DNA of 64,000 nt, from positions 124,001 to 188,000 of the forward strand of contig NZ_NSKC01000004.1 of NCBI RefSeq assembly GCF_002286985.1. Reading direction: 5' to 3'. Positions within the stretch are counted from its first letter, which is position 1, and the number at the start of each line of letters is the position of its first letter. Positions 1 to 64,000 of the stretch are shown in pieces. The position numbers were made by a program, and so were the translations under genes. This DNA comes from Halorubrum salipaludis (GTDB lineage Archaea > Halobacteriota > Halobacteria > Halobacteriales > Haloferacaceae). The notes beneath the pieces are model-generated. The model did no database searches, had not been told where the DNA came from, and worked only from the letters and a program-made list of their open reading frames with translations.

Positions 1-1289
1 CCGGCGACCGGATCGAGCTCAGGCGAAACGGGACGGCGGTCGCCGCGGTCGAGTACGACCGCGCGCCCGAGGGGCACCGCTGGCGCGCGGACTGGGGCGA
101 GTGGCGGCCACGCGGCCACGAGCCGCAGGCGGCGATGCGAACCGCGAACGCGACCGTGAGGCCGTTCGTGTTGCCGGACAGCCCGGACGTTCCCGTCGAG
201 CCGCTCCGCGCGGCCGACGACCGGCTGCTGCTCGCCGGCTACACGCTCGAGTCGGAGCGCGTCGCCGACCTGCTGGTCGCGGCCGCCGACCGCGGCGTCG
301 AGGTGCGGGTCCTCGTCGAGGGGTCGCCGGTCGGCGGCTTCTCCGCGCGGAGCGCGCGGCTCCTCGACCGGATCGCGGCCGCCGGGGTCGAGGTCCGGGT
401 GCTCGACGCCGACCCCGAACGGTTCCGCTTCCACCACGCGAAGTACGCGGTGGCCGACGACCGCGCGGTCGTCCTCACGGAGAACTGGAAGGCGTCCGGG
501 ACGGGCGGGCGGACCAACCGCGGCTGGGGCGTCGTCACCGGCGAGTCCGGGTCGTCGGACGGCGGCGAGGCGACCGGCGGCGATGTCGACGACGAGACGG
601 CCGCAGACGACCTCGCCGCCCTCTTCCGAGAGGACGCGACGGCACCCGACGCCCGGACGTGGTCGTCGTTCCGGAGCGACACCGAGTTCCACGGCTCCGG
701 GACGGCGAACGCGTCGTATCCGACGCGGTTCGAACCGCCGAGCGCGACGGGGGCGGACGTCCAGCTCCTGACGGCGCCGGGGAACGCCGCCGACCGCCTG
801 GTCGCGCGGATCGACGCCGCCGACGACCGCGTGCTGGCCGTGGTCCCGCGGACCGGCGGGCCGGACGATCGGATCGTTCGCGCGCTCCGACGAGCGGCCG
901 ACCGCGGCGTCGACGTGCACCTCCTGGTGTCCGGCGCGTGGTACGACCGAGAGACGAACCGCGCGCTCAGAGCGGCGCTGGCCGACGAGCCGATCGAGGT
1001 GGCGATCGCCGAGCCGAGGGGCCGGTTCGGGAAGGTCCACGCGAAGGGGCTCGTCGTCGACGACACCGCCGTGGTCGGCAGCCTCAACTGGAACGAGGGC
1101 GCGGCGACGGAGAACAGGGAGGTGTTGCTCGCGGTCGAAGACGAGTCGGTCGCGGACTTCTACGCCCGCGCGTACGCCGCCGACTGGCGCGGCGGCGGCG
1201 TCCATCTGCCGGTTGGACTACTCGGCGGGGTAGGGCTCGCATTCGCGGGGGCCGGCGCCGTCGCGAGACGCGAGGTGGCGTTCGCGTGA
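1..1289 (+). CDS. Phospholipase D-like protein with N-terminal lamin-tail fragment (5' partial)
   Basis: The reading frame is open from the first bases (codons in register with position 3), so the gene begins upstream of the window. The first ~40 visible residues (GDRIEL..., ...HRWRADWGEW) resemble the end of a lamin-tail domain. Two PLD half-sites follow: HAKYAVADD with a downstream ENW, and HAKGLVVDD with GSLNWNEG. Each is an HxK motif followed by the N of the HKD signature, as in cardiolipin synthase/PLD enzymes. A hydrophobic segment near the C-terminus (around GVHLPVGLLGGVGLAFAGAG) ends in a short charged tail, so the protein is probably membrane-anchored with its catalytic part outside. 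Lamin-tail plus PLD suggests a secreted phosphodiesterase or nuclease; the substrate is unknown. Confidence 0.85.
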   Translation, partial: GDRIELRRNGTAVAAVEYDRAPEGHRWRADWGEWRPRGHEPQAAMRTANATVRPFVLPDSPDVPVEPLRAADDRLLLAGYTLESERVADLLVAAADRGVEVRVLVEGSPVGGFSARSARLLDRIAAAGVEVRVLDADPERFRFHHAKYAVADDRAVVLTENWKASGTGGRTNRGWGVVTGESGSSDGGEATGGDVDDETAADDLAALFREDATAPDARTWSSFRSDTEFHGSGTANASYPTRFEPPSATGADVQLLTAPGNAADRLVARIDAADDRVLAVVPRTGGPDDRIVRALRRAADRGVDVHLLVSGAWYDRETNRALRAALADEPIEVAIAEPRGRFGKVHAKGLVVDDTAVVGSLNWNEGAATENREVLLAVEDESVADFYARAYAADWRGGGVHLPVGLLGGVGLAFAGAGAVARREVAFA

Positions 1290-1320
1290 GGCGTGGTCGC
1301 GAGACGCCGGCGGACCCGCG

Positions 1321-3267
1321 TCAGTCGTCGATCACGGCCGTCGACGAGAGCGCCTCGTCGATCTCCGCGCCGGCCATCTTCTCGACGAGCGCCTCGATGA
1401 CCTCGCTCCGCCGGCCCTTCACGAACTTGATCGAGCCGACGACGAGGTGACCGCCCCCGGAGACGCCCGCCTCGGGGAGCTCCTCGTTCAGCTCGGTCAC
1501 CATGTTCGGGATGTCGAGGCGGACCCCGTCGGACCGGAGCACGCAGAAGTCGGGACCGTAGCCGATCGTGATGACCGGATCGCCGGTCTCCTTGACGCGG
1601 GTGTCGTGGAGCTCGCCGGTCGTCTTCCCGGGCGCGGGGTAGGTGAACCGGTGGGCGTACTCGTCCAAGTCGATGCGGTAGAGGTGCGCGCCGGAGGCGA
1701 GCCGCTCGTGGTCGACGTGGTCGTCGACCGCGTCGAGCTGGCGTTGCACGTCGCGGTCCGCCCGCTCGGAGAGGAACTCGACGAGCTCCTCGTGGCGCTC
1801 CTCGTCCTCGCAGCCCACGTTGAGGGCGTCGTTGACGAGCGTCTTCCCCTCGGAGTAGCGCAGCCAGTGGGCGGCGTAGTCGAGCGCCTCGCCGATGTCG
1901 AGCAGGTCCGACTCGTCGTAGCCGGCGTCTTCGGCGAGAGCGATGTAGTCGTCCATCGCCTCCGCCTTCGAGCGGTCGGAGAGCCCGGCGACGGCCGGGA
2001 CGTGCTCCAGCTCCTCGGTGATCGACGGGTCGATCAGGCGGGCGAGCTCGACGCACATCATCCCCGTCGTGACCCGGTAGTCCTCGTCGTGGAGGTAGGG
2101 GTTGACGTGGGCGTCAAGCAGGGGCTCGACCGCCTCGGGGTCGGGGTGGTGGTGGTCGACGGCCGCGATGGGGATGTCGTAGTGCGCAAGGTTCTCGTAG
2201 GCGGGCACGTCCTCCTCGGTCGACCCGTTGTCGAGCATCAGCAGGAAGGGGAGCTTCTGCCCGTGGCGGGCGCGGCCCTCCAACGCGAAGTTGAGGTCGC
2301 GGGTCACGTCCTCCATCTCGTAGTACGGCGCCTTGCTCGGGAGCCGCTTGAACAGGTGGCGGGCCGCGTCCGGGTCCTCGTGCACGTCGCGGACGAAGTT
2401 CTCCAAGGCGAGCTGGACGGGGATCGCGGCGCACATCCCGTCGCCGTCGGCGTGGTGCCGGACGCGGATCGGGCGGCCGGCGAGCACGGTGCGACGGAGC
2501 AGCCGGGCGAGCTCGCGGAGGTCATCGTGGATCGGCTCGAACGCCTCCCACTCGACGAGGGGGTCGACGTCGGCGGGCGCGGCGCGCTCGTCGAGGGCCG
2601 CCTCGAACCGCTCGCGGGCCTCGGTCGCCCGCTCCTCGGGGAGCCGCTTCAGCGAGTCGACCTCCAGCTGGAGGGCGTTCTCGCGGGTCTCGATCGTCCC
2701 GCTGACGTGGACCATGTCGCCGACCTCGACCTCGGGGTACGCGCGGACGCCGGCCTCCTCGAAGGCGGCACAGGAGACGACGCCGGAGGCGTCCGCGACG
2801 GCGAAGATCGTCGGGCCGCCCGTCTGTTTCGCCTGCACGATCTCCCCCTCGACCGTGACCTCGTCGCCGGGCGCGAGCCCGCGGACCCGGGAGACGGTCG
2901 GCTCGTGGGCGACCGTCTCCGTGCGGTAGTCGTCGAGGTCCTCGTCGTCGAACGCCACGTCGCCGTTCTCCTTCACCTCGGTCAGCCGGACGACCAGCCG
3001 GTCGCCGACGGCGTAGGTGCCGTCGAGGTTCGACTCGTGGACGAGCCCAGAGAGGGCGTCCGAGACGTCGACGAAGATCCCGTAGTCGACGACGCCGTTG
3101 ACCTCGGCGTGGTACAGCGCGTCGACCTCGGCGTCTTCGAGGGTGCAGTCCGGTGCCAGATCGTAGACGGTCGGCCGGTCGTCGGCCGCCCCCTCCGCCG
3201 CGTCGGCGTCGAGTTCGGGGCTCGAATCGCCCCGCGTGCCGGAATCCCCGGCGGTGTTCTCGCTCAT
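1321..3267 (-). CDS. DHH-family phosphoesterase with S1 and OB domains (RecJ-like)
   Basis: A 648-residue protein. After an acidic N-terminus there is an S1-like RNA-binding fold (about residues 40-107, [18 protein letters not shown]), an OB-fold nucleic-acid-binding domain (about 120-210), then a DHH phosphoesterase core with HHADGDGM (271-278), [11 protein letters not shown] and [11 protein letters not shown]-terminal DHHA1-type segment contains [11 protein letters not shown]. This matches the haloarchaeal RecJ/GAN-like family, whose members are Mn-dependent single-strand nucleases in replication, repair or RNA turnover. The S1 domain makes an RNA substrate plausible. The start is an ATG about 25 bp downstream of a TATA-like GCTTAAC (3292-3298, minus strand), so the transcript is probably leaderless. 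It is divergent from the JAMM gene. Confidence 0.88.
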
Positions 3268-3416
3268 GGACGCTCATCGGGAACGGGCGGTGTTAAGCCT
3301 GTTCTCTCGCGTCTCGGCCGCGTCAGGCATCGGAGTTCGGCCGCGATCCCGGCGGATCGTCGACCGCCGCCCCGCGGTCCGGAATCCATATGGGGCGACG
3401 GACCCTCCCGTCGCGT

Positions 3417-3938
3417 ATGCGACTGTTCCGCTCGGACGAGCTCCTCGGGATCGCCCGGGAGACCATGGAGTTCGTCCTCGAGGCGAGCGAGGAGAGCCAC
3501 CCCGACGAGTACATGGGGTTCCTCCGCGCGGACGACGCCCGGAAGCTCGACCTCGACCGGGACGGACAGGTGATCACCGACGTGCTCGTCATCCCGGGCA
3601 CGGAGTCGAACCCGACGAGCGCGAGCGTCCGCACCCACATGAAGCCGAACGACATGCGCGCGGTCGGCTCGGTCCACTCCCACCCGAACGGCGCGCTCCG
3701 CCCGAGCGACGCCGACCTCGCGACGTTCGGACAGGGACGCGTTCACATCATCGTCGGCGCGCCGTACGGGTGGGGCGACTGGAAGGCGTTCGACAACGAG
3801 GGGAGACAGACGACCCTCGACGTGCTCGACGTGGAGGTCCCCGACGAGCACTTCTTCGATTTCACGCAGGAGGACATCGACCGCGAGCTCGGCGAGGAGC
3901 GACGCGACGGCGGGGGCTTCCTCTCGTGGTTCCGATGA
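3417..3938 (+). CDS. JAMM/MPN+ metalloprotease (desampylase-like)
   Basis: A 173-residue MPN+ domain protein. The zinc and catalytic signature is complete: Glu31 in DEYMGFL and H87-S-H89-P...S97-x-x-D100 in the stretch [15 protein letters not shown]. The family includes the archaeal HvJAMM enzymes, which remove ubiquitin-like SAMP proteins from targets. I chose ATG 3417 rather than the in-frame ATG at 3390 because a TATA-like CATATG lies near 3387-3392, about 27 bp upstream, as for a leaderless message. The stop codon overlaps the ribL start (ATGA), so the two are co-transcribed and probably translationally coupled. Protease activity is inferred from the intact motif; the exact paralogue is not assigned. 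Confidence 0.88.
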
Positions 3939-4384
3939 CGCGGGTCGTCGCGCAGGGGACCTTCGACCTGCTCCACCCCGGCCACGTCCACTACCTGGAG
4001 GACGCGGCGACGTACGGCGACGAGCTCCACGCCATCGTCGCCCGCCGCGCCAACGTCACCCACAAGCCGGCGCCGATCCTCTGTGCCGAGCAGCGCCGCG
4101 ACATGGTCGCCGCGCTCGACGCGGTCGACGAGGCGCACCTCGGGCACCCCGAGGACGTGTTCGTCCCCATCGAACGCCTCGACCCCGACGTGATCGTGTT
4201 GGGGTTCGACCAGCACCACGACGAGGCCGACATCGCCGACGCGCTCGCCCAACGCGGCATCGACTGCCGGGTCGAACGCGCCTCGGCCCGGGACCCGCGG
4301 TACGAGGACGAACTGCTCTCCAGCGGCGACATCGTCGATCGGGTTCTCCGGGAGCGCGGCGGTGCGGGCTCCGACGGGACGTGA
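3935..4384 (+). CDS. ribL: FAD synthetase / cytidylyltransferase-family nucleotidyltransferase RibL
   Basis: A 149-residue adenylyltransferase-fold protein. The N-terminal [15 protein letters not shown] carries the HxGH nucleotidyl-transfer motif (His14, His17), and the C-terminal [14 protein letters not shown] sits where the ISST-like motif is expected. Archaeal RibL enzymes transfer AMP to FMN to make FAD. Related glycerol-phosphate cytidylyltransferases share the fold, but the length and the haloarchaeal context fit RibL. The start overlaps the JAMM gene by 4 nt, so a two-gene operon is likely. Confidence 0.88.
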
Positions 4385-4482
4385 CGACGGCGCGGACTCG
4401 GACAAGACGTGACGACGGCGCGGGTCCCGGGGCGACTGCAGCCGTGTGACCGTCGCGTGGCTCCGATTCGACGAAGCGCGGG

Positions 4483-4490
4483 ACATATAT
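4483..4490 (+). promoter_or_regulatory. TATA box of the ctaA-ctaB fusion gene
   Basis: ACATATAT is centred about 27 bp upstream of GTG 4514. That spacing implies a leaderless transcript and is the main reason to begin the fusion protein at this GTG rather than at the in-frame upstream ATG (4409). Confidence 0.65.
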
Positions 4491-4513
4491 GGACCGGCGC
4501 CCAACTTCCGCCA

Positions 4514-5917
4514 GTGACAGTCCCCGACAGATTCCCCGCGGTGCTGGCCGCAACGGCGATGGGCGTCTACCTCCTCGTCGTCGTCGGTGCCACGACCTCG
4601 CTCACCGAGGCGGCCGCCGCCTGCGGGGGGTGGCCGGCCTGCGGGACCGGCGCCCAGCTCCCCGCGGAGACCGCCGGCTGGATCGCGCTCGGCCACCGCC
4701 TGATCGCCGTCGCCGTCGGGGTCCTCGTCGCCCTCTCCGCCGCCCTCGCGTGGCTCGACGGCGCGAGCCGACGGATCCGGGCCGCGCTCACCCTCGCGCT
4801 GATCGTGTACCCCGCCCAGGCCGGCGTGGGCGCGCTCGTCGCCGTCGGCGGGCTCCCGGCCGCGCTCGGCTCCGTCCACCTCCTCCTCGGTGTGGCCATC
4901 TTCGCGGCCGTGCTGGCCGGACTCGCGTGGTGGCTGGAGGCCGAGACGGGCGACCCGGACGACGCGCCCGCCGACTTCGAGCCGGGGACCGACGACCTCC
5001 CGCCGGTCGAGGAGGCACCGGAGGCCGACGTGCCGACCGCCGCGGTCCCGCGGCTGAAGGCGACCGCGGCGGCGTACTTCCGGCTGATGAAGCCGCGGCT
5101 GATGTGGCTGCTCTGTCTGGTCGCCGCCGCCGCGATGGCGCTGGCCGGCGGGGCTGGGTTCACCCCCCGCGTCGTGACGGCGACCCTCGTCGGCGGCGCG
5201 CTCTCGATCGGCGCCTCCGGCACGTTCAACCACGTGTTCGAACGCGACGTAGACAAGCGGATGCAGCGCACGAACGACCGCCCGCTGGCGACCGACCTCG
5301 TGCCGGTGCCCCACGCGCTCGCGTTCGGGGGGCTTCTCACGGTCGTCTCGCTCGCCCTGTTCTGGACGGTGAACCCGTTGACGGCGGCGCTCGGGCTGCT
5401 CGCGATCGCCTTTTACAGCGTCGTGTACACCCTCGTTCTGAAGCCGAACACGGTGCAGAACACCGTGATCGGCGGGGCCGCCGGCGCGCTCCCAGCCCTC
5501 ATCGGCTGGGCCGCGGTGACCGGCGAGATCGGGGGCGGCGGACTGCTGCTCGCCGCGATCATCTTCCTGTGGACGCCCGCGCACTTCTACAACCTCGCGT
5601 TGGCCTACAAGGACGACTACGAGCGCGGCGGCTTCCCGATGATGCCCGTGGTGCGCGGCGAGACGACGACCCGCCGGCACATCGTCTGGTACCTCGGCGC
5701 GACGCTCGTCGCGGCGGTCGCGCTCGCGGCGGTCGCCGAGCCGCTGGGGGCGCTCTACGCCGCCGTGGGCGTCGCCGTCGGCGCGCTGTTCCTCTGGACC
5801 GTCGTCCGGCTCCACTACGAACAGACCGAGTCGGCGGCGTTCCGCGCGTTCCACGCGTCGAACGCCTACCTCGGCCTCCTACTCTTTGCCGTCGTCTTCG
5901 ACGCGCTCGTGGTCTGA
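4514..5917 (+). CDS. ctaB: Heme A synthase-like (CtaA half) fused to protoheme IX prenyltransferase (CtaB)
   Basis: About 467 residues from GTG 4514. The first ~150 residues hold four membrane helices with COX15/CtaA-type features: GWPACGTG, the conserved His in LGHRLIAVAV, and a second His in GSVHLLLGVA. This resembles the half-size archaeal CtaA. An acidic linker (about residues 155-185) follows, then a UbiA-family CtaB domain with NHVFERDVDKRMQRTNDRP (the N-x-x-x-D-x-x-x-D prenyl-diphosphate site) and the second Asp-rich loop YKDDYERGGF. One polypeptide may therefore turn heme B into heme O and then heme A for the terminal oxidase encoded about 5 kb downstream. The CtaB assignment is firm; CtaA activity of the N-terminal half is inferred. 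Confidence 0.9.
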   Translation: MTVPDRFPAVLAATAMGVYLLVVVGATTSLTEAAAACGGWPACGTGAQLPAETAGWIALGHRLIAVAVGVLVALSAALAWLDGASRRIRAALTLALIVYPAQAGVGALVAVGGLPAALGSVHLLLGVAIFAAVLAGLAWWLEAETGDPDDAPADFEPGTDDLPPVEEAPEADVPTAAVPRLKATAAAYFRLMKPRLMWLLCLVAAAAMALAGGAGFTPRVVTATLVGGALSIGASGTFNHVFERDVDKRMQRTNDRPLATDLVPVPHALAFGGLLTVVSLALFWTVNPLTAALGLLAIAFYSVVYTLVLKPNTVQNTVIGGAAGALPALIGWAAVTGEIGGGGLLLAAIIFLWTPAHFYNLALAYKDDYERGGFPMMPVVRGETTTRRHIVWYLGATLVAAVALAAVAEPLGALYAAVGVAVGALFLWTVVRLHYEQTESAAFRAFHASNAYLGLLLFAVVFDALVV

Positions 5918-5970
5918 GCGGCGGTTCGGAGACCCGTCGACGGTATCGGCGATGATAGCCGGGCCGACGC

Positions 5971-5980
5971 GGTTTATATG
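5971..5980 (+). promoter_or_regulatory. TATA box of the histidine kinase gene
   Basis: GGTTTATATG lies about 30 bp upstream of ATG 6008, in a short intergenic gap after the ctaAB gene, and supports that start codon. Confidence 0.6.
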
Positions 5981-6007
5981 CCTTCGCGGGGAAGGTGGCG
6001 TAATTGA

Positions 6008-7096
6008 ATGGCCGACACGTCGAGCACAGCCGTACGCTCGCTGTGGCCCGTCTGGGGGCTCAGCGTCGTGCTCCTCCTCTCACACGTCGCCGAGGCCGCG
6101 GTCATCGCGGCTGGGCTCGTTTCCCTCCCCGGCGGCTACTGGGTGGGATTCCTCTCCTCGATAGCGGTCGTGCTCGGCGTCGGGTACGTGATCTACTGGG
6201 CCCCGAGGTCGGAGCTCTCCTCGCCGCGGTATCGACGGATAAACCGCTGGTGGGTCGCGGGCGCGGCGGGCTTTCTCCTCGTCAACGCGGGCTTCATGGC
6301 AACGCTGCCGACGGAATCCGCGTTTCAGGTGTTCGGCTGGATTCGCTGGGCGGTCGGCTTCGGCGGCGGTATCGGGCTGCTCATCGGGCTGTTCGAGGCG
6401 AGAGCGATCGAGCGCGAGGTCGCGGCGGAGCGGAGCCGGATCCGGCAGGCCGAGCTCCGCAACGAGCGCGACCGGCTCGAGGAGTTCGCGAGCGTCGTGT
6501 CACACGACCTCCGGAATCCGCTCAACGTCGTCCGCGGTCGGTTCGACCTCGCGTACCGGGCGCACCCGGACGACGAGCACTTGGCCGAGATCGAGCCCGC
6601 GCTCGATCGGATGGACGAGATCATCGAGGAGACGCTGACGCTCGCCCGCGAGGGGAAGGTCGTCGACGACGTCGACGACGTCGGGCTCGCCGAGTGCGCG
6701 CGGGAGTGCTGGTCGCGCGTGGACGCGGCGGACGCGACGCTCCGCGTGGACGGATCGATGACCCTGCGGGCCGACCGCGACCGGCTGTCGCACGTCTTCG
6801 AGAACCTCTTTCGGAACAGCGTCGAACACGGCGGCAGCGACGTGACCGTTCGGGTGGGCGCGCTCGACGGCGCGGACGGCTTTTACGTCGAGGACGACGG
6901 CGTCGGCATCCCCGAAGAGCACGTCGACCGGGTTCGCGAGACCGGGTTCACGTCGTCGCCCGACGGAACGGGATTCGGACTCGCGATCGTGGACCGGATC
7001 GTAAAGGCACACGACTGGGAGCTGCGGATCGGCGGCGGGGGCGAGGACGGTACGCGGTTCGAGATCACCGGGGTCGACCGGCGATCGGAGGGATGA
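6008..7096 (+). CDS. Membrane-bound sensor histidine kinase
   Basis: A 362-residue protein. Four hydrophobic helices lie at about 12-34, 43-63, 80-100 and 111-130, then a charged linker likely to be coiled. The HisKA H-box is VVSHDLRNPLNVV (His166), and the HATPase has an N box (NLFRNSVEHGG), G1 (VEDDGVGIPEE), F (GFTSS) and G2 (GTGFGLAIVDRIV). It lacks PAS or GAF domains, so the membrane part itself is probably the sensor. No response regulator is adjacent, and the signal is unknown. Its place between heme and oxidase genes could hint at respiratory sensing, but this is only context. Confidence 0.9.
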   Translation: MADTSSTAVRSLWPVWGLSVVLLLSHVAEAAVIAAGLVSLPGGYWVGFLSSIAVVLGVGYVIYWAPRSELSSPRYRRINRWWVAGAAGFLLVNAGFMATLPTESAFQVFGWIRWAVGFGGGIGLLIGLFEARAIEREVAAERSRIRQAELRNERDRLEEFASVVSHDLRNPLNVVRGRFDLAYRAHPDDEHLAEIEPALDRMDEIIEETLTLAREGKVVDDVDDVGLAECARECWSRVDAADATLRVDGSMTLRADRDRLSHVFENLFRNSVEHGGSDVTVRVGALDGADGFYVEDDGVGIPEEHVDRVRETGFTSSPDGTGFGLAIVDRIVKAHDWELRIGGGGEDGTRFEITGVDRRSEG

Positions 7097-7146
7097 CGAC
7101 CGAGACGCGGTGTGTTTTTAGTTCGTTCGGCGCGAAGCGGGGACGT

Positions 7147-7389
7147 ATGACACGCATCGAAGTCGAGTACTGCGTCCCGTGCGGCATGTTGAATCGCGCC
7201 CAAGACGTCTCGGAGGCGATCCTCAAGCAGTTCGGCGAGGAGATCGACGAGGTGGCGTTGGTGACCGGCGACGACGGCGTGTTCGTCGTGCGCGCGGACG
7301 GCGAGGTCGTCTTCGACAAGACGGAAGACGAGTACGACGTGGACGCCATCGTGCGCGCGGTCAAACCGCACGTCAGCGCGGCCGCGTAG
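7147..7389 (+). CDS. Small Rdx/SelT-SelW-SelH family thioredoxin-fold protein
   Basis: An 80-residue protein beginning MTRIEVEYCVPCGMLNRA. The CxxC near the N-terminus (Cys9, Cys12) followed by an alpha/beta pattern is typical of the Rdx family, the cysteine version of selenoprotein W. A role in redox handling of thiols is expected, but the partner is not known. A T-rich box (GTTTTTAG, near 7109-7116) about 35 bp upstream may be the promoter. The gene stands alone between the kinase and a membrane-protein gene on the same strand. Confidence 0.78.
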   Translation: MTRIEVEYCVPCGMLNRAQDVSEAILKQFGEEIDEVALVTGDDGVFVVRADGEVVFDKTEDEYDVDAIVRAVKPHVSAAA

Positions 7390-7481
7390 ACGCTCTACGT
7401 CCGCGCGATCGGGAGACGCCGGCCGGGACGCGCGACGCCGGCCGGGACACGTTTATTACGGCACGCTAACAATTCGCATCG

Positions 7482-8048
7482 ATGACGGATCGATCGGTCG
7501 GCGGTCCGGACGACGACGGGAGGCGCGCCGCCGAATCCGCGGACGGCGGGACCGAAGACCGGGATGCCGAAGACCGGGCGCCGACCGAGCGCGAGTGGAC
7601 GCGCCGCGTGTGGTACCGGTCGCGGGTCGGGCTCGCCGTGATCGGGGTGGACCTGCTCTTGACGGTCCTCCTCGTGGCCGGCACGGTCGTCGCGTACGAG
7701 GTCCCGTTCGCGGAGCTGAACCGGATCGCCGACGGCGTCGTTCCGTCGTACGTGTACGCGTTCAGCCTGTTCGGCGCGCTGGGGTTCGTCTTCACGGCGC
7801 TGATCGACGAGTTCGACAGCTCGGCGGGCGACCTGCTCCGGTACAACTTCCGGCTGCCCGCCGCCCTGCCGCTCGGCGTCGGCATCTACCTGCTGTCGGG
7901 AGTCATCCTCGGGGAGGGAACGTCCGACTTCCCGCTCGTCGCCGGGACGGTCTTCCTCGCGGGGCTGTACGTCAACCTCGCGTACAAGCGGCTGGGGGCG
8001 CTGGCGCGGCGGCTGCTCCCGGGGCGACGCGAGGAGGCCGACGCGTGA
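7482..8048 (+). CDS. Conserved haloarchaeal four-helix membrane protein, unknown function
   Basis: A 188-residue protein with a ~45-residue disordered, acidic N-terminus and then four hydrophobic segments (about 50-72, 85-108, 125-145, 152-168) and a basic tail (KRLGALARRLLPGRR). No catalytic motif is visible. A TATA-like TTTATTA near 7452-7458 lies about 28 bp upstream of the ATG. It is convergent with the copper ATPase gene and only 15 bp from its stop. Confidence 0.7.
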   Translation: MTDRSVGGPDDDGRRAAESADGGTEDRDAEDRAPTEREWTRRVWYRSRVGLAVIGVDLLLTVLLVAGTVVAYEVPFAELNRIADGVVPSYVYAFSLFGALGFVFTALIDEFDSSAGDLLRYNFRLPAALPLGVGIYLLSGVILGEGTSDFPLVAGTVFLAGLYVNLAYKRLGALARRLLPGRREEADA

Positions 8049-8063
8049 CGGCCACGCGCGACG

Positions 8064-10502
8064 CTACTCGGCGTAAACCGCGCGCGCGGAGTTCGACACC
8101 ACGAGGAGACTGCTCGTCGCCATCGCGACCGCGGCGAAGAGCGGGTTGAGGACCCCAGAGACGGCCATGGGGATCGCGACCGCGTTGTAGACGAACGCCC
8201 ACCCGAGGTTCTGTTTGAGCCGGCGGTTCGTCCCGCGGGTGACCGCGAACAGCTCCGGAATCGCCGAGAGGCGGTCCTCCAGCAGGACGGCGTCGGCCGC
8301 GTCGGCCGCCAGATCGGTCCCGCTGGCGACGGAGACGCCGACGTCCGCCGCCGCGAGCGCGGGCGCGTCGTTGCTCCCGTCCCCGACCATCGCGACGCGC
8401 TCGGTCGCGGTCAGCCGCCGGACCGTCTCGGCCTTCGCCGCCGGCGGGACCCCCGCGAACACCTCGTCGATCGCGGGGTGCGCCTCGAACCGCCGGGCCG
8501 CCGCGGGCGAGTCCCCGGTGAGCACGACGACCCGGCGTCCGTCCGCCGCGAGCTCCTCGACGACCGCCTCCCAGCCGTCGCGCACCTCGTCGCCGACGAC
8601 GAGCACGCCCCGGACGGCACCGTCCCAGCCGACGTACACGGGAACGCGGCCGGCCTCGCGGGCCTCCTCGCCGGCCGCGTCGAGCGAGCCGGGGACGGCC
8701 CACTCCCCGCCCTCGAACAGCGAGCGGTGGCCGACGACGACCTCGTCGCCGTCGATCCGACCCGAGACGCCCCTGTCCGTGACCGTCACGTCTGCGGCGG
8801 GCGACGGCTCGGCGACCGCCCCGCCGTCGCTCGCCGCGCGCGGGCGGGCGTCGTTCCCGCCGCGGTCGCGTTCCGCCTCCCGCCCCTCCCCCGCTACCCC
8901 CGCGACGATCGCCTCCGCGACCGGGTGGGCCGAGGCGCGCTCCAGCGCCGCGGCCCTGTTCCGGACGGTCTCGGGGTCGGTCTCGTCCGTCGTCGTCCCG
9001 AGCAGCCGCATCTCCCCGTCGGTGAGGGTTCCGGTCTTGTCGAGCACGACCGTGTCGACGTCGGCGGCCTCCTCGAAGACGGCGTCGGAGACGATCACGA
9101 TCCCCCGTCGGGCCGCGTCGCGGACGCCGGCCGCGACCGCGAGCGGTGACGCGAGCCCGAGCGCGCACGGACACGAGACGATGAGCACCGTGAGCCCGAC
9201 CAGCGCCGCCTCCGGCGGCGCGCCGCCGAACGCGAGCGTCGCGCCGGCCGCGAGGACCGCGACGGCGACGACGAGGGGGACGAAGGCCGTCGCCAGCCTG
9301 TCGACGAGCCGCTGGATCCCCGACCGCGAGCTCTGGATCTCCCAGAGCAGCCGGACGAGCGTGTCGAGGGTGCTCTCGGCGTCCTCGCCAACCTCGACGA
9401 CCACCGGGGCGTCGGTGACGACGGTGCCGCCGCGGACCGCGTCGCCCTCGCGTTTCGTCGCCGGGAGCGACTCGCCGGTGACCAGAGCCTCGTCGACCGC
9501 CGCGGTCCCCTCGACGACCGTCCCGTCGAACGGGACGCGCTCGCCGGGTCGCACGAGCAGGCGATCCCCGGGGTCGACCGCGTCCGCCGCGACCGTCTCG
9601 CCCGCCTCGGTCCGGACGTCGCGCTCCGTCGCGGTCGTCAGCTCCGAGAGGGCGCCGGTCGCGCGCCGCTTGATCAGCGACTCGTAGTGGTTGCCGGCGG
9701 TGACGACCAAGATGACCGCGATCGTCACGTCGAAGTAGAGGTCGGTCCGTCCGAGCAGCATCGCGAGGGTGCTGTACGCGTACGAGCTGGCCGCCGCGAG
9801 CGACACCAGGAGATCCATGTTCGGCTGCCGCGCGCGCAGGCTCACGTAGGCGCCCCGCAGGATGGGATAGCCCGTGTAAAATAAGACGATCGAGGCGAAC
9901 AGCCAGATCTGCGTGAACAGGTACAGCCCGGATATCCCGCCCAGATCGAGGAACGGCTCGTAGCCGAAGTAGGTGGGGTACAGGAAGACGACGTACCACA
10001 GCATCGCCATCATCCCGAAGAAGCCGCCGCCGATCAGGAATCGGACGACCGCGTCGTCGCGCTCGGCGTCGGGGTCGGCGCGGTGGCTCGCGGAGTACCC
10101 GGCGACGGAGAGGCGCTCGGGGAGCTCGTCGGCCTCGACGGTCTCGGGGTCGTAGTCGACGCGGATCGTGTCCGTCGCGTAGCTCGCCTCCGCGGCCGCG
10201 ACGCCGGGCTGTTCGCCCGCGGTCATCTCGAGGAACGACTCGCAGGTCGCGCAGTGCATCCCGTCGACGTGGAGGAAGGTCGTCTCGCCGTCGAACTCGT
10301 CGCCCGGCTCCGCCCGCGGGCGTCGCTCCTCGATGTCGTCAATCCCGACCTCGAATTCCCCGTCAACCCCGCCGAACTCCTCGGCGTCGCCGAGCGACCG
10401 CGCGACCGCGAGACACCCCCGACAGCAGAACTCGCCGTCGACGTCCGGAGCCGTGTGGGGATCGTCTCCGGTCGGGAGGTCACAGAGTGTACAGTGTGGC
10501 AT
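8064..10502 (-). CDS. copA: Copper-transporting P1B-type ATPase, CcoI/FixI-like
   Basis: An 812-residue P-type ATPase. The N-terminus has an extra cysteine module (C4-x-x-C7 and FCCRGC at 25-30), as in CcoI/FixI ATPases of oxidase assembly, followed by an HMA domain with GMHCATC (Cys84, Cys87). The core shows TGES (342-345), the CPC ion-site motif (444-446), DKTGTLT with phospho-Asp488, the HP locus (ASAHPVAEAI) and GDGSNDAPAL. CPC plus CxxC indicates Cu(I) export across the membrane. Position next to the ba3-type oxidase operon and the CcoI-like N-terminus suggest copper supply to the CuA/CuB centres rather than simple detoxification; that last point is inference. Confidence 0.9.
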   Translation of the reverse strand: MPHCTLCDLPTGDDPHTAPDVDGEFCCRGCLAVARSLGDAEEFGGVDGEFEVGIDDIEERRPRAEPGDEFDGETTFLHVDGMHCATCESFLEMTAGEQPGVAAAEASYATDTIRVDYDPETVEADELPERLSVAGYSASHRADPDAERDDAVVRFLIGGGFFGMMAMLWYVVFLYPTYFGYEPFLDLGGISGLYLFTQIWLFASIVLFYTGYPILRGAYVSLRARQPNMDLLVSLAAASSYAYSTLAMLLGRTDLYFDVTIAVILVVTAGNHYESLIKRRATGALSELTTATERDVRTEAGETVAADAVDPGDRLLVRPGERVPFDGTVVEGTAAVDEALVTGESLPATKREGDAVRGGTVVTDAPVVVEVGEDAESTLDTLVRLLWEIQSSRSGIQRLVDRLATAFVPLVVAVAVLAAGATLAFGGAPPEAALVGLTVLIVSCPCALGLASPLAVAAGVRDAARRGIVIVSDAVFEEAADVDTVVLDKTGTLTDGEMRLLGTTTDETDPETVRNRAAALERASAHPVAEAIVAGVAGEGREAERDRGGNDARPRAASDGGAVAEPSPAADVTVTDRGVSGRIDGDEVVVGHRSLFEGGEWAVPGSLDAAGEEAREAGRVPVYVGWDGAVRGVLVVGDEVRDGWEAVVEELAADGRRVVVLTGDSPAAARRFEAHPAIDEVFAGVPPAAKAETVRRLTATERVAMVGDGSNDAPALAAADVGVSVASGTDLAADAADAVLLEDRLSAIPELFAVTRGTNRRLKQNLGWAFVYNAVAIPMAVSGVLNPLFAAVAMATSSLLVVSNSARAVYAE

Positions 10503-10592
10503 GTGGGTCCGCTTTCGGCGTTCCGCGGGCGGGACGCTGATCCGACCCGCCGCGCTTCGCTCGGTGCGGTCTGGTCGACGACGCCCGCCCGA

Positions 10593-10796
10593 CTACGCCT
10601 GTTCGGGGTCCGCGGCGCTTCCGTCGCCGAACCCGGGCAGGCCCCCGCCGGTGGCAATCCGGAGGCTCGTCCAGATGAGTAGCACGTTCACCAGCGTGAT
10701 CGCGACGAACAGCTCCGAGCGGTCCGCGATGAACACCGCCGCGGGGACGAGCCCGCCGAGCACGAGGAGCACGGCCTGTTGGAGCGAGAAGTTCAT
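10593..10796 (-). CDS. Small two-helix membrane protein of the oxidase cluster (CbaE-like candidate)
   Basis: A 67-residue protein starting MNFSLQQAVLL with two transmembrane helices (about 7-26 and 30-48) and an acidic tail. I chose ATG 10796 over an upstream in-frame start because the TATA box ATTATATAT (10821-10829, minus strand) lies 25-30 bp before it. It sits between the copper ATPase and the divergent cba operon and shares that divergent promoter region. It may be a small oxidase subunit or assembly factor; I know of small CbaE-type proteins in haloarchaea but cannot confirm the match. Confidence 0.65.
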   Translation of the reverse strand: MNFSLQQAVLLVLGGLVPAAVFIADRSELFVAITLVNVLLIWTSLRIATGGGLPGFGDGSAADPEQA

Positions 10797-10820
10797 GCCG
10801 TAACCAAGGCACCGCCGATT

Positions 10821-10872
10821 ATATATAATATTCCTGTTTTCAGGGTCCGAGAACGGGTGGATGTTATATAGT
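10821..10872. promoter_or_regulatory. Divergent promoter region between the small membrane gene and the cba operon
   Basis: Two TATA boxes point in opposite directions in about 50 bp: ATTATATAT (10821-10829, minus strand) and TTATATAG (10864-10871, plus strand). Each sits 25-30 bp from a start codon (10796 minus, 10894 plus), so both transcripts look leaderless. The AT-rich spacer between them could hold a shared operator. Confidence 0.65.
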
Positions 10873-10893
10873 CTCTTGTCAATAACGCCACCC

Positions 10894-11070
10894 ATGGGCC
10901 GAAACGAGACCGCACACGCGTCTGCGGAGGACGTTGGCGGAGAGACGGAGGAGTTCGATCCGATCGGGACCCTCACGCTCATCGCGATCTACTTCGCGAT
11001 CCTGGTTGTGTCGTGGGTGTACATCTACTACATCGAGTTCCTCGGCCGCGACCTGGTCATCGTGGGGTGA
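10894..11070 (+). CDS. cbaD: ba3-type terminal oxidase small subunit (CbaD/subunit IIa-like)
   Basis: A 58-residue protein with an acidic N-terminus and a single transmembrane helix (TLTLIAIYFAILVVSWVYIY), like the one-helix subunit IIa of ba3 oxidases. The start is ATG 10894, about 26 bp from the TATA box; the in-frame ATG 10861 overlaps that promoter and is rejected. It is the first gene of the oxidase operon, 7 bp before cbaB. The D-B-A-C order matches the operon described in Natronomonas pharaonis as I recall it. Confidence 0.75.
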   Translation: MGRNETAHASAEDVGGETEEFDPIGTLTLIAIYFAILVVSWVYIYYIEFLGRDLVIVG

Positions 11071-11077
11071 TCACGAG

Positions 11078-11593
11078 ATGCACATTCACGCCTACGAGAA
11101 GCTCTGGCTCGCGGCGTCGGTGCTTCTGATACTGTTCCTCCTCGGCTCGGTCACGTACGGCGCCGTCGGACCGGGGGTCGCGATGGTGAGCGACAGCGAG
11201 CCGGCGATCGACGCCGGCGCGCTCGACGAGGACGATCGGTTCTCGGAGCCCCGCGTCGAACAGGTCGGGGAGAACGAGTACGCGGCGTACGTCGTCGCTC
11301 GCCAGTTCGGGTTCCAGCCCGATCCCATCGTCGTGCCGGCGAACAGCACCGTGACGTTCTACGTCACTTCCGCGGACGTGATCCACGGGTTCGAAGTCGC
11401 CGGGACGAACGCCAACACGATGGTGGTACCCGGCGAGGTCTCCGAGATCACCGTCGAGACCGACGGACCGGCCGAGTACGGCATCGTCTGTAACGAGTAC
11501 TGCGGCGCCGCCCACCACGCGATGGAGGGGAAACTGGAGGTCGTGAGTCAGTCGGCCTACGAGGAGCGCGCCAGCGGGGGTGACGGCGAATGA
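11078..11593 (+). CDS. cbaB: ba3-type terminal oxidase subunit II (CuA domain)
   Basis: A 171-residue protein with one N-terminal membrane helix and an extracellular cupredoxin domain. All CuA ligands are present: His103 (VIHGFEV) and the motif CNEYCGAAHHAM giving Cys138, Glu140, Cys142, His146 and Met149. It accepts electrons, probably from a halocyanin-type blue copper protein, and passes them to subunit I. Its stop overlaps the cbaA start (ATGA). Confidence 0.93.
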   Translation: MHIHAYEKLWLAASVLLILFLLGSVTYGAVGPGVAMVSDSEPAIDAGALDEDDRFSEPRVEQVGENEYAAYVVARQFGFQPDPIVVPANSTVTFYVTSADVIHGFEVAGTNANTMVVPGEVSEITVETDGPAEYGIVCNEYCGAAHHAMEGKLEVVSQSAYEERASGGDGE

Positions 11594-13383
11594 GCGAGGC
11601 GATCGAGGGCGATCGGACGTTCGCCGACAAGTTCCCCGAGGAGGCGCGTGTCGTTCGCGCCGCGCTGCTCGGGTCGTTCCTCGCGCTCACCCTCGGTGCG
11701 GTCTTCGGGATCATTCAGACGCTCCACCGGACCGGCGTCTTCCGGGGGCTCATCAGCTCCACCGACTACTACACGTCGCTCACCGCACACGGCGTGTTCC
11801 TCGCGCTCAGCTTCACGACGTTCTTCCTCGTCGGCCTGTTCACGTGGGCGGTCGTGCGGAGCCTCGACAGGCCGGTGATCGACATCCGGATCACGTGGAC
11901 GTGGTACGGCCTCATGGCGGCCGGGATGACGATGACGGGGATCTCGATCCTCGCCGGCTTCGTCAACGAGCTCGACATGAGCGCCGACGTTCTCTTCACG
12001 TTCTACGCCCCGCTGCAGGCGCACCCGATGTTCTACGCGGGGCTCGCCGTCTTCATCGTCGGATCGTGGATCGCCGGCGCCGACTACTTCCGGACGTGGC
12101 TCGCGTGGAAGCGCGAAAACCCCGACGAGCGGATCCCGCTGCAGACGTTCATGGTGTTGACGACGATGGCGATGTGGTACATCGCGTCGTCCGCCGTGGC
12201 GGCCTCGGTACTGATCTTCCTGCTGCCGTGGTCGCTCGGGCTGATCGATCAGGTGAACCCGACGCTGACCCGGACGCTGTTCTGGTTCTTCGGCCACCCG
12301 GTGGTGTACTTCTGGCTGATGCCGGCGTACCTGCTGTGGTACACGGTGCTTCCGAAGATCGCCGGCGGGCGACTGTTCAGCGACCCGCTCGCGCGCGTCG
12401 TGTTCGTGCTGTTCCTGCTCCTCTCGACCCCGGTGGGGATCCACCACCAGTACCTCGATCCGGGGATCGCGGAGGGGTTCAAGTTCATCTCGATGACGAA
12501 CACGATGTTCCTGCTGTTGCCGAGCCTGCTCACCGCGTTCACGGTCGTCGCGAGCGTGGAGTACGGCGCCCGCCAGCGCGGCGGGACCGGCCTCCTCGGC
12601 TGGCTCACCGACCTCCCGTGGCGGGACCCGGCGTTCACCGGGATGATGCTCGCGGGACTGATGTTCGCCGCCGGCGGCTTCTCCGGAATGGTGAACGCCG
12701 GCATGAACATCAACTACATGATCCACAACACGATCTGGGTCCCGGGTCACTTCCACCTCACCGTGGGGACCGCGGTCGCGCTCACGTTCATGGCCGCCAC
12801 CTACTGGCTCTGGCCCCAGATCACCAACAAGCCGATCTACAGCCGAGCGATCGGGCTGGTCCAGGTCGTGGTCTGGTTCGTCGGCATGGCGCTGATGTCG
12901 AACGCGATGCACGCGCAGGGGATACTGGGCGTTCCGCGGCGGACCGCGGAGCCGGAGTACTCCGGGTTCGACTACCCGACGATGTTCGGGGGGTTCGAGG
13001 AGCTCAACATCCAGATCGCGATCGGCGGGACGCTGCTGTTCGTCTCGACGGTCCTGTTCATCGGGAACCTCGTGCTCACGATGGGGAACCCCAAGATCTC
13101 CGGGCTCGCGGAGGAGCTGCCGCCGGCGCTGTCCGGGCCCGACGACGCGCCGCGCGTGCTCGATAACCTGCGCCTGTGGGTCGGTATCGCGGTCACGCTC
13201 GTCGTCCTCGCGTACGCGCTCCCGCTGGCGGCGATCATCAACCGCGGCGGGCTGCTCGGGCCGGGCGTCGGGACGTTCCCGGTGTGGCTCACCCCCGTGC
13301 TCGACGCGCTCGCGAACGGAGCGGCCGCGGTGGTCGGAGGTGTCGTCGACGCGTCGGCCTCGCTGGCCGAGGTGGTCGGATGA
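11590..13383 (+). CDS. cbaA: ba3-type terminal oxidase subunit I
   Basis: A 597-residue heme-copper oxidase catalytic subunit with at least 12 membrane helices. Metal ligands are visible: His67 (low-spin heme), His236 with Tyr240 (HPVVY, the CuB histidine and cross-linked tyrosine), His285-His286 (CuB), and His387/His389 in VPGHFHL (the high-spin and low-spin heme ligands). The sequence pattern, short subunit II and lack of subunit III point to the B-type (ba3) group. It reduces O2 to water and pumps protons. It overlaps cbaB and cbaC by 4 nt on each side, so the operon is tightly coupled. Confidence 0.95.
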   Translation: MSEAIEGDRTFADKFPEEARVVRAALLGSFLALTLGAVFGIIQTLHRTGVFRGLISSTDYYTSLTAHGVFLALSFTTFFLVGLFTWAVVRSLDRPVIDIRITWTWYGLMAAGMTMTGISILAGFVNELDMSADVLFTFYAPLQAHPMFYAGLAVFIVGSWIAGADYFRTWLAWKRENPDERIPLQTFMVLTTMAMWYIASSAVAASVLIFLLPWSLGLIDQVNPTLTRTLFWFFGHPVVYFWLMPAYLLWYTVLPKIAGGRLFSDPLARVVFVLFLLLSTPVGIHHQYLDPGIAEGFKFISMTNTMFLLLPSLLTAFTVVASVEYGARQRGGTGLLGWLTDLPWRDPAFTGMMLAGLMFAAGGFSGMVNAGMNINYMIHNTIWVPGHFHLTVGTAVALTFMAATYWLWPQITNKPIYSRAIGLVQVVVWFVGMALMSNAMHAQGILGVPRRTAEPEYSGFDYPTMFGGFEELNIQIAIGGTLLFVSTVLFIGNLVLTMGNPKISGLAEELPPALSGPDDAPRVLDNLRLWVGIAVTLVVLAYALPLAAIINRGGLLGPGVGTFPVWLTPVLDALANGAAAVVGGVVDASASLAEVVG

Positions 13384-13595
13384 CCGTCGACGTGAGCCGC
13401 GGCGGACTCCTCGTGACGCTCGCGATCGTCGGCGTGATCGTCTACGAGCTCCGGACCGTACTCGACTTCGTCGGGATCGAGCTGCCGCTGATCCCGTACA
13501 TGGCCGCCGTCTTCGTGCTCGCCGGCCTCGCGGTCTGGTTCGTCGTCCTCAAGGGGGGCTGGCGGACCGATCCGGAGGGCGACGAGCCGGCCTAG
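13380..13595 (+). CDS. cbaC: Small two-helix oxidase-associated membrane protein (CbaC-like)
   Basis: A 71-residue protein with helices at about 9-27 and 37-57 and a charged tail (KGGWRTDPEGDE). It overlaps the cbaA stop (ATGA) and ends the oxidase operon. The size and position fit CbaC of haloarchaeal ba3 oxidases; the name rests on position and topology rather than on a diagnostic motif. Confidence 0.7.
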   Translation: MTVDVSRGGLLVTLAIVGVIVYELRTVLDFVGIELPLIPYMAAVFVLAGLAVWFVVLKGGWRTDPEGDEPA

Positions 13596-13695
13596 CGCCC
13601 ACCGGTCCCCAGTATTCGGCGGTCGACGCTCTCCCGCCCTCTGCCGAGTACCCGATGACCGCGGCGGTTATGACGACGGAGCGCAAGAGGCGACC

Positions 13696-13953
13696 ATGGA
13701 CGAGACGCACGTCGCGGTTCGGTGTGACGACTGCTCGTTCGCAGCGGCCTACGACCGGCTTCGCGACGCCCGAACCGCCGTGGACGACCACGAGTCGACG
13801 ACGGGTCACGGCGTCGACTGGGAGATCCAGTCGCTCGACGCCGGCGTCTCGCGGGCGGGCGCCGACGCCGGCGTTTGCGGTCGCCCTGGGTGCGCGAACG
13901 AGGACTCCCCGCTCGTCGATCCGGACCCGCCGGAGCCGGAGTCGGAGCGGTAG
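13696..13953 (+). CDS. Small conserved haloarchaeal protein with cysteine pairs, unknown function
   Basis: An 85-residue acidic protein. It begins with a CDDC pair (VRCDDCSFAAAYDRL) and has a His-rich ESTTGHGVDWEI segment and a later Cys pair (VCGRPGC), so a zinc site of the C2H2 or four-Cys type is likely. A TATA-like GGTTATG lies about 30 bp upstream of the ATG. Small zinc-binding proteins like this are frequent in haloarchaea and usually uncharacterised. Confidence 0.65.
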   Translation: MDETHVAVRCDDCSFAAAYDRLRDARTAVDDHESTTGHGVDWEIQSLDAGVSRAGADAGVCGRPGCANEDSPLVDPDPPEPESER

Positions 13954-14044
13954 CCGAGACGGAAGCGAAGTGGTAGGCCGGGCCGGAATCGCCGCCGCGG
14001 TCGAGACACACGACTTTTTGATCGTCGGGGGCGTCGGCGACGAC

Positions 14045-15043
14045 ATGAGTACATCAGACGATCGGCTCACCTTCGGCGTGCTCGGAACCGCGGGGATCGC
14101 CCGCAAAGCGGTCGTCCCGGCGATCGCGGCGAGCGACCACGCGGTCGGCGCGGTCGCGTCTCGGGACGGCGAGCGCGCACGGCGGTTCGCCGAGGAGCAC
14201 GCGATTCCGCGGAGTCACGGCTCCTACGAAGCCCTGCTCGAAGACGCCGGGATCGACGCGGTGTACGTCCCGCTCCCGAACGGGCTCCACGCCGAGTGGA
14301 CGACGCGAGCCGCCGACGCCGGCCTCCACGTGCTCTGCGAGAAACCCCTCGCGGTCGACGCGGCGGAGGCGCGCGCGGTGACCGACCACTGCGCGGACCG
14401 AGGCGTCACCCTGATGGAGGGGTTCATGTACCGGTACCACCCGCGTACGGAACGCGTCCTCGAGCTAGTAGCGGAGGAGCTGGCCGACGTGCGCACGGTG
14501 ACCTCGACGTTCCGGTTCCCGCTGTACGACCGCCCGAACGACGTGCGGTTGGACCCGGAGCTCGCCGGCGGCTCGCTGATGGACGTCGGCTGTTACCCCG
14601 TCTCGCTCGCCAGAACCGTCCTCGGCGAGCCGGACCGGGCGTACGCGCACACGCACGACACCCGCGACGCCGGCGTCGACACGGAGCTCGCGGGCGTGCT
14701 GGAGTACGAGGACGGTCGGTCGGCGCGGATCGCCTCCGGCTTCGATACGCAGCTGATCCAGCGCTACCGGATCGACGCGACCAACGGCTGGGTCGCGGTC
14801 GAGCGTGCGTTCGACGCGCCCACGGACGAACGGACGGAGCTGACCTACGAGATCGACGGTCGGCGCGGCGTCGAGACGTTCGATCCCGTCGACCAGTACC
14901 GGCTGCAGGTGGGACACTTCGCCGACTGCGTCGCCGGCGACGCCAGCCCGTTGACCGACGGCGGGGAGGCGGTCGCGAACATGCGAGTCATCGACGCGCT
15001 ATCCGAGAGCGCCGACGGAAGCGGATCGGTGGCGATCGAGTGA
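14045..15043 (+). CDS. Gfo/Idh/MocA-family NAD(P)-dependent sugar dehydrogenase
   Basis: A 332-residue protein. An N-terminal Rossmann fold (FGVLGTAGIARKAVVPAI) is followed by the family motif CEKPLAVDAAEA and a C-terminal GFO domain with GGSLMDVGCYPVS, where Asp and Tyr contribute to the active site. Haloarchaeal relatives (Gfo6/xylose dehydrogenase type) oxidise D-xylose or similar sugars to lactones. The exact sugar cannot be read from the sequence. The gene is monocistronic and convergent with secY. Confidence 0.83.
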   Translation: MSTSDDRLTFGVLGTAGIARKAVVPAIAASDHAVGAVASRDGERARRFAEEHAIPRSHGSYEALLEDAGIDAVYVPLPNGLHAEWTTRAADAGLHVLCEKPLAVDAAEARAVTDHCADRGVTLMEGFMYRYHPRTERVLELVAEELADVRTVTSTFRFPLYDRPNDVRLDPELAGGSLMDVGCYPVSLARTVLGEPDRAYAHTHDTRDAGVDTELAGVLEYEDGRSARIASGFDTQLIQRYRIDATNGWVAVERAFDAPTDERTELTYEIDGRRGVETFDPVDQYRLQVGHFADCVAGDASPLTDGGEAVANMRVIDALSESADGSGSVAIE

Positions 15044-15178
15044 GCCGAGCGGTCGAGTGAGCCGACCGCGGCGCCGTTTCGCCGACTTTCCGCGACCGCA
15101 GTCCGAATCGCGTCGCTGGCGGGAAGTGGATAAAGAGACGGTCGAGCCGCCCGAGAGGGCGGTCGAGGGGTAACGTCG

Positions 15179-16657
15179 CTACTCGTTGCCGAACATCTGG
15201 CGCATCATCGGGTGCATCTCCATCAGCTGCTCCTCTGCGATCTCCTCGTACAGCTTGTACGTGATGGAGACCGCGAGCAGCAGCCCGGTTCCGGAGACCT
15301 GACCGATGGTGCCGAGCAGGTTCGCCATGACGGCGAGCAGCCCGACGAGGGCGCCGCCGATGACGGTCACCTGTGGGATGTACCGCTCCATGACCTTCTC
15401 GACGACCTGCGGATTCCGGCGGAACCCGGGGATCTGCATCCCGGAGTTCTGGATCTGTTTCGCTGTCGCCTCCGGGCCCATCCCGGTGGTCTCGACCCAG
15501 AAGATCGCGAAGATCGCGCCGCCGACGACCATGAACGTGAGGTCGATAAGCAGCCGGACCGCGATCATCCACGGCTCGACCGACGCCGGGATCTCACCCA
15601 GGAACCACATCCAGTCCGTGCGGGCCTGGATCGGGTTCAGGTAGTAGAAGAACCCGGAGATGGGCTGTCCGGCGTCGTTGTAGACGCCGAGCCGCGCCGG
15701 CATCCCCGCCCACTGCGAGGAGAGGAGCTGCCCGAGGAACTGGATGTTCGCCTGCAGCGCGCGAACGAGGATCATCGGCAGGACGGACGCGTAGATGAGC
15801 TTCACCGGGAAGCGCCCGCGAGCGCCCTTCACCCGCGCGTGCGACAGCGGGATCTCGACGCGGACCGACTCCGCGTAGACGACGATCCCGAAGATGAACA
15901 GCGTGGTGAAAAGCGCCAAGATGTTCCCGGGATCGAACAGCAGGTTCTGGAGCCCCTCCGCCGTGAACGGCGACAGCGACACCGGCACGTCACCGACGAT
16001 GATGCCGTACCAGCTCGCGAAGAACCCGGACGCGCCGAGCGCCGAGAAGCTGAAGAACCCGCCGACGATCTGCTGGCTCACGGCTGCGATGATGAACAGC
16101 CCGACGCCGGAGCCGACGCCCCACTTGCTCACGATCTCGTCCATGAACAAGATGAGGATACCGCCGACGAACACCTGCGCGAAGATCAGCAGCTCGACGC
16201 CGAACGTGCTGATGCCGAGCGCTCCCGCGACCGCCTCGTCCGCTGGAAGGAACTCGCCGGTGAACACCATCGGGGCCGCCGTCAGGGCGGTGACGATGAT
16301 CACCAGCAGCTTCTGGAGGCCCTGGTACAGGACCTGGTCACGCGGGTCGTCGGTGTCGAGCCCCAGCAGGTTCGCGCCGCCCAGCAGCTGCAGAACGATG
16401 GACGCCGTGACGATCGGCCCGATGCCGACCTGTAGCAGCGACCCGGACTCCCCGGCGAGCACCGAACGGAACTGCCCGAAGAAGTCCGTCCCCTGACCCG
16501 CCGCCAACCCGAACGGGTTGATGTTGGTCAGGAAGAAGTAGACGATCAGGATGCCGGCCGTCCACATGAGCTTCCGCTTGAACGGAACGTGACCCGCGGG
16601 TCGCTCCACGACGGGCATCCGCGTGAGCACCGGTTCGGCGACCTCCTTCCAACTCAT
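15179..16657 (-). CDS. secY: Preprotein translocase subunit SecY
   Basis: A 492-residue, ten-helix channel protein with the early segment typical of SecY (VPFKRKLMWTAGILIVYFFL), a plug region near LAAGQGTDFF and the cytosolic loop HARVKGARGRFPVKLIY. It forms the Sec61/SecYEbeta pore for unfolded or co-translational export. It is the last gene of the superoperon, 3 bp after rpl15, its usual archaeal position. The 135 bp to the convergent dehydrogenase gene hold no other gene. Confidence 0.97.
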   Translation of the reverse strand: MSWKEVAEPVLTRMPVVERPAGHVPFKRKLMWTAGILIVYFFLTNINPFGLAAGQGTDFFGQFRSVLAGESGSLLQVGIGPIVTASIVLQLLGGANLLGLDTDDPRDQVLYQGLQKLLVIIVTALTAAPMVFTGEFLPADEAVAGALGISTFGVELLIFAQVFVGGILILFMDEIVSKWGVGSGVGLFIIAAVSQQIVGGFFSFSALGASGFFASWYGIIVGDVPVSLSPFTAEGLQNLLFDPGNILALFTTLFIFGIVVYAESVRVEIPLSHARVKGARGRFPVKLIYASVLPMILVRALQANIQFLGQLLSSQWAGMPARLGVYNDAGQPISGFFYYLNPIQARTDWMWFLGEIPASVEPWMIAVRLLIDLTFMVVGGAIFAIFWVETTGMGPEATAKQIQNSGMQIPGFRRNPQVVEKVMERYIPQVTVIGGALVGLLAVMANLLGTIGQVSGTGLLLAVSITYKLYEEIAEEQLMEMHPMMRQMFGNE

Positions 16658-16660
16658 TGG

Positions 16661-17158
16661 TTACTCCTCGTCGTCCTCGTCGTTGGAAGTGTTTTCCGGT
16701 TCGTCAGCGGCCGCTTCGGCGCGCTCGGAGAGCGTCGCCTCGCCGCCGGCCTCCTCGATGAGTTCGACCGCGCCGGCGGTGAACGCGTCGGCAGTGACGC
16801 GGAGCTCGCGGCGGACCTGCCCGCCGCCGAGCACCTTCACGACGTCGGCCTCGTGGCCGTCCTCGACGACGTCGCGCGCGTCGACGACGTACGCGTCGCC
16901 GTCCTCCTCGGCGAGGCCCTCCGCGGCGTACAGCGCCGCGTCCTCGTCGAGCTTCTGAACCTTCACTTCGAGGACCTCGACCTGCGTGCTCTCGGGCCGC
17001 TTGAAGCCGTACTTGCCGAGCGGCGGGTAGTTGTGGTACTCGTGTTTCGCGCGGCCGGCCGCGCCGCGGCCGCCGCGGTGACCGGCGCCGCGCCGGTTCT
17101 TGTGCGTTCCGCCGCCGTGCGTCCGGGAGCCGCGCTGTCGACGTTTCTTGCTCGTCAT
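16661..17158 (-). CDS. rpl15: Ribosomal protein uL15
   Basis: 165 residues. The basic, glycine-rich N-terminus (SRTHGGGTHKNRRGAGHRGG) binds 23S rRNA, and the C-terminal globular part ends in an acidic tail. It overlaps rpl30 by 4 nt (ATGA) and precedes secY, the standard archaeal order. Confidence 0.96.
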   Translation of the reverse strand: MTSKKRRQRGSRTHGGGTHKNRRGAGHRGGRGAAGRAKHEYHNYPPLGKYGFKRPESTQVEVLEVKVQKLDEDAALYAAEGLAEEDGDAYVVDARDVVEDGHEADVVKVLGGGQVRRELRVTADAFTAGAVELIEEAGGEATLSERAEAAADEPENTSNDEDDEE

Positions 17159-17622
17159 CGCATCGCCTCCAGGAGACCGTCGATCTCCTCGGTGCTGTGT
17201 TTCCCGAGTTCGCCGCCCTCGATCACGGGGTGTTTGATGCCCTCGTGACCGCCGCGGGGGGCGTGGAGCCGGAGCGTCGGCGAGAGGCCCTGCTCGCGCA
17301 GGGTCGTCTCCTCGTCGACGAGCGCCTCGGCCAGCGCCTCGAGATCGGCGTAGTCGGTGTTGTCGTCGATCCACTCGTCGTCGATGTCGGCCGAGCCCTC
17401 GAGGGGCTCGCCGCGTCGCGCGATGGTGGCCGCGACCGCGTCGACGCTCGGTTCCCCGAACGCGACGACATCGTTCACCTTGGTGATCATACCGCGGTAC
17501 GAGTCCGTCTCGGGGACGAACGTCGCGTGGTTGACGCGCCCGATGTTCAGCATGTCGAGGGTGTCCTCGACGCCGTACTCGAGGTTCACGTCGCCGCGGA
17601 GCTGCACGATCGCCTGCATCAT
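17155..17622 (-). CDS. rpl30: Ribosomal protein uL30
   Basis: 155 residues, the long archaeal/eukaryotic form of uL30 ([20 protein letters not shown], ... [14 protein letters not shown]). Two adjacent ATGs are possible; the first (17622) overlaps the rps5 stop as ATGA, which favours it. Confidence 0.95.
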
Positions 17623-18266
17623 CGACCACCCTCCTCGTAGTGAACTTCGCGAGCGTGCTGCGGAGTGCGGGACTGCGCCGCGTTCTCCAAGGCGTTGAAC
17701 GTCGCCTTCGCGAGGTTGACGGTCGTGCGGGTGTTGCCGTCGGAGTTCGTCCAGGCGTCCTCGACGCCGGCGAGCTCCAGGATGTTCCGGACCGTTTCCG
17801 CCGCGGCCAGCCCGAGCCCCTGCGGGGCGGGCTGGATCTCGACGGTGACGGAGCCGGCCTTCCCCTCGGCCTTGCGGGTGAGGGAGTTGGTGCCGCCGGG
17901 CTGGTCCTCCCAGGACCCGGAGCCGCGGTCGACCTTGATGATGTTCAGCTTCGCGACGTCGATCGCCTTCTGGATGGCGCCGCCGACCTGGTCGTCCCGG
18001 GCCTGCGCGTAGCCGAGGTAGCCGTCGCGGTTGCCCACGGCGACCACGCAGCGGAACTTCACGCGGCGTCCGGAGTCAGTCATCCGCTGGACCATGTTGA
18101 TGTCCAGCACCTCGTCTTCCAGCCCCGGGAGGAGCTGGTCGACGATCTCGGCCTCCTTCAGCGGGAGCCCGGAGTCGAGCGCCTGTTCCATTGACGAGAT
18201 ATCGCCGTTCTGTACCTTGCGGCCGAGTCGCGTCCGCGGTTCCCAGCCGTCGTTGTGTCTACTCAT
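17619..18266 (-). CDS. rps5: Ribosomal protein uS5
   Basis: 215 residues. The central [20 protein letters not shown] and the glycine-rich [15 protein letters not shown] mark the S5 dsRNA-binding and C-terminal folds. It sits near the decoding site of the small subunit. It overlaps rpl18 upstream (8 nt) and rpl30 downstream. Confidence 0.96.
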
Positions 18267-18816
18267 GGTCCTCCTGGATTGTCGCGAGCACGTCGTCGAA
18301 GTGCTCGGGTACGTCTGCGGCGTCGAAATCGCCGCTGTACAGCGGCTCGTCGAGCTGTTCGGCGTACGCGGCGATGTGCTCGCCGCGCGTGCGCGACCAG
18401 TCGGCCAGCACGTCGTCGTTGTGCGGGATTTCGAGGCCGGCGTCGATCGCTCCTTCCTGTACTGCGAACGTCTTGTTGCCGGGCGTCGCCGTGTTGAGCC
18501 CGATGTCGAGGACGGCCTCGTCGAGGCCGGCGTCGACGGCGCGGGCGCCCGCGAGGTAGCCGGTGAGGTACGCGCTGGGGAGGTTGCCCGTGGGGGCGTC
18601 CCAGCCGTACTCGCCGAGCTCCTCGCTGGAGGCGGCCGCGTGGGTCTCGTCGCCGTCGGATCCGGGAGTCACCAGCTGCGCCCTGACGTGAGCGTTGCTC
18701 ACCCGAGCGACCAGGCGAGGCTTGCCCGATTTCAGCAGGCGCAACCTCTGATGGTAATCCGTCCGGACCTCGCGGCGGCGCCGCATCGGCACCTTGTATC
18801 GTGGTCCTGTCGCCAT
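18259..18816 (-). CDS. rpl18: Ribosomal protein uL18
   Basis: 185 residues ([20 protein letters not shown]). This is the archaeal L18p/L5e form that binds 5S rRNA. It starts on the base overlapping the rpl19e stop (TAATG), indicating translational coupling. Confidence 0.95.
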
Positions 18817-19277
18817 TAGTCCGTCACCTCGTAACCGTACTGCGTCTGGATGTACGCCTCCAGTCGCGCGACGTCCTCGAAGTCGCCGCCGCTCGCCTTG
18901 TTGTAGAGCGTGCGGTACTCGCTGGCGTCGAGCACGTCTTCCTCGTCTCGGAGCTCCTTCAGGCGGGCGCGCTGCGCGCGGATCCGCGCCTTCCAGTCGT
19001 CCTTCGTGTTCTGTCGCGCGCCGGACTTCCCCTTCCGGGTCCCGGCGCCCGACTGATGACCGTACGAGCGCTTCTCGGCGCGCTCGCGGGCCCGACCGCG
19101 GGAGTTCGTCTTCGCGTCCTTCGCGCGGATGGTGCCCTGTTCGATGAGCTCGCGGACGTCCTCTCGCGTGATGGCGTCCTCGATCTCCTCCTGTGCCTCG
19201 GGGTCGAGCCAGACGCGGCCCTTGCCGACGTCCAGCTCGTCCGCTGCGAGCCGTTTCTGCGCCTTCAGATCACTCAT
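18816..19277 (-). CDS. rpl19e: Ribosomal protein eL19
   Basis: 153 residues with the L19e pattern [20 protein letters not shown] and a central basic stretch ([18 protein letters not shown]). It is specific to archaea and eukaryotes, which confirms the domain of the host. It overlaps rpl32e by 8 nt. Confidence 0.95.
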
Positions 19278-19980
19278 CGTTGACCTCCACTTCGACGTAG
19301 GTCGGGTTCAGCACGCGAATGCCGCGCTCCTCCGCCTCGTCTTCGATCAGTTCGCGCTTGCGACCGCCGACCTTCGAGGCGATCCGCACCGCCTGCGTGT
19401 CGCCGTCGACGCCCTCGAGGTCGTCCGTGTTGTGCACGCGGACCTCCTCGAAGCCGCTCGGGTGCAGGTCGCGGGACGCCTTCGGCGATCGGAAGCCCGC
19501 CTCGACGACGGGGCCCTTCGCCTTCATGCGGCGCCGCTGCTTGGAGAGCCCGCCGCGCGGCTTGCGCCACGACGTCGGGATCCGCTTTTTCTTGTGGTAG
19601 TCCTGCCGGTTGAACTGCGGTTTCCCCTCGCGGTGCTTCTGTGCGAGCGCGCGAGCGGTCTCGTCGTCCAGTTCCGGCGTCTTGTCGGCGTGACCGCGGG
19701 GGCGAAGCTCCGTCTCGACGTCCTCGGACTCGGCCTCCTCCTCGTCGGCCTCCTCCTCGTCCGTCTCGTCTTCGATCTCCGCGTCCGCCTCCTCGTCGAC
19801 CTCCAGCCCGCCGACGTCGGCCTTGATACGCGCTGCGAGCGCGTTGCCGACGCCGTCGACCTCGGAGAGTTCCGACTGGGAGGCGGCCTTCACGTCCTCG
19901 ACCGTCTCGTAGCCGGCCTCGCGAAGGGCGTCCGCCTTCGAGGGACCGACACCGCTGATGTCTTCCAGTTCTTCGGCCAT
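19270..19980 (-). CDS. rpl32e: Ribosomal protein eL32 with N-terminal helix-hairpin-helix extension
   Basis: 236 residues. The first ~55 residues form a helix-hairpin-helix region ([32 protein letters not shown]), joined by an acidic Glu/Asp linker to the conserved L32e domain ([19 protein letters not shown]). The extension is common in haloarchaea and may add an RNA contact. It sits 3 bp downstream of rpl6. Confidence 0.95.
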
Positions 19981-19983
19981 TGG

Positions 19984-20517
19984 TTAGGCACCTCCGGTGG
20001 GCTTCTCGACGATGTACACGCCGTCCTGGAAGACGCGCGTGTCCTTGTCGGTCACCTTCGTCAGCTGTTCGATGTCGGCGGCGGTCTGCCCGACGGCCTC
20101 CTTGTCGGAGCCCGAGAGGGTGACCGTCTCGCCGTCGATCTGTACGTCCGTGTCCCCGCGGATCGGGGTGCGTCGCTGTGCTCGCTCGCCGAGGAAGTTC
20201 TCGATGACGACCTCGTCGCCCTCCACGGTCACCTGCATCGGGAAGTGGGCGTAGTACACTTCCATCGTGTACTCCCATCCCTCGGTGACGCCGTGGATCA
20301 TGTTGGCGACGTGGCTCTCGAAGGTGCCGACCGTGGCGTTCGTCTTCGCGTCCTCGTTCTCGGAAGCGATCGCGACGACACCGTCCTCGACCGTGACCTC
20401 GACGTCGGGGTACCAGAGGCGTCGCGTGACGCTCCCGTTGGGGCCCTCGACGGTGAGTTCGAGGTGGTCGGTCTCGGCGGAGACGTCGTCCGGAATCTCG
20501 ATTTCGACTCTGTTCAT
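19984..20517 (-). CDS. rpl6: Ribosomal protein uL6
   Basis: 177 residues with two L6 repeats (HLELTVEGPNGSVTRRLWYP and VTVEGDEVVIENFLGER). It binds near the sarcin-ricin loop and the elongation-factor site. It follows rps8 by 2 bp. Confidence 0.95.
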   Translation of the reverse strand: MNRVEIEIPDDVSAETDHLELTVEGPNGSVTRRLWYPDVEVTVEDGVVAIASENEDAKTNATVGTFESHVANMIHGVTEGWEYTMEVYYAHFPMQVTVEGDEVVIENFLGERAQRRTPIRGDTDVQIDGETVTLSGSDKEAVGQTAADIEQLTKVTDKDTRVFQDGVYIVEKPTGGA

Positions 20518-20519
20518 TG

Positions 20520-20912
20520 TTAGTAGACGTATGCGATCACTTGGCCGCCGATGCCCTCTTCGCGGGCCTCGTAGTGGCTCATGACGCCGTGGCTCGTCGT
20601 GACGATGAGCGTCCCGTAGTCACGGGCGGGGAGGTATCGCTTCTCCCACTTCTCGAACTCGTCCGCGCCCGCGGAGTAGCGGGGCTTGACGGCGCCACAC
20701 TCGTTGATCGCTCCTTTCAGTTCGACCTCGAACTTCCCGGCCTTCCCGTCGTCGACGTACTCGAAGCCGTCGACGTACCCGCGGTCGTAGAGGACCTCGA
20801 GGACGGAGCCGATGATGTTGGAGGCGGGCTCAACCGTGTACGACAGGTGGCCAACGCTCTCGGCGTTGTCCATGCCGGCCAGTGCGTTGGTGAATGGATC
20901 GTTTCCCGTCAT
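20520..20912 (-). CDS. rps8: Ribosomal protein uS8
   Basis: 130 residues (MTGNDPFTNALAGMDNAESV) ending in the S8 signature region TLIVTTSHGVMSHYEAREEG. I chose the ATG at 20912, which leaves a 2 bp gap to the rps14 stop; the longer open frame upstream overlaps rps14 and is not used. Confidence 0.95.
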   Translation of the reverse strand: MTGNDPFTNALAGMDNAESVGHLSYTVEPASNIIGSVLEVLYDRGYVDGFEYVDDGKAGKFEVELKGAINECGAVKPRYSAGADEFEKWEKRYLPARDYGTLIVTTSHGVMSHYEAREEGIGGQVIAYVY

Positions 20913-20914
20913 GA

Positions 20915-21088
20915 TCAGCTGTACTTCTCGAATCCCATGTCTCGGGCGACCTCGCGGAAACACTGCCGGCAGAGGTTGATGTCGTACTTGCCGACGAGCC
21001 CCTGCTCGCGGTCGCACCGCCGGCACGTGTGCCGGGAGTCGGTGCGTTTCGACGCGTGCTCGCCCGTGTCGTTGTTCGCTTCGCTCAT
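20915..21088 (-). CDS. rps14: Ribosomal protein uS14, zinc-binding form
   Basis: A 57-residue protein, short enough to be missed by length filters. The translation ends [18 protein letters not shown] plus a short tail. It holds CxxC pairs CRRC and CRQC, the four zinc ligands of the archaeal S14. It lies exactly between rps8 (2 bp gap) and rpl5 (4 nt overlap), its conserved position in the spc-type operon. Confidence 0.95.
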
Positions 21089-21609
21089 TCCGTTACCTCA
21101 ACGTCGAAGTTCGTTTCGAGGAACGCAGCCGCGTCCTCGGCTGTCATCCGGTGGTTCGAGGGGATCGAGGCCGTCGCCTTGTCCCGCTTCGACACGCGGT
21201 AGCCGGGACGGACGATCGTCGTCGTCACGTCGAGGCCGTAGATGCCGATGCTCGGGTCGTACTCCTGGCTCGGGAAGTCGGTGTGGTCCTCGACCCCGAA
21301 GCTCAGGTTGCCCGTGTCGTCGAACTGGCTCTGCGAGACGTCGACGATGTCGAGCGCCGTCGCGAGGAACTCGTGTGCGTCCTCGTCCCGCAGCGTCACC
21401 TTGACGCCGATCGGGTCGCCCTTGCGGATCCCGAACTCGGCGATGGTGCGCTTCGAGGTGGTCCGGACCGACTGCTGGCCCGTGATCTCCTCGATGATCT
21501 CCTCGGCGTCCGCGAGCGGCTCACCGCCCTGTCCGACGCCCATGTGGACGACGACCTTCTCGAGGTACGGCTCGCGCATCTCGTGGGCGGCGCTCTCGGA
21601 TTCACTCAT
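21085..21609 (-). CDS. rpl5: Ribosomal protein uL5
   Basis: 174 residues from the ATG giving [20 protein letters not shown]; an in-frame ATG three codons upstream (21618) is also possible but overlaps rps4e more. [20 protein letters not shown] is the L5 core that contacts 5S rRNA. Confidence 0.94.
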
Positions 21610-22327
21610 CCGAATCACCCGCCTCGTCGGCGTCGTCGCCGGTGAAGTTCTCGTCGATAACGACGAGGTACTCCTCGACCGTCTCGTAGCCGTCCTCGTC
21701 GTCGCCGACGAAGACCGTGTTCGAGCCGGAGCCGAGCGTCACGTCGATGTCGGCCACCTCGCCGATGCGGCCGGCGTGCTGGCCGGCGACGGCGGTGACC
21801 AGGGCGCCCTCTTCGTACTCGAAGTGGGCGACGATCTCCTTCGACTCGTTGTCGACGACGATCGAGTCCTTCGTGTCGTACTCGGTGTCGGCGTCCACGA
21901 GGACGTTCGTCCCGTCGTGGAGCGTCAGCTGCGCGTCGCCACCGGGGACGACGGACTTGTTCGTGATCTTCCCGAGCCGGCTGCCGGCGGCCTCCTCGTC
22001 GACGGGGGTCAGCGCGAGCCGACCGCCCTCGTCGGGGAAGACGCGGAAGTACTCCCCGCGCTCGGGGAACGCCAGGATGTCGAACATCCCGATCGGACGC
22101 TGCTCGTCCGAGACGGCGTCCCCGTTGACGAGGACCGAGTCGTTGTTCAGCGCGTAGCGCGCCTCCTTCGTCGAGTCGACGTAGCCGAGCACGTCCCGCA
22201 GCAGGACGACGAGCGGAACGCCCGCCTCGCCGTGCGGGCCCGCGCCCGCCTTCACGGTGAACGTGTTCGTCTTGCGCTCGACCGGCCAGGAGTTCGGTAC
22301 TGACAGTCGCTTCTGGTGTCGCGTCAT
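21602..22327 (-). CDS. rps4e: Ribosomal protein eS4
   Basis: 241 residues ([20 protein letters not shown]) with an S4-like RNA-binding part ([20 protein letters not shown]) and a KOW-type segment ([20 protein letters not shown]). It is specific to archaea and eukaryotes. It overlaps rpl24 by 4 nt. Confidence 0.95.
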
Positions 22328-22680
22328 TCGTTATCCTCCTGGAGCCGCGCCTCCCGGCGCTCGTCTTCCAGGTCCAGCTCGGTCACCCGGACGTTGCTCG
22401 CCGGAATGGGGCGGGGAACCTCCTCCCCGTCCGCCTTCTCGACGGTGACGTCCTCGACGGTGATCCGTTCCGCGGACAGGTCGACCGAGATGACCTCGGC
22501 CTCCGTGCCGGCCGCGTCGCCGCGAAGCACCTCGACGGTGTCGCCGGCGTTGACGCGGACGTTCCGCTGGCCGTACTCCTCGCGGAGCTCGTCCGTGAGG
22601 GTGGCCCGGACCTGGTTCTGCCGCTCGTGGAGCGGCGCGGTCTCCGACCGTTTTCGCTGTTTGCGTGGCTGTTTCGTCAT
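22324..22680 (-). CDS. rpl24: Ribosomal protein uL24
   Basis: 118 residues with a basic N-terminus ([20 protein letters not shown]) and the KOW motif in [20 protein letters not shown]. It is an assembly-initiator protein of the large subunit. It follows rpl14 by 2 bp. Confidence 0.95.
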
Positions 22681-22682
22681 GA

Positions 22683-23081
22683 TTAGACGATCATCGTCGC
22701 GGTCGAGGCGATGCTCCCGAAGCGCTCGGCGACCTCGCGGGCGACGGGGCCTTTGATCTCCGTGCCCCGCGGCTCCTCGAGGTCGTCGATGATGACGGCC
22801 GCGTTGTCCTCGAACTTCACGCGCGTGCCGTTCGGACGGCGGATCGGCTTGCGCTGGCGGACGACGACCGCCTCCAGCACCTGCCGCCGCATCTCCGGGG
22901 TCCCTTTGGTGACCGAGACGGTCACCTTGTCGCCGATACCTGCCTTCGGGTGGCGGTTCTTCGTGCCGGAGTAGCCCGACACGGAGATCACCTTCAGCTC
23001 ACGGGCGCCGGTGTTGTCGGCGCACGTGATGAGCGAGCCCTTCGAGAGCCCCTGCGTGACGTCGGCCTTGAGCGCCTCCAT
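22683..23081 (-). CDS. rpl14: Ribosomal protein uL14
   Basis: 132 residues with the highly conserved [19 protein letters not shown] and [20 protein letters not shown]. The ATG at 23081 overlaps the rps17 stop (TGATG) and is preferred over an adjacent GTG at 23084. Confidence 0.95.
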
Positions 23082-23425
23082 CACTGATCACCCGACAGGT
23101 TCTCGACGACGACGTGGGACTTCGTCTTCGAGAGCGGTCGCGTCTCCGCGATTTTCACTTCGTCACCGACTTCGAGCGAGTCGAGCACGCCCGGCACGTG
23201 GGCCGGGATGCGCGAGCGACGCTTCATGTACCGGTCGTATTTCGGTACGAACACGTCGTACTCTCGCTCGACGATGACGGTCTTTTCCATATCCGTCGAC
23301 ACGACCGTCCCCTCACGGGTCTGGCCGCGGACGGAGAGCTGCCCGTAGAACGGGCACTTCTCGTAGTCGTAATCCTCCGGGTTGTCTGGCTCCGGAGGCG
23401 TGGGTACGTCGATTCCTATCGCCAT
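23081..23425 (-). CDS. rps17: Ribosomal protein uS17
   Basis: 114 residues from the ATG giving [20 protein letters not shown], with the S17 OB fold ([20 protein letters not shown]). The longer upstream frame overlaps rnp1 and is not used; the chosen start overlaps the rnp1 end by 10 nt. Confidence 0.95.
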
Positions 23426-23874
23426 TGTGTGACACCTTGTTCGGTGCGTTCGGCGGGCCGATGCCGTAACCGCTCGCCATCCACCGTCGCGTAGACCGCG
23501 TCTTTGCACTCGCCGTTGTGGCTCGCCGGACCCGCGCCGTCACCGGTGACGACGCTTGCGGACCCGGACGGGCCAGACTGACGGGGGCGGACCCCCGTAG
23601 TATCCGACCCGAGTTGGGACGCGGACCCCGACGACTGTCCGTCGTCGGCGGCTTCATCTGTGCGGGCGGTCGGTCGATCGACGACCGCGAACTCGAACGT
23701 CGCGCCCGACTTGGGCACGCGTTTGTCCCCCGACCCCGTTCGCACCACGAGGGTGCCGAACGTCTCGGACAGCACGCGACCGGCGATGCCCACGTGGGCG
23801 TCGCTGTCGGCGTCGACCACCCGAACCGGGAGGCCGACGAGTTCGTGCCGAACGAGCTGGTCGGGGGATATCAT
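23416..23874 (-). CDS. rnp1: RNase P protein component 1 (Rpp29/Pop4 family)
   Basis: 152 residues. The N-terminus LVRHELVGLPVRVVDADSDA and the following GRVLSETFGTLVVRTGSGDK give the Sm-like Rpp29 fold that helps RNase P RNA cleave tRNA 5' leaders. A low-complexity Ser/Gly/Asp stretch of about 50 residues (about 72-122) is inserted before the last strand (DAVYATVDGERLRHRP). Its location between rpl29 and rps17 is the conserved archaeal position. Confidence 0.9.
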   Translation of the reverse strand: MISPDQLVRHELVGLPVRVVDADSDAHVGIAGRVLSETFGTLVVRTGSGDKRVPKSGATFEFAVVDRPTARTDEAADDGQSSGSASQLGSDTTGVRPRQSGPSGSASVVTGDGAGPASHNGECKDAVYATVDGERLRHRPAERTEQGVTQWR

Positions 23875-23876
23875 CG

Positions 23877-24089
23877 TTATTCGTCGTCGAAGTCGCCTTC
23901 TTCCGCCTGGATCGTCTTGATCCGCGCGATCGTCTTCTTCAGCTCCTTGACGCGGCCCGGGCTCTCCGGCATGCCGCCGGCGGCGCGCTGCGCCTTCGAG
24001 TTGAGCAGCTCGGTCTCGAGCTCCTCGAGCTCGACCTGCCGCTCGGCTGCCGTCATGTCGCGGATCTCGTCCGTGTAGAGGATCGCCAT
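23877..24089 (-). CDS. rpl29: Ribosomal protein uL29
   Basis: 70 residues of two helices ([20 protein letters not shown], ... [20 protein letters not shown]). It lies near the exit tunnel. Its start overlaps the rps3 stop by one base. Confidence 0.95.
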
Positions 24090-25030
24090 TATTCGTCCTC
24101 CTCCTCGTCTTCGTCCGCGGCCTCCATCTCCGCGACGAGGTCCGCGGCCTCCTCTTCGATCTCCTCGTCGAGCTCGTCGACGTCGTCGGCCTCCGCGTCG
24201 CCGACCGGCTCCTCGGCGGCGACGTCGGTCGCCTCCGTGGCCGTCTCCTGGGTCTCCTCGACGACTTCCTCGACGACCTCCTCGTCGATGACCTCTGCGG
24301 GGTCGTCGTCGGGGACCTCGACGTCGTCGTCGGCGCCCACGTCGGGCACCTCCTCGGGCTCCTCTTCGAGCAGCGACTCGACGCCCTCGTCGGCGTCGAC
24401 GTCGACCGCCGCCTGCTCGACCTCGGGGACCTCGGCGTCCTCGCGGATGTCGAAGTCGTCCGGGAGCTGCGCGCCCGGCGGGATGATCTTCACGTTGACG
24501 CCGATCGTCCCGAGCTTCATCACCGCGACGCCCTGGCCGTGGTCGACGACTTCCTCCGCGGGCTCACCGTTGTGCTTGATGTAGCCGCGGTTGAACTTCT
24601 CGACGCGCGAACGCGCGCCGGTGACCTTCCCGGACAGGACGATCTCGGCGCCCAGCGCGCCCGCATCCATGATCCGGTCGATCGTCGTGTGCCCGGCCTT
24701 CCGGAAGTACCAGCCGCGCTCCAGTGCGTTCGCGAGACGGTCCGCGACGATCTGGGCGTTCAGGTCGGGCTCGTCGACCTCCTGAACGTCGATCTGCGGG
24801 TCGTCCATGTCGAAGCGGTCCTCGAGCTCGGTGGTGATCTTGCGGATGTTCTTCCCGCCCTTCCCGATCACCATGCCGGGCTTTTCGGCCTTCAGGACGA
24901 TCTGCGTGCCCATCGGCGTCTGGGCGACGTCCATGCCGCCGTAGCCGGCGCGGCCGAGCTCGTCCGCGAAGAACTCGTTGATCTGTGAACGGCGCAGGCC
25001 GTCCTCGATGAATTGGTGTTCGTCAGCCAT
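24089..25030 (-). CDS. rps3: Ribosomal protein uS3 with long acidic C-terminal tail
   Basis: 313 residues. The KH domain holds [20 protein letters not shown], and the C-terminal S3 domain ends near residue 200. The last ~110 residues are almost entirely Glu, Asp, Val and Ala (for example [20 protein letters not shown]), a typical but extreme halophilic extension. It starts on the last base of the rpl22 stop. Confidence 0.95.
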
Positions 25031-25494
25031 TATTCGTCAGCCTCCGGCTCCTCGATGATGAGCTCGACGTCGGCGAGGGTGGTGTTCCATCCGGTGGCAC
25101 CCGCGGCGCGCGGGTTCCGGCCGGGTCGCTCGCCGACCTTGTGGGGAGCGACGTGTTTGATGACCATCTCGTCGCCGTCGAAGCCCTGTTCGTCTGCGTT
25201 GTTCTTGACGTTCTCTAAGAGCTTCAGGAAGTCCTTGGCGGCCTTCTCGGGGTACCGTCCCGCGTCCCAGCCGTCGATGTCGGAGCGGTGGCCCGCGCCG
25301 GCGTTGTGCTGGCGCATCGGCACCGAGGTCTCCTCGTCGATGACTTCCTGCAGGAACTCCTCGGCGTCGGCGACCGTCTCGCCTTTGATCTCCCGGGAGA
25401 TCTCCTTGCTGTCCTTCACGCTGATGGGCCGCTCGCGGAGCATCCCCTTGGCGGTGGTCTCCGGGTCGGCCTCGACGCTGTAGTTGATTCCCAT
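25030..25494 (-). CDS. rpl22: Ribosomal protein uL22
   Basis: 154 residues ([20 protein letters not shown]). The beta-hairpin that lines the exit tunnel follows [19 protein letters not shown]. It lies 3 bp after rps19. Confidence 0.95.
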
Positions 25495-25497
25495 GGG

Positions 25498-25923
25498 TTA
25501 CTTGAGGGGCACGAACTTCGAGGACCGGGTCGCGCCGATGCCGGCCTGACCGTGTTCGACGGTGCTTCGAGTCAGGTGGAACTCGCCGAGGTAATGACCG
25601 ATCATCTCGGGTTCGACCTGCACGCGCTCGAAGCTGTGTCCGTTGTACACGGAGAAGGTGACGCCGACGAACTCCGGCAGGACCGGCATGTCGCGCAGGT
25701 GCGTCCGGATCGGGTCGTCCGCCGTCGTCTCCTTGTCGCGGCTCCGGACCGTCTCCAGCAGCTTCTGCTGTTCGGTGCCGAGGCCGCGAACGATGCTTCG
25801 CCGCTGGCGTGCGGGGAGCAGTTCCGCGACTTCCTCTACGTCCATCTCCTGCAGCTCGTCGAGCGAGTGACCGCGGTAGGCGAACTCCTTGCCCTCGCGG
25901 CCGGTGCGGTAGTCAGAACTCAT
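25498..25923 (-). CDS. rps19: Ribosomal protein uS19
   Basis: 141 residues in the archaeal S15e-like form. The conserved core is [20 protein letters not shown] and [13 protein letters not shown]. It overlaps rpl2 by 4 nt (ATGA). Confidence 0.95.
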
Positions 25924-26642
25924 TTGTTGCCACCTCGTCCGGTGCGCTTGGATGCGATGTCACCGACCTTGCGTCCCGGCGGGGCGTCCCGCGAGACCGA
26001 CTTCGGCTGGCCGGGGTGTTGGCGACCACCGCCACCGAAGGGGTGGTCGACGGCGTTCATCGCGACGCCGCGCACGCGCGGGTATTTGGTCCCGCGCGCT
26101 TTCATCTTGTGGTGTTTGTTACCGGCCTTGACGAAGGGCTTCTCCGTCCGGCCGCCGCCGGCGACCACGCCGATCGTGGCGCGGCACTGGGGATCGAGCC
26201 GCTTCACTTCGCCGCTGGGGAGCTCGACGACCGCGACGTCGCGGTCGTGGGTGAGAAGCGTCGCCGACACGCCGGAGGCGCGCGCGAACTTCCCGCCGTC
26301 CCCGCGGTTGCTCTCGACGTTACAGACCGGGACACCCTCGGGGATCTCCGCCAGCGGGAGCGTGTTCCCGGGCTTGATCTCCGCGGAGACGCCGACCTGA
26401 ATCGTCTCGCCCACGCGCACGCCTTCCGGCGCGAGCACGAGCCGACGGTCGTCGTCCTCGAACTCGATCTCCGCGAGCGGAGCCGAGCGGGCGGGGTCGT
26501 GTTCGATCCCGACGATCTCGCCGGTGATCGTGTCCACGTCTTCGAGCTTCTTGTGCGACAGTTCCGCCTTGTAGCGGTGCGAGGGGGCCCGGAACGTCGG
26601 GCCGCCGCGTCCGCGCCGCTGTCCTTGGATTCGTCGTCCCAT
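25920..26642 (-). CDS. rpl2: Ribosomal protein uL2
   Basis: 240 residues. The C-terminal [20 protein letters not shown] includes the universally conserved His of L2 near the peptidyl-transferase centre. The start ([20 protein letters not shown]) is 1 bp after rpl23. Confidence 0.97.
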
Positions 26643-26643
26643 A

Positions 26644-26898
26644 TCAGAACACCCCGATGCGCGATGCGATCTCGGTCGCGTCGTCGTCCTCGGAGAGCGT
26701 GACGGTGGCCTTCTTCGCCCCCTGTGGGGTCACCTGCGTGTTCACGTCGACGACGGAGACGTCGTACCGGTCCTGCACTTCCTCGCGGACCTCGGGCTTG
26801 GTCGCGTCGACGTCAACGAGGAACAGCAGCTTGTTCTTGAAGTCCATCTCGTTCATCGCCTGCTCGGTGACGATCGGATGCTCGATGATGGAGTTCAT
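26644..26898 (-). CDS. rpl23: Ribosomal protein uL23
   Basis: 84 residues from MNSIIEHPIVTEQAMNEMDF, with the L23 core FKNKLLFLVDVDATKPEVRE. It is at the exit of the tunnel, a docking site for SRP and the translocon. The start overlaps the rpl4 stop by 4 nt. Confidence 0.95.
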   Translation of the reverse strand: MNSIIEHPIVTEQAMNEMDFKNKLLFLVDVDATKPEVREEVQDRYDVSVVDVNTQVTPQGAKKATVTLSEDDDATEIASRIGVF

Positions 26899-27641
26899 CG
26901 GTCTGCCACCTCCTCGACGGCGCTCTCGGTCCACAGCGTGAGTCGACCCGGGTGCGCGCCCGGCGCGAGGTCTTCCGCGTTGACCTCTCGCGCGGTCGCG
27001 ACGTCGACGCCCGAGAGGTTCCGGGCGGCGCGGGACGGCTCCTCGCTGGTGACGACGAGGACGGACTTCGGCTGGCTGTACTTGCGACCGCGGGTCTTCC
27101 CGCGGCCGGCTCGGACGGAGCGACCCTCCTCGGCGCGCTCGATGTCGGCGTCGACGCCGACGGCCTCGAGCACGCCCAGGGCCTCCTGGGTCTTCTGGAG
27201 GTCCTCGAACTCGTCGCTCACGACGAGCGGGAGGTCGAGGTCCTCGTCGAACGCGTGACCGCGCTCGGCGACGAGCTCGGCGTCGGCGGTGGCCGCGATG
27301 GCCGACCGGATCGCGAGCTGTCGTTCCTTGTCGTTGAGGCTCTTCGTCTGGTCCTTCTCGGCCTTCGGCGGGTGCGCGGCGCGGCCCGACACGGCGTGCG
27401 GGACGCGGCGGGCGACGTTCTCGGAGCGCGGGACGTGAGCGAGCCCGCGACCGGAGCCGAACGACTCCGCGGGGGTTCGCAGCCCGGCGAACTCGTCGGC
27501 ACCGTAGGCCTGTTTCCGGTTAGCCTGTGCGGCGGAGACCGCCCGACCGATGAGGTCCGGTCGGAACGCGGTCTCGAAGATCGCCGGCAGCTCGATGCTG
27601 CCCGCGTCCCCGCCGTCCAGGTCGTGTACTGTTGCGTTCAT
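26895..27641 (-). CDS. rpl4: Ribosomal protein uL4
   Basis: 248 residues, the archaeal L4/L1e form (VHDLDGGDAGSIELPAIFET). The extended loop that reaches the exit tunnel lies around GSGRGLAHVPRSENVARRVP. It is 3 bp after rpl3. Confidence 0.95.
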   Translation of the reverse strand: MNATVHDLDGGDAGSIELPAIFETAFRPDLIGRAVSAAQANRKQAYGADEFAGLRTPAESFGSGRGLAHVPRSENVARRVPHAVSGRAAHPPKAEKDQTKSLNDKERQLAIRSAIAATADAELVAERGHAFDEDLDLPLVVSDEFEDLQKTQEALGVLEAVGVDADIERAEEGRSVRAGRGKTRGRKYSQPKSVLVVTSEEPSRAARNLSGVDVATAREVNAEDLAPGAHPGRLTLWTESAVEEVADR

Positions 27642-27644
27642 GGA

Positions 27645-28661
27645 TTATCCCTGGTTGGATGCGGTGGATACGTACCGGACCTCGGGATCGAGGCGCGGCT
27701 GGTCGTTCGGCCGGATGGCCGGGCGGAACCGAAGCAGGCGCTTGTCCGGACCGGGCAGCGAGCCCTTGATGAGCGCGTAGTCGCCGTCGACCTCGCCGTA
27801 GTTAACGAAGCCGCCGTCGACGGAGGCGTCGTCGCCCTCGCCGAAGTCGATGAGGCGCTTGTTGAGCTCGGTGCGCTGGTGGTAGCCGGTCTGCCCCTGC
27901 TGGGGAACGGTGGAGCGAACGCGGGAGGGGTTCCACGGACCGAGGTTGCCGATCCGGCGCCGCCATCCCTGGCGAGCGTGTTTGCCCTTCCGCTTTTGAA
28001 CGCCCCAGCGCTTGACGGGACCCTGGGTCCCCTTCCCCTTCGTGATGCCCGAGACGTCGGTGTACTGCCCCGCGCGGAAGACGTCGCCGAACTCGTGGGC
28101 GCCGCCCTCAGCGACGAGGTCGAGCCCGAAGTCGACGCGCTCCTCGAGGGAGCCGCCGCCGACTCGGGTCTCCATCACGTCGGGCTTCTTCTTGGGAACG
28201 TTCGCGAGCTCCGAGGGGACAGTGTGGGTGATGACGCGGACGTCGTCGACCGCGCCCTCGTCGAGCAGCGAGCGCAGCTCCTCGGCGTCCTCCTCGAAGG
28301 TGTCTTCCGCCGGGAGGTCGAGCGCGCGGTCGAGCTCCTCGTGGAACTCGGTCGCCCATACCTCTTCGACCGGCTTCTTTCCGTACGGCGTCTGTTCGTA
28401 GGCGCGCAGGGCCACCGCGTACATCGGCGGCGTCTCGACGACGGTGACGGGAACGGACTCTTCCATCCCCTCACGCGGCGAGTTGGCCTCGTCGTTGACC
28501 ATAACGACGTGCGTCATTCCGGCCTTGTAGCCGGCGAACCCCTGCAGTGCGGGGGCTCCGTCGTCGTCGGGCCACGATCGAATGCGCGGGACCTCGCGGT
28601 CTGCGCGGGTACGCGGGCCGTAGCCCAGCGAGCCTTTTCGTGGTCGGCTTGGTTGTGGCAT
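27645..28661 (-). CDS. rpl3: Ribosomal protein uL3
   Basis: 338 residues (MPQPSRPRKGSLGYGPRTRA). DVSGITKGKGTQGPVKRWGV is the conserved L3 segment near the peptidyl-transferase centre. It follows the SPOUT methyltransferase gene by 4 bp and leads the S10-type part of the operon. Confidence 0.96.
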   Translation of the reverse strand: MPQPSRPRKGSLGYGPRTRADREVPRIRSWPDDDGAPALQGFAGYKAGMTHVVMVNDEANSPREGMEESVPVTVVETPPMYAVALRAYEQTPYGKKPVEEVWATEFHEELDRALDLPAEDTFEEDAEELRSLLDEGAVDDVRVITHTVPSELANVPKKKPDVMETRVGGGSLEERVDFGLDLVAEGGAHEFGDVFRAGQYTDVSGITKGKGTQGPVKRWGVQKRKGKHARQGWRRRIGNLGPWNPSRVRSTVPQQGQTGYHQRTELNKRLIDFGEGDDASVDGGFVNYGEVDGDYALIKGSLPGPDKRLLRFRPAIRPNDQPRLDPEVRYVSTASNQG

Positions 28662-28665
28662 GTGT

Positions 28666-29532
28666 TTACTCCGTGAGTGTGAGCGAGCCGAGAGTCACGA
28701 ACAGAGCCTCCTCCGTCCGGACGACCTCGCTCGCTTGTGCCGGGATCGTGTTCAGCCAGAGGTCGAACCCCGGATCGGGTTCGACCGAGCGGCCGTCGGC
28801 GACGGCCGCCCGAATGCCGTCGGGCGAAAGCCCGAGCATCTCCGGAAGCCCTCGCTCGGGCGAGCCGAAGGCGACGGTGTACCCGCCGGCCTCCCGCGCG
28901 TCCGAGACGATGTCACCGAGCCGCGAGACGGAGAGTTCCTCCCCGTGTCGCGACGTCGCGACGGCCAAGCCGTCGCCGGCGAGCGCTTCCGACAGGTCCG
29001 CTTCCACGACCTGGAAACCGTCCTCCGGCTTCCCGGTGATGCGGGCGCGGACCGGTTCTCTCGAAGAGACCCTGATGGTGACGCGCTCCCCCTGCTCGAC
29101 CTCCATTCCGGAGGGAACGAGCAGGGAGATCGGGTGTTCCCGCAGCGGGGAATTGACCCGGACGCGGCCTTCAGGTCCGACCTCGGTCACGAGTCCCTGT
29201 GTTTTCGACTCTTCCCCGCTAGGGGTCGAGCCGGTCCGCCACGGCACGCGGAGCGGCGGGAGCACGCCGGCGTACCGGAGCTCGTCGCGCTCCCCCCAGA
29301 GGTCCTTGCGGAGCCCCGGAGGGGTCGCGGCGTACCCCAGCACGGTCCGAACGTACTCGCCGCCCCGTCGCCGCTCGCCTTCCCTGTCGGGGAAGACGAC
29401 CAGTCGATCCGCCCGGAACACCGCCGCCGCACGGGCGACGTAGCCGAGTTTGCGAGTCGCCTCGCGATCGTCCTCGGCCTCCCGGACGACCGAAGACGGA
29501 ACGCAGATCGTGAGTCCGTCTTCGGTACGCAT
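28666..29532 (-). CDS. SPOUT-family RNA methyltransferase (COG2106 type)
   Basis: 288 residues. The N-terminal segment (RKLGYVARAAAVFRADRLVV) and the C-terminal knot region (YTVAFGSPERGLPEMLGLSP, LNTIPAQASEVVRTEEALFV) match the archaeal SPOUT methyltransferases with an inserted OB-like domain (about 110-180). Relatives methylate rRNA uridines. The gene heads the ribosomal superoperon. A TATA-like CTTTTAG (about 29570-29577, minus strand) suggests a short leader of about 15 nt and is probably the main promoter for the following ribosomal genes. Confidence 0.82.
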   Translation of the reverse strand: MRTEDGLTICVPSSVVREAEDDREATRKLGYVARAAAVFRADRLVVFPDREGERRRGGEYVRTVLGYAATPPGLRKDLWGERDELRYAGVLPPLRVPWRTGSTPSGEESKTQGLVTEVGPEGRVRVNSPLREHPISLLVPSGMEVEQGERVTIRVSSREPVRARITGKPEDGFQVVEADLSEALAGDGLAVATSRHGEELSVSRLGDIVSDAREAGGYTVAFGSPERGLPEMLGLSPDGIRAAVADGRSVEPDPGFDLWLNTIPAQASEVVRTEEALFVTLGSLTLTE

Positions 29533-29699
29533 CGTGGCGAGACTGTACCCCTCGATTTCGGACGACGGCCTAAAAGGGTAGCGGTCCCGCTTCCGGGCTG
29601 TGGCGCGTTCACACGGGGTCTGGCGGCCGTTTCGGGCCGACTATCGAGAGAGTGAGTCACACGGTCGGCGGTGTCCCCCACCCGTTCGCGCCGCGGACT

Positions 29700-30983
29700 T
29701 CACTCCGGAACGATCCGGACGACGGGCGCGTCGCCGTCGTCGACCGCGACGTAGAGGCGGCCCGTGCCCGGCTCGACCGCGAGCGCTCGGACCCGCCAGC
29801 CGCGGTCGGCGAGGAGGGGGTCGCGCTCGGTGACGGTCGCGTCCCCGGGGCCCGCCCCCTCGACAGTGAACCGTCCGAGGTACTGGGAAGCGAGCGTCCC
29901 CGCGAACAGGTCGCCGCGCCACTCTGGGAACGCGTCGCCCTCGTAGAAGAGGGCGCCGCTCGGCGGGAACCCCTCGGTGCCGCAGCGCCAGTAGTGGACC
30001 GGCGCGGTCACGTCGTCGCGCTCGTCGTGCGCGGGCGCGAGGGGGTCGTCGGTCCCGTAGCGGCACGCCTCGGTCGCTATCGGCCAGCCGTAGTTGCCGC
30101 CGCGCTCGACGACGTTGATCTCGTCGCCGTCCTCCTCGCCGTGCTCGCACTGCCAGACCGCTTCCGTCTCCGGGCGCACCGCCATCGCCTGCGGGTTCCG
30201 GTGCCCGTAGCTGTAGATCGCGTCCCTCGCCCCCGGGTCGTCGACGAACGGGTTGTCGGGGTGCGCGTCGCCGTCGGGCGTCAGCCGGAGGGTCGATCCG
30301 AGCTCGTTCGACCGGTCCTGCGAGACGTGCTCCGGACCGAAGTCGGTGTCGCGCCGGTCGCCGACCGTGACGAACAGCGCGCCGTCCGGGCCGAACGTCG
30401 CGCGCGATCCGAAGTGGATCTCCGAGTCGACGAACGGCCCCGCGACGTGGACCGCCTCGAAGCCGTCCAGCGCGGGGGCGTCGGGATCGGCGAGCGAGAG
30501 CCGACCGGTCCCGACGTGGGTCGCCGACTCCCCCGCGTCGTTCGTCGCCGCGTACGTGAGGTACACGCGCGCGTCGTCCGGGTAAGCGGGGTGGACCGCG
30601 ACGTCGAGGAGCCCGCCCTGTCCGGCGGCGTGGACCTCGGGGACGCCCTCCACCGCCGAGCGGGAGCCGTCCTCGGGGTCGACGAGCGAGAGCCGACCGG
30701 GGCGCTCCGTCACGAGAAGGCGGCCGTCCCCGGGGAGGAAGGCGAGCCCCCACGGATTTTCGAACCCCTCGGCGACGCGCTCGACGGCGTGCTCGACGTC
30801 CGCGCCGTCGTCGGAGGGGGCGCCGGCGTCGTCGTCGCTGTCGTCCTCCTCGCCGTCGGCGCCGTCGGCGGTCCCGTCGTTTCCGCGGTCACCGAGACAG
30901 CCGGCCAGCGGGAGCGCCGCGAGACCGCCGGCGGCTCGAAGTACTGTGCGCCTGTCGGCGGCTGGGGCGGGGTGACGCGTCAT
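29700..30983 (-). CDS. PQQ-type glucose/sorbosone dehydrogenase lipoprotein
   Basis: 427 residues from the ATG at 30983. The N-terminus has a twin-arginine signal and lipobox (DRRTVLRAAGGLAALPLAGC), so the protein is exported folded and lipid-anchored. After an acidic linker comes the six-bladed propeller of the soluble glucose/sorbosone dehydrogenase family: WGLAFLPGDGRLLVTERPGR, GGLLDVAVHPAYPDDARVYL, DGALFVTVGDRRD and SYGHRNPQAMAVRPET. The last holds the conserved HRN that binds PQQ or calcium in relatives. The aldose substrate and cofactor are inferred. The longer frame upstream of the signal peptide reads into the tRNA promoter and was discarded. Confidence 0.86.
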   Translation of the reverse strand: MTRHPAPAADRRTVLRAAGGLAALPLAGCLGDRGNDGTADGADGEEDDSDDDAGAPSDDGADVEHAVERVAEGFENPWGLAFLPGDGRLLVTERPGRLSLVDPEDGSRSAVEGVPEVHAAGQGGLLDVAVHPAYPDDARVYLTYAATNDAGESATHVGTGRLSLADPDAPALDGFEAVHVAGPFVDSEIHFGSRATFGPDGALFVTVGDRRDTDFGPEHVSQDRSNELGSTLRLTPDGDAHPDNPFVDDPGARDAIYSYGHRNPQAMAVRPETEAVWQCEHGEEDGDEINVVERGGNYGWPIATEACRYGTDDPLAPAHDERDDVTAPVHYWRCGTEGFPPSGALFYEGDAFPEWRGDLFAGTLASQYLGRFTVEGAGPGDATVTERDPLLADRGWRVRALAVEPGTGRLYVAVDDGDAPVVRIVPE

Positions 30984-31095
30984 GGGAACCGTCTCGTGTC
31001 CGTCTTGGTCCCGCGACCGATGACGCTTCCGGCGGCCGGGCGCGACGAGGCGGGTCGATCCGGGTCGGCGGAGACGACGACCGTCGTTCGGAACC

Positions 31096-31103
31096 CTTAT
31101 ATC
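31096..31103 (+). promoter_or_regulatory. TATA box for tRNA-Gly
   Basis: CTTATATC lies about 36 bp before the mature 5' end of the tRNA, which leaves a short leader for RNase P to remove. Confidence 0.6.
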
Positions 31104-31135
31104 TCCGACTCGGGCTATGTGGAGATGCGAAGCAC

Positions 31136-31206
31136 GCACCGGTAGTGTAGTGGTATCACGCAACCTTGCCATGGTTGCAACCCGAGTTCAAATCTCGGCC
31201 GGTGCA
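31136..31206 (+). tRNA. tRNA-Gly (anticodon GCC)
   Basis: A 71-nt cloverleaf. Acceptor GCACCGG (31136-31142) pairs with CCGGTGC (31199-31205), and the discriminator is A. The anticodon stem CAACC/GGTTG encloses TTGCCAT with anticodon GCC (31168-31170). The T arm is CCGAG/CTCGG with TTCAAAT. CCA is not encoded and there is no intron. Confidence 0.96.
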
Positions 31207-31230
31207 TTTTGCGAACGAAGTGAGCAAAAT
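31206..31230 (+). terminator. Hairpin directly at the tRNA-Gly 3' end
   Basis: ATTTTGC (31206-31212) pairs perfectly with GCAAAAT (31224-31230) around the 11-nt loop GAACGAAGTGA. It starts at the discriminator base and could mark transcription end or a processing site. Confidence 0.5.
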
Positions 31231-31252
31231 CACCGAGAGGGATTTGAACTCA

Positions 31253-31395
31253 GAAAGACGCAGCCCGCGCAGCGAACGAAGTGAGCGAGCGGGACCGTCT
31301 TTCCCTGGTTCAAATCTCGGCCGGTGCACTCCCTACGGTCGCGCACCGCCCTGACTCCCCGCTCGCTGCGCTCGCCGGGAGTCTCGACCGGTGCA
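31253..31395 (+). repeat. tRNA-Gly 3'-end copies separated by hairpins
   Basis: The last 21 nt of the tRNA (31186-31206) are repeated exactly at 31308-31328. A 14-nt near copy with one mismatch is at 31382-31395 and continues into TTTTG as the original does. Before each copy is a hairpin: GAAAGACG/CGTCTTTC (31253-31260, 31296-31303) and GACTCCC/GGGAGTC (31353-31359, 31377-31383). These look like scars of integration or slippage at a tRNA 3' end, but the units are only 60-120 bp. Confidence 0.65.
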
Positions 31396-31486
31396 TTTTG
31401 TCTCTTGATCGATGGCGGGAGTGAGTATCGCAGATTGGCGGCAGCGAAACAGTATTTAAGCGAGCTGTGAGCGGCAGCGACGATTC

Positions 31487-31740
31487 CTTATAAACGGCTG
31501 TTGCGGTGGCGCGTGCCTCCGAGCGCCCGAAGGGCGCGAGGAGCACGCGCGAGGGAGTCGGCGGCGACCGACGGGAGCCGCCGACGAGGCTGGGGAGGCG
31601 TGAGGCTGCGGTCTGCCGTCGGGTGGGACTCAAAGGGGCAGCCGTTCTCGGCGAACCCCAGCGACGCAAGGACCGCAGGGAGCGTAGCGACCGAGGACCG
31701 CAGCGAGCTGTGGGAGCCGAGAACGGCTGGAGCTTTGCGG
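31487..31740 (+). ncRNA. Putative structured non-coding RNA gene with own TATA box
   Basis: CTTATAAAC (31487-31495) predicts a transcript starting near 31512. Three strong hairpins follow: 31509-31550 (GCGCGTG/CACGCGC outside, GCGCCC-GAA-GGGCGC inside), 31557-31585 (GTCGGCGGC/GCCGCCGAC) and 31639-31729 (14 bp, CAGCCGTTCTCGGC with GCCGAGAACGGCTG) with further pairing inside. The ORFs here are arginine-rich translations without a convincing start or domain, so I read this as RNA rather than protein. I have an uncertain memory of similar segments in other haloarchaeal genomes. A mobile miniature element is the main alternative. Confidence 0.5.
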
Positions 31741-31952
31741 ATCTTCACCACAGGCACGCTGATCGCTTATAAACAGCCGCCAGCAACACCACAAGACTAC
31801 TTATAAACAACCGATCAGTCAATTTGCTATACCCACTCCCGCAGTCACTTAGGAAGTGGCGTTAGCGAACGGCGGTTACAACCGGACCCACGGGCCGAAC
31901 GTTGAGATTCCGGTAAAGCCACGCACTCAGAAACCGCCATCTGGGGCGTCCC
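31741..31952. other. Intergenic region with two further TATA-like repeats
   Basis: CTTATAAAC recurs at 31766-31774 and 31800-31808, each followed by an A/G/C-rich stretch similar to that after 31487. No coding frame with a plausible start is visible. The region ends at the stop of the minus-strand gene at 31953. Confidence 0.45.
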
Positions 31953-32765
31953 TTACTCGATCCGGAAGCCGTCGGCCTCCTCCGCCGCGCGCACCAGATC
32001 GCCGATGCTGTCGCTCGCCGTGAGCCCCTGGCTCGCGGCGAAGCGCTTGATCGCCACCGGTGGGACATCGACGGTCGTCTCGCTCGCGACGAGCAGGAGC
32101 CCGAGCGCCTCCGGCGTCGGCGAGCTCGGGCCCGCGTTGGACGCGAACCACGTCACGAGCGAGTCGAACGTCGCCGTCACGTCGTTCGAGACCATCCGCT
32201 GGCGAGTGGTGTCGCCGTCGACGTGGAGCGTCGCGTCGATCCCGTAGGTGAACCCGTCGTCGTCGAAGGAGTTCGCCAGCCACCGGCTCACCGACTGCCG
32301 GTCGACCTCGGGAGCGCCGCGGGCGCCTTGTCGACTGCCAGCGGGAGCGTTCTGGGGCTGGGTGGCGGTACGCTGCGCACGGTTGCCCTGCGGTCGTCCG
32401 GCGCCGCCCTGTGGCTGTCCCGCGCTCCCGGCCTGTGGGGCGTTTCCGCCCTGCGGCTGACCGCCCGCGCCGCGGGGCGCCTCAGATCCGACGCCGGTCC
32501 CGCTCGCACCGCCTCCCGCCGCCCCCGCGTCCGGATCCGGCGGCCGGCGTTCCTCCGGATTCGCCGGGTCCGCAGATGTGAACCCCGTCTCGGCGTCGGG
32601 GGACCGATCCGGCTGCGTCCGGCGGACGTTGGGACGACCGTTCGTCCCGACGACGTACCGGCTCTCCCCGATCTCGACGACGCTCTCGTCGTCGGTGAAG
32701 TCGAGCTCGTCGGGGTCGGCCGGCGGTGCGTCCGGGTCCGCCGCCGGTGCGTCGCGGTCGCTCAT
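31953..32765 (-). CDS. Conserved haloarchaeal protein with disordered Q/G/P linker, next to archaellins
   Basis: 270 residues. A short ordered N-terminal segment (ESVVEIGESRYVVGTNGRPN) is followed by about 100 residues rich in Gly, Gln, Pro and Ala, then a C-terminal domain (about 155-270) with DRQSVSRWLANSFDDDGFTY, FDSLVTWFASNAGPSSPTPE and a helical ending. It resembles a haloarchaea-only family I know as DUF7500-like, of unknown function. A weak TATA lies 25 bp upstream. It follows the four archaellin genes on the same strand with 85 bp between, so a link to motility is plausible but unproven. Confidence 0.68.
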   Translation of the reverse strand: MSDRDAPAADPDAPPADPDELDFTDDESVVEIGESRYVVGTNGRPNVRRTQPDRSPDAETGFTSADPANPEERRPPDPDAGAAGGGASGTGVGSEAPRGAGGQPQGGNAPQAGSAGQPQGGAGRPQGNRAQRTATQPQNAPAGSRQGARGAPEVDRQSVSRWLANSFDDDGFTYGIDATLHVDGDTTRQRMVSNDVTATFDSLVTWFASNAGPSSPTPEALGLLLVASETTVDVPPVAIKRFAASQGLTASDSIGDLVRAAEEADGFRIE

Positions 32766-32850
32766 GGCGTAGCCGTGGTGGCGCGAGAAAATAGGTGTTC
32801 CGGGCGGAGGGATCCGCCGAGACAGTGGTTAGGTGGCTATTCGAGGCTCG

Positions 32851-33522
32851 TCAGAGCCGGACCGCTTCGCCGTCTTGGGTGAAGAGGTCGGGCGCACGGA
32901 GTTCGACCTGCGTCGTCGCCGAGGACGGCGAGACGATGTCGAGCGTGGCGGACTGACCCTCACCGAAGGCGTCGCCGGATCCGACGACGTCGTCACCGAA
33001 CGGGTTCAGCGTGGGATTGATCACGATGGTGAAGCTCTCTTCGCTGTTGAGGACGGCGTTATCAGCGCTGACGAAGTTCCCGGAGCCGTCCTGGACTGCG
33101 AACCCGTTCTCCGAGACGTTCGTCGCGTCGTCGCCAGCGGTCGCGTTCAGTGCGTCACCGTCCCTCGACGTCGCATTAAACACGAGGTTGGCCTGCCCGT
33201 TCGGCCCGACGGCTTGTATCGTCGTCTCGCTCAGGTCGATCTGGTCGGCACCGGGGGCGCCCGCGACGCCGATCCGGATTTCGCTGAGGTCGCCGCTGCT
33301 GTTGTCGCCGACGATGCCGACAGAACTCGTCACGTCGATCCGCTCAGAGACGAGGTCCGTACTCTCTTGGCCGGTCGCTTCCGCCTGCGACTGCAGGAAG
33401 CCGGCCGTGTTGATCAGCACGCCCGCGGCGATCGCCGCCACCAGCACCATCGCGATGAACACGATGAGCGTCCCGATGCCCACCTGACCGCGCTCTTCGT
33501 TATTGTTGATAAACTCGAACAT
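32851..33522 (-). CDS. arlB: Archaellin, A-type, copy 1
   Basis: 223 residues. The N-terminus [20 protein letters not shown] is a class III prepilin-like signal cut after the Gly before QVGIG by the archaellin peptidase; the hydrophobic helix that follows packs in the filament core. The middle is variable and the end is [16 protein letters not shown]. It shares [20 protein letters not shown] and the [20 protein letters not shown] block with the archaellin at 34315-35019. It lies 2 bp after the B-type gene of its pair. Several N-x-S/T sites offer N-glycosylation. Confidence 0.95.
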
Positions 33523-33524
33523 TG

Positions 33525-34097
33525 TTACAGCCTCACCGAGCTCTGCTCGTCGGTAAGCGTGGTCGGGACGCGGATCTCCGTCGTCGTCGTCGCGCCGGAC
33601 GCCGTCGTGAACGTCACCGAGAGCCGGTCACCGGGTTGGAGAACCGGGTAATCGATGTCGGTGGAGAGCGTGATCTCCAGCTCCGCACGGTCACTGTTGT
33701 CGATGAGCACCGCGTCGCTCGTGCCGGCGAACATGTCGATCGAGGCGTTACCCTCGTCGCCGACGCTGAACGTCTCCTGTCCGCCGCTCCCGATGAGCTC
33801 GACGCTCGTCTCGTTCAGGTCGATGTTCCCCGCACCGGGGGCCTTCGCGAGAATGATCTGGAGCTTGTCGACCTCCTGTGAGTCGGTCACGTTCCCGGAC
33901 TGGCTCACGATCTGGACCCGATCGGAGACCTGACTCGTACTCTCTTCACCCGTCGCTTCCGCCTGCGTCTGCAGGAAGCCGGCAGTGTTGATCAGGACGC
34001 CGGCAGCGATCGCCGCCACCAGCACCATCGCGATGAACACGATGAGCGTCCCGATACCCACCTGGCCTCTCTCGTCGTCTGTTGCGAATTCGAACAT
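33525..34097 (-). CDS. arlB: Archaellin, B-type, copy 1
   Basis: 190 residues from [20 protein letters not shown]; a longer in-frame extension upstream crosses the promoter and is rejected. It belongs with the archaellin at 35022-35609: both have [20 protein letters not shown] and end with [10 protein letters not shown](E/N)QSSVRL. A TATA-like CTTATTA (about 34157-34164, minus strand) indicates a leader near 40 nt. It begins the downstream two-gene archaellin unit. Confidence 0.95.
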
Positions 34098-34156
34098 TTT
34101 GTCGGTTGTTGCCCGTCGTCCGTTCGCGGGCTCTACCGAGAGGTGACGAGAGTGAG

Positions 34157-34164
34157 TAATAAGG
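34157..34164 (-). promoter_or_regulatory. Promoter of the downstream archaellin pair
   Basis: A TATA-like CTTATTA on the minus strand lies upstream of the B-type archaellin start at 34097, at the edge of the AT-rich gap between the two pairs. The predicted leader is about 35-40 nt, like that of the upstream pair. Confidence 0.45.
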
Positions 34165-34314
34165 GATTGCTCCAAATTATCTGGGGTGATAGAGAAAAAT
34201 CGAGAGAAGATAGTACCGCTAGTTGTATAAAATATATTATCTATAGTCGTTCCACCGTTGTCACTCAGAGCGCGAATAAGGAAGAAGTGCGGTCGGGAGT
34301 CGGTTCGAGGCTCG

Positions 34315-35019
34315 TTAGAGCCGGACCGCTTCGTCGTCGGTCTGGAAGAGGTCGGGCGCGGTAAGCTCGACCTGCGTCGTCGCCGAGGACGGCGAGACGA
34401 GCTCCAGCGACGAGCTCTGTCCTTGCGAGAACGACGAGTTACCAGCGTCGTCGTAGATCGGCCCGGAGGAGTAAGCGCTCACGTCCTCGAGGTCACCGAA
34501 CGGCTCTGCGCCCGGATTCACGACGATCGTGTAGCTCTCCTCGTCGTTGAGAACGGCGTCGTTCTCGGAGACGTAGGCACCGGTGCTGTTCTGGACGGCG
34601 AACTCACCCTGTGCGATGTCAGTCACACTTGAGCTGTCGCTGAGATCAGTAGTACCGTCTGCCTCCACATCCGTGAACACGAGGTTGGCCTGTCCGTTCG
34701 GTCCGACGGCTTGGATAGTGGTCTCGCTGAGGTCGATCTGGTCGGCACCGGGGGCGCCCGAGACGCCGATCCGGATCTCGCTGAGTTCGCCTGCGGACGC
34801 ATTACCGACGATACCGACGGAACTCGTCACGTCGATGCGCTCGGAGACGAGGTCCGTACTCTCTTGGCCGGTCGCTTCCGCCTGCGACTGCAGGAAGCCG
34901 GCCGTGTTGATCAGCACGCCCGCGGCGATCGCCGCCACCAGCACCATCGCGATGAACACGATGAGGGTCCCGATACCCACCTGACCGCGGTCTTCGTTGT
35001 TAGTAATGAACTCGAACAT
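34315..35019 (-). CDS. arlB: Archaellin, A-type, copy 2
   Basis: 234 residues, close paralogue of the archaellin at 32851-33522, with the same signal and core helix and an 11-residue longer variable part (including [20 protein letters not shown]). The first ~50 codons are nearly identical at DNA level to the other A-type copy, while the middle diverges. It lies 2 bp after the B-type gene. Confidence 0.95.
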
Positions 35020-35021
35020 TG

Positions 35022-35609
35022 TTACAGCCTCACCGAACTCTGATTGTCCGTAAGCGTCGTCGGAACGCGGATCTCCGTCGTCGTCGTCGCGCCGGACGCC
35101 GTCGTGAACGTCACCGTGGCGTCTTCACCGGGCTGAAGGACATCGTACTCGACACTCGTTGCGGAGTCCGTACCGAGTTCGATGCTGAGTTCCGCGCGGT
35201 CGCTGTTGTCGATCAGCACGACATCACCGGGATCGCCGGTGAACATGTTGATCGAGGCGTTCTCCTCGTCGGAGATCTTGAACGACTCCTGACCGTCGGC
35301 GCCGATGATCTCGACGCTCGTCTCGTTCAGGTCGATGTTCCCCGCGCCGGGGGCCTTCGCGACCACGATGTCCAGGCGGTCGACTTCCTGGGCCGTCACG
35401 TTCCCGGACTGGCTCACGACCTGCAGCCGGTCGCTCACCTGACTCGTACTCTCTTCGCCCGTTGCTTCCGCCTGCGTCTGGAGGAACCCGGCCGTGTTGA
35501 TCAGGACGCCGGCGGCGATCGCCGCCACCAGCACCATCGCGATGAACACGATGAGGGTCCCGATCCCCACTTGACCGCGCTCTTCCTCGTCCAGTATTGT
35601 TTCGAACAT
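35022..35609 (-). CDS. arlB: Archaellin, B-type, copy 2
   Basis: 195 residues ([20 protein letters not shown]). It heads the upstream archaellin pair. A TATA-like TTTAATA (35672-35678, minus strand) gives a leader of about 40 nt. The arlCDEFGHIJ motor genes are not in this window, so the filament genes are separated from the rest of the archaellum cluster or lie beyond the window. Confidence 0.95.
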
Positions 35610-35945
35610 TGTGTGTTGCGTCGGCCCCCGGCCTGCCCGGCGGGCGTTATCGCTACGAAGTGCGATTTCCCTATTAAAGACTCCGTGCCGATTATTTGAA
35701 CTGATAAGACGCTGCAGTGTTGCGATTATCGCATTATTTTCTACTTTGAAATTTCTGAATGTATCAACGATATCGCGATCGTGTTATCGCGTCTGGATCT
35801 GAGAGCACACGGTGTGAGCGGGTCGATCAGCTCCGATCGGAGGAAGGAGAGCCGCACACTCTCGCGTACGATGATCAGAAAGGTCTGAAAATCTATCGAA
35901 ATTCGGGGGTGTCGTACGTCCCGTTCCTCCCGGTCCCGGCCCGCC
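35610..35945. other. AT-rich gene-free region upstream of the archaellins
   Basis: About 335 bp clearly lower in GC than its surroundings, with no convincing gene. It contains the archaellin promoter (TATA at 35672-35678) and short palindromes TGCGATTATCGCA (35721-35733) and ATCGCGAT (35772-35779) that could bind a regulator. Confidence 0.5.
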
Positions 35946-36284
35946 TCAGCGGTCCTGGATCCGGGCCAGCTCCGAGTCGGGGATTACGAACTCCTGCGTG
36001 CCGGGCTCGTACACCGCGAGGCTCCCGGCGACAAGCGCCATCGACGCCGCTAACAGCCCGGTGTTGACGAGCAGCAGGGCCTGCGGGTTCGCGAACGAGG
36101 TCCGGAAGGCGGCGGCGGGCGTCGCCACGGCGGCGAGGACGACGAGTCCGAATCCGACCGCGAGGTACGCCATCGCCGTCCGACCCGACGACCGATACGC
36201 CGAGACCGCGAACGCGAGCAGCGTCGCGCTCGCGCCGGCCAGCACGGTGGTCGTCACGAGATACAGACCCTCGATGAGCTCCAT
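35946..36284 (-). CDS. Small three/four-helix membrane protein (DUF7521-like), unknown function
   Basis: 112 residues from the ATG at 36284 (an ATG two codons upstream is also in frame). There are hydrophobic segments at about 6-27, 35-55, 68-84 and 85-95 and a polar end (IPDSELARIQDR). A TATA box (36306-36314, read on the minus strand) lies about 26 bp upstream, so the message is leaderless. It is divergent from a wHTH regulator. Such membrane-protein/regulator pairs occur in haloarchaea and may form a sensing unit; that is inference. Confidence 0.65.
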   Translation of the reverse strand: MELIEGLYLVTTTVLAGASATLLAFAVSAYRSSGRTAMAYLAVGFGLVVLAAVATPAAAFRTSFANPQALLLVNTGLLAASMALVAGSLAVYEPGTQEFVIPDSELARIQDR

Positions 36285-36305
36285 ACCCACCGTGACCGGA
36301 GTCGA

Positions 36306-36442
36306 CTTATAAACCTACGGTGGCGGCTATCACCGTCGATAACACTCGCGAATAGCCGCTGAAACCGAACGCCCGGTACCGGCGGACGGCGGCGCCCCGG
36401 GTCGATTTCTTCGGCCGTGTCGATCACCGGTATCCTTTTAAG
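36306..36442. promoter_or_regulatory. Divergent promoters between the membrane protein and wHTH genes
   Basis: CTTATAAAC at 36306-36314 serves the minus-strand gene and CCTTTTAAG at 36434-36442 serves the plus-strand regulator (ATG 36470). Both spacings are about 25-30 bp. The ~120 bp between them are free for operators. Confidence 0.55.
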
Positions 36443-36469
36443 CCCCAATAATCAACTACGATAACGTGA

Positions 36470-36808
36470 ATGGTGGGGGACGACCTGATCACGGTGCTCG
36501 GTAACAAGTACAACACGGACATCCTGACGGCGACCGGCGACGCGATGTCCGCACAGGACCTGAGCGACGAGCTCGACGTACCGATCGCGACGTGTTACCG
36601 CCGGATCAACGAGCTGGAGGAGGCCGATCTGCTGGAGCTTCACGACCGTCCGCTGTCGGACGAGCACCGCCGCGTGAAGGTGTACCGCCGGAAAGTGGAC
36701 GGCGTCGAGGTCGACTTCCGCGACGGGCTCACCGTCGAGGTCGAGGAGCGCTCCGCGGTGAAAAACCGGCTCGACGACGTGTGGCGCGACCTCTCGTCGG
36801 GTCAGTAA
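36470..36808 (+). CDS. Winged helix-turn-helix transcriptional regulator
   Basis: 112 residues. The HTH is seen in MSAQDLSDELDVPIATCYRR with the wing in LLELHDRPLSDEHRRVKVYR, a compact ArsR/PadR-like archaeal fold without a ligand domain. The C-terminal half (VDGVEVDFRDGLTVEVEERS) may mediate dimerisation. It is divergent from the small membrane protein and lies between archaellin genes and a KaiC-like/response-regulator pair, so it could control either. Confidence 0.75.
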   Translation: MVGDDLITVLGNKYNTDILTATGDAMSAQDLSDELDVPIATCYRRINELEEADLLELHDRPLSDEHRRVKVYRRKVDGVEVDFRDGLTVEVEERSAVKNRLDDVWRDLSSGQ

Positions 36809-36894
36809 CGCTCTCCGTCCGTCCCCGCGACCCGTATTCGTCCCCGCAATAACGCGTTCGTCCCCGCGTCGCCTTCTCCGTCTCTCGTCCGAAC

Positions 36895-37623
36895 TCAGAA
36901 CGAGGGCTCGTCGGACCGGCCCATCATCGAGAACCCGCCGGCCCGCTCGTGGACGGTGATCCCGCCCTCGCCGATCTCCATCGGGAAGATGTCGGTGTCG
37001 ATGTCCTGTTTCCGCATCTTCGCCACCCAGACGTAGCGGTTGACGCCGGAATCGGTCGGCGTCTGGATGAAGTAGATGTTCCCGTCGGTGAGGAAGTTCT
37101 CCAGTCCGACCTCGGTGTCGGGAAACACCGCGCCCTGCTCGTTGATGAGCAGGGAGGTGAGCCCGTTCGCCTTGAGGATGTCCGAGAACTTCAGCAGGTA
37201 CGTCCGCTTCTCCTGTTCGGCGTCGAAGAAGAGCTGGAACATCGAGAGCGAGTCGAGCACCAGCCGGTCGAAGTCCCCGTCCTCGATCGTGTCGAGGAGC
37301 TTGTCGACCGCCGTCGAGAAGTCGGTCTCGCGCAGCATCTCGCGTTTGTCGAGGATGACGATGTCGCCGCTGTCGACGTAGTCGCCGAACCCCTCCAGCC
37401 CGATCGACTCGGCGGCGCCGCGGATGTCCGCTTCGTCCTCCTCGAAGGAGACGTACACGCCGCGCTCGTCGTGTTCGGCGACGCCGTGGTGGAGATACTG
37501 AATTCCGAAGATGCTCTTTCCGGTGCCGGGGTTCCCGGAGACGAGGACCGTCGATCGCTCCGTGATTCCGCCCGTGAGGATGGAGTCGAGCCCCTCGACC
37601 CCGGTGGAGACGAGTTCTGACAT
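36895..37623 (-). CDS. KaiC/RadA-like P-loop ATPase
   Basis: 242 residues from ATG 37623, chosen because GTATATAAAAG (37647-37657, minus-strand TATA) lies about 28 bp upstream. Walker A is GNPGTGKS (30-37), a conserved EEDEAD acidic motif follows strand 3, and Walker B is in DRLVLDSLSMF. The single KaiC-type domain (FGIQYLHHGV..., DILKANGLTSLLINEQG) is related to ArlH/FlaH and to haloarchaeal KaiC-like signal proteins. Its proximity to archaellins and a response regulator suggests signalling or motility control rather than recombination. Confidence 0.82.
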   Translation of the reverse strand: MSELVSTGVEGLDSILTGGITERSTVLVSGNPGTGKSIFGIQYLHHGVAEHDERGVYVSFEEDEADIRGAAESIGLEGFGDYVDSGDIVILDKREMLRETDFSTAVDKLLDTIEDGDFDRLVLDSLSMFQLFFDAEQEKRTYLLKFSDILKANGLTSLLINEQGAVFPDTEVGLENFLTDGNIYFIQTPTDSGVNRYVWVAKMRKQDIDTDIFPMEIGEGGITVHERAGGFSMMGRSDEPSF

Positions 37624-37692
37624 TCGTCCCTTCCTTGGCGACCGGAGTATATAAAAGACGATCCGACGGACCGACCGCACGGACGCCGACAG

Positions 37693-37771
37693 GTTTATTC
37701 CTCGACACACCGCCCCTTCCTGTATGCCCGGTGAAGCGTCCCCCGTCGTTTCCGGCGGTGATCGGCGGTGA
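37693..37771 (+). promoter_or_regulatory. Promoter and leaderless mini-ORF ahead of the response regulator
   Basis: A TATA-like GTTTATT (37693-37699) lies about 28 bp before ATG 37724. That ATG opens a 15-codon frame (MPGEASPVVSGGDRR) whose TGA (37769-37771) overlaps the regulator's GTG start (GTGA). An in-frame TGA at 37759 means the regulator can start only at GTG 37768, so the short frame could deliver ribosomes by translational coupling. Confidence 0.5.
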
Positions 37772-38331
37772 GCGAGCCATCGGTCCTCGTCGTCGAAGAC
37801 GAGCCCGACATCGCCGCGCTGTACGCCGGCTTCCTCGAAGAGCGATACGACGTCGACCTCGCCGAGACCGCCGCCGAAGCGATCGACCGAGTCGACGGCG
37901 CGGTCGACGTGGTGTTGCTCGACCGACGCCTCCCCGACGGGAGCGGCGACGACGTGCTCGATCACATCCGCGAGGCCGGCTACGACTGCCGCGTCGCGAT
38001 GGTCACCGCCGTCGAGCCCGACTTCGACATCATCGATATGGGGTTCGATCTGTATCTCACGAAGCCCGTCAGCCGGACGAAGCTGCTGGCGGCGATCGAC
38101 ACGCTGTTGACCCGCAGCGAGTACGACGACCTGATTCAGGAGGCCGCGGCGCTGGCAAGCAAGCGCGCGGTGCTCAACGCCCAGAAGCCGGCGGCCCAGC
38201 GCGAGGGGAACGAGGCGTACGCCGAGCTCGTCGAACGGCTCGAAACGCTCGACGCCGACATCGACGAGCTCGGCGAGTCGCTGTCGTCCGACGACTACCG
38301 CGCGATGTTCCGCGACCTCGGCGAGGCCTGA
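37768..38331 (+). CDS. Response regulator with HalX domain
   Basis: 187 residues starting with GTG. The receiver domain has the acidic pocket EDE (10-12), phospho-acceptor Asp52 in LLDRRLPDG, the VTA threonine and LTKPV lysine. The C-terminal ~65 residues form a HalX domain (DLIQEAAALASKRAVLNAQK, ending near YRAMFRDLGEA), which is found only in haloarchaeal regulators and has no obvious DNA-binding motif. It is divergent from the KaiC-like ATPase gene. The partner kinase is not adjacent. Confidence 0.9.
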   Translation: MSEPSVLVVEDEPDIAALYAGFLEERYDVDLAETAAEAIDRVDGAVDVVLLDRRLPDGSGDDVLDHIREAGYDCRVAMVTAVEPDFDIIDMGFDLYLTKPVSRTKLLAAIDTLLTRSEYDDLIQEAAALASKRAVLNAQKPAAQREGNEAYAELVERLETLDADIDELGESLSSDDYRAMFRDLGEA

Positions 38332-38414
38332 CGCTCTTGGGTCAGGGTGCGAAAAATTCGGGAAATTCGGAAAATTCGGGATTTCGACGCGCGGAGCGCG
38401 TCAGGTGTGGAGCG

Positions 38415-39014
38415 TTACTCGAACAGCTCGACGGCCTGCTCGTAGCGGCTCGACGGTTCGTCCCAGTCGACGACCTCGAAGAAGTTGTCGACGAACTCGC
38501 CGCGGGCCGGACCGTAGTCGTGGTAGTAGGAGTGCTCCCACACGTCCAGCGCCAGGATCGGGTGACCGCCCCAGATCGCGCCCTGGTCGTGCTTGTCCAC
38601 CACGACGTTCCGAAGCTGGTTCGAGAACGTGTCGTACACTAAGAGCGCCCAGCCGCCGGCCGCCGAGGCCGCCGCCTCGAACTCGCCCTTCCACGCCTCG
38701 TAGGAACCGAAGTCCTCCTCGATCCGAGCCGCGAGGTCGCCCTCAGGCTCGTCGCCGCCCTCGGCCGACATGTTCTGCCAGAACAAATCGTGGAGGATGT
38801 GCCCCGACGAGTTGTGCGTCACGTTGCGGATGGCCCCGCCCGACGACGAGAAGTCGCCCGCTTCGCGGTTCTCCTCGAGCGTCTCCTCGGCCGCGTTCCA
38901 CCCGTTCACGTACCCCTGATGATGGGTGTCGTGGTGCCATTCGAGCACCTGCTCGGAAATGTGCGGCTCTAACGCGTCGTACTCGTACGGCAGCGGATCT
39001 AATTCGTAGCTCAT
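38415..39014 (-). CDS. sod: Superoxide dismutase (Mn/Fe)
   Basis: 199 residues. The metal ligands are a His in LEWHHDTHHQGYVNGWN, a His in NSSGHILHDLFW, and the Asp and His in ALDVWEHSYYHDYG, the standard Mn/Fe-SOD set. It removes superoxide in the cytoplasm. I chose the ATG giving MSYELDPLPYEYDALEPHIS; the upstream in-frame ATG adds residues not expected for the family. The ~200 bp upstream to the divergent pirin gene is AT-rich and probably holds its promoter. Confidence 0.96.
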   Translation of the reverse strand: MSYELDPLPYEYDALEPHISEQVLEWHHDTHHQGYVNGWNAAEETLEENREAGDFSSSGGAIRNVTHNSSGHILHDLFWQNMSAEGGDEPEGDLAARIEEDFGSYEAWKGEFEAAASAAGGWALLVYDTFSNQLRNVVVDKHDQGAIWGGHPILALDVWEHSYYHDYGPARGEFVDNFFEVVDWDEPSSRYEQAVELFE

Positions 39015-39216
39015 GTCTACATTCCATCCCATGCGTGCCACGGGTAAGAACGTTCTCTGTAACGCATTTCAGTAACTAATCTGTCTGATCTGTTTATCCC
39101 TAAATTAGCCTTCAAACGCCTACTTAGAGATTTTTGATTTATAAATGATTGAAATCTGACTGTTTTTGTCTTCCGGCGGCGCGGAGCTTATGCGTGCCAA
39201 ACTCGTCAGATCGTGT

Positions 39217-40020
39217 ATGACACCAGACGAGACGACCGCGGGCGGCGTCGAGCCGCTCTCGGGCGAGACGGTCCGACACGGGACGGGCGTGAACTCCGAC
39301 CGCGCGTTCCCGACGAACGCCCACCCCGACAACCTCGACCCGTTCGTGCTGTTCGAGCGGTTCTACATCGACCCGGACAAGGGATTCCCGATGCACCCGC
39401 ACAAGGGGTTCGAGATCGTCTCGTACATGATCGAGGGGGGGATGGACCACGCCGACTCGCTCGGCGTCGAGCACACCGCCCGCGAGGACGAGGCGATGCG
39501 GATCACGACCGGGAGCGGCATCCGCCACTCCGAGTTCCCCGCCGACGGCGAGGCCTGCAACGGGCTCCAGCTGTGGGTGAACCTCCCGCGGGAGGAGAAG
39601 GAGGCGGACCCGGACTACGTCGACGCGGGCACCGAGGAGCTCCCCACGACCGAGCGCGACGGCGCGACCGTCACCACCGTCGTGGGCGAGGGGTCGCCGA
39701 TCGAGCTGTACACCCCGATGGAGTACCTCGACGTCCGCGTCACCGACGCGTGGACGTGGGAAGTCCCCGACGAGTGGTCCGGGTTCCTCTACGGCGTCGA
39801 GGGGAGCGGAACGGTCAGAGACGCCGACGCGGGCGCCGACGTCGATTCCGAGGCAGAGGCCGGCGCCACCCGCGAGTTCGCCGCGGGCGACGTGCTCCCG
39901 AACGCGGACGCGCGGGACGTGACGGTCGAGAGCGACGGGGAACCGGGGCTCCGCTTCGTCGCCGTCTCCGGTCGACCGCACGGGGAGCCGATCCGCCAGC
40001 AGGGGCCGTTCGTCCTGTAG
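39217..40020 (+). CDS. Pirin-family cupin
   Basis: 267 residues. The N-terminal cupin has the metal ligands His60 and His62 (MHPHKGFE) and His104/Glu106 (GIRHSEFP), the same set as in pirins. The C-terminal cupin is acidic with a Glu/Asp-rich loop (DADAGADVDSEAEAGATREF). Pirins bind iron and act as quercetinases or redox-linked regulators; the role here is not shown. A TATA-like GCTTATG near 39188 lies about 29 bp upstream of the ATG. It is divergent from sod, so a shared oxidative-stress theme is possible. Confidence 0.86.
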   Translation: MTPDETTAGGVEPLSGETVRHGTGVNSDRAFPTNAHPDNLDPFVLFERFYIDPDKGFPMHPHKGFEIVSYMIEGGMDHADSLGVEHTAREDEAMRITTGSGIRHSEFPADGEACNGLQLWVNLPREEKEADPDYVDAGTEELPTTERDGATVTTVVGEGSPIELYTPMEYLDVRVTDAWTWEVPDEWSGFLYGVEGSGTVRDADAGADVDSEAEAGATREFAAGDVLPNADARDVTVESDGEPGLRFVAVSGRPHGEPIRQQGPFVL

Positions 40021-40101
40021 CCCGCCCGTCGGGAGAGGGAAGATGCTCCGGACGAACGAACCGCGGGGTATGATAACGCGGGCCGCCGAAGGGGCGACCG
40101 A

Positions 40102-40785
40102 ATGCCACTCGACCCGGACCGCGTTCGGACCGTCACCTTCGACTCGTACAGCACCCTCGTCGACGTGGAGGCGGCCGAGGCGGCGCTCGCCGACCGCGTC
40201 CCCGACCCGGAGCCGGTGTCGCGGCTCTGGCGGTCGCGGTCGCTGGCGTACACGTTCGTCGCGAACGCGATCGACGCCTACCAGCCCTTCTACGAGATGA
40301 ACCGCGACGCGCTGACGTACGCGCTGGCGGCCCACAACGTCGACCTGTCGACCGAAGAGCGCGACGAGATCCTCGCGGTGTACCACGAGCTCGAGGTGTT
40401 CGACGACGTGCGGTCGGGGATCGAGCGCCTGCGCGAGGGCGGGTACGAGCCGTACGTGCTCTCGAACGGGAACCCGGAGATGCTCGACTCGATGGTCGAA
40501 CACGCCGGGATCGAGAATCTCGTCGCGGACACGATAAGCGCCGACGAGGTGGAGACGTTCAAGCCGGCGGCCGAGCTGTACCGCCACGGCGCCGCCCGGA
40601 CGGGGACGCCGATCGACCGGATCGTCCACGTCACCGCGGGCTGGTTCGACGTGCTGGGCGCGTCGCACGCGGGGATGCAGGCGGTCCGCCTCGACAGGAA
40701 GGGGACGCCGTGGGAGCCGTTCGCTGGCGACCCGGACCGCACGGTCGAGTCGATCCACGAGCTGGCCGAGGCGCTGGGGGTCTGA
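40102..40785 (+). CDS. HAD-superfamily haloacid dehalogenase type II-like hydrolase
   Basis: 227 residues. Nucleophile Asp14 lies in VTFDSYSTLVD, motif II is LSNGNPEML, the Lys of motif III is in ETFKPAAELY, and motif IV-like residues occur in VTAGWFDVLGASHAGMQAVR. This matches the L-2-haloacid dehalogenase subgroup. Haloarchaeal members may act on other phosphorylated or halogenated small molecules. It stands alone after the pirin gene and is convergent with asd. Confidence 0.82.
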   Translation: MPLDPDRVRTVTFDSYSTLVDVEAAEAALADRVPDPEPVSRLWRSRSLAYTFVANAIDAYQPFYEMNRDALTYALAAHNVDLSTEERDEILAVYHELEVFDDVRSGIERLREGGYEPYVLSNGNPEMLDSMVEHAGIENLVADTISADEVETFKPAAELYRHGAARTGTPIDRIVHVTAGWFDVLGASHAGMQAVRLDRKGTPWEPFAGDPDRTVESIHELAEALGV

Positions 40786-40848
40786 GGCGGCCGATCGAAG
40801 ACCGAGAAGAGCCGGCTCCGCGAGTTCAGTCGCGTTTGGCGACGAAGT

Positions 40849-41481
40849 TCAGTCGCGCTCCGCGACGATCGTCTCGCCGGCACGCACCGCGTCGCCCTCG
40901 CTCACGAGGAGGTCGCCCTCGTCGATGTCGGCGGGCAGGATGACGTCCGCCCGCGAGCCGAACGAGACGTGGCCGACGCGCTCGCCGCGGTCGACGGCGT
41001 CGCCGGGCTCGACCGAGGGGTGGATCCGGCGGGCGAACCAGCCGGCGATGACCAGCAGCTCGTACTCGCCGAAGTCGATCGCGACCTGCTCGTTGCGGTC
41101 GGACTCCTTGTCGAACGCGGGCCGGTTCGCGCCGGGACGGTGGCGCACCTCGCGGACCTCGCCCGCGAGCGGCGCGCGGTTCACATGCACGTCGGTGACG
41201 TTCATGAACACGCCGACGCGGAGGCGCTCGCCCTCCTCGCGCACGACGCTCACGGTGCCGTCCGCGGGGGCGACGACGACGCCCTCCGCGTCGGGCGTCG
41301 AGCGGTCGGGGTCGCGGTGGAACCAGAGGACGCCGAGCGCGAGCGCGAGCAGGCCGACGCCGACCGGCGGCAGGAGCGGGAGCGTCGCGGCCCCGAGGAG
41401 CGCGGGCGCGAGCGCCAGCCGCCACGCCTCGTCGACGACGTCGAACGGGAGCACCGCCGAGAGCGGGGGGTTCCGTCCCAT
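40849..41481 (-). CDS. asd: Archaetidylserine decarboxylase (PSD proenzyme family)
   Basis: 210 residues. A hydrophobic N-terminal segment (about 22-53) anchors it to the membrane. The PSD core follows, with APADGTVSVV, the His of MNVTDVHVNRAPL, and the self-cleavage site FGS at 174-176, where Ser176 should become the pyruvoyl group. It makes archaetidylethanolamine from archaetidylserine. It follows the rfc gene by 2 bp, so the two are co-transcribed. Confidence 0.88.
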   Translation of the reverse strand: MGRNPPLSAVLPFDVVDEAWRLALAPALLGAATLPLLPPVGVGLLALALGVLWFHRDPDRSTPDAEGVVVAPADGTVSVVREEGERLRVGVFMNVTDVHVNRAPLAGEVREVRHRPGANRPAFDKESDRNEQVAIDFGEYELLVIAGWFARRIHPSVEPGDAVDRGERVGHVSFGSRADVILPADIDEGDLLVSEGDAVRAGETIVAERD

Positions 41482-41483
41482 CG

Positions 41484-42533
41484 TCAGGCCTCCGCGGGCT
41501 CCCGGAGGTCGGGGCGGAGCTCGGTTCGCCCCGCCGCCCACGCCGCGAGCAGGTGGACGAGGTGGGTCCGGTCGTCGAGCCCGTCGACCAGGTCGAGGTC
41601 GGCCTCGCCGGCGAGGACGTGGAGCCGCGCGAGCTCGTCGCCGCCGTACTCGGAGCCGGCGCGGGCGACCCGCAGGGTCTCCCGGAGCAGTTCCCCGCCG
41701 TCGTACCCGCCCTCGTCGAGCAGGTCGTCGAGGGTCGAGCGCGCGTCCTTCAGGTCGCCAGCGCGGGCGTCGGCGAGCGCCTCCCGGATCGCGTCGTCGT
41801 CGCCGACCTCGCCGAGCGTCTCGTAGGCGGTCGACATGGTGATCTCGCCGCCCTCGACCGCGGTGGCCTGCGCCGAGAGGATCGCCTCCCTGAGGTCGCC
41901 GCCGGCCGCGCTGGCGACGAACTCCAGCCCGTCGCCGTCGTAGTCGACGCCCTCGCGCTCGCAGATCGTTTCGAGCACGTCGATCGCCTCGTCGGTCGTC
42001 GGCGCGCGCACGCGGACCGGGAAACACCGCGAGCGGATCGGCGCGATGAGCTTCGACGGCTGGCGGGTGGCGATCACGAACTGCGTGGTGCGGTGGTGCT
42101 GTTCCATCACCCGCCGGAGCGCCTGCTGGAAGTCCTCGCGGATCGCCTCGGCGTTGTCTAGGAGGACCGTCTTGTACTCGCCGGACATCGGCGCGTACGA
42201 CGCCGACTCCTTCAGCACCCGGTTTATCATGTCGCGTTTCGCCATCCGGCTGCGTCCCTGCAGGAACCCCTCGAAGCGGGGGTCGGTCCGGATCTCCTTT
42301 TTCGTCCGGCCGAAGAAGTCGGCGACGTTGATCTCGATCAGATCGGCGTCGGGGTTCTCGTGGGCGGCCCGGGTCAGCGCCCGCGTGGCCGCCGTCTTCC
42401 CGACGCCGGGCGGTCCCTGAACGACGAGGTTCATCGGCTCGTCGACCGCGCGCTCCAGCCGCTCGCGCGCCTCGTCCTGACGGATCTCGTCGAGCGCCGG
42501 AGCGTGCGCGTCGATCCACAGCGGTCCCTCCAT
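41484..42533 (-). CDS. rfcC: Replication factor C small-subunit paralogue
   Basis: 349 residues of the clamp-loader AAA+ family. Walker A is GPPGVGKT (40-47) and the SRC arginine-finger motif is present (IRSRCFPVRV). Walker B is altered: LLDNAEA (Asp126-Asn127-Ala128-Glu129) instead of DEAD, so ATP hydrolysis may be weak. Haloarchaea carry extra RFC small subunits, and this fits the third paralogue. It would load PCNA together with other RFC proteins. I start at the ATG giving MEGPLWIDAHAPALDEIRQD; the longer frame upstream is not RFC-like. Confidence 0.85.
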   Translation of the reverse strand: MEGPLWIDAHAPALDEIRQDEARERLERAVDEPMNLVVQGPPGVGKTAATRALTRAAHENPDADLIEINVADFFGRTKKEIRTDPRFEGFLQGRSRMAKRDMINRVLKESASYAPMSGEYKTVLLDNAEAIREDFQQALRRVMEQHHRTTQFVIATRQPSKLIAPIRSRCFPVRVRAPTTDEAIDVLETICEREGVDYDGDGLEFVASAAGGDLREAILSAQATAVEGGEITMSTAYETLGEVGDDDAIREALADARAGDLKDARSTLDDLLDEGGYDGGELLRETLRVARAGSEYGGDELARLHVLAGEADLDLVDGLDDRTHLVHLLAAWAAGRTELRPDLREPAEA

Positions 42534-42705
42534 ACCGCGTCTTCCGGGCCACGCGCTCAAGAATCGGTCGGTCCGCCCGCCGAGTCGAACACCGGTTCGG
42601 TACACCGATAACAGCGGCCGCGCATATCGATGTGGAGACATTATTAACAATCGGAGTAAACGAACATCAATCGTTAAGTACCGGGAGTAACCATAAGCAT
42701 TGTAC

Positions 42706-44076
42706 ATGTCACAAGACAGTCGATCCGACGCTGACCGTCTCACGCGCCGCCACTACGTGGCCGGCGCCGGTACCCTCGCAACCGTGGGAATCGCCGGCTG
42801 TGCCGGCGGCGACGGCGGCGACGGAAGCGACGGCAGCGACGGTTCGGACGGCAGTGACGGCTCCGACGGCAGTGACGGCTCCGACGGAAGCGACGGCGGG
42901 GCGGCCGGCCCCGTCGAGGTGCTGCACGGCTGGACCGGCGGCGACGGCGCCACGGCGGCCGAGGCGCTGGAGGAGGCGTTCAACGAGGCGCATCCCGACA
43001 CCGACCTCGACATGAACCCCATCGGCGGCGGCGGCAACGAGAACCTCGACGCCGTCGTGGCAAACCGGCTCCAGAGCAACGACCCGCCGGGCGCGTTCGC
43101 CGGCTGGCCGGGCCCGAACCTCCAGCGCTACGAGGGCGCCCTCGGCAGCGTCGACGACGTCTGGGAGGAGAACGGGTTCGAAGACGCGATGGTCGAGGAG
43201 GCCATCGACCTCCACCAGCAGGGCGGGAGCTACCGCGCCGTTCCGCTCGGATCGCACCGACTGAACTGCCTGTTCTACAACGTCTCCGTCGTCGAGGACG
43301 CCGGAATCGACGTCGAGTCGCTGGACAGCCCCGCGGCGCTCATCGACGCCTTCGAGACGGTCTCGAACGAGACCGACGCGGTCCCGATGACCCACGCGAT
43401 GTCGGGGACGTGGACGACGACGCAGCTGTGGGCCGCCGTGATGCTCGGCGAGAACGGCTATCAGCCGTACATGGACTTCCTCGAAGGCGACGGCGACGAG
43501 GAGGCCGTCCGCGCGGCGTTCGATCGGACCGCCGAGATGCTGGAGAACCACATCAGCGACGACGCCGCCTCGCTCAACCTGACGCAGTCGAACCAGAAGA
43601 TCATCAACGGCGAGGCCGCCTTCATCCACCAGGGTAACTGGGCGGCGGGCGCCTTCCGGAACGCGGAGGACTTCGACTACGAGGACGACTGGGGCTTCAA
43701 GACGTTCCCCGGGACGGAGGGGATGTACACCCTGCACTTCGACTCGTTCCTCTACCCGGCGGACAACCCGACGCCCGAGGCCTCGAAGACCTGGTCGGCG
43801 TTCGCCGGCAGCGAGGAGGCCCAGATCGCGTTCAACCAGTACAAGGGGTCGATCCCGACGCGGACGGACGTGAGCATGGACGAGTTCGGTCCGTACCTCC
43901 AGGAGACGGCCGAGGACTTCGCGAACGCGGAGTACCGCCCGCCGAACCTCCAGCACGGACTCGGCGTCACCTCGCAGACGATGACGGCGCTCAACGAGGT
44001 CATCTCCTCGGAGTTCACCGGGCCGTACAACGTCGACGCGGCGACGTCCGGGTTCCTGGACGCGGTGTCGAACTAA
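42706..44076 (+). CDS. Sugar ABC transporter substrate-binding lipoprotein (CUT1, COG1653 type)
   Basis: 456 residues. A Tat-type signal with lipobox (RRHYVAGAGTLATVGIAGC) anchors the protein outside the membrane. A tandem Gly-Ser-Asp linker (about eight repeats) follows, then the periplasmic-binding-protein fold (VEVLHGWTGGDGATAAEALE, GEAAFIHQGNWAAGAFRNAE). Similarity of style to glucose/mannose-type binding proteins of CUT1 transporters suggests a hexose. A TATA-like GTTAAGT near 42673 precedes the ATG by about 30 bp. It is followed after 9 bp by the first permease. Confidence 0.9.
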   Translation: MSQDSRSDADRLTRRHYVAGAGTLATVGIAGCAGGDGGDGSDGSDGSDGSDGSDGSDGSDGSDGGAAGPVEVLHGWTGGDGATAAEALEEAFNEAHPDTDLDMNPIGGGGNENLDAVVANRLQSNDPPGAFAGWPGPNLQRYEGALGSVDDVWEENGFEDAMVEEAIDLHQQGGSYRAVPLGSHRLNCLFYNVSVVEDAGIDVESLDSPAALIDAFETVSNETDAVPMTHAMSGTWTTTQLWAAVMLGENGYQPYMDFLEGDGDEEAVRAAFDRTAEMLENHISDDAASLNLTQSNQKIINGEAAFIHQGNWAAGAFRNAEDFDYEDDWGFKTFPGTEGMYTLHFDSFLYPADNPTPEASKTWSAFAGSEEAQIAFNQYKGSIPTRTDVSMDEFGPYLQETAEDFANAEYRPPNLQHGLGVTSQTMTALNEVISSEFTGPYNVDAATSGFLDAVSN

Positions 44077-44085
44077 GTCCACCAG

Positions 44086-45129
44086 ATGCTCGATTTTTAC
44101 CGACGATTGCACCGCGCGATCAGCCCGACCTCGGGCGACGGAGACGAGCCTCGCACCGACGGCGGCGTCGTGAGCGACGGCGCTGCGGCGAACGCCGGCT
44201 CGGGTGACGATCCGGGACCGATAGCGCGGCTCAGCGCCGCGGTCGACGACCGCTTCGGGAGCGACTTCGCCGAGTCGTCGATATTCTGGCTCCCGCCGTT
44301 CCTGCTGATGGGGCTGTTCGTCTACGGCGCGGTCATCTGGAACCTCCTCATCTCGCTGACCGACTACCAGGGGTTCGCGAACGCACCGGACTACTCGGAC
44401 CTCGACTTCGAGATGTACACGCGTGCGCTCGCGGACTCCGGCTTCATCGACGCCGCAGTCAACACGCTCATCCTGTTGATCGCGTTCACGGCGGGGACGC
44501 TCGCGGTCGGCCTCGTGCTCGCGATCCTCATCGACAGGGGGATCCGGTTCGAGAACACGTTCCGGACGATCTACCTCCTGCCGATGAGCCTCTCGTTCGT
44601 CGTGACCGCGCAGTTCTGGCTGTGGATCTACAACTACAACAACGGGATCGCCAACAGCGTCATCGGCGTGTTCGGCCTCGGACCGGTGAGCTGGCTCGGT
44701 AACCAGGCCGTCGTCCTCTACGCCGTCATCTTCGCACTGATGTGGCAGTTCTCGGGGTACGCGATGGTCGTGTACCTCGCCGGGCTCCGCGCGATTCCGG
44801 ACGAGCACTACGAGGCGGCCAAGGTCGACGGCGCGTCGACACTGAAGATGTACTGGCGCGTGATCATTCCGCAGCTGAAGGGCGCGACGATCAGCGCCGC
44901 CGTGGTGCTGATGGTGTTCGGCATGAAGGCCTTCGACTTCCTCTACTCGCTCGTGGGGGGGTACCGGCCGCCGAACGGCGCCGACATCCTCGCGACGAAG
45001 ATGGTCCGCGAGGCGTACTCCAACTCGCAGTGGGCGTACGGCGCGGCCATCGCGATCGTCCTCTTCGGGATGGCGCTCGCGGTCATCGGCCCCTACCTCG
45101 TCTACGAATACCGGAGGAACAACCTATGA
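44086..45129 (+). CDS. Sugar ABC transporter permease (MalF-like)
   Basis: 347 residues with six membrane helices after an acidic N-terminus. The EAA loop that contacts the ATPase is EAAKVDGASTLKMYWRVIIP. It is 9 bp after the binding protein and overlaps the second permease by 4 nt. Confidence 0.92.
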   Translation: MLDFYRRLHRAISPTSGDGDEPRTDGGVVSDGAAANAGSGDDPGPIARLSAAVDDRFGSDFAESSIFWLPPFLLMGLFVYGAVIWNLLISLTDYQGFANAPDYSDLDFEMYTRALADSGFIDAAVNTLILLIAFTAGTLAVGLVLAILIDRGIRFENTFRTIYLLPMSLSFVVTAQFWLWIYNYNNGIANSVIGVFGLGPVSWLGNQAVVLYAVIFALMWQFSGYAMVVYLAGLRAIPDEHYEAAKVDGASTLKMYWRVIIPQLKGATISAAVVLMVFGMKAFDFLYSLVGGYRPPNGADILATKMVREAYSNSQWAYGAAIAIVLFGMALAVIGPYLVYEYRRNNL

Positions 45130-46073
45130 CCGACGACGAACTCCGAACCGACGGAAGCGGCGCGACGGCGAGAGCGACGGGAATCCGTCGGACTCTCGAT
45201 CGGCTGACTGTCGAAGACCTCGCGCTGTACGTCGTGTTGGTCTTGGCCGCGGGGTTTTACCTCGTCCCCATCGAGTCGGGACTGGTCACCTCGTTCAAGA
45301 CCGGCACCGCCATCATCGAGACGGCCCCGTTCGCTCCGCCGGGAGCGTCCGGGTTCACGTTCGAGAAGTGGCGGACGGCGATCGACGCCCTGCTGCGCGG
45401 CATGGGGAACAGCCTCCTGTACGCCGTGCCGGCGACGATCATCTCGGCGCTCATCGGGAGCGTCACGGCGTACGGACTGACGATTCCGAACTGGAAGGCG
45501 TCGTACAAGGCGCTGGTGCTCGCGCTCATCATCGCGGGGATCTTCATCCCGTACCAGGCGGTGCTGGTTCCGCTGACCCAGTTCTGGTCGCAGTGGGTCC
45601 AGCTCGGCGACGCGCTCTCGTTCGTCTGGGCGCTCGGGATCGACGACGACTACGTCGGGATCGTGGAGCTCGTGATCACCCACGTCGCCTACGGGATCCC
45701 GATCTGTACGCTCCTGTTCCGGACGTACTACAAGACGATGAGCGACGAGATGATGGAGTCGGCCCGCCTCGACGGCGCGTCGCTGCGCCGCGTCTACCGG
45801 CGGATCGTCCTGCCGCTTTCCGGGCCGATGTTCGCCGTGGTGCTCATCTACCAGTTCACGCAGATCTGGAACGACCTGCTGTTCACGCTGGTGATCGTCT
45901 CGACGGAGTCGAGCCCCGCGGCCCCGGTCGTGCTGATCCTCGCCGGGCTCGGGACCTCGATGGAGGGGCAAGACTTCGCGCTCCGGATGGCCGGGGCGTT
46001 CTTCGCGGCGCTCCCGACGCTCGCGGTGTACATCCTCTTCGGCGACGAATTCGCCGAGGGGGTGGCGGCGTGA
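45126..46073 (+). CDS. Sugar ABC transporter permease (MalG-like)
   Basis: 315 residues with six helices and the EAA loop ESARLDGASLRRVYRRIVLP. Start ATG 45126 overlaps the preceding stop. After the stop a 168-bp gap with two tandem hairpin repeats separates it from the ATPase gene. Confidence 0.92.
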   Translation: MTDDELRTDGSGATARATGIRRTLDRLTVEDLALYVVLVLAAGFYLVPIESGLVTSFKTGTAIIETAPFAPPGASGFTFEKWRTAIDALLRGMGNSLLYAVPATIISALIGSVTAYGLTIPNWKASYKALVLALIIAGIFIPYQAVLVPLTQFWSQWVQLGDALSFVWALGIDDDYVGIVELVITHVAYGIPICTLLFRTYYKTMSDEMMESARLDGASLRRVYRRIVLPLSGPMFAVVLIYQFTQIWNDLLFTLVIVSTESSPAAPVVLILAGLGTSMEGQDFALRMAGAFFAALPTLAVYILFGDEFAEGVAA

Positions 46074-46093
46074 CCCGTACGCGCATGCGGATG

Positions 46094-46157
46094 GCGTGCG
46101 ACGACACCGCGGTCCGCACGCGGACGGTGTGCGACGACACCGTGGTCCGCACGCGGA
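46094..46157 (+). repeat. Two tandem 33-bp hairpin repeats between the permease and ATPase genes
   Basis: Copies begin at 46096 and 46129 and share a 29-nt unit. Each forms a 7-bp stem: GCGTGCG (46094-46100) with CGCACGC (46115-46121), and GTGTGCG (46127-46133) with CGCACGC (46148-46154), the second with one G-U pair. They could act as a stabiliser, an attenuator or a pair of operators. Confidence 0.6.
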
Positions 46158-46241
46158 TCCCGGGCGGGGCCGCCGACGCCCCGAGACGGGAGTCGGCGCG
46201 ACGCGCAAACGACTACTCGACAGCGACCACAACTCAAAGAC

Positions 46242-47393
46242 ATGGCAACGCTTGAACTCGATTCGGTAACGAAGACGTTTCAGGACGGCGACGAGGAGGT
46301 CGTCGCCGTCGACGACATCTCGATGTCGATCGACGACGGGGAGTTCCTCGTCGTCGTCGGTCCGTCGGGCTGTGGAAAGTCCACGACGCTGCGGATGATC
46401 GCCGGCTTGGAGACGATCACCGATGGCACGCTCAGCATCGACGACCGGGTCGTCAACGACGTGAAGTCCCAGGACCGGGACATCGCAATGGTGTTCCAGT
46501 CGTACGCGCTCTACCCGCACATGAGCGTTCGGGAGAACATGTCGTTCGGACTCGAGGAGTCGACCGACCTCCCGGACGACGAGATCGCCCGGATGGTCAC
46601 GGAGACGGGAGAGCTGCTCGACATCGGTGAGCTCCTGAACCGGAAGCCGAAGGACCTCTCCGGGGGCCAACAGCAGCGCGTCGCGCTCGGCCGCGCGATC
46701 GTCCGCGACCCCGAGGTGTTCCTGATGGACGAGCCGCTCAGCAACCTCGACGCGAAGCTCCGCGCAGAGATGCGCACGGAGCTCCAGCGGCTTCAGGACG
46801 ACCTCGGCGTCACGACGGTGTACGTCACCCACGACCAGACCGAGGCGATGACGATGGGCGACCGGATCGCCATCCTCGACGGGGGCGAGCTACAGCAGAT
46901 CGCCGAGCCGCTGAAGTGTTACCATGAGCCGGCCAACCAGTTCGTCGCGAGCTTCCTCGGCGAGCCCTCGATGAACTTCTTCGACGTGAGGCTCGACGGC
47001 GACCGGCTGGTCGGCGACGTCTTCGAGTACCCCGTCGGCGACGACGTGCGGTCGGACCTCGGGGAGACGACCGACCTCGTCTTCGGGATCCGGCCCGAGG
47101 CGGTCGAGCTCGTCGAGGGGAAGAGCGACGCGCACGAGTTCGAGATGACCGTCGACGTCGTCGAGCCGATGGGCGACGAGAACACGGTGTACCTCCACTT
47201 CGACCCCGACGCAGACCCCGAGTCCGCGGAGACGCTCGTCGCGACGATCGACGGGTTCACGCGCGTCAGCGAGGGTGACTCGGTGGTCGCGCGGATTCCG
47301 GAAGACGCGATCCACCTCTTCGACCGGGCCACGGGCGAGGCGCTCCACAACCGGTCGATGGAGGACGCCGCCGACCAGGTCGACCTCGCCTGA
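46242..47393 (+). CDS. Sugar ABC transporter ATP-binding protein (MalK/UgpC-like)
   Basis: 383 residues. Walker A GPSGCGKST, Q-loop MVFQSYALYPH, signature LSGGQQQRVALGRAIV, Walker B FLMDEPLSNLD and the switch His in YVTHDQTEAMTMGD are intact. A C-terminal TOBE/MalK regulatory domain follows (FFDVRLDGDRLVGDVFEYPV, IRPEAVELVEGKSDAHEFEM). It powers the two permeases encoded upstream. Confidence 0.94.
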   Translation: MATLELDSVTKTFQDGDEEVVAVDDISMSIDDGEFLVVVGPSGCGKSTTLRMIAGLETITDGTLSIDDRVVNDVKSQDRDIAMVFQSYALYPHMSVRENMSFGLEESTDLPDDEIARMVTETGELLDIGELLNRKPKDLSGGQQQRVALGRAIVRDPEVFLMDEPLSNLDAKLRAEMRTELQRLQDDLGVTTVYVTHDQTEAMTMGDRIAILDGGELQQIAEPLKCYHEPANQFVASFLGEPSMNFFDVRLDGDRLVGDVFEYPVGDDVRSDLGETTDLVFGIRPEAVELVEGKSDAHEFEMTVDVVEPMGDENTVYLHFDPDADPESAETLVATIDGFTRVSEGDSVVARIPEDAIHLFDRATGEALHNRSMEDAADQVDLA

Positions 47394-47433
47394 CCGGACG
47401 CGGACCCGAGTTCGTCGCTTTTTCCGAGCCGCC

Positions 47434-48114
47434 TCACCAGTAGGCGGTCCGATCGACCCCCTCGGCGAGGAGCGCCGCGGCGGCGACGTGGGCGTAGGCG
47501 CACCAGCCGAGCGCGAGGAGCGCGGCGACGCTCCGCGCGGCCGTCGCCGCGAGCGCGCTCCACGCGACGACGACGAGCACGGTCGCGCCGACCCACGCGA
47601 GGAAGTACGTGCTCGACGCCGTGCCGCGGAGGGCGTCCCGCCGGAGGCCGGCGCGGAGCCCCTCCCGAACGCTCACGACGGCCGCCGCCGGGAAGAGGTA
47701 GCCGCAGGCGACCGTGACGAGCAGCGCGGCGGTCGCGAGGGTCGCGAGGGTCACGCCGCCGAGCGCGTCCGGGACCGTCCCGCTCGCGACGACGTAGCCG
47801 GCGGCGACCACGGTGACGCCCGCGGGGAGGAGGTAGACGGCGGCGACGCCGAACAGCCGGCCGGCGATCCGGGCCGTGGAACCCGTCGCCAGCGGCGGGA
47901 ACCCGTCGCCCGCGAGGACGCCCCCGAGGAGGCCGAGCCACGCGAGGAGGGGGACGACGGCGAGCGCGAGCGGCGCGGCCAGCGACCAGTCGGGCCAGAG
48001 GCGCGCCGCGAACCGGACCAGCGCCCCGCACAGCAGGAGGGTGGCGAGGCACTTCGCGGTGCCGTCGAGCCGCGTTCGGTCCGCGAGCGGGTACCGGAGC
48101 GCGTCGAGGAACAC
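47434..48114 (-). CDS. DUF4013-like membrane protein
   Basis: 226 residues, starting with GTG 48114 (an in-frame ATG is lacking nearby). About five to six hydrophobic segments rich in Ala, Leu and Val lie after LRYPLADRTRLDGTAKCLAT. This pattern matches the DUF4013 membrane family of haloarchaea, which has no known activity. It is convergent with the ABC ATPase gene. Confidence 0.7.
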   Translation of the reverse strand: MFLDALRYPLADRTRLDGTAKCLATLLLCGALVRFAARLWPDWSLAAPLALAVVPLLAWLGLLGGVLAGDGFPPLATGSTARIAGRLFGVAAVYLLPAGVTVVAAGYVVASGTVPDALGGVTLATLATAALLVTVACGYLFPAAAVVSVREGLRAGLRRDALRGTASSTYFLAWVGATVLVVVAWSALAATAARSVAALLALGWCAYAHVAAAALLAEGVDRTAYW

Positions 48115-48216
48115 GTCAGATCCTCTCGCCGGCGCCGCGCAAAACGATGACGGTCGCGGGTCGGATCGCCCGCAGTCGGAGCGCTCGCAGAGGGTCCACG
48201 CCCGGGCACGTCGCGC

Positions 48217-48636
48217 TCACTCGCGGACCCGCTCGACTTCGCGTCGGAGCCCGTCGCGGACGCGCTCGGCGATGTCGTCGGCGTCGCCGCGGTCGGCGGT
48301 CTCGGCGTCTTCCGTCTCCAGCAGGCGGTCGAGCTTGCGCTCGAACTCGCGCTCGTCGATCTCGCCGCGGGCGTAGCGCTCGCGGAGCGCGCGGAGGGCG
48401 GGGTCGTCGGGGGCGTCCGCGTCGCCGCCCTCGTCGCCATCGTCCGGCAGCGGCTTCGTCAGCGTGTGGAGAACGGGCAGCGCCACGAACAGCCCGAAGA
48501 ACCAGACGAGCGGCAGCGACCACCAGAGCCCGGTGACGAGCGGGGCCGCGACGCCGGCGCCGACGACGAGGAGCGCGAACATCCGCCGCCAGCGGTGGCG
48601 GACGTTCCACGCGATCCGGCGGGGGAGACCGGTCAT
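48217..48636 (-). CDS. Two-helix membrane protein with C-terminal SHOCT domain
   Basis: 139 residues from the ATG giving MTGLPRRIAWNVRHRWRRMF. Two helices (about 19-38 and 40-60) are followed by an acidic linker and a SHOCT motif (LRALRERYARGEIDEREFER). SHOCT domains are short helical hairpins found on oligomeric or membrane proteins and give no catalytic clue. Confidence 0.8.
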   Translation of the reverse strand: MTGLPRRIAWNVRHRWRRMFALLVVGAGVAAPLVTGLWWSLPLVWFFGLFVALPVLHTLTKPLPDDGDEGGDADAPDDPALRALRERYARGEIDEREFERKLDRLLETEDAETADRGDADDIAERVRDGLRREVERVRE

Positions 48637-48695
48637 ACGTCGGTCGACGCCCGCGAGTGGCAAATCGGTTTCGTCGCGAAGCGGCGGGCGCGATC

Positions 48696-49175
48696 TCAGT
48701 CGAGTTCGAAGCGGAGCCGGTCGCCCGGGCCGACGCCGTTGCGCTCGCTCCACCCCCGCGGCACTTCGAGGACGTATCGGCCGGTTCCCGAATAGCGGGT
48801 GTACGGGCGCGACTCGGGCGCCGCCTCGTGGACCTCGGTGACGGTGCCGTTCGGCGCGACGAAGACGATGTCGAGTCCGAACGACATTCCCCGCATCACG
48901 TACCCGCGCTCGGCCGTCTCGTCGTGGACGAACAGCATCCCCTCGTCGGCCGCGAGCTCGTCGGTCTCGGAGAGGCCGACGTACTGCTTCGCGAGGCCGT
49001 CGGCGACGCGCGCCTCCACGACCGCGAGCGACTCGCCCGTCTCGCCGTCGACCGCCTCGACGGTCACGGTGTCGTAGCCCGCGATTAGGAGAGTCGGGTT
49101 CGCCGCGATCGCGGCGACGAGGAGGAGGGCGATGGCGGCGGAGGCGCCGGCGATCGCGAGGAGACGGCGGTTCAC
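48696..49175 (-). CDS. DUF192-family exported protein
   Basis: 159 residues with a GTG start. An N-terminal hydrophobic anchor (about 5-30) precedes the DUF192 fold: GLSETDELAADEGMLFVHDE, RGYVMRGMSFGLDIVFVAPN and GTGRYVLEVPRGWSERNGVG. The family is widespread and extracytoplasmic in many organisms, with unknown activity. Confidence 0.88.
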   Translation of the reverse strand: MNRRLLAIAGASAAIALLLVAAIAANPTLLIAGYDTVTVEAVDGETGESLAVVEARVADGLAKQYVGLSETDELAADEGMLFVHDETAERGYVMRGMSFGLDIVFVAPNGTVTEVHEAAPESRPYTRYSGTGRYVLEVPRGWSERNGVGPGDRLRFELD

Positions 49176-49236
49176 GGTCGATCCTCGGACCGCAGAAAGA
49201 AACCGTTTTCCGCTCCGAGCGGGTTTGAACCGGTGA

Positions 49237-49310
49237 GGGCTCGTGGTCTAGCTGGTTATGACGCGGCCTTTACAAGGCTGAGATCGGCGGTTCGAACCCG
49301 CCCGAGCCCA
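49237..49310 (+). tRNA. tRNA-Val (anticodon TAC)
   Basis: A 74-nt cloverleaf. Acceptor GGGCTCG (49237-49243) pairs with CGAGCCC (49303-49309), discriminator A. The anticodon loop TTTACAA has TAC at 49271-49273, flanked by CGGCC/GGCTG with one G-U pair. The T arm has TTCGAAC. CCA is not encoded and there is no intron. Confidence 0.96.
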
Positions 49311-49671
49311 CTTCCTGCGGCGAGCAATCCGCGAGCCGCAGGTGTGGCGGGCGCGGTTCGAACTACGCGAGACGAGCGAAGCGAGTCTCGCCATCGAGTT
49401 CGAACCCGCCCGAGCCCACTGTCGCTGTCGCGAGCAACCCGCGAGCGGCAGCGACATACCTGTTTGAGGGCGGATTCGAACCAGGGAACGGAGCGAGCGA
49501 AGTGAATGAGTTCGAACTCTCCGTGATCTCAGTCATACTCCACCCGGGGTTGAGCCACAGAGTGATTGAATATATACTACTCGAATACCAGCTCAGCGTT
49601 CTCTGATACGCGTTGATTGCATATGAGAGCGATAGATTCATCCATAATCCGACCGATGTGCGCTCGGATGC
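49311..49671. repeat. tRNA-Val 3'-end copy with covarying hairpins, then AT-rich leader of the Fic gene
   Basis: The last 21 nt of the tRNA (49290-49310) recur exactly at 49398-49418. Hairpins: 49314-49342 (CCTGCGG/CCGCAGG), 49367-49391 (GCGAGAC/GTCTCGC, loop GAGCGAAGCGA) and 49420-49456 (TGTCGCTG/CAGCGACA). The first and third share the core CGAGCAAYCCGCGAG though their stems differ. The remainder (to 49671) is AT-rich with no gene seen. The layout suggests a remnant att site of an integrated element. Confidence 0.6.
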
Positions 49672-50853
49672 ATGAGGGAGCGTGATTTAGGAGATACGGC
49701 CCCCGGAACGCTCGTCTCGTACGGGCGTGACTCCTACTACAAGCCCGAGCCGCTTCCGCCGTCACGGGAGCTGGATCTCACCGATCGGTTCTACGAGACG
49801 CTCGCGGACGCCACGTTCTGGCTGGGCCAGCTCAGCGGGATCAGTCGCGAACTCGACTTCCCGCCCCTCCTCTACACGTCTCTCTTGCGGAAGGAAGCGA
49901 TGGAATCCGCCGAGATCGAGGGGGCAGATATCGACTACAACGCCCTCTACAGTCTCGAAACACGCGCTCTCGACGATTCGGTAGACGCCAACGCGCTCGC
50001 GTCCCGCTCGTCGTCGAAGACCACGAAGGACACGCGTGAGGTGCTGAACTACGAGCGAGCCGTCGAGGACGGTATTCGAGCGATAGACGACGGCGAATCG
50101 CTCAGCGTCGACCTGCTACACGCGCTCCACGAGACGCTTCTCAGTGGGGTCCCCGACGACCGCGTCGACACCGAGACCGTCGGAGAGTACAAGACGCGCC
50201 CGAACCACCTCGGGGACTTCCTTCCCCCAGTACCGGGCGTCGTCGATGGACTCATGGACGCGCTGATGACGTACTACCGGACGGGGGGGCGGTATCATCC
50301 CCTCATCGATATCGCGCTCTTTCACTACCAGTTCGAGACGATCCACCCCTACGGCGACGGAAACGGTCGGCTCGGACGCCTCCTGATCACGCTGCACCTG
50401 TACGATCACGGCTACCTGCAACGCCCGAACCTCTACCTGAGCGAGTACTTCAACCGGAACAAGCCGACCTACGTCGACCGGATGACGGCGGTACGGACGG
50501 ACGGCGAGTGGGAGGCGTGGCTCGCGTTTTTCGTCGAGGGGATCGCCAAACAGGCCGAGGAATCCGTCACGCGCACGCTCGCGCTCGACGAGCTTCGACG
50601 GCGGTACGAGAACGAGTACGGTGGTGTCGCCTACACGAAAAATCGGCTCGCCTGCAAGCTCTTCGAACGGCCCTACCTGACGACCAAGACCGTCGCAAAA
50701 TCGTTCGACGTCGACCACTCGACGGCGTCTCGCGCAATTGCCGCCCTAGAGGAAGACGGCGTTCTCGAAGAAGTTACCGGGAAAGCACGGAACAAGGAGT
50801 ATCGGGCGAGAGAGATTTTCGAGATCCTCGAACGACCACCGCAGACCTACTAG
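49672..50853 (+). CDS. Fic-domain protein with N-terminal inhibitory motif and C-terminal winged helix
   Basis: 393 residues. The Fic motif is HPYGDGNGRLGR (225-236), intact apart from Tyr in place of the usual Phe. An upstream inhibitory helix has S79-AEI-E83-G84, matching (S/T)xxxE(G/N) of class II Fic proteins, which blocks ATP until displaced. The C-terminus has a winged-helix segment (TTKTVAKSFDVDHSTASRAI). Relatives AMPylate or otherwise modify proteins; some form toxin modules. No separate antitoxin gene is adjacent, which fits self-inhibition. The position just after a tRNA 3'-end repeat suggests horizontal arrival. Confidence 0.88.
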   Translation: MRERDLGDTAPGTLVSYGRDSYYKPEPLPPSRELDLTDRFYETLADATFWLGQLSGISRELDFPPLLYTSLLRKEAMESAEIEGADIDYNALYSLETRALDDSVDANALASRSSSKTTKDTREVLNYERAVEDGIRAIDDGESLSVDLLHALHETLLSGVPDDRVDTETVGEYKTRPNHLGDFLPPVPGVVDGLMDALMTYYRTGGRYHPLIDIALFHYQFETIHPYGDGNGRLGRLLITLHLYDHGYLQRPNLYLSEYFNRNKPTYVDRMTAVRTDGEWEAWLAFFVEGIAKQAEESVTRTLALDELRRRYENEYGGVAYTKNRLACKLFERPYLTTKTVAKSFDVDHSTASRAIAALEEDGVLEEVTGKARNKEYRAREIFEILERPPQTY

Positions 50854-50933
50854 TACAGATCCGCTCAGCCGTTCACCGATCAGTTGCAAACCGGCCATAG
50901 CGTTTTGTGCGCTCGCCGTGACGTAGGTCCCGC

Positions 50934-51614
50934 ATGCCCGAAGAAACCGTTCACGAGTCGCGGAAATCTCGGAGCCGACAGGCGCTCGCAACCTACTTCC
51001 GGCGCATCGCGCGGGCACTCGGGCGCGGGGAACCGGTCCCGGTCGACGACGCCGGCACCGTGACCGTCGACCCCGCGGCGGAACAGGAGGTCGAGATCGA
51101 GCTCGAACGCGAGGACGGGACGGTCCACTTCGAGGTCGAGATGGAATGGCCGGAGGCGGAGGGCGAGATCGACGACGAGGCCGCCGCGAGCAAGGCGACC
51201 TTCGAACTGTACGCGGACAGCGCCGGCGACTGGCGCTGGCGGCTCGTCCACGACAACGGGAACATCATCGCCGACGGCGGCGAGGGGTACTCGGACAAGC
51301 GCGACGCCGAGTCCGGCATCGAGAGCGTCCAGCGGAACGCCCCCGGCGCCCACGTCGTCGACGTCTCCCGCGACGAGGAGGCGCCGGAGGAGGGGGGCAG
51401 CGACGCGACCTTCGAGCTGTTCCGCGACAAGGCGGACGAGTACCGCTGGCGGCTCCGCCACGCCAACGGGAACGTCATCGCCGACGGCGGACAGGGGTAC
51501 GCCTCCAAACAGAAGGCGAAACAGGGCCTCAACAGCGTGAAGTCGAACGCGCCCGGCGCCGCCGTCGAGGAGCCGGACGACGAATCGGGCGACGAAACGG
51601 AAGAAGAGGAGTAA
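50934..51614 (+). CDS. Amphi-Trp domain plus two DUF1508 (YegP/HVO_2922-type) repeats
   Basis: 226 residues. The N-terminal part (EQEVEIELEREDGTVHFEVE) matches the amphi-Trp domain. Two similar repeats follow: ATFELYADSAGDWRWRLVHD with NIIADGGEGYSDKRDAESGI, and ATFELFRDKADEYRWRLRHA with NVIADGGQGYASKQKAKQGL. These are DUF1508/YegP units. The very acidic tail is halophilic. Function is unknown. It is 7 bp upstream of the DUF5518 gene, so co-transcription is likely. Confidence 0.85.
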   Translation: MPEETVHESRKSRSRQALATYFRRIARALGRGEPVPVDDAGTVTVDPAAEQEVEIELEREDGTVHFEVEMEWPEAEGEIDDEAAASKATFELYADSAGDWRWRLVHDNGNIIADGGEGYSDKRDAESGIESVQRNAPGAHVVDVSRDEEAPEEGGSDATFELFRDKADEYRWRLRHANGNVIADGGQGYASKQKAKQGLNSVKSNAPGAAVEEPDDESGDETEEEE

Positions 51615-51621
51615 TCGGCCG

Positions 51622-52095
51622 ATGGTCCCCGACGACACGCCCTCCACCGACGACACCCCCTCGGACGACGGGATCGCCTCCGTCGACGCGCCCGCGACGG
51701 ACACGAGTGAACCCGCCTCGAACGACTTCCTCGCGCCCGGCGACGACGCGCCCGCGGAGCTGGTCGACGTGCTCGTGTACGGGCTCGTCGGCGGGATCGC
51801 CGGCTCGGTCCTGTCGTTCGTTCCCTTCGCCACCGTGCTCGGCGGCGCGGTCGCCGGCTACCTCTGCGGCGGCCGGCCGGCGGACGCGCTCAAGACAGGC
51901 ACGGTCGCCGGCGTCGTGATGACGCTGCCGTTCGCGGCCGTGGTGGCCTTCCTGCTGTTCTTCCTCGGGATCGCCGGGGCGCCCGCGGAGTTCGGGATCG
52001 TCGCGCTGTTGGTGGTCGGTCTCGCGGCCACCTACACCCTCGGGTCCGGGATCGTCGGCGGCTATCTCGGTCACTACCTCCGGGGGAGACTGTAG
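51622..52095 (+). CDS. DUF5518-like membrane protein
   Basis: 157 residues. An acidic, disordered N-terminus of about 45 residues precedes hydrophobic segments at about 50-80, 85-118 and 120-145 (GGIAGSVLSFVPFATVLGGA, YLCGGRPADALKTGTVAGVV). The glycine-rich GGAVAGYLCGG pattern fits the small DUF5518 membrane family. No activity is known. Confidence 0.78.
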   Translation: MVPDDTPSTDDTPSDDGIASVDAPATDTSEPASNDFLAPGDDAPAELVDVLVYGLVGGIAGSVLSFVPFATVLGGAVAGYLCGGRPADALKTGTVAGVVMTLPFAAVVAFLLFFLGIAGAPAEFGIVALLVVGLAATYTLGSGIVGGYLGHYLRGRL

Positions 52096-52144
52096 CCGCG
52101 GACCGCACCGCTTATTCGCCGCCCGTTGCTACCTCGGCCCGGAC

Positions 52145-53332
52145 ATGGACGCGCTCGACGCCAAGTACCCGTTCTTCGCGGCCGCCCGCGAGGCGGTCGC
52201 CGACGCCGCGGTGTCGCTACCGGAGCTCGTCGCGGCCGACGCGCCGGCGGTCGAGCGCGCCCGCGAGCGCGTGGAGCGCGCCCTGATGGACGGAACCGTC
52301 GCCTCCGAGAGCGGCGAGTTCCCCGCCGAGTCGGCCTACGACGCGCAGGCCGAACTGCTCTCGTACCCGATCGCGCGGATCCTCGTCTCGCTTTTAGACT
52401 CCGAGCCCGCCATCGAGAAGTACGCCGCCGCCGAGGCCGCGACCGCGATCGACCGGATCCGCGGGGACCTCGCGACCGACGACGAGCTGCGGTCGGTGTC
52501 GACCCCGACCGTCGCCCTCGACGACGTGCTCGCGGAGTTCGACCTCGCGGACGCGGTGCGAGCGGAGCCACCCCGACCGGCTGCGGGAGCCGGCGGGAGC
52601 GGAGGAACCGGCGGTGCGGCCGCGGCCGGCGCCGCCTCCGGGACCGGCCGCGACCCCGAGCACTACTGGATCGCCGTGGGGCCGTACCTCCGGCTCACGT
52701 CGCCCTCGTGGGGCGAGTCGTGGCGGCTCGTCAACCGCGCGCTCGCCGACGGCGAGGTGCGCGTCTCCCGCGAGGAGCTGTTGGACGCGCTCGAGGCCGC
52801 CGTCGAGGACCGGGTCCGGGAGGGGCTCCCGTTCGAGCTCGCCGCCGGCGAGGGGATCGCCGCGGAGCTCGAGTCGGGCGTCGCGGACCTCAAGCGGCTG
52901 CTCTCGGAGCGCACCTACGCCGGCCCCGTCGACGTGGTCGCGCCCGACCTGTTCCCGCCCTGCATGCGGAACCTGATCGAGAAGGCCGAGCGCGGCACCG
53001 AGCTCTCCCCGCCGGAGGCGTTCGCGCTGATGGCGTTCCTCGTCGGGATCGGCATGAGCCCCGACGAGGTGGTCGCGTTCTGCGCCGACACGAGCCTCGA
53101 CGCCGAGGGGATCCGGTACCAGACCGAGTACCTCAGCGACGACCGAGGGAGCCAGTACCCGCCGCCGACGTGCGAGACGCTGGCGAACTACGGGATCTGT
53201 CACAACGAGGAGGACCACATGCAGGTCGCCGCCGACCCGCTCGCGTACTACGAGCGGCGCGTGACCGAGGCCGACGAGATCGCCGACTGGCGGGAGGAGA
53301 ACGCGGACGCGACGGAAGCCGAAAGCCAATAG
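52145..53332 (+). CDS. priL: DNA primase large subunit PriL
   Basis: 395 residues. The C-terminal Fe-S domain shows the four cysteines in FPPCMRNL, VAFCADTSL, PPTCETLAN and YGICHNEEDH, expected to bind [4Fe-4S]. The N-terminal half contacts PriS, and a Gly/Ala-rich linker (about 140-165) is typical of haloarchaeal copies. With PriS it makes RNA primers; priS is not in this window. A TATA-like CTTATTC near 52113 fits the chosen ATG. Confidence 0.95.
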   Translation: MDALDAKYPFFAAAREAVADAAVSLPELVAADAPAVERARERVERALMDGTVASESGEFPAESAYDAQAELLSYPIARILVSLLDSEPAIEKYAAAEAATAIDRIRGDLATDDELRSVSTPTVALDDVLAEFDLADAVRAEPPRPAAGAGGSGGTGGAAAAGAASGTGRDPEHYWIAVGPYLRLTSPSWGESWRLVNRALADGEVRVSREELLDALEAAVEDRVREGLPFELAAGEGIAAELESGVADLKRLLSERTYAGPVDVVAPDLFPPCMRNLIEKAERGTELSPPEAFALMAFLVGIGMSPDEVVAFCADTSLDAEGIRYQTEYLSDDRGSQYPPPTCETLANYGICHNEEDHMQVAADPLAYYERRVTEADEIADWREENADATEAESQ

Positions 53333-53356
53333 TCGTCGCCGGAGGCGAGTAGCCGT

Positions 53357-53575
53357 CTACTCGTCGTCGTCGTTCGCCCGGATGAGGTACGCGCCGACGA
53401 GCGCCATCAACAGGACGAACCCGGCGAGCAGCGCGACGAGGGCGATCGCACCGGTCTCCGGGAGCCCCTCGGAACCGCCGAACGCAACCCCGATCCCGAC
53501 CAGTCCGGCGACGAAGACCGCCGCCGCCGACAGCGAGACCGCGATCTGCCGACGGAGCTCCGCGTCGATTTCCAT
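53357..53575 (-). CDS. Small two-helix membrane protein, unknown function
   Basis: 72 residues (MEIDAELRRQIAVSLSAAAV). Two hydrophobic helices (about 14-32 and 42-64) end in an acidic tail (RANDDDE). It resembles small haloarchaeal membrane families of unknown role. It is convergent with priL, 24 bp after it. Confidence 0.7.
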   Translation of the reverse strand: MEIDAELRRQIAVSLSAAAVFVAGLVGIGVAFGGSEGLPETGAIALVALLAGFVLLMALVGAYLIRANDDDE

Positions 53576-53755
53576 GTCCGCGAGTTTCCGTCGCCGCTAA
53601 AAAAGGACTTCGATGAGGGCGCCGCGGTCGGCGGAACAGAGTCGGTGTGGCGGGTTCAACCGCGAAATCCCGGTTCTGAGTCCGTTTTGGCGCCGATCTT
53701 ATCCGTTTTCGGCACCTATCTCGACGCGAAGCGAGGGACCCCCTCGCCGCCAACT

Positions 53756-54424
53756 ATGACGCACACCCGAAACACACCCGCGTCAGCAGCCCCCGAACCG
53801 ACTCCGTCGCGATCGCCGTCCTCGGCGTCGTCGCCGCCGTCGCCGCCGGGCAGCGAGGACGGGAACGATGACCGATCCGCCCGTGCCGCCGTAGAGGAGA
53901 TGACGGTCCGCGCGCTCCGCGACCGGCGCTACGTCGTCGAGACCGACGGCGGGACCTACGTGGTCGCGCTCGACGCCGGCACATGCACCTGCCCGGACCA
54001 CGCGATCCGCGGCTCGCGCTGTAAGCACCTCCGCCGCGTCGCGATGGAGGTGACCTCGGGGGTCGTCCCCGCGCCGGACGAGCGCGTCGGCGCCTGCGCG
54101 GTCTGCGGCGCGGAGACGTTCGTCCCGTTCGACGCCGGCGGCGCGCACCTCTGTGAGCGACACGCGTTCGACCCGGGCGCGGTCGTCCGCGACCGCGAGA
54201 CGGGGAAGCGGCTCGTCGTCGTGGAGGTCACGACAGAACGGGCCGACGCCTACCGGACCGACGAGGGGCGAGTCATCGCCGAGTACCCCACGAACGCCGA
54301 CTACGGGGCCCACGAGCCCGTCGTCGAGGCGGTGTACGCGGCGTCGATCCGCCCGGGGCGGAGCGTCGGCGACTGCGACAGGTACGGGTTCCCCGCGTCG
54401 CGGCTCACCCGGCCAAGTGACTGA
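53756..54424 (+). CDS. SWIM zinc-finger protein
   Basis: 222 residues from ATG 53756. After a Ser/Pro-rich N-terminus (about 1-45) comes a SWIM motif (CTCPDHAIRGSRCKHL, CxC...CxH), followed by a second zinc site (CAVCGAET ... HLCERH). SWIM domains bind nucleic acid or protein; small stand-alone SWIM proteins are widespread in haloarchaea. The 3' end overlaps the convergent zinc-ribbon gene by 20 nt. Confidence 0.8.
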   Translation: MTHTRNTPASAAPEPTPSRSPSSASSPPSPPGSEDGNDDRSARAAVEEMTVRALRDRRYVVETDGGTYVVALDAGTCTCPDHAIRGSRCKHLRRVAMEVTSGVVPAPDERVGACAVCGAETFVPFDAGGAHLCERHAFDPGAVVRDRETGKRLVVVEVTTERADAYRTDEGRVIAEYPTNADYGAHEPVVEAVYAASIRPGRSVGDCDRYGFPASRLTRPSD

Positions 54425-54596
54425 TGTCGCGGCGGAGCGTGTACCCCTTCGGGACGCCGACGGCGCCCAGGCAGTCCTCGCACAGGACCCGCTCGTAGTC
54501 GCGGTTCGTCTCCTTCTCGAGCAGCGAGACGTCTCCGATCGGGAACACCGACTCGCACCGATCGCACTCGACCTTGTCGCCGTCGACGATCTTCAT
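54405..54596 (-). CDS. Small zinc-ribbon protein
   Basis: 63 residues (MKIVDGDKVECDRCESVFPI). Two CxxC knuckles (CDRC, CEDC) should hold one zinc. A TATA box (GTTTATATATC, near 54618-54628, minus strand) lies about 27 bp before the ATG, supporting this start over the longer frame. Such small zinc-finger proteins are numerous in haloarchaea and some affect biofilm or motility; this one is unassigned. Confidence 0.75.
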   Translation of the reverse strand: MKIVDGDKVECDRCESVFPIGDVSLLEKETNRDYERVLCEDCLGAVGVPKGYTLRRDISHLAG

Positions 54597-54721
54597 CACG
54601 TCTCCGTATCCGAGATCGATATATAAACTCGCGGACGGCGTTATCACTCCGGATAGCGGGTCTCGATAAAAATCGGCGTTGAAGAGTCGGTCGACGCGGT
54701 CGGAGTCTCGCTCGTCCGGCG

Positions 54722-55063
54722 TTAGCCGAAGAGCTCGCCGAGACCTTCGCCGCCGTCGCCGTCTTCCTCGTCGTCGTCCGCCGCTTCCTCGGCGGCCTCC
54801 TCTTCGTCCTCGTCGTCGCCCTCGTCGGCCTCGTCGGCGTCCGCGGCGTCCGGGGAGCCGCCCGAGGCGGCGCCGGCGGCCGGGGCCGCGGCGGCCGTCT
54901 CGATGGCCTCCTCGATGTCGACGTCCTCCAGCGCGGCGACGAGCGCCTTGACGCGGGATTCCTCGACGTCGACGCCGGCGGCTTCGAGCACGCCGGTGAC
55001 GTTTTCTTCGTTGATCTCTTCGCCAGTCTCGTTCAGGATGAGCGCAGCGTAAACGTATTCCAT
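54722..55063 (-). CDS. rpl12: Ribosomal protein P1/L12 (archaeal)
   Basis: 113 residues. The N-terminal dimerisation region ([20 protein letters not shown]) and a long acidic hinge end in the conserved archaeal L12 tail GEGLGELFG that recruits elongation factors. It is the last gene of the L1 operon, 18 bp after rpl10. Confidence 0.96.
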
Positions 55064-55081
55064 TGGTGTGTCCTCGTGGTG

Positions 55082-56122
55082 TTATCCGAACATCGCGCCG
55101 AGACCCTCGCCGCCGTCGTCGCCGTCGTCGTCGTCGGCGTCGTCGTCGGCCGCCTCAGCGTCGTCCGAGTCGTCTTCTTCCTCCGCCTGTTCCTCCTCGT
55201 CGGCGTCGTCCGTCTCCGGAGCCGGGGCGGCTTCGACGCCCTGCAGCTCCTCGGGGAGCGCCTCCTCGTCGTCGATCTGAGCCGCGAGCGCGCGGAGCTG
55301 GGCGTCGGCCTTCCCGATGAGGTCGGGCACGACGTCCGGGCTCTCGATCTCCGCGAACAGCCCGACGGACTTCGCCTCGCCGGACGCCTTCGCGAGAAGG
55401 GTGCCGGCGGTGGCGGCCGTCGGGTACGCGGCGTTGACGGAGAGGTTCCGCGCGGCGGCGGCCGCCGAGCGGATGTCCGCCTCGTACTCGTCGACGTCGA
55501 TCTCGAGCTCGTCCGGCTCGAACAGGACGCCGTCGGAGTAGACGCCCTTGAGGTCGAGCCCGACTTCCTTCGGCTCGATGCCGAGCTCGGTCAGGACGTT
55601 CGCGAGGTCGTCGTCGACGACCTCGCCCTCGGAGAGGACCTTCGAGTCCTCGGTGACCATGATCGAGCCGTCCTGGATGCGCGCGGCCGCGCCGACGGTC
55701 TGGAGCTCGCCGACGAACGGCCCCGGGTCGACGCCCGTGTCACCCTCGGGGATGACGACGTCGTTGGGGGCCACCTCGCCCGCGTTGATCGGGGCGGGGG
55801 TCTTCGAGGCTTCCAGCTGCTTGAAGAGGCCGAACGGGTTGTCGTTCGTGCCGATGAGCGCGACCTGACCCGAGACGTACTGGGTCAGCTCTTCGACGCC
55901 GTCGTTCACCTCTTCGAGCGCGCGGACGGTGAGCGTGTTGCGGCTCATCCGGACGTCCGCGGAGCCGTGGAGCTCGCGGCGCATGGCCTGGAGCTGGCGG
56001 CTCGGGATGCCGGCGACGCCGACGATCCCGACGGAGTTGAACGACTCGATGAAGTCGACGAGCTCGTCGACCTCCTCCTGTTTCCACTGCGGGATCGTCT
56101 CGGTCTTGCGGACCGAGCTCAT
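55082..56122 (-). CDS. rpl10: Ribosomal protein uL10 (P0)
   Basis: 346 residues. The rRNA-binding domain ([20 protein letters not shown]) is followed by the inserted P0 domain and helices that bind L12 dimers. The C-terminus is acidic and ends GEGLGAMFG, like L12. It overlaps rpl1 by 4 nt. Confidence 0.96.
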
Positions 56123-56757
56123 ACGGGCACCTCCTTGGCGGGACCCATCGTGGTCTTCACGTAGATCCCGTCGATGTTGAGCGGCCCCTTCTCGAGGCTC
56201 GCTTCGAGCCGCCGGATGATGACGTCGATGTTGTCCGAGATCGCGTCGGGGCCCATGTCTTCGGCGCCGACGCGGGTGTGGAACGTGCGCCGGTCTCGCG
56301 ACCGGAGCTGCACGGTGTTTTTCATCCGGTTGACTGTGTCGACGACGTCGTCGTCCGGCTGTAGTGGGGTAGGCATCTTCCCGCGCGGACCGAGGACGGT
56401 ACCGAGGTACCGACCGATGTCCTGCATCAGGTTGGCCTCCGCGACGAAGAAGTCGGTCTCGTCGGCCAGGTCCTTTGCGCGGTCGTCGTCGTCTCCTAAG
56501 TCTTCGAGGTCGTCGCTGTCGAGCACTTCGTCAGCGACCTCCTCTGCGCGGACGGCGGTTTCGCCCTCCGCGAAGACGACGATCTGTGTCTCCTGCCCCG
56601 TTCCAGCCGGCAGCACGACGGACTCGTCGATTCGGTTCGACGGATCGTTGAGGTCGAGGTCTCGCAGGTTGATCGCGATGTCCACGGTCTCGCGGAAGTT
56701 CCGCTCGGGCGCATCGTCGAGTGCGAGGGTTACGGCCTCTTGTATTGTGTCTGCCAT
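56119..56757 (-). CDS. rpl1: Ribosomal protein uL1
   Basis: 212 residues ([20 protein letters not shown]), with the L1 signature region [20 protein letters not shown]. It is at the L1 stalk and is an autoregulator in archaea. An excellent Shine-Dalgarno match (GGAGGTGA) lies 2 nt before the ATG. rpl11, often the neighbour, is not here. Confidence 0.96.
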
Positions 56758-56849
56758 TTTCACCTCCGTAGTACGCAGGTCGCTCCTACGGGTCAGTGAA
56801 ACAGGCGAAGCCTGTCTCACCGGAAAGTGGTTCATCGGAGGTTTAAAAG
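56758..56849 (-). promoter_or_regulatory. Promoter and structured leader of the rpl1-rpl10-rpl12 operon
   Basis: A TATA box CTTTTAAAC (56841-56849, minus strand) predicts transcription from about 56820. The leader of ~63 nt contains a hairpin from its 5' end (GTGAGACAGGC/GCCTGTTTCAC, 56796-56820) and a second (CCGTAG/CTACGG, 56766-56791), then the Shine-Dalgarno. A similar leader in the Halobacterium L1-L10-L12 transcript is described as mimicking the L1 site of 23S rRNA, so feedback repression by L1 is likely. Confidence 0.6.
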
Positions 56850-57025
56850 CGTCGAACCGCCGGTCGGGGTGTGAACCGGAGACAGGGGCCGTGCGGGCGG
56901 TTCGCGCACCGACCCTCCACCGGGCGATTCGACGGGCGTCGAACTCGAGAACGTCGCGTAGGGGAACCCTTTTGATGCCGCTCGCCGACCCACGAGGTAA
57001 TGATTCAGGGTGGTCCGGCGTGACG

Positions 57026-58570
57026 ATGGACGACCGCATCGAGGACCTCCGCGAGCGCCGCGAGCGGGCCGCGCTCGGGGGCGGCGAAGAGCGGATCGAG
57101 TCCCAACACGAGAAGGGCAAAATGACCGCGCGCGAGCGCATCGACTACTTCCTCGACGACGGGACCTTCCACGAGTTCGACCGATTCCGCACCCACCGGA
57201 ACCACAAGTTCGGGATGGAGGAACAGCAGATCCCGGGCGACGGCGTCGTCACGGGGTACGGCGAGGTGAACGGGCGGAAGACGTTCGTCTTCGCCCACGA
57301 CTTCACCGTCTTCGGCGGCTCGCTCGGCGAGGTGTTCGCCGAGAAGGTGTGCAAGGTGATGGACAAGGCGATGGACGTGGGCGCGCCCGTCGTCGGCCTC
57401 AACGACTCCGCGGGCGCCCGGATTCAGGAGGGCGTCGGGGCGCTCGGCGGCTTCGCGGAGATCTTCCGGCGCAACACGGAGGCGTCCGGCGTGATCCCGC
57501 AGATCTCGGCGATCATGGGCCCGTGTGCGGGCGGCGCGGTGTACTCCCCCGCGATCACGGACTTCACGTTCATGGTCAAGGACACCTCGCACATGTTCAT
57601 CACCGGCCCGGACGTCATCGAGACCGTCACGGGCGAGGAGGTGAGCTTCGAGGAGCTCGGCGGCGCGGTGACCCACACCTCGACCTCCGGCGTCGCGCAC
57701 TTCGCCGAGGAGAGCGAGGAGGAGGCGCTCGATAACATCGCGCGGCTGCTCTCGTACCTCCCCGCGAACAACGTCGAGGACCCGCCCCGCGTCGAGCCGT
57801 GGGACGACCCGGAGCGCGCCGACGAGGAGCTGGCCGACATCGTCCCGAACGCCCCCCGGAAGCCGTACGACATGAAGGAGGTCGTCGGCAGCGTCGTCGA
57901 CGAGGGGTCCTTCTTCGAGGTCCAAGAGAACTTCGCGAAGAACATCGTCGTCGGCTTCGCCCGCCTCGACGGCCACTCGATCGGGGTCGTCGCCAACAAC
58001 CCCCGGGTGAACGCCGGCACGCTCGACATCGAGTCGAGCCAGAAGGGCGCGCGGTTCGTCCGCTTCTGTGACGCCTTCAACATCCCCATCCTCACCTTCG
58101 AAGACGTGCCCGGATTCATGCCCGGAACCGACCAGGAGCACAACGGGATCATCCGCCACGGCGCGAAGCTGCTGTACGCCTTCTCGGAGGCGACCGTCCC
58201 GCTCCTCACCGTCATCACCCGAAAGGCGTACGGCGGGGCCTACTGCGTGATGTCGTCGAAACACATCGGCGGCGACGTGAACTACGCGTGGCCGACCGCC
58301 GAGATCGCGGTGATGGGGCCGAAGGGCGCCGTCAACGTCCTCTATCGCGAGGAGCTGGCGGAGGCCGACGATCCCGACGCGCGGCGCCAGGAGCTCATCG
58401 ACGAGTACCGCGAGGAGTTCGCGAACCCGTACACCGCCGCCGACCGCGGCTTCGTCGACGACGTGATCGAGCCCGCGGAGACCCGCGCGCGGCTGATCGA
58501 CGACCTGACGATGCTGAAGGGGAAGCGCTCGGACGCGCCCGAGAAGAAACACGGCAACATCCCGATCTGA
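57026..58570 (+). CDS. pccB: Propionyl-CoA/acyl-CoA carboxylase carboxyltransferase (beta) subunit
   Basis: 514 residues from ATG 57026; a GTG two codons upstream is also possible. Both halves of the carboxyltransferase fold are visible: [60 protein letters not shown] and [20 protein letters not shown]. The oxyanion-hole glycine pairs are intact. It transfers the carboxyl group from biotin to propionyl-CoA (or acetyl-CoA), feeding methylmalonyl-CoA. Overlap with pccX (TGATG) shows an operon. Confidence 0.92.
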
Positions 58571-58893
58571 TGGCGGCCGACGCCCCCCGCGCCGACGACG
58601 CGCCGTCCGCCGACACCGACGGCGACGCGGACGCCGCCCTCGATCGCCTGTCAATCCCGGACGACGCCGGCGACGCGGAGGCGGCCGCCATCGCCGCCGC
58701 GGTCGCGGCCCACCTCCGAGACGGCGAGCGCGCCGCCGCCGCGGCCGCCGCCGCGGACGGCGAGCCGGACTGGGAGGGCGAGCGCTGGTCGTTCGCCGGT
58801 CGGGTCGATCGGCTGCAGAATCGGTCCGTCCGCGTGCCCGTCGACGCGCCGACCGACCCGTGGACCGCGGCCGGCCGCGCCGACCGGTTCTGA
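58570..58893 (+). CDS. pccX: Small third subunit of propionyl-CoA carboxylase (PccX-like)
   Basis: 107 residues, very rich in Ala and Asp, with a conserved-looking C-terminal part ([20 protein letters not shown]). It starts on the last base of the pccB stop. Haloferax mediterranei has a small subunit PccX encoded with pccB and pccA that is needed for activity, and the position and size fit. The N-terminal half is probably disordered. Confidence 0.72.
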
Positions 58894-59100
58894 GTCGGAG
58901 CGCGCATTCCCCCGGCGGCGAACCCGGTCGATCCGGCGGCCCTCAGTGGGCCTCGGCGGTTCGGCCGCCATGCGAACCCGTCGCAGGGCGCGTCGGAAGA
59001 TACGTCCGATCGCGTATATGTCTGGGGTTGACAGCTACGATCGACAGCGACTGCTGACAGCCGCCGTCGACGGCGACCGCCGACAGCTACCGCCGCCGGG

Positions 59101-59349
59101 TCACGCCTCGCGCGACTCGTCGGCGTCGGCGCCGCCGTCTCCGGGGTCCTCGATCGGGTCGTCGCGCCACTCGTCCGCCGAGCCGCCGCCGAGGAGGCGG
59201 TTGAGGACGATCGGGACGACGCCCGCGAGGACGGCGAGGAGGCCGATCCGGACCAGCAGCGAGGCGTCCGTCAGGAGCGTCGCGGCGAGGTACGCGCCCG
59301 CCGCGACCAGCACGGACGGCAACACGTAGGGGTTTCCGGCCGAGAGCAT
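59101..59349 (-). CDS. Small two-helix membrane protein on the strand opposite the pcc genes
   Basis: 82 residues (MLSAGNPYVLPSVLVAAGAY). Helices lie at about 8-27 and 31-50, and the C-terminus is acidic. It lies between pccX and pccA, antisense to both. Function is unknown. Confidence 0.6.
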   Translation of the reverse strand: MLSAGNPYVLPSVLVAAGAYLAATLLTDASLLVRIGLLAVLAGVVPIVLNRLLGGGSADEWRDDPIEDPGDGGADADESREA

Positions 59350-59489
59350 GTCCGAGTATGGCGGCCGGCAGGCCCTTAACCGTCTCGGGGAGTCGCGGGG
59401 TTCGCGGACGCGGTACGACGATCGTCGTCACCGATCGTCGTCGCGGACCGATAGAATGAGGTGGGTTATGGTGGAATAACCGTGTAAGA

Positions 59490-61361
59490 ATGTTCGACAA
59501 GGTTCTGGTCGCGAACCGCGGCGAGATCGCGGTTCGGGTGATGCGCGCCTGTGCGGAGCTGGGTGTCGACACCGTCGCGGTCTACAGCGACGCCGACAAA
59601 CACGGCGGCCACGTCCGGTACGCGGACGAGGCGTACAACGTCGGGCCCGCCCGCGCCGCCGACTCGTACCTCGACGGCGAGGCGGTCGTCGACGCCGCGC
59701 GGAAGGCCGGCGCCGACGCGATCCACCCCGGATACGGCTTCCTCGCCGAGAACGCCGACTTCGCGGCCCGCGTCGAGGCCGCCGACGGGATCACGTGGGT
59801 CGGCCCCGCCAGCGACGCGATGGAGCGGCTCGGGGAGAAGACCCACGCCCGCCGCGTGATGGACGACGCCGACGTGCCCATCGTCCCCGGCACGACCGAG
59901 CCCGTCACCGACGTGGCGGCCGTCACCGAGTTCGGCGACGAGCACGGCTACCCCGTCGCGATCAAGGCCGAGGGCGGCGGCGGCGGTCGCGGGATGAAGG
60001 TCGTCGAGAGCGCCGACGAGGCCGAGGATGCGCTCGAGTCCGCGAAACGCGAGGGCGAGGCGTACTTCTCGAACGACTCCGTCTACCTCGAACGGTACCT
60101 GGAGACCCCCCGCCACGTCGAGGTACAGATCGTCGCGGACGCCGGCGAGGACGGCGAGGGACCGGCCGACGAGAGCGACGTGGTCCACCTCGGCGAGCGC
60201 GACTGCTCGCTCCAGCGCCGCCACCAGAAGGTGATCGAGGAGGGCCCCTCCCCCGCGCTCTCCGACGAGCTGCGCGAGAAGATCGGCGAGGCCGCCCGTC
60301 GCGGCGTCGCCGCCGCCGACTACACCAACGCCGGCACGGTCGAGTTCCTCGTCGAGGAGGACATCGACCGCGACCCCTCGGAGCCGCTCGGGCCGGACAC
60401 CCCCTTCTACTTCCTCGAAGTCAACACCCGCATTCAGGTCGAACACACCGTCACGGAGGAGCTGACCGGGATCGACATCGTGAAAGAGCAGCTCCGGGTC
60501 GCCAGCGGCGAGGGCCTGTCCGTCTCGCAGGACGACGTGGATCTGGATGGCCACGCGATCGAGTTCCGGATCAACGCCGAGAACGCCGCGAAGGAGTTCC
60601 AGCCCGCCAACGAGGGCCGGCTCGACACGTACGACCCGCCGGGCGGGATCGGCGTCCGCGTCGACGACGCGCTCCGGCAGGGCGACGAGCTCGTCACCGA
60701 CTACGACTCGATGATCGCGAAGCTGATCGTGTGGGCGCCGGACCGCGAGGAGTGTCTCGCCCGGTCGAAGCGCGCGCTCGCGGAGTACGACCTCGAGGGC
60801 GTCGTCACCATCGTCCCGTTCCACCGGCTCATGCTCGACGACGACCGCTTCGTCGACGGCACCCACACCACGAAGTACCTCGACGAGGAGCTCGACGACG
60901 AGCTGATCGCGGAGGCACAGGAGAAGTGGGGCACCGAGTCGTCCGCGGGCGGCGACGACGAGGAGGTGTCCGAACGCGAGTTCACCGTCGAGGTGAACGG
61001 CAAGCGCTTCGAGGTGGAGCTGGAGGAGCGCGGCGCGCCCGCGATCCAGGTGCCTGGGGGCGGCGCGGGCGGGGGCGGCGGCCAGCAGCGCCCCCCGCAG
61101 GCGACCGACGACGACGGGGACGATGACGCGGTCGACGTGGCCGAGGGCGGCGAGGCGATCGAGGCGGAGATGCAGGGGACGATCCTCTCGGTCGACGTCG
61201 ACGAGGGCGACGAGGTCGCCGCGGGCGACGTGGTCTGCGTGCTCGAAGCGATGAAGATGGAGAACGACGTGGTCGCCGAGCGCGGCGGCACCGTCGCGAG
61301 CGTCCGCGTCGGCGAGGGCGACAGCGTCGACATGGGCGACGTGTTGATCGTCTTGGAGTAG
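59490..61361 (+). CDS. pccA: Propionyl-CoA/acyl-CoA carboxylase alpha subunit (biotin carboxylase plus biotin carrier)
   Basis: 623 residues. The biotin carboxylase part starts [20 protein letters not shown] and has the ATP-grasp loop GGGGGRGMK and the [11 protein letters not shown] segment. A flexible Gly/Gln-rich linker (about 515-545) leads to a biotinyl domain with the lysine in [15 protein letters not shown]-like GGTTATG near 59464 lies about 25 bp before the ATG, so it has its own promoter despite its partner genes being upstream. It carboxylates biotin with ATP and bicarbonate for pccB. Confidence 0.94.
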
Positions 61362-61444
61362 GGCGCCGACGCCCCGACGCCGATTCTCACGCGGCGAAAT
61401 CCGCGACGCCGGGGTTTTTATCTGCGACCGTCGGAACGGGTCAC

Positions 61445-61975
61445 ATGAAGCGCCGCGCGGTGGTGGCCGGACTCTGTGCCGTCGCCAGCGCGGGCTGTAC
61501 CGATCGGCTCCGGGACCTCGCGGCGTCGACGCCGCGGGATCTGGCCGTCCGGAGCCGCTACGTCGACGGCGACCCGCTCGTCGAGGGACAGAGCGTGCGC
61601 TCGCTCCCCGAGGGACTGCTGACGCACGCCGCCTCTTTCCGGTCGAAATCGACGGCGAAGGCGGCGGTCCGACCCGGTCAGCCGGAGACGACGGCGTTCG
61701 TCGAGGAGACCTCGTTCGTCGACGACGGCGGCGGGTCGGTGCTCGTCGCCGCACAGCGCCTCACCGCGCCCGAGGTCGAGCTCCGGCTCGGCTCGGTCAG
61801 CCGCACCGGGGACCGTTCCCTCCGCGTCGCCGTCGACGTGGCGGGGGTCCGCGGCGAGGTCGAGACCGACGACCCCGTCGTCAAGACCCTCCTCCTGCGG
61901 CTGACGGACGAGCGGGGGCCGCCCGAGCGCGTCGTCGTCTCGATCGACGGCGACCGCGCCGGGGTGACCGTCTGA
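61445..61975 (+). CDS. Putative secreted lipoprotein, unknown function
   Basis: 176 residues. MKRRAVVAGLCAVASAGC is a short Tat-like signal (only Lys-Arg-Arg before the hydrophobic part) with a lipobox Cys at 18. The mature domain is beta-rich (LVAAQRLTAPEVELRLGSVS) with no recognisable active site. TATA-like GTTTTTA near 61412 lies about 30 bp upstream. Confidence 0.68.
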   Translation: MKRRAVVAGLCAVASAGCTDRLRDLAASTPRDLAVRSRYVDGDPLVEGQSVRSLPEGLLTHAASFRSKSTAKAAVRPGQPETTAFVEETSFVDDGGGSVLVAAQRLTAPEVELRLGSVSRTGDRSLRVAVDVAGVRGEVETDDPVVKTLLLRLTDERGPPERVVVSIDGDRAGVTV

Positions 61976-62070
61976 GGCGGGCGCCGCGACTCTCCCGTCT
62001 GGACGCGGCCGATCGCCCGGCCCGTCTCGCGTCCCGCGATCGTTTAGTGGCTCGGCGGTCTTCCGTCGGT

Positions 62071-62670
62071 ATGACATCCCTTCGTCGCCGCCTCGTCGGG
62101 TCCACGCTGCTCGTCGTCGCCGTCGTCGCGTTCGCGTTCGCGGCCGATATCGCGCCCACGGTCGTCCCCGAGTCGGCGGCCGCGTCGGCCGACGTGGCGC
62201 GCATCGCTCCCTCGCCGGTCTCCGGGCTCGCCGCGCCGGCGCTCCTCGCGGTCGGTTCCGTGCTTCTGGTCGCCGGCGGGGCCGCGCTCGCCGGCGCCGA
62301 TCTCTCCGCGCGGGCGACCCTCCTCGCGCCCGCCCTCGGAGCGGTCGTCGCCTTCGCGGTCGCGTCCGGAATCGTCGCCGCGCCCGCCGCGGTCCTCCCC
62401 GCGTTCGCCGAGGCGGAGGCGCTGGCGGCCGCAGTCGGCGGGTGGCCGGGCACGATCGCGGCCGGCGCCGTCGTCGGAGCGGCGATCGCGCCCGTGGTCC
62501 GCGCGGCGACCACGGAGGACACGGTCACCCTGCTCGTCGGTGCGGCGCTGCTGCTCGTCGCGGTCGCCGCCGCGTCCGACTCGCCGCTCGCGCTCGTCGG
62601 CGGCGGCGTCGCCGGCGCCCTCGCAGTAGGCGCGCTCTGGGCGATCGATCCGGCGACGTGGCGCCCGTGA
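62071..62670 (+). CDS. Polytopic Ala/Val-rich membrane protein, unknown function
   Basis: 199 residues from ATG 62071. Seven or so hydrophobic segments of low complexity (VAGGAALAGADLSARATLLA, AAVGGWPGTIAAGAVVGAAI). TATA-like CGTTTAG near 62042 supports the start. The 3' end overlaps a 21-bp tandem repeat. Confidence 0.6.
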   Translation: MTSLRRRLVGSTLLVVAVVAFAFAADIAPTVVPESAAASADVARIAPSPVSGLAAPALLAVGSVLLVAGGAALAGADLSARATLLAPALGAVVAFAVASGIVAAPAAVLPAFAEAEALAAAVGGWPGTIAAGAVVGAAIAPVVRAATTEDTVTLLVGAALLLVAVAAASDSPLALVGGGVAGALAVGALWAIDPATWRP

Positions 62671-62705
62671 ATCGGCCCGTGGCGCCCGTGAATCAGCCCG
62701 TGGCG
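62658..62705 (+). repeat. 21-bp tandem repeat at the end of the membrane-protein gene
   Basis: GTGGCGCCCGTGAATC(G/A)G-type units repeat at 62658-62678 and 62679-62699, with a partial third copy from 62700. The first copy contains the stop codon. Replication slippage explains it simply. Confidence 0.7.
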
Positions 62706-62734
62706 TCGGGTCAGAAAGAGGAAGCGGTCGGCGC

Positions 62735-63964
62735 TCAGTCGCTCGGCCGCTCGCTTTCGGCCTCCAGTTCGATGTCGCGGTCGGCCTCCCGCGTCTCCCC
62801 CTCCTGACGGGCGAGGTCGACATCGCGGGCCGCGTCCGCGTCGCGCGTCTCGTCGGTGCGGAGGTCGCTGTCGGCCACCGTGTCGAGCTGTTCGAGGGCG
62901 CTCTCGATGTCCTCCAGCCCGAGCAGCTTCTCCGTCTCCTCGTCGAACTCCTTCCCCTCTAACCCCTCCATCTGTTGCACGTCGGAGCCGGACAGCGCCT
63001 TGCCGTAGCGGCCGACCAGACTCGTCAGTTCCTGCGGGAGCACGAAGGTCGTGGACTCGCCCTTGCCGATCTCTTCTAAGGTCTCCATGCCGCGCTCGAT
63101 GATGGCGCGTTCGCCCATCGACTCGGCCGAGCGGGCCCGCAAGACCGTCGAGATCGCGTCCCCCTGCGCTTCGAGGATCTGGCTCTGCTTTTCCCCCTGC
63201 GCGCGGATGATGTTCGACTGCTTGTCACCCTCCGCCTGCTCGATCGCCGAGCGGCGTTCCCCCTGCGCTTCGAGGATCATCGCGCGGCGGCGACGCTCCG
63301 CGCCCGTCTGTTGCTCCATCGCGCGCTGGACCTCCTGTGAGGGGCTCACCTCGCGGACCTCGACCGCCTCGACGCGGATCCCCCACTCGTCGGTCGGCTC
63401 GTCCAACTCCTCGTTGATGCGGTCGTTGATCTGGTCGCGCCGGGAGAGCGTGTCGTCGAGCTCCATGTCGCCGAGGACGGCGCGGAGGGTCGTCTGCGCG
63501 AGGTTCGAGACGGCGTTTTTGTAGTCGTCCACTTCGAGGAAGGCCTTCTTGGCGTCCATCACCTTGATGTAGACGACCGCGTCCGCCGTCACCGGCGAGT
63601 TGTCCCGCGTGATCGCCGACTGGCTCGGCACGTCGATCGTCTGCGTCCGCATGTCGAACGCGTACGTGCGGGAGACGAACGGCGGGATGAGGTGGACGCC
63701 CGGCTCGAGCAGCTTGCGGAACTCGCCGAACACCGTGAGCGCCTCCTTGTCGTAGGCGTCGACGATCTCGACCGCGCTGACGACCGTGACCGCCGCCACC
63801 AACACCGCGAGCGCCGCGACCCCGTAGACGAGGCTCTGACTGAGGAGGGCGAAGCCGACGAGGAGCGCGCCCGCGAGCGCCGTGTACTGCCAGACGCCCT
63901 CGGGGATTGAGCTCGTCGCCTCCCCCATCTTGAAGGCGGTACTGCGCGGACCTTGTGTTCCCAT
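62735..63964 (-). CDS. SPFH/stomatin-like membrane protein
   Basis: 409 residues. Two membrane helices (about 25-45 and 47-65) precede the SPFH domain (YDKEALTVFGEFRKLLEPGV, DVPSQSAITRDNSPVTADAV). A helical, probably coiled-coil region follows (EQQTGAERRRRAMILEAQGE and similar), and an acidic tail ends the protein. Stomatin-like proteins form membrane scaffolds, often with an NfeD partner, which is not seen here. The start (ATG 63964) is supported by a TATA-like GTTAAC about 25 bp upstream; an ATG 12 codons later is possible. Confidence 0.9.
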   Translation of the reverse strand: MGTQGPRSTAFKMGEATSSIPEGVWQYTALAGALLVGFALLSQSLVYGVAALAVLVAAVTVVSAVEIVDAYDKEALTVFGEFRKLLEPGVHLIPPFVSRTYAFDMRTQTIDVPSQSAITRDNSPVTADAVVYIKVMDAKKAFLEVDDYKNAVSNLAQTTLRAVLGDMELDDTLSRRDQINDRINEELDEPTDEWGIRVEAVEVREVSPSQEVQRAMEQQTGAERRRRAMILEAQGERRSAIEQAEGDKQSNIIRAQGEKQSQILEAQGDAISTVLRARSAESMGERAIIERGMETLEEIGKGESTTFVLPQELTSLVGRYGKALSGSDVQQMEGLEGKEFDEETEKLLGLEDIESALEQLDTVADSDLRTDETRDADAARDVDLARQEGETREADRDIELEAESERPSD

Positions 63965-64000
63965 GGCCTCAGTTACGGCCCGACGCTGTTAACGGTTGGC

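Follow-up and report, generated by a model that had tools for sequence, protein, structure and literature searches.

Hairpin units ending in copies of the resident tRNA 3' end form arrays behind haloarchaeal tRNA genes

Introduction

The closest described systems are the SMR-A elements of Haloquadratum walsbyi (HqIRS42, HqIRS43 and HqIRS55), which the available part of their description presents as non-coding units of about 110 bp with inverted repeats, preferring other palindromes as targets and mobilised in a manner called enigmatic (PMC3119063). The units described here, which end in copies of the 3' end (the tail) of a resident tRNA and which we call tRNA-tail units, are likewise haloarchaeal, non-coding, of about 110 bp and equipped with inverted repeats. 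However, SMR-A target IS605-type transposons and PATEs, whereas the tRNA-tail units stand behind tRNA genes or tRNA 3' parts in 79 of 79 loci; the available part of the SMR-A account describes neither resident-specific arms nor tail copies (PMC3119063). Partial tRNAs adjoining full copies are reported from Haloferax gibbonsii LR2-5, where the accessible part of the account describes no hairpins, inverted copies or family (PMC7921747). Casposons and CRISPR resemble the units in forming arrays of repeats with inserts and perhaps in tRNA 3'-end insertion with a short target duplication, tails of about 22 nt (type A) and 13 nt (type B) suiting a duplication and a later copying alike; as far as the available part of the source goes, they have a 14-15-bp duplication, an element-encoded enzyme and diverse inserts (PMC6614799), whereas the tRNA-tail units have shared cores and inverted resident arms. 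We found no description of such units in the open-access literature; an earlier account in subscription papers is possible. Imperfect single-strand hairpins in modular arrays or mosaics, like those of the tRNA-tail units, are also a feature of integron attC sites, REP/BIME and mitochondrial double-hairpin elements, none of which, to our knowledge, has arms that match each host gene. We file the tRNA-tail units as a new form within the small palindromic repeats, a known class.

The starting point is a ladder of tRNA-Gly 3'-end copies in Halorubrum salipaludis, lying in the window, i.e. the whole stretch of 64,000 nt (64 kb) that was analysed. The original prediction had offered two readings of this ladder, repeated scars of integrase att sites or a distinct small repeat family using tRNA ends. 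We find that the ladder is very probably an array of two small non-coding DNA units belonging to a haloarchaea-wide family, and we put the probability that these units are a DNA-level, spreading repeat at about 0.6.

The ladder behind tRNA-Gly(GCC)

The resident tRNA-Gly(GCC) gene occupies positions 31136-31206 on the forward strand (ARAGORN; Rfam RF00005, 65.4 bits), and the tail that is copied behind it is its 3' end at 31186-31206, GTTCAAATCTCGGCCGGTGCA. The ladder runs in the order tail, hairpin, inverted tail, hairpin, tail, after which the whole series is passed through once more. The first unit, of type A, starts with a spacer hairpin at 31207-31229 (forward strand; recognised from sequence and fold) whose core GA-AC-GAA-GT-GA lies at 31213-31223, with a GNA loop on the sense strand and the exact motif GANCGNAGNGAG at 31213-31224. 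It is followed at 31231-31249 by a copy of part of the tRNA 3' end in inverted orientation (reverse strand), which was found by repeat search and by tracking the T-arm in 125 units and which contains the T-arm complement GATTTGAAC at 31241-31249. The core hairpin GAAAGACG ... CGTCTTTC spans 31250-31307 (forward strand; fold and covariance model R1) and contains an inner GNA hairpin at 31274-31285; the R1 match to this unit covers 31235-31324 (E 4.5e-14). An exact 21-nt copy of the tRNA 3' end on the forward strand, 31308-31328, closes the type A unit as the second tail. The second unit, of type B, consists of a spacer at 31329-31342 on the reverse strand, with an antisense GNA motif at 31329-31340 (exact motif search), and a forward-strand body at 31343-31382 (model R2 and pair counts) made up of the acceptor complement GCACCGC (31343-31349) and the stem GACTCCC/GGGAGTC, with an inner antisense GNA motif at 31362-31373. 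Model R2 matches it at 31338-31395 (E 9.1e-10). The third tail, CTCGACCGGTGCA, at 31383-31395 on the forward strand (repeat search), has one mismatch to the tRNA 3' end and is followed by TTTTG, as is tRNA-Gly(GCC) itself.

Most of what had been noticed from the letters stands. The exact 21-nt copy is borne out by repeat search and shuffles: TTCAAATCTCGGCCGGTGCA with up to three mismatches occurs at two sites only in the 64-kb window, against a maximum of 0 in 100 shuffles. The mismatched third copy running into TTTTG is likewise real and 13 nt long, and the stretch around it, TCTCGACCGGTGCATTTTG at 31382-31400, is identical to 31193-31211 in 18 of 19 positions. All three named stems were found, namely TTTTGC/GCAAAA (given as ATTTTGC) around 31213-31223, GAAAGACG/CGTCTTTC at 31253-31260/31296-31303 and GACTCCC/GGGAGTC at 31353-31359/31377-31383. 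The two loops said to be based on GCGAACGAAGTGAGC are present (31211-31225 and 31272-31286), but this pair by itself is within chance, as 9 of 100 shuffles reach two matches at up to two mismatches. The inverted copy at 31231-31249, the inverted acceptor stretch at 31343-31349, a second array and a dispersed repeat past the third copy had not been noticed.

The second array lies behind tRNA-Val(TAC) (49237-49311, forward strand, by ARAGORN; 49237-49310 by Rfam). A type A-like unit on the same strand, 49312-49419, closes with 22 nt that repeat the tRNA 3' end exactly (49398-49419), and a degenerate further unit reaches from there to about 49520. Within the window the exact motif GANCGNAGNGAG occurs 8 times, compared to a shuffled mean of 1.98, and none of 100 shuffles reaches 8, the 8 forming two clusters and hence not being independent. 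Each of them has a tRNA gene upstream at a distance of no more than 490 nt, while the same frame with other loops is found window-wide. Two of the 8 (31671 and 31696) are inside the dispersed repeat behind the Gly array. This non-coding repeat of about 445 nt (31405-31850) begins directly past the third tail, has imperfect terminal inverted repeats at 31415-31437/31820-31842 (TTGATCGAT..GCGGGAGTGAGT..) and has 63 matching pieces in the H. salipaludis genome; a tRNA gene precedes some of its other copies as well, such as the one at C23:294286-294722 behind tRNA-Ser(TGA). Searching the window with Rfam gave only two tRNAs and one L4 leader at gathering score, and no family for the array. The leader, annotated L4-Archaeoglobi ribosomal protein leader, lies at 29072-29174 on the reverse strand of this haloarchaeal window (74.5 bits; gathering score 34.5).

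Tail copies across tRNA genes

Tail copies are frequent downstream of tRNA genes in the host genome. An exact copy of at least 13 nt from a gene's own last 24 nt is present within 600 nt downstream of 19 of 46 H. salipaludis tRNA genes, and for 12 of these 19 the copy is at least 20 nt long; the remaining 27 have none. The upstream control gave 1 of 46, and downstream copies of control regions of the tRNA were found for 1 of 46 (first 24 nt) and 3 of 46 (nt 27-50); a tandem tRNA-Asp pair explains the upstream match and part of the control-region matches. For comparison we used two groups of 30 tRNA loci, each the best-scoring loci of four genomes. Among those from four other families of the order, 12 of 30 had a downstream copy of at least 12 nt and 0 of 30 an upstream one; among those from other orders, the numbers were 1 of 30 downstream and 0 of 30 upstream. 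The sole positive of the latter group (L255, from another order of the phylum) is a tRNA-Ala(CGC) whose 3' end recurs 115 nt downstream as an exact copy of 24 nt. In the units inspected, the copies stop at the discriminator base or adjacent to it and have no CCA, so that retroposition of mature tRNA is not favoured.

Arms, hairpins and strand of the two unit types

The fetched loci contain 205 units, 141 of type A (with a T-loop in the tail; 125 distinct) and 64 of type B, after 14 of 219 units that held tRNA sequence had been dropped. As the 191 tRNA genes were fetched largely because of their modules, a share such as 123 of 191 is not a rate. Type A units are 62-193 nt long, mostly 100-165 nt, and are built from a spacer hairpin, an inverted resident T-arm, a core and a direct copy of about positions 52-73 of the tRNA; type B units have a hairpin, an inverted acceptor, a stem and a direct copy. 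The tail is about 22 nt long in type A and about 13 nt in type B.

Both arms of type A follow the resident tRNA. In the 125 distinct units the 22-nt 3' arm fits the resident better than every other tRNA of the set in 94 cases, equally well in 31 and worse in none, and it is exact in 93. For the inverted arm, the resident T-arm is a better fit than other T-arms in 79 units, an equal one in 33 and a worse one in 13; the arm is exact in 29 and has one mismatch in 64, whereas shuffled bodies show 3-6 mismatches. An inverted acceptor does not exceed the control in type A (125 distinct units); the acceptor pairs of type B covary. The full T-stem is missing in 102 of 125 type A copies and complete in 23, compared to 1 of 125 resident tRNAs in which it is missing, and a role of the copies as tRNA mimics is therefore not favoured.

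That both arms match the resident, and that near-identical tandem units occur within one array (L146 and L195), would also be expected if template switching or slippage together with gene conversion made the tails in place, with no spread between tRNA genes. The same core, however, stands behind many tRNA species in several families, and spacer types are shared and reshuffled between loci, which speaks against such a purely local origin; we regard it as improbable.

The hairpins of both types close with a GNA loop that has tandem GA on either side; these loops are sense in type A and mostly antisense in type B. For the exact motif, the 141 type A units have 85 sense and 0 antisense occurrences (missing in 56), and the 64 type B units have it antisense in 44 and sense in 7, one unit having both (missing in 14). 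With a looser frame, 125 sense loops were counted in A and 73 antisense loops in B, against 3 and 10, respectively, on the opposite strand; all four nucleotides are used at the N of these loops. In a comparison of the two strands for folding, G-T and A-C pairs number 17 to 10 in A and 6 to 9 in B, without a clear lead for either strand. DNA mini-hairpins with GNA loops and at least two G-C pairs are extraordinarily stable according to the available part of PMC4686876.

Structure is conserved by paired changes in both types. In the type A hairpin (alignment A1, 38 of 53 extracted modules, the longer-core and some other rows being left out), 25 pairs are paired in 95.6% of cells across the 38 sequences, and 10 pairs have changed on both sides, compared to a shuffled mean of 4.4 and 1-4 in slid controls. 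The constancy of the A1 core is partly by construction, as most rows stem from the exact core pattern. In type B (alignment A2, 20 hand-picked and trimmed units), pairing holds in 94.1% of cells, and 14 of the 17 pairs differ on both sides, against a shuffled mean of 6.5 and 1-5 in slid controls. For both types the tested structures were themselves derived from the aligned sequences. Kinship alone could beat the shuffles without any structure, but the slid controls argue against kinship as the cause here.

Distribution in haloarchaea

Among 84,980 species genomes the exact type A core gave 42 matches on 41 contigs, titled Halorubrum, Halobellus, Halosimplex or Halovenus, with Halorubrum making up most of the named records. 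Of these matches, 39 lie 42-431 nt behind a tRNA gene on the same strand and have a 3' arm that is exact over 13-25 nt. Thus one core is common to many tRNA species, each time with the arms of the resident tRNA, where the ARAGORN names are uncurated (e.g. L130, called Ala, has a Gly tail). The other three matches, all with tRNA-like arms, stand behind a 3' part of tRNA-Gly(TCC) (L120) or some 110 nt from where the stored locus stops (L113, L139).

In H. salipaludis, model R1 (type A) has 14 matches, 14 of 14 behind tRNA genes, including two (L166, L167) that are type B units matched on the other strand; all 7 own matches of model R2 (type B) are also behind tRNA genes. Within the phylum R1 matches 51 of 294 genomes, i.e. 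51 of 53 of the host order and 0 of 241 others, and R2 matches 37 of 53 and 0 of 241, the 53 being counted among the genomes listed by the two scans, where most match-free genomes do not appear. With up to 15 (R1) or 19 (R2) candidates scored per genome, the per-genome counts are lower bounds, and weak matches were lost to the stricter filters of the phylum scans. Type A was not found in G149 and G044, both of the host order, in the R1 scan.

We then examined 43 R1 loci (14 own and 29 from 29 other genomes). A called tRNA precedes the array in 41 of them, with the model on the sense strand in 38 and antisense in 3 (L166, L167, L173); of the other two, L184 follows an apparent intron-containing tRNA missed by ARAGORN, and L170 a 3' part of tRNA-Gly(TCC) of about 48 nt. 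For 36 R2 loci the tRNA is upstream in sense in 34; it is likewise upstream at L288, allowing for an off-centre match at the contig start, and L268 has the same displaced tRNA-Gly as L170. All 79 R1 and R2 loci are therefore accounted for by a tRNA gene or tRNA 3' part. The tRNA-Gly(TCC) part at L170 and L120 was probably displaced by an integrated element. In both loci it begins near the anticodon, a pattern suggestive of integrated elements that crossed over in the anticodon region.

The 3' ends of tRNA genes are usual att sites of integrases. Tails that are direct repeats of a tRNA 3' end look like att scars, and partial copies of tRNA-Gly(TCC) in front of arrays hint that real integration does take place at such tRNAs. 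Nevertheless, of the 15 PF00589 integrase matches in the H. salipaludis genome none is in the window, the nearest on the contig being about 75 kb from the array, and conserved, covarying hairpins join the copies. The tRNA part before the arrays at L170 and L120 begins near the anticodon and not at the T-arm, and resident-specific arms at such a range of tRNA species would not be expected from one integrase. The first of the two predicted readings, repeated att scars, is not supported, and we regard it as very improbable; the second, a distinct small repeat family using tRNA ends, finds support, and the family extends well beyond the tRNA-Gly(GCC) locus.

Insertion at tRNA 3' ends by a Cas1-like enzyme (casposase), with the tail as target-site duplication and array growth as in CRISPR, is another reading. 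The A. boonei enzyme inserts at the tRNA-Pro 3' end with duplications of 14-15 bp, according to the available part of PMC6614799, and type B tails of about 13 nt are similar; but type A tails measure about 22 nt, and the inserts share cores and themselves contain an inverted arm specific to the resident tRNA. We consider this very unlikely.

Searching viral contigs with the exact type A core and phage records with the window unit gave no match, which likewise speaks against integrase scars, and a viral scan with the protein of a neighbouring ORF gave no relative. A plasmid origin was discarded, the single match being on a 987-kb Natrinema plasmid, behind a tRNA-like sequence that ARAGORN does not call.

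Gain and loss between relatives

The number and order of units vary at the same tRNA among relatives, so the identical ladder in all relatives that simple ancestral slippage would predict is not what is seen. At tRNA-Gly(GCC), 25 of 30 parsed loci from genomes of the same genus have 1-3 units and 5 have none, where one of the five (L055) contains Ns and one further locus (L053) was left out of the parsed set. Array types include A-B (our locus and others), A only, B only, B-A-B, B-A, and a longer A-type unit followed by B. A similar flank, GTTCCTMA, stands behind B (L063), A-B (L041), longer A-type then B (L066) and B-A-B (L054). No unit stands behind the second tRNA-Gly(GCC) of H. salipaludis, where the downstream sequence is similar to the one that follows the A-B array of L047. 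Behind tRNA-Val(TAC), 25 of 30 loci have 1-3 counted copies, one of them with an interval of 379 nt (L315), and 5 have none by copy count, some of these with degenerate units. Between relatives, units are thus present, absent or reordered as whole blocks from tail to tail.

Two kinds of irregularity were seen within these arrays. In L042, L045, L049 and L051 the last tail is followed by half a type A unit (spacer hairpin and inverted T-arm) and then by different sequence containing boxes similar to TTTATAAA as well as CCTCCAAAGCCCCAGCCG, which gives the impression that a longer repeat has inserted into the core. In L045, L049, L050, L062, L065 and L066 a double hairpin of about 50 nt, GTCGCCGGCGC..GCGCCGGCTGC..GAGGGACC..GGTCCCTC, lies in the loop of the type B hairpin; judging by its sequence, it is apparently a nested small insertion.

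When the 14 A-B loci at tRNA-Gly(GCC) are compared, the likeness of the arrays exceeds that of the downstream flanks in 91 of 91 pairs (mean 0.71 vs 0.36), the 91 pairs from 14 loci not being independent. This likeness bears on the main rival to a DNA-level repeat, namely that the units are transcribed as tRNA trailer and act in folding, 3' processing, termination or regulation, so that selection on the RNA keeps the hairpins. Arrays more alike than their flanks, their sense position behind the tRNA, the covarying structures and the T-runs after several copies all agree with an RNA role. It is harder to reconcile with the absence of units behind 27 of 46 own tRNA genes and some orthologues, with GNA loops on the antisense strand in type B, with most type A copies being no tRNA or RNase Z mimic (102 of 125 without a full T-stem), or with the lack of an Rfam family at gathering score for the units. 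On balance an RNA role seems unlikely to us.

Taken together, the downstream bias of tail copies, the shared cores with resident arms, the covariation, the polarity of the GNA loops, the variation by whole units and the greater likeness of arrays than of flanks speak for a DNA-level, spreading repeat. Array likeness and the constant sense position would fit an RNA function too, and against a DNA-level repeat we count the 13 of 125 inverted arms that fit another T-arm better, the 3 of 41 antisense R1 loci, the 27 of 46 copy-free own tRNA genes and the two genomes of the order without type A. Type A occurs in 51 of the order's 53 genomes, which makes a rare element less likely than a common host function.

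A possible mode of spread and its meaning

How such a repeat could spread may be pictured as follows, as one tentative scheme which we would not hold to be the probable one. The units would act as DNA: a single-stranded hairpin from one locus would use its short arm, T-arm or acceptor, to pair with a different tRNA gene, which is conceivable because the T-arm is nearly identical in most tRNAs. Extended on the new tRNA gene, the paired hairpin would take on the tail of the new resident and would then be fixed behind it, and the tRNA gene would keep working since the unit stands behind an intact tRNA. Recombination between tail copies of 13-22 nt would duplicate or delete units. Repeat-mediated deletions are described in Haloquadratum (available part of PMC3119063) and fit this proposed step of unit loss. 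In its widest form, the scheme would have very stable single-stranded hairpin cassettes spread between tRNA genes, take the resident 3' end as their terminus and build integron- or CRISPR-like arrays without an integrase of a known kind; that this is a categorically new, haloarchaea-wide system is rather doubtful.

As many related genomes have different arrays at the same tRNA, gain and loss of the units can be studied directly. A small repeat that is given new ends by every target gene would be unlike the repeats compared here. The units bear on the origin of partial tRNAs and on att-site calling near archaeal tRNA genes, and they may represent a natural use of GNA-loop DNA hairpins.
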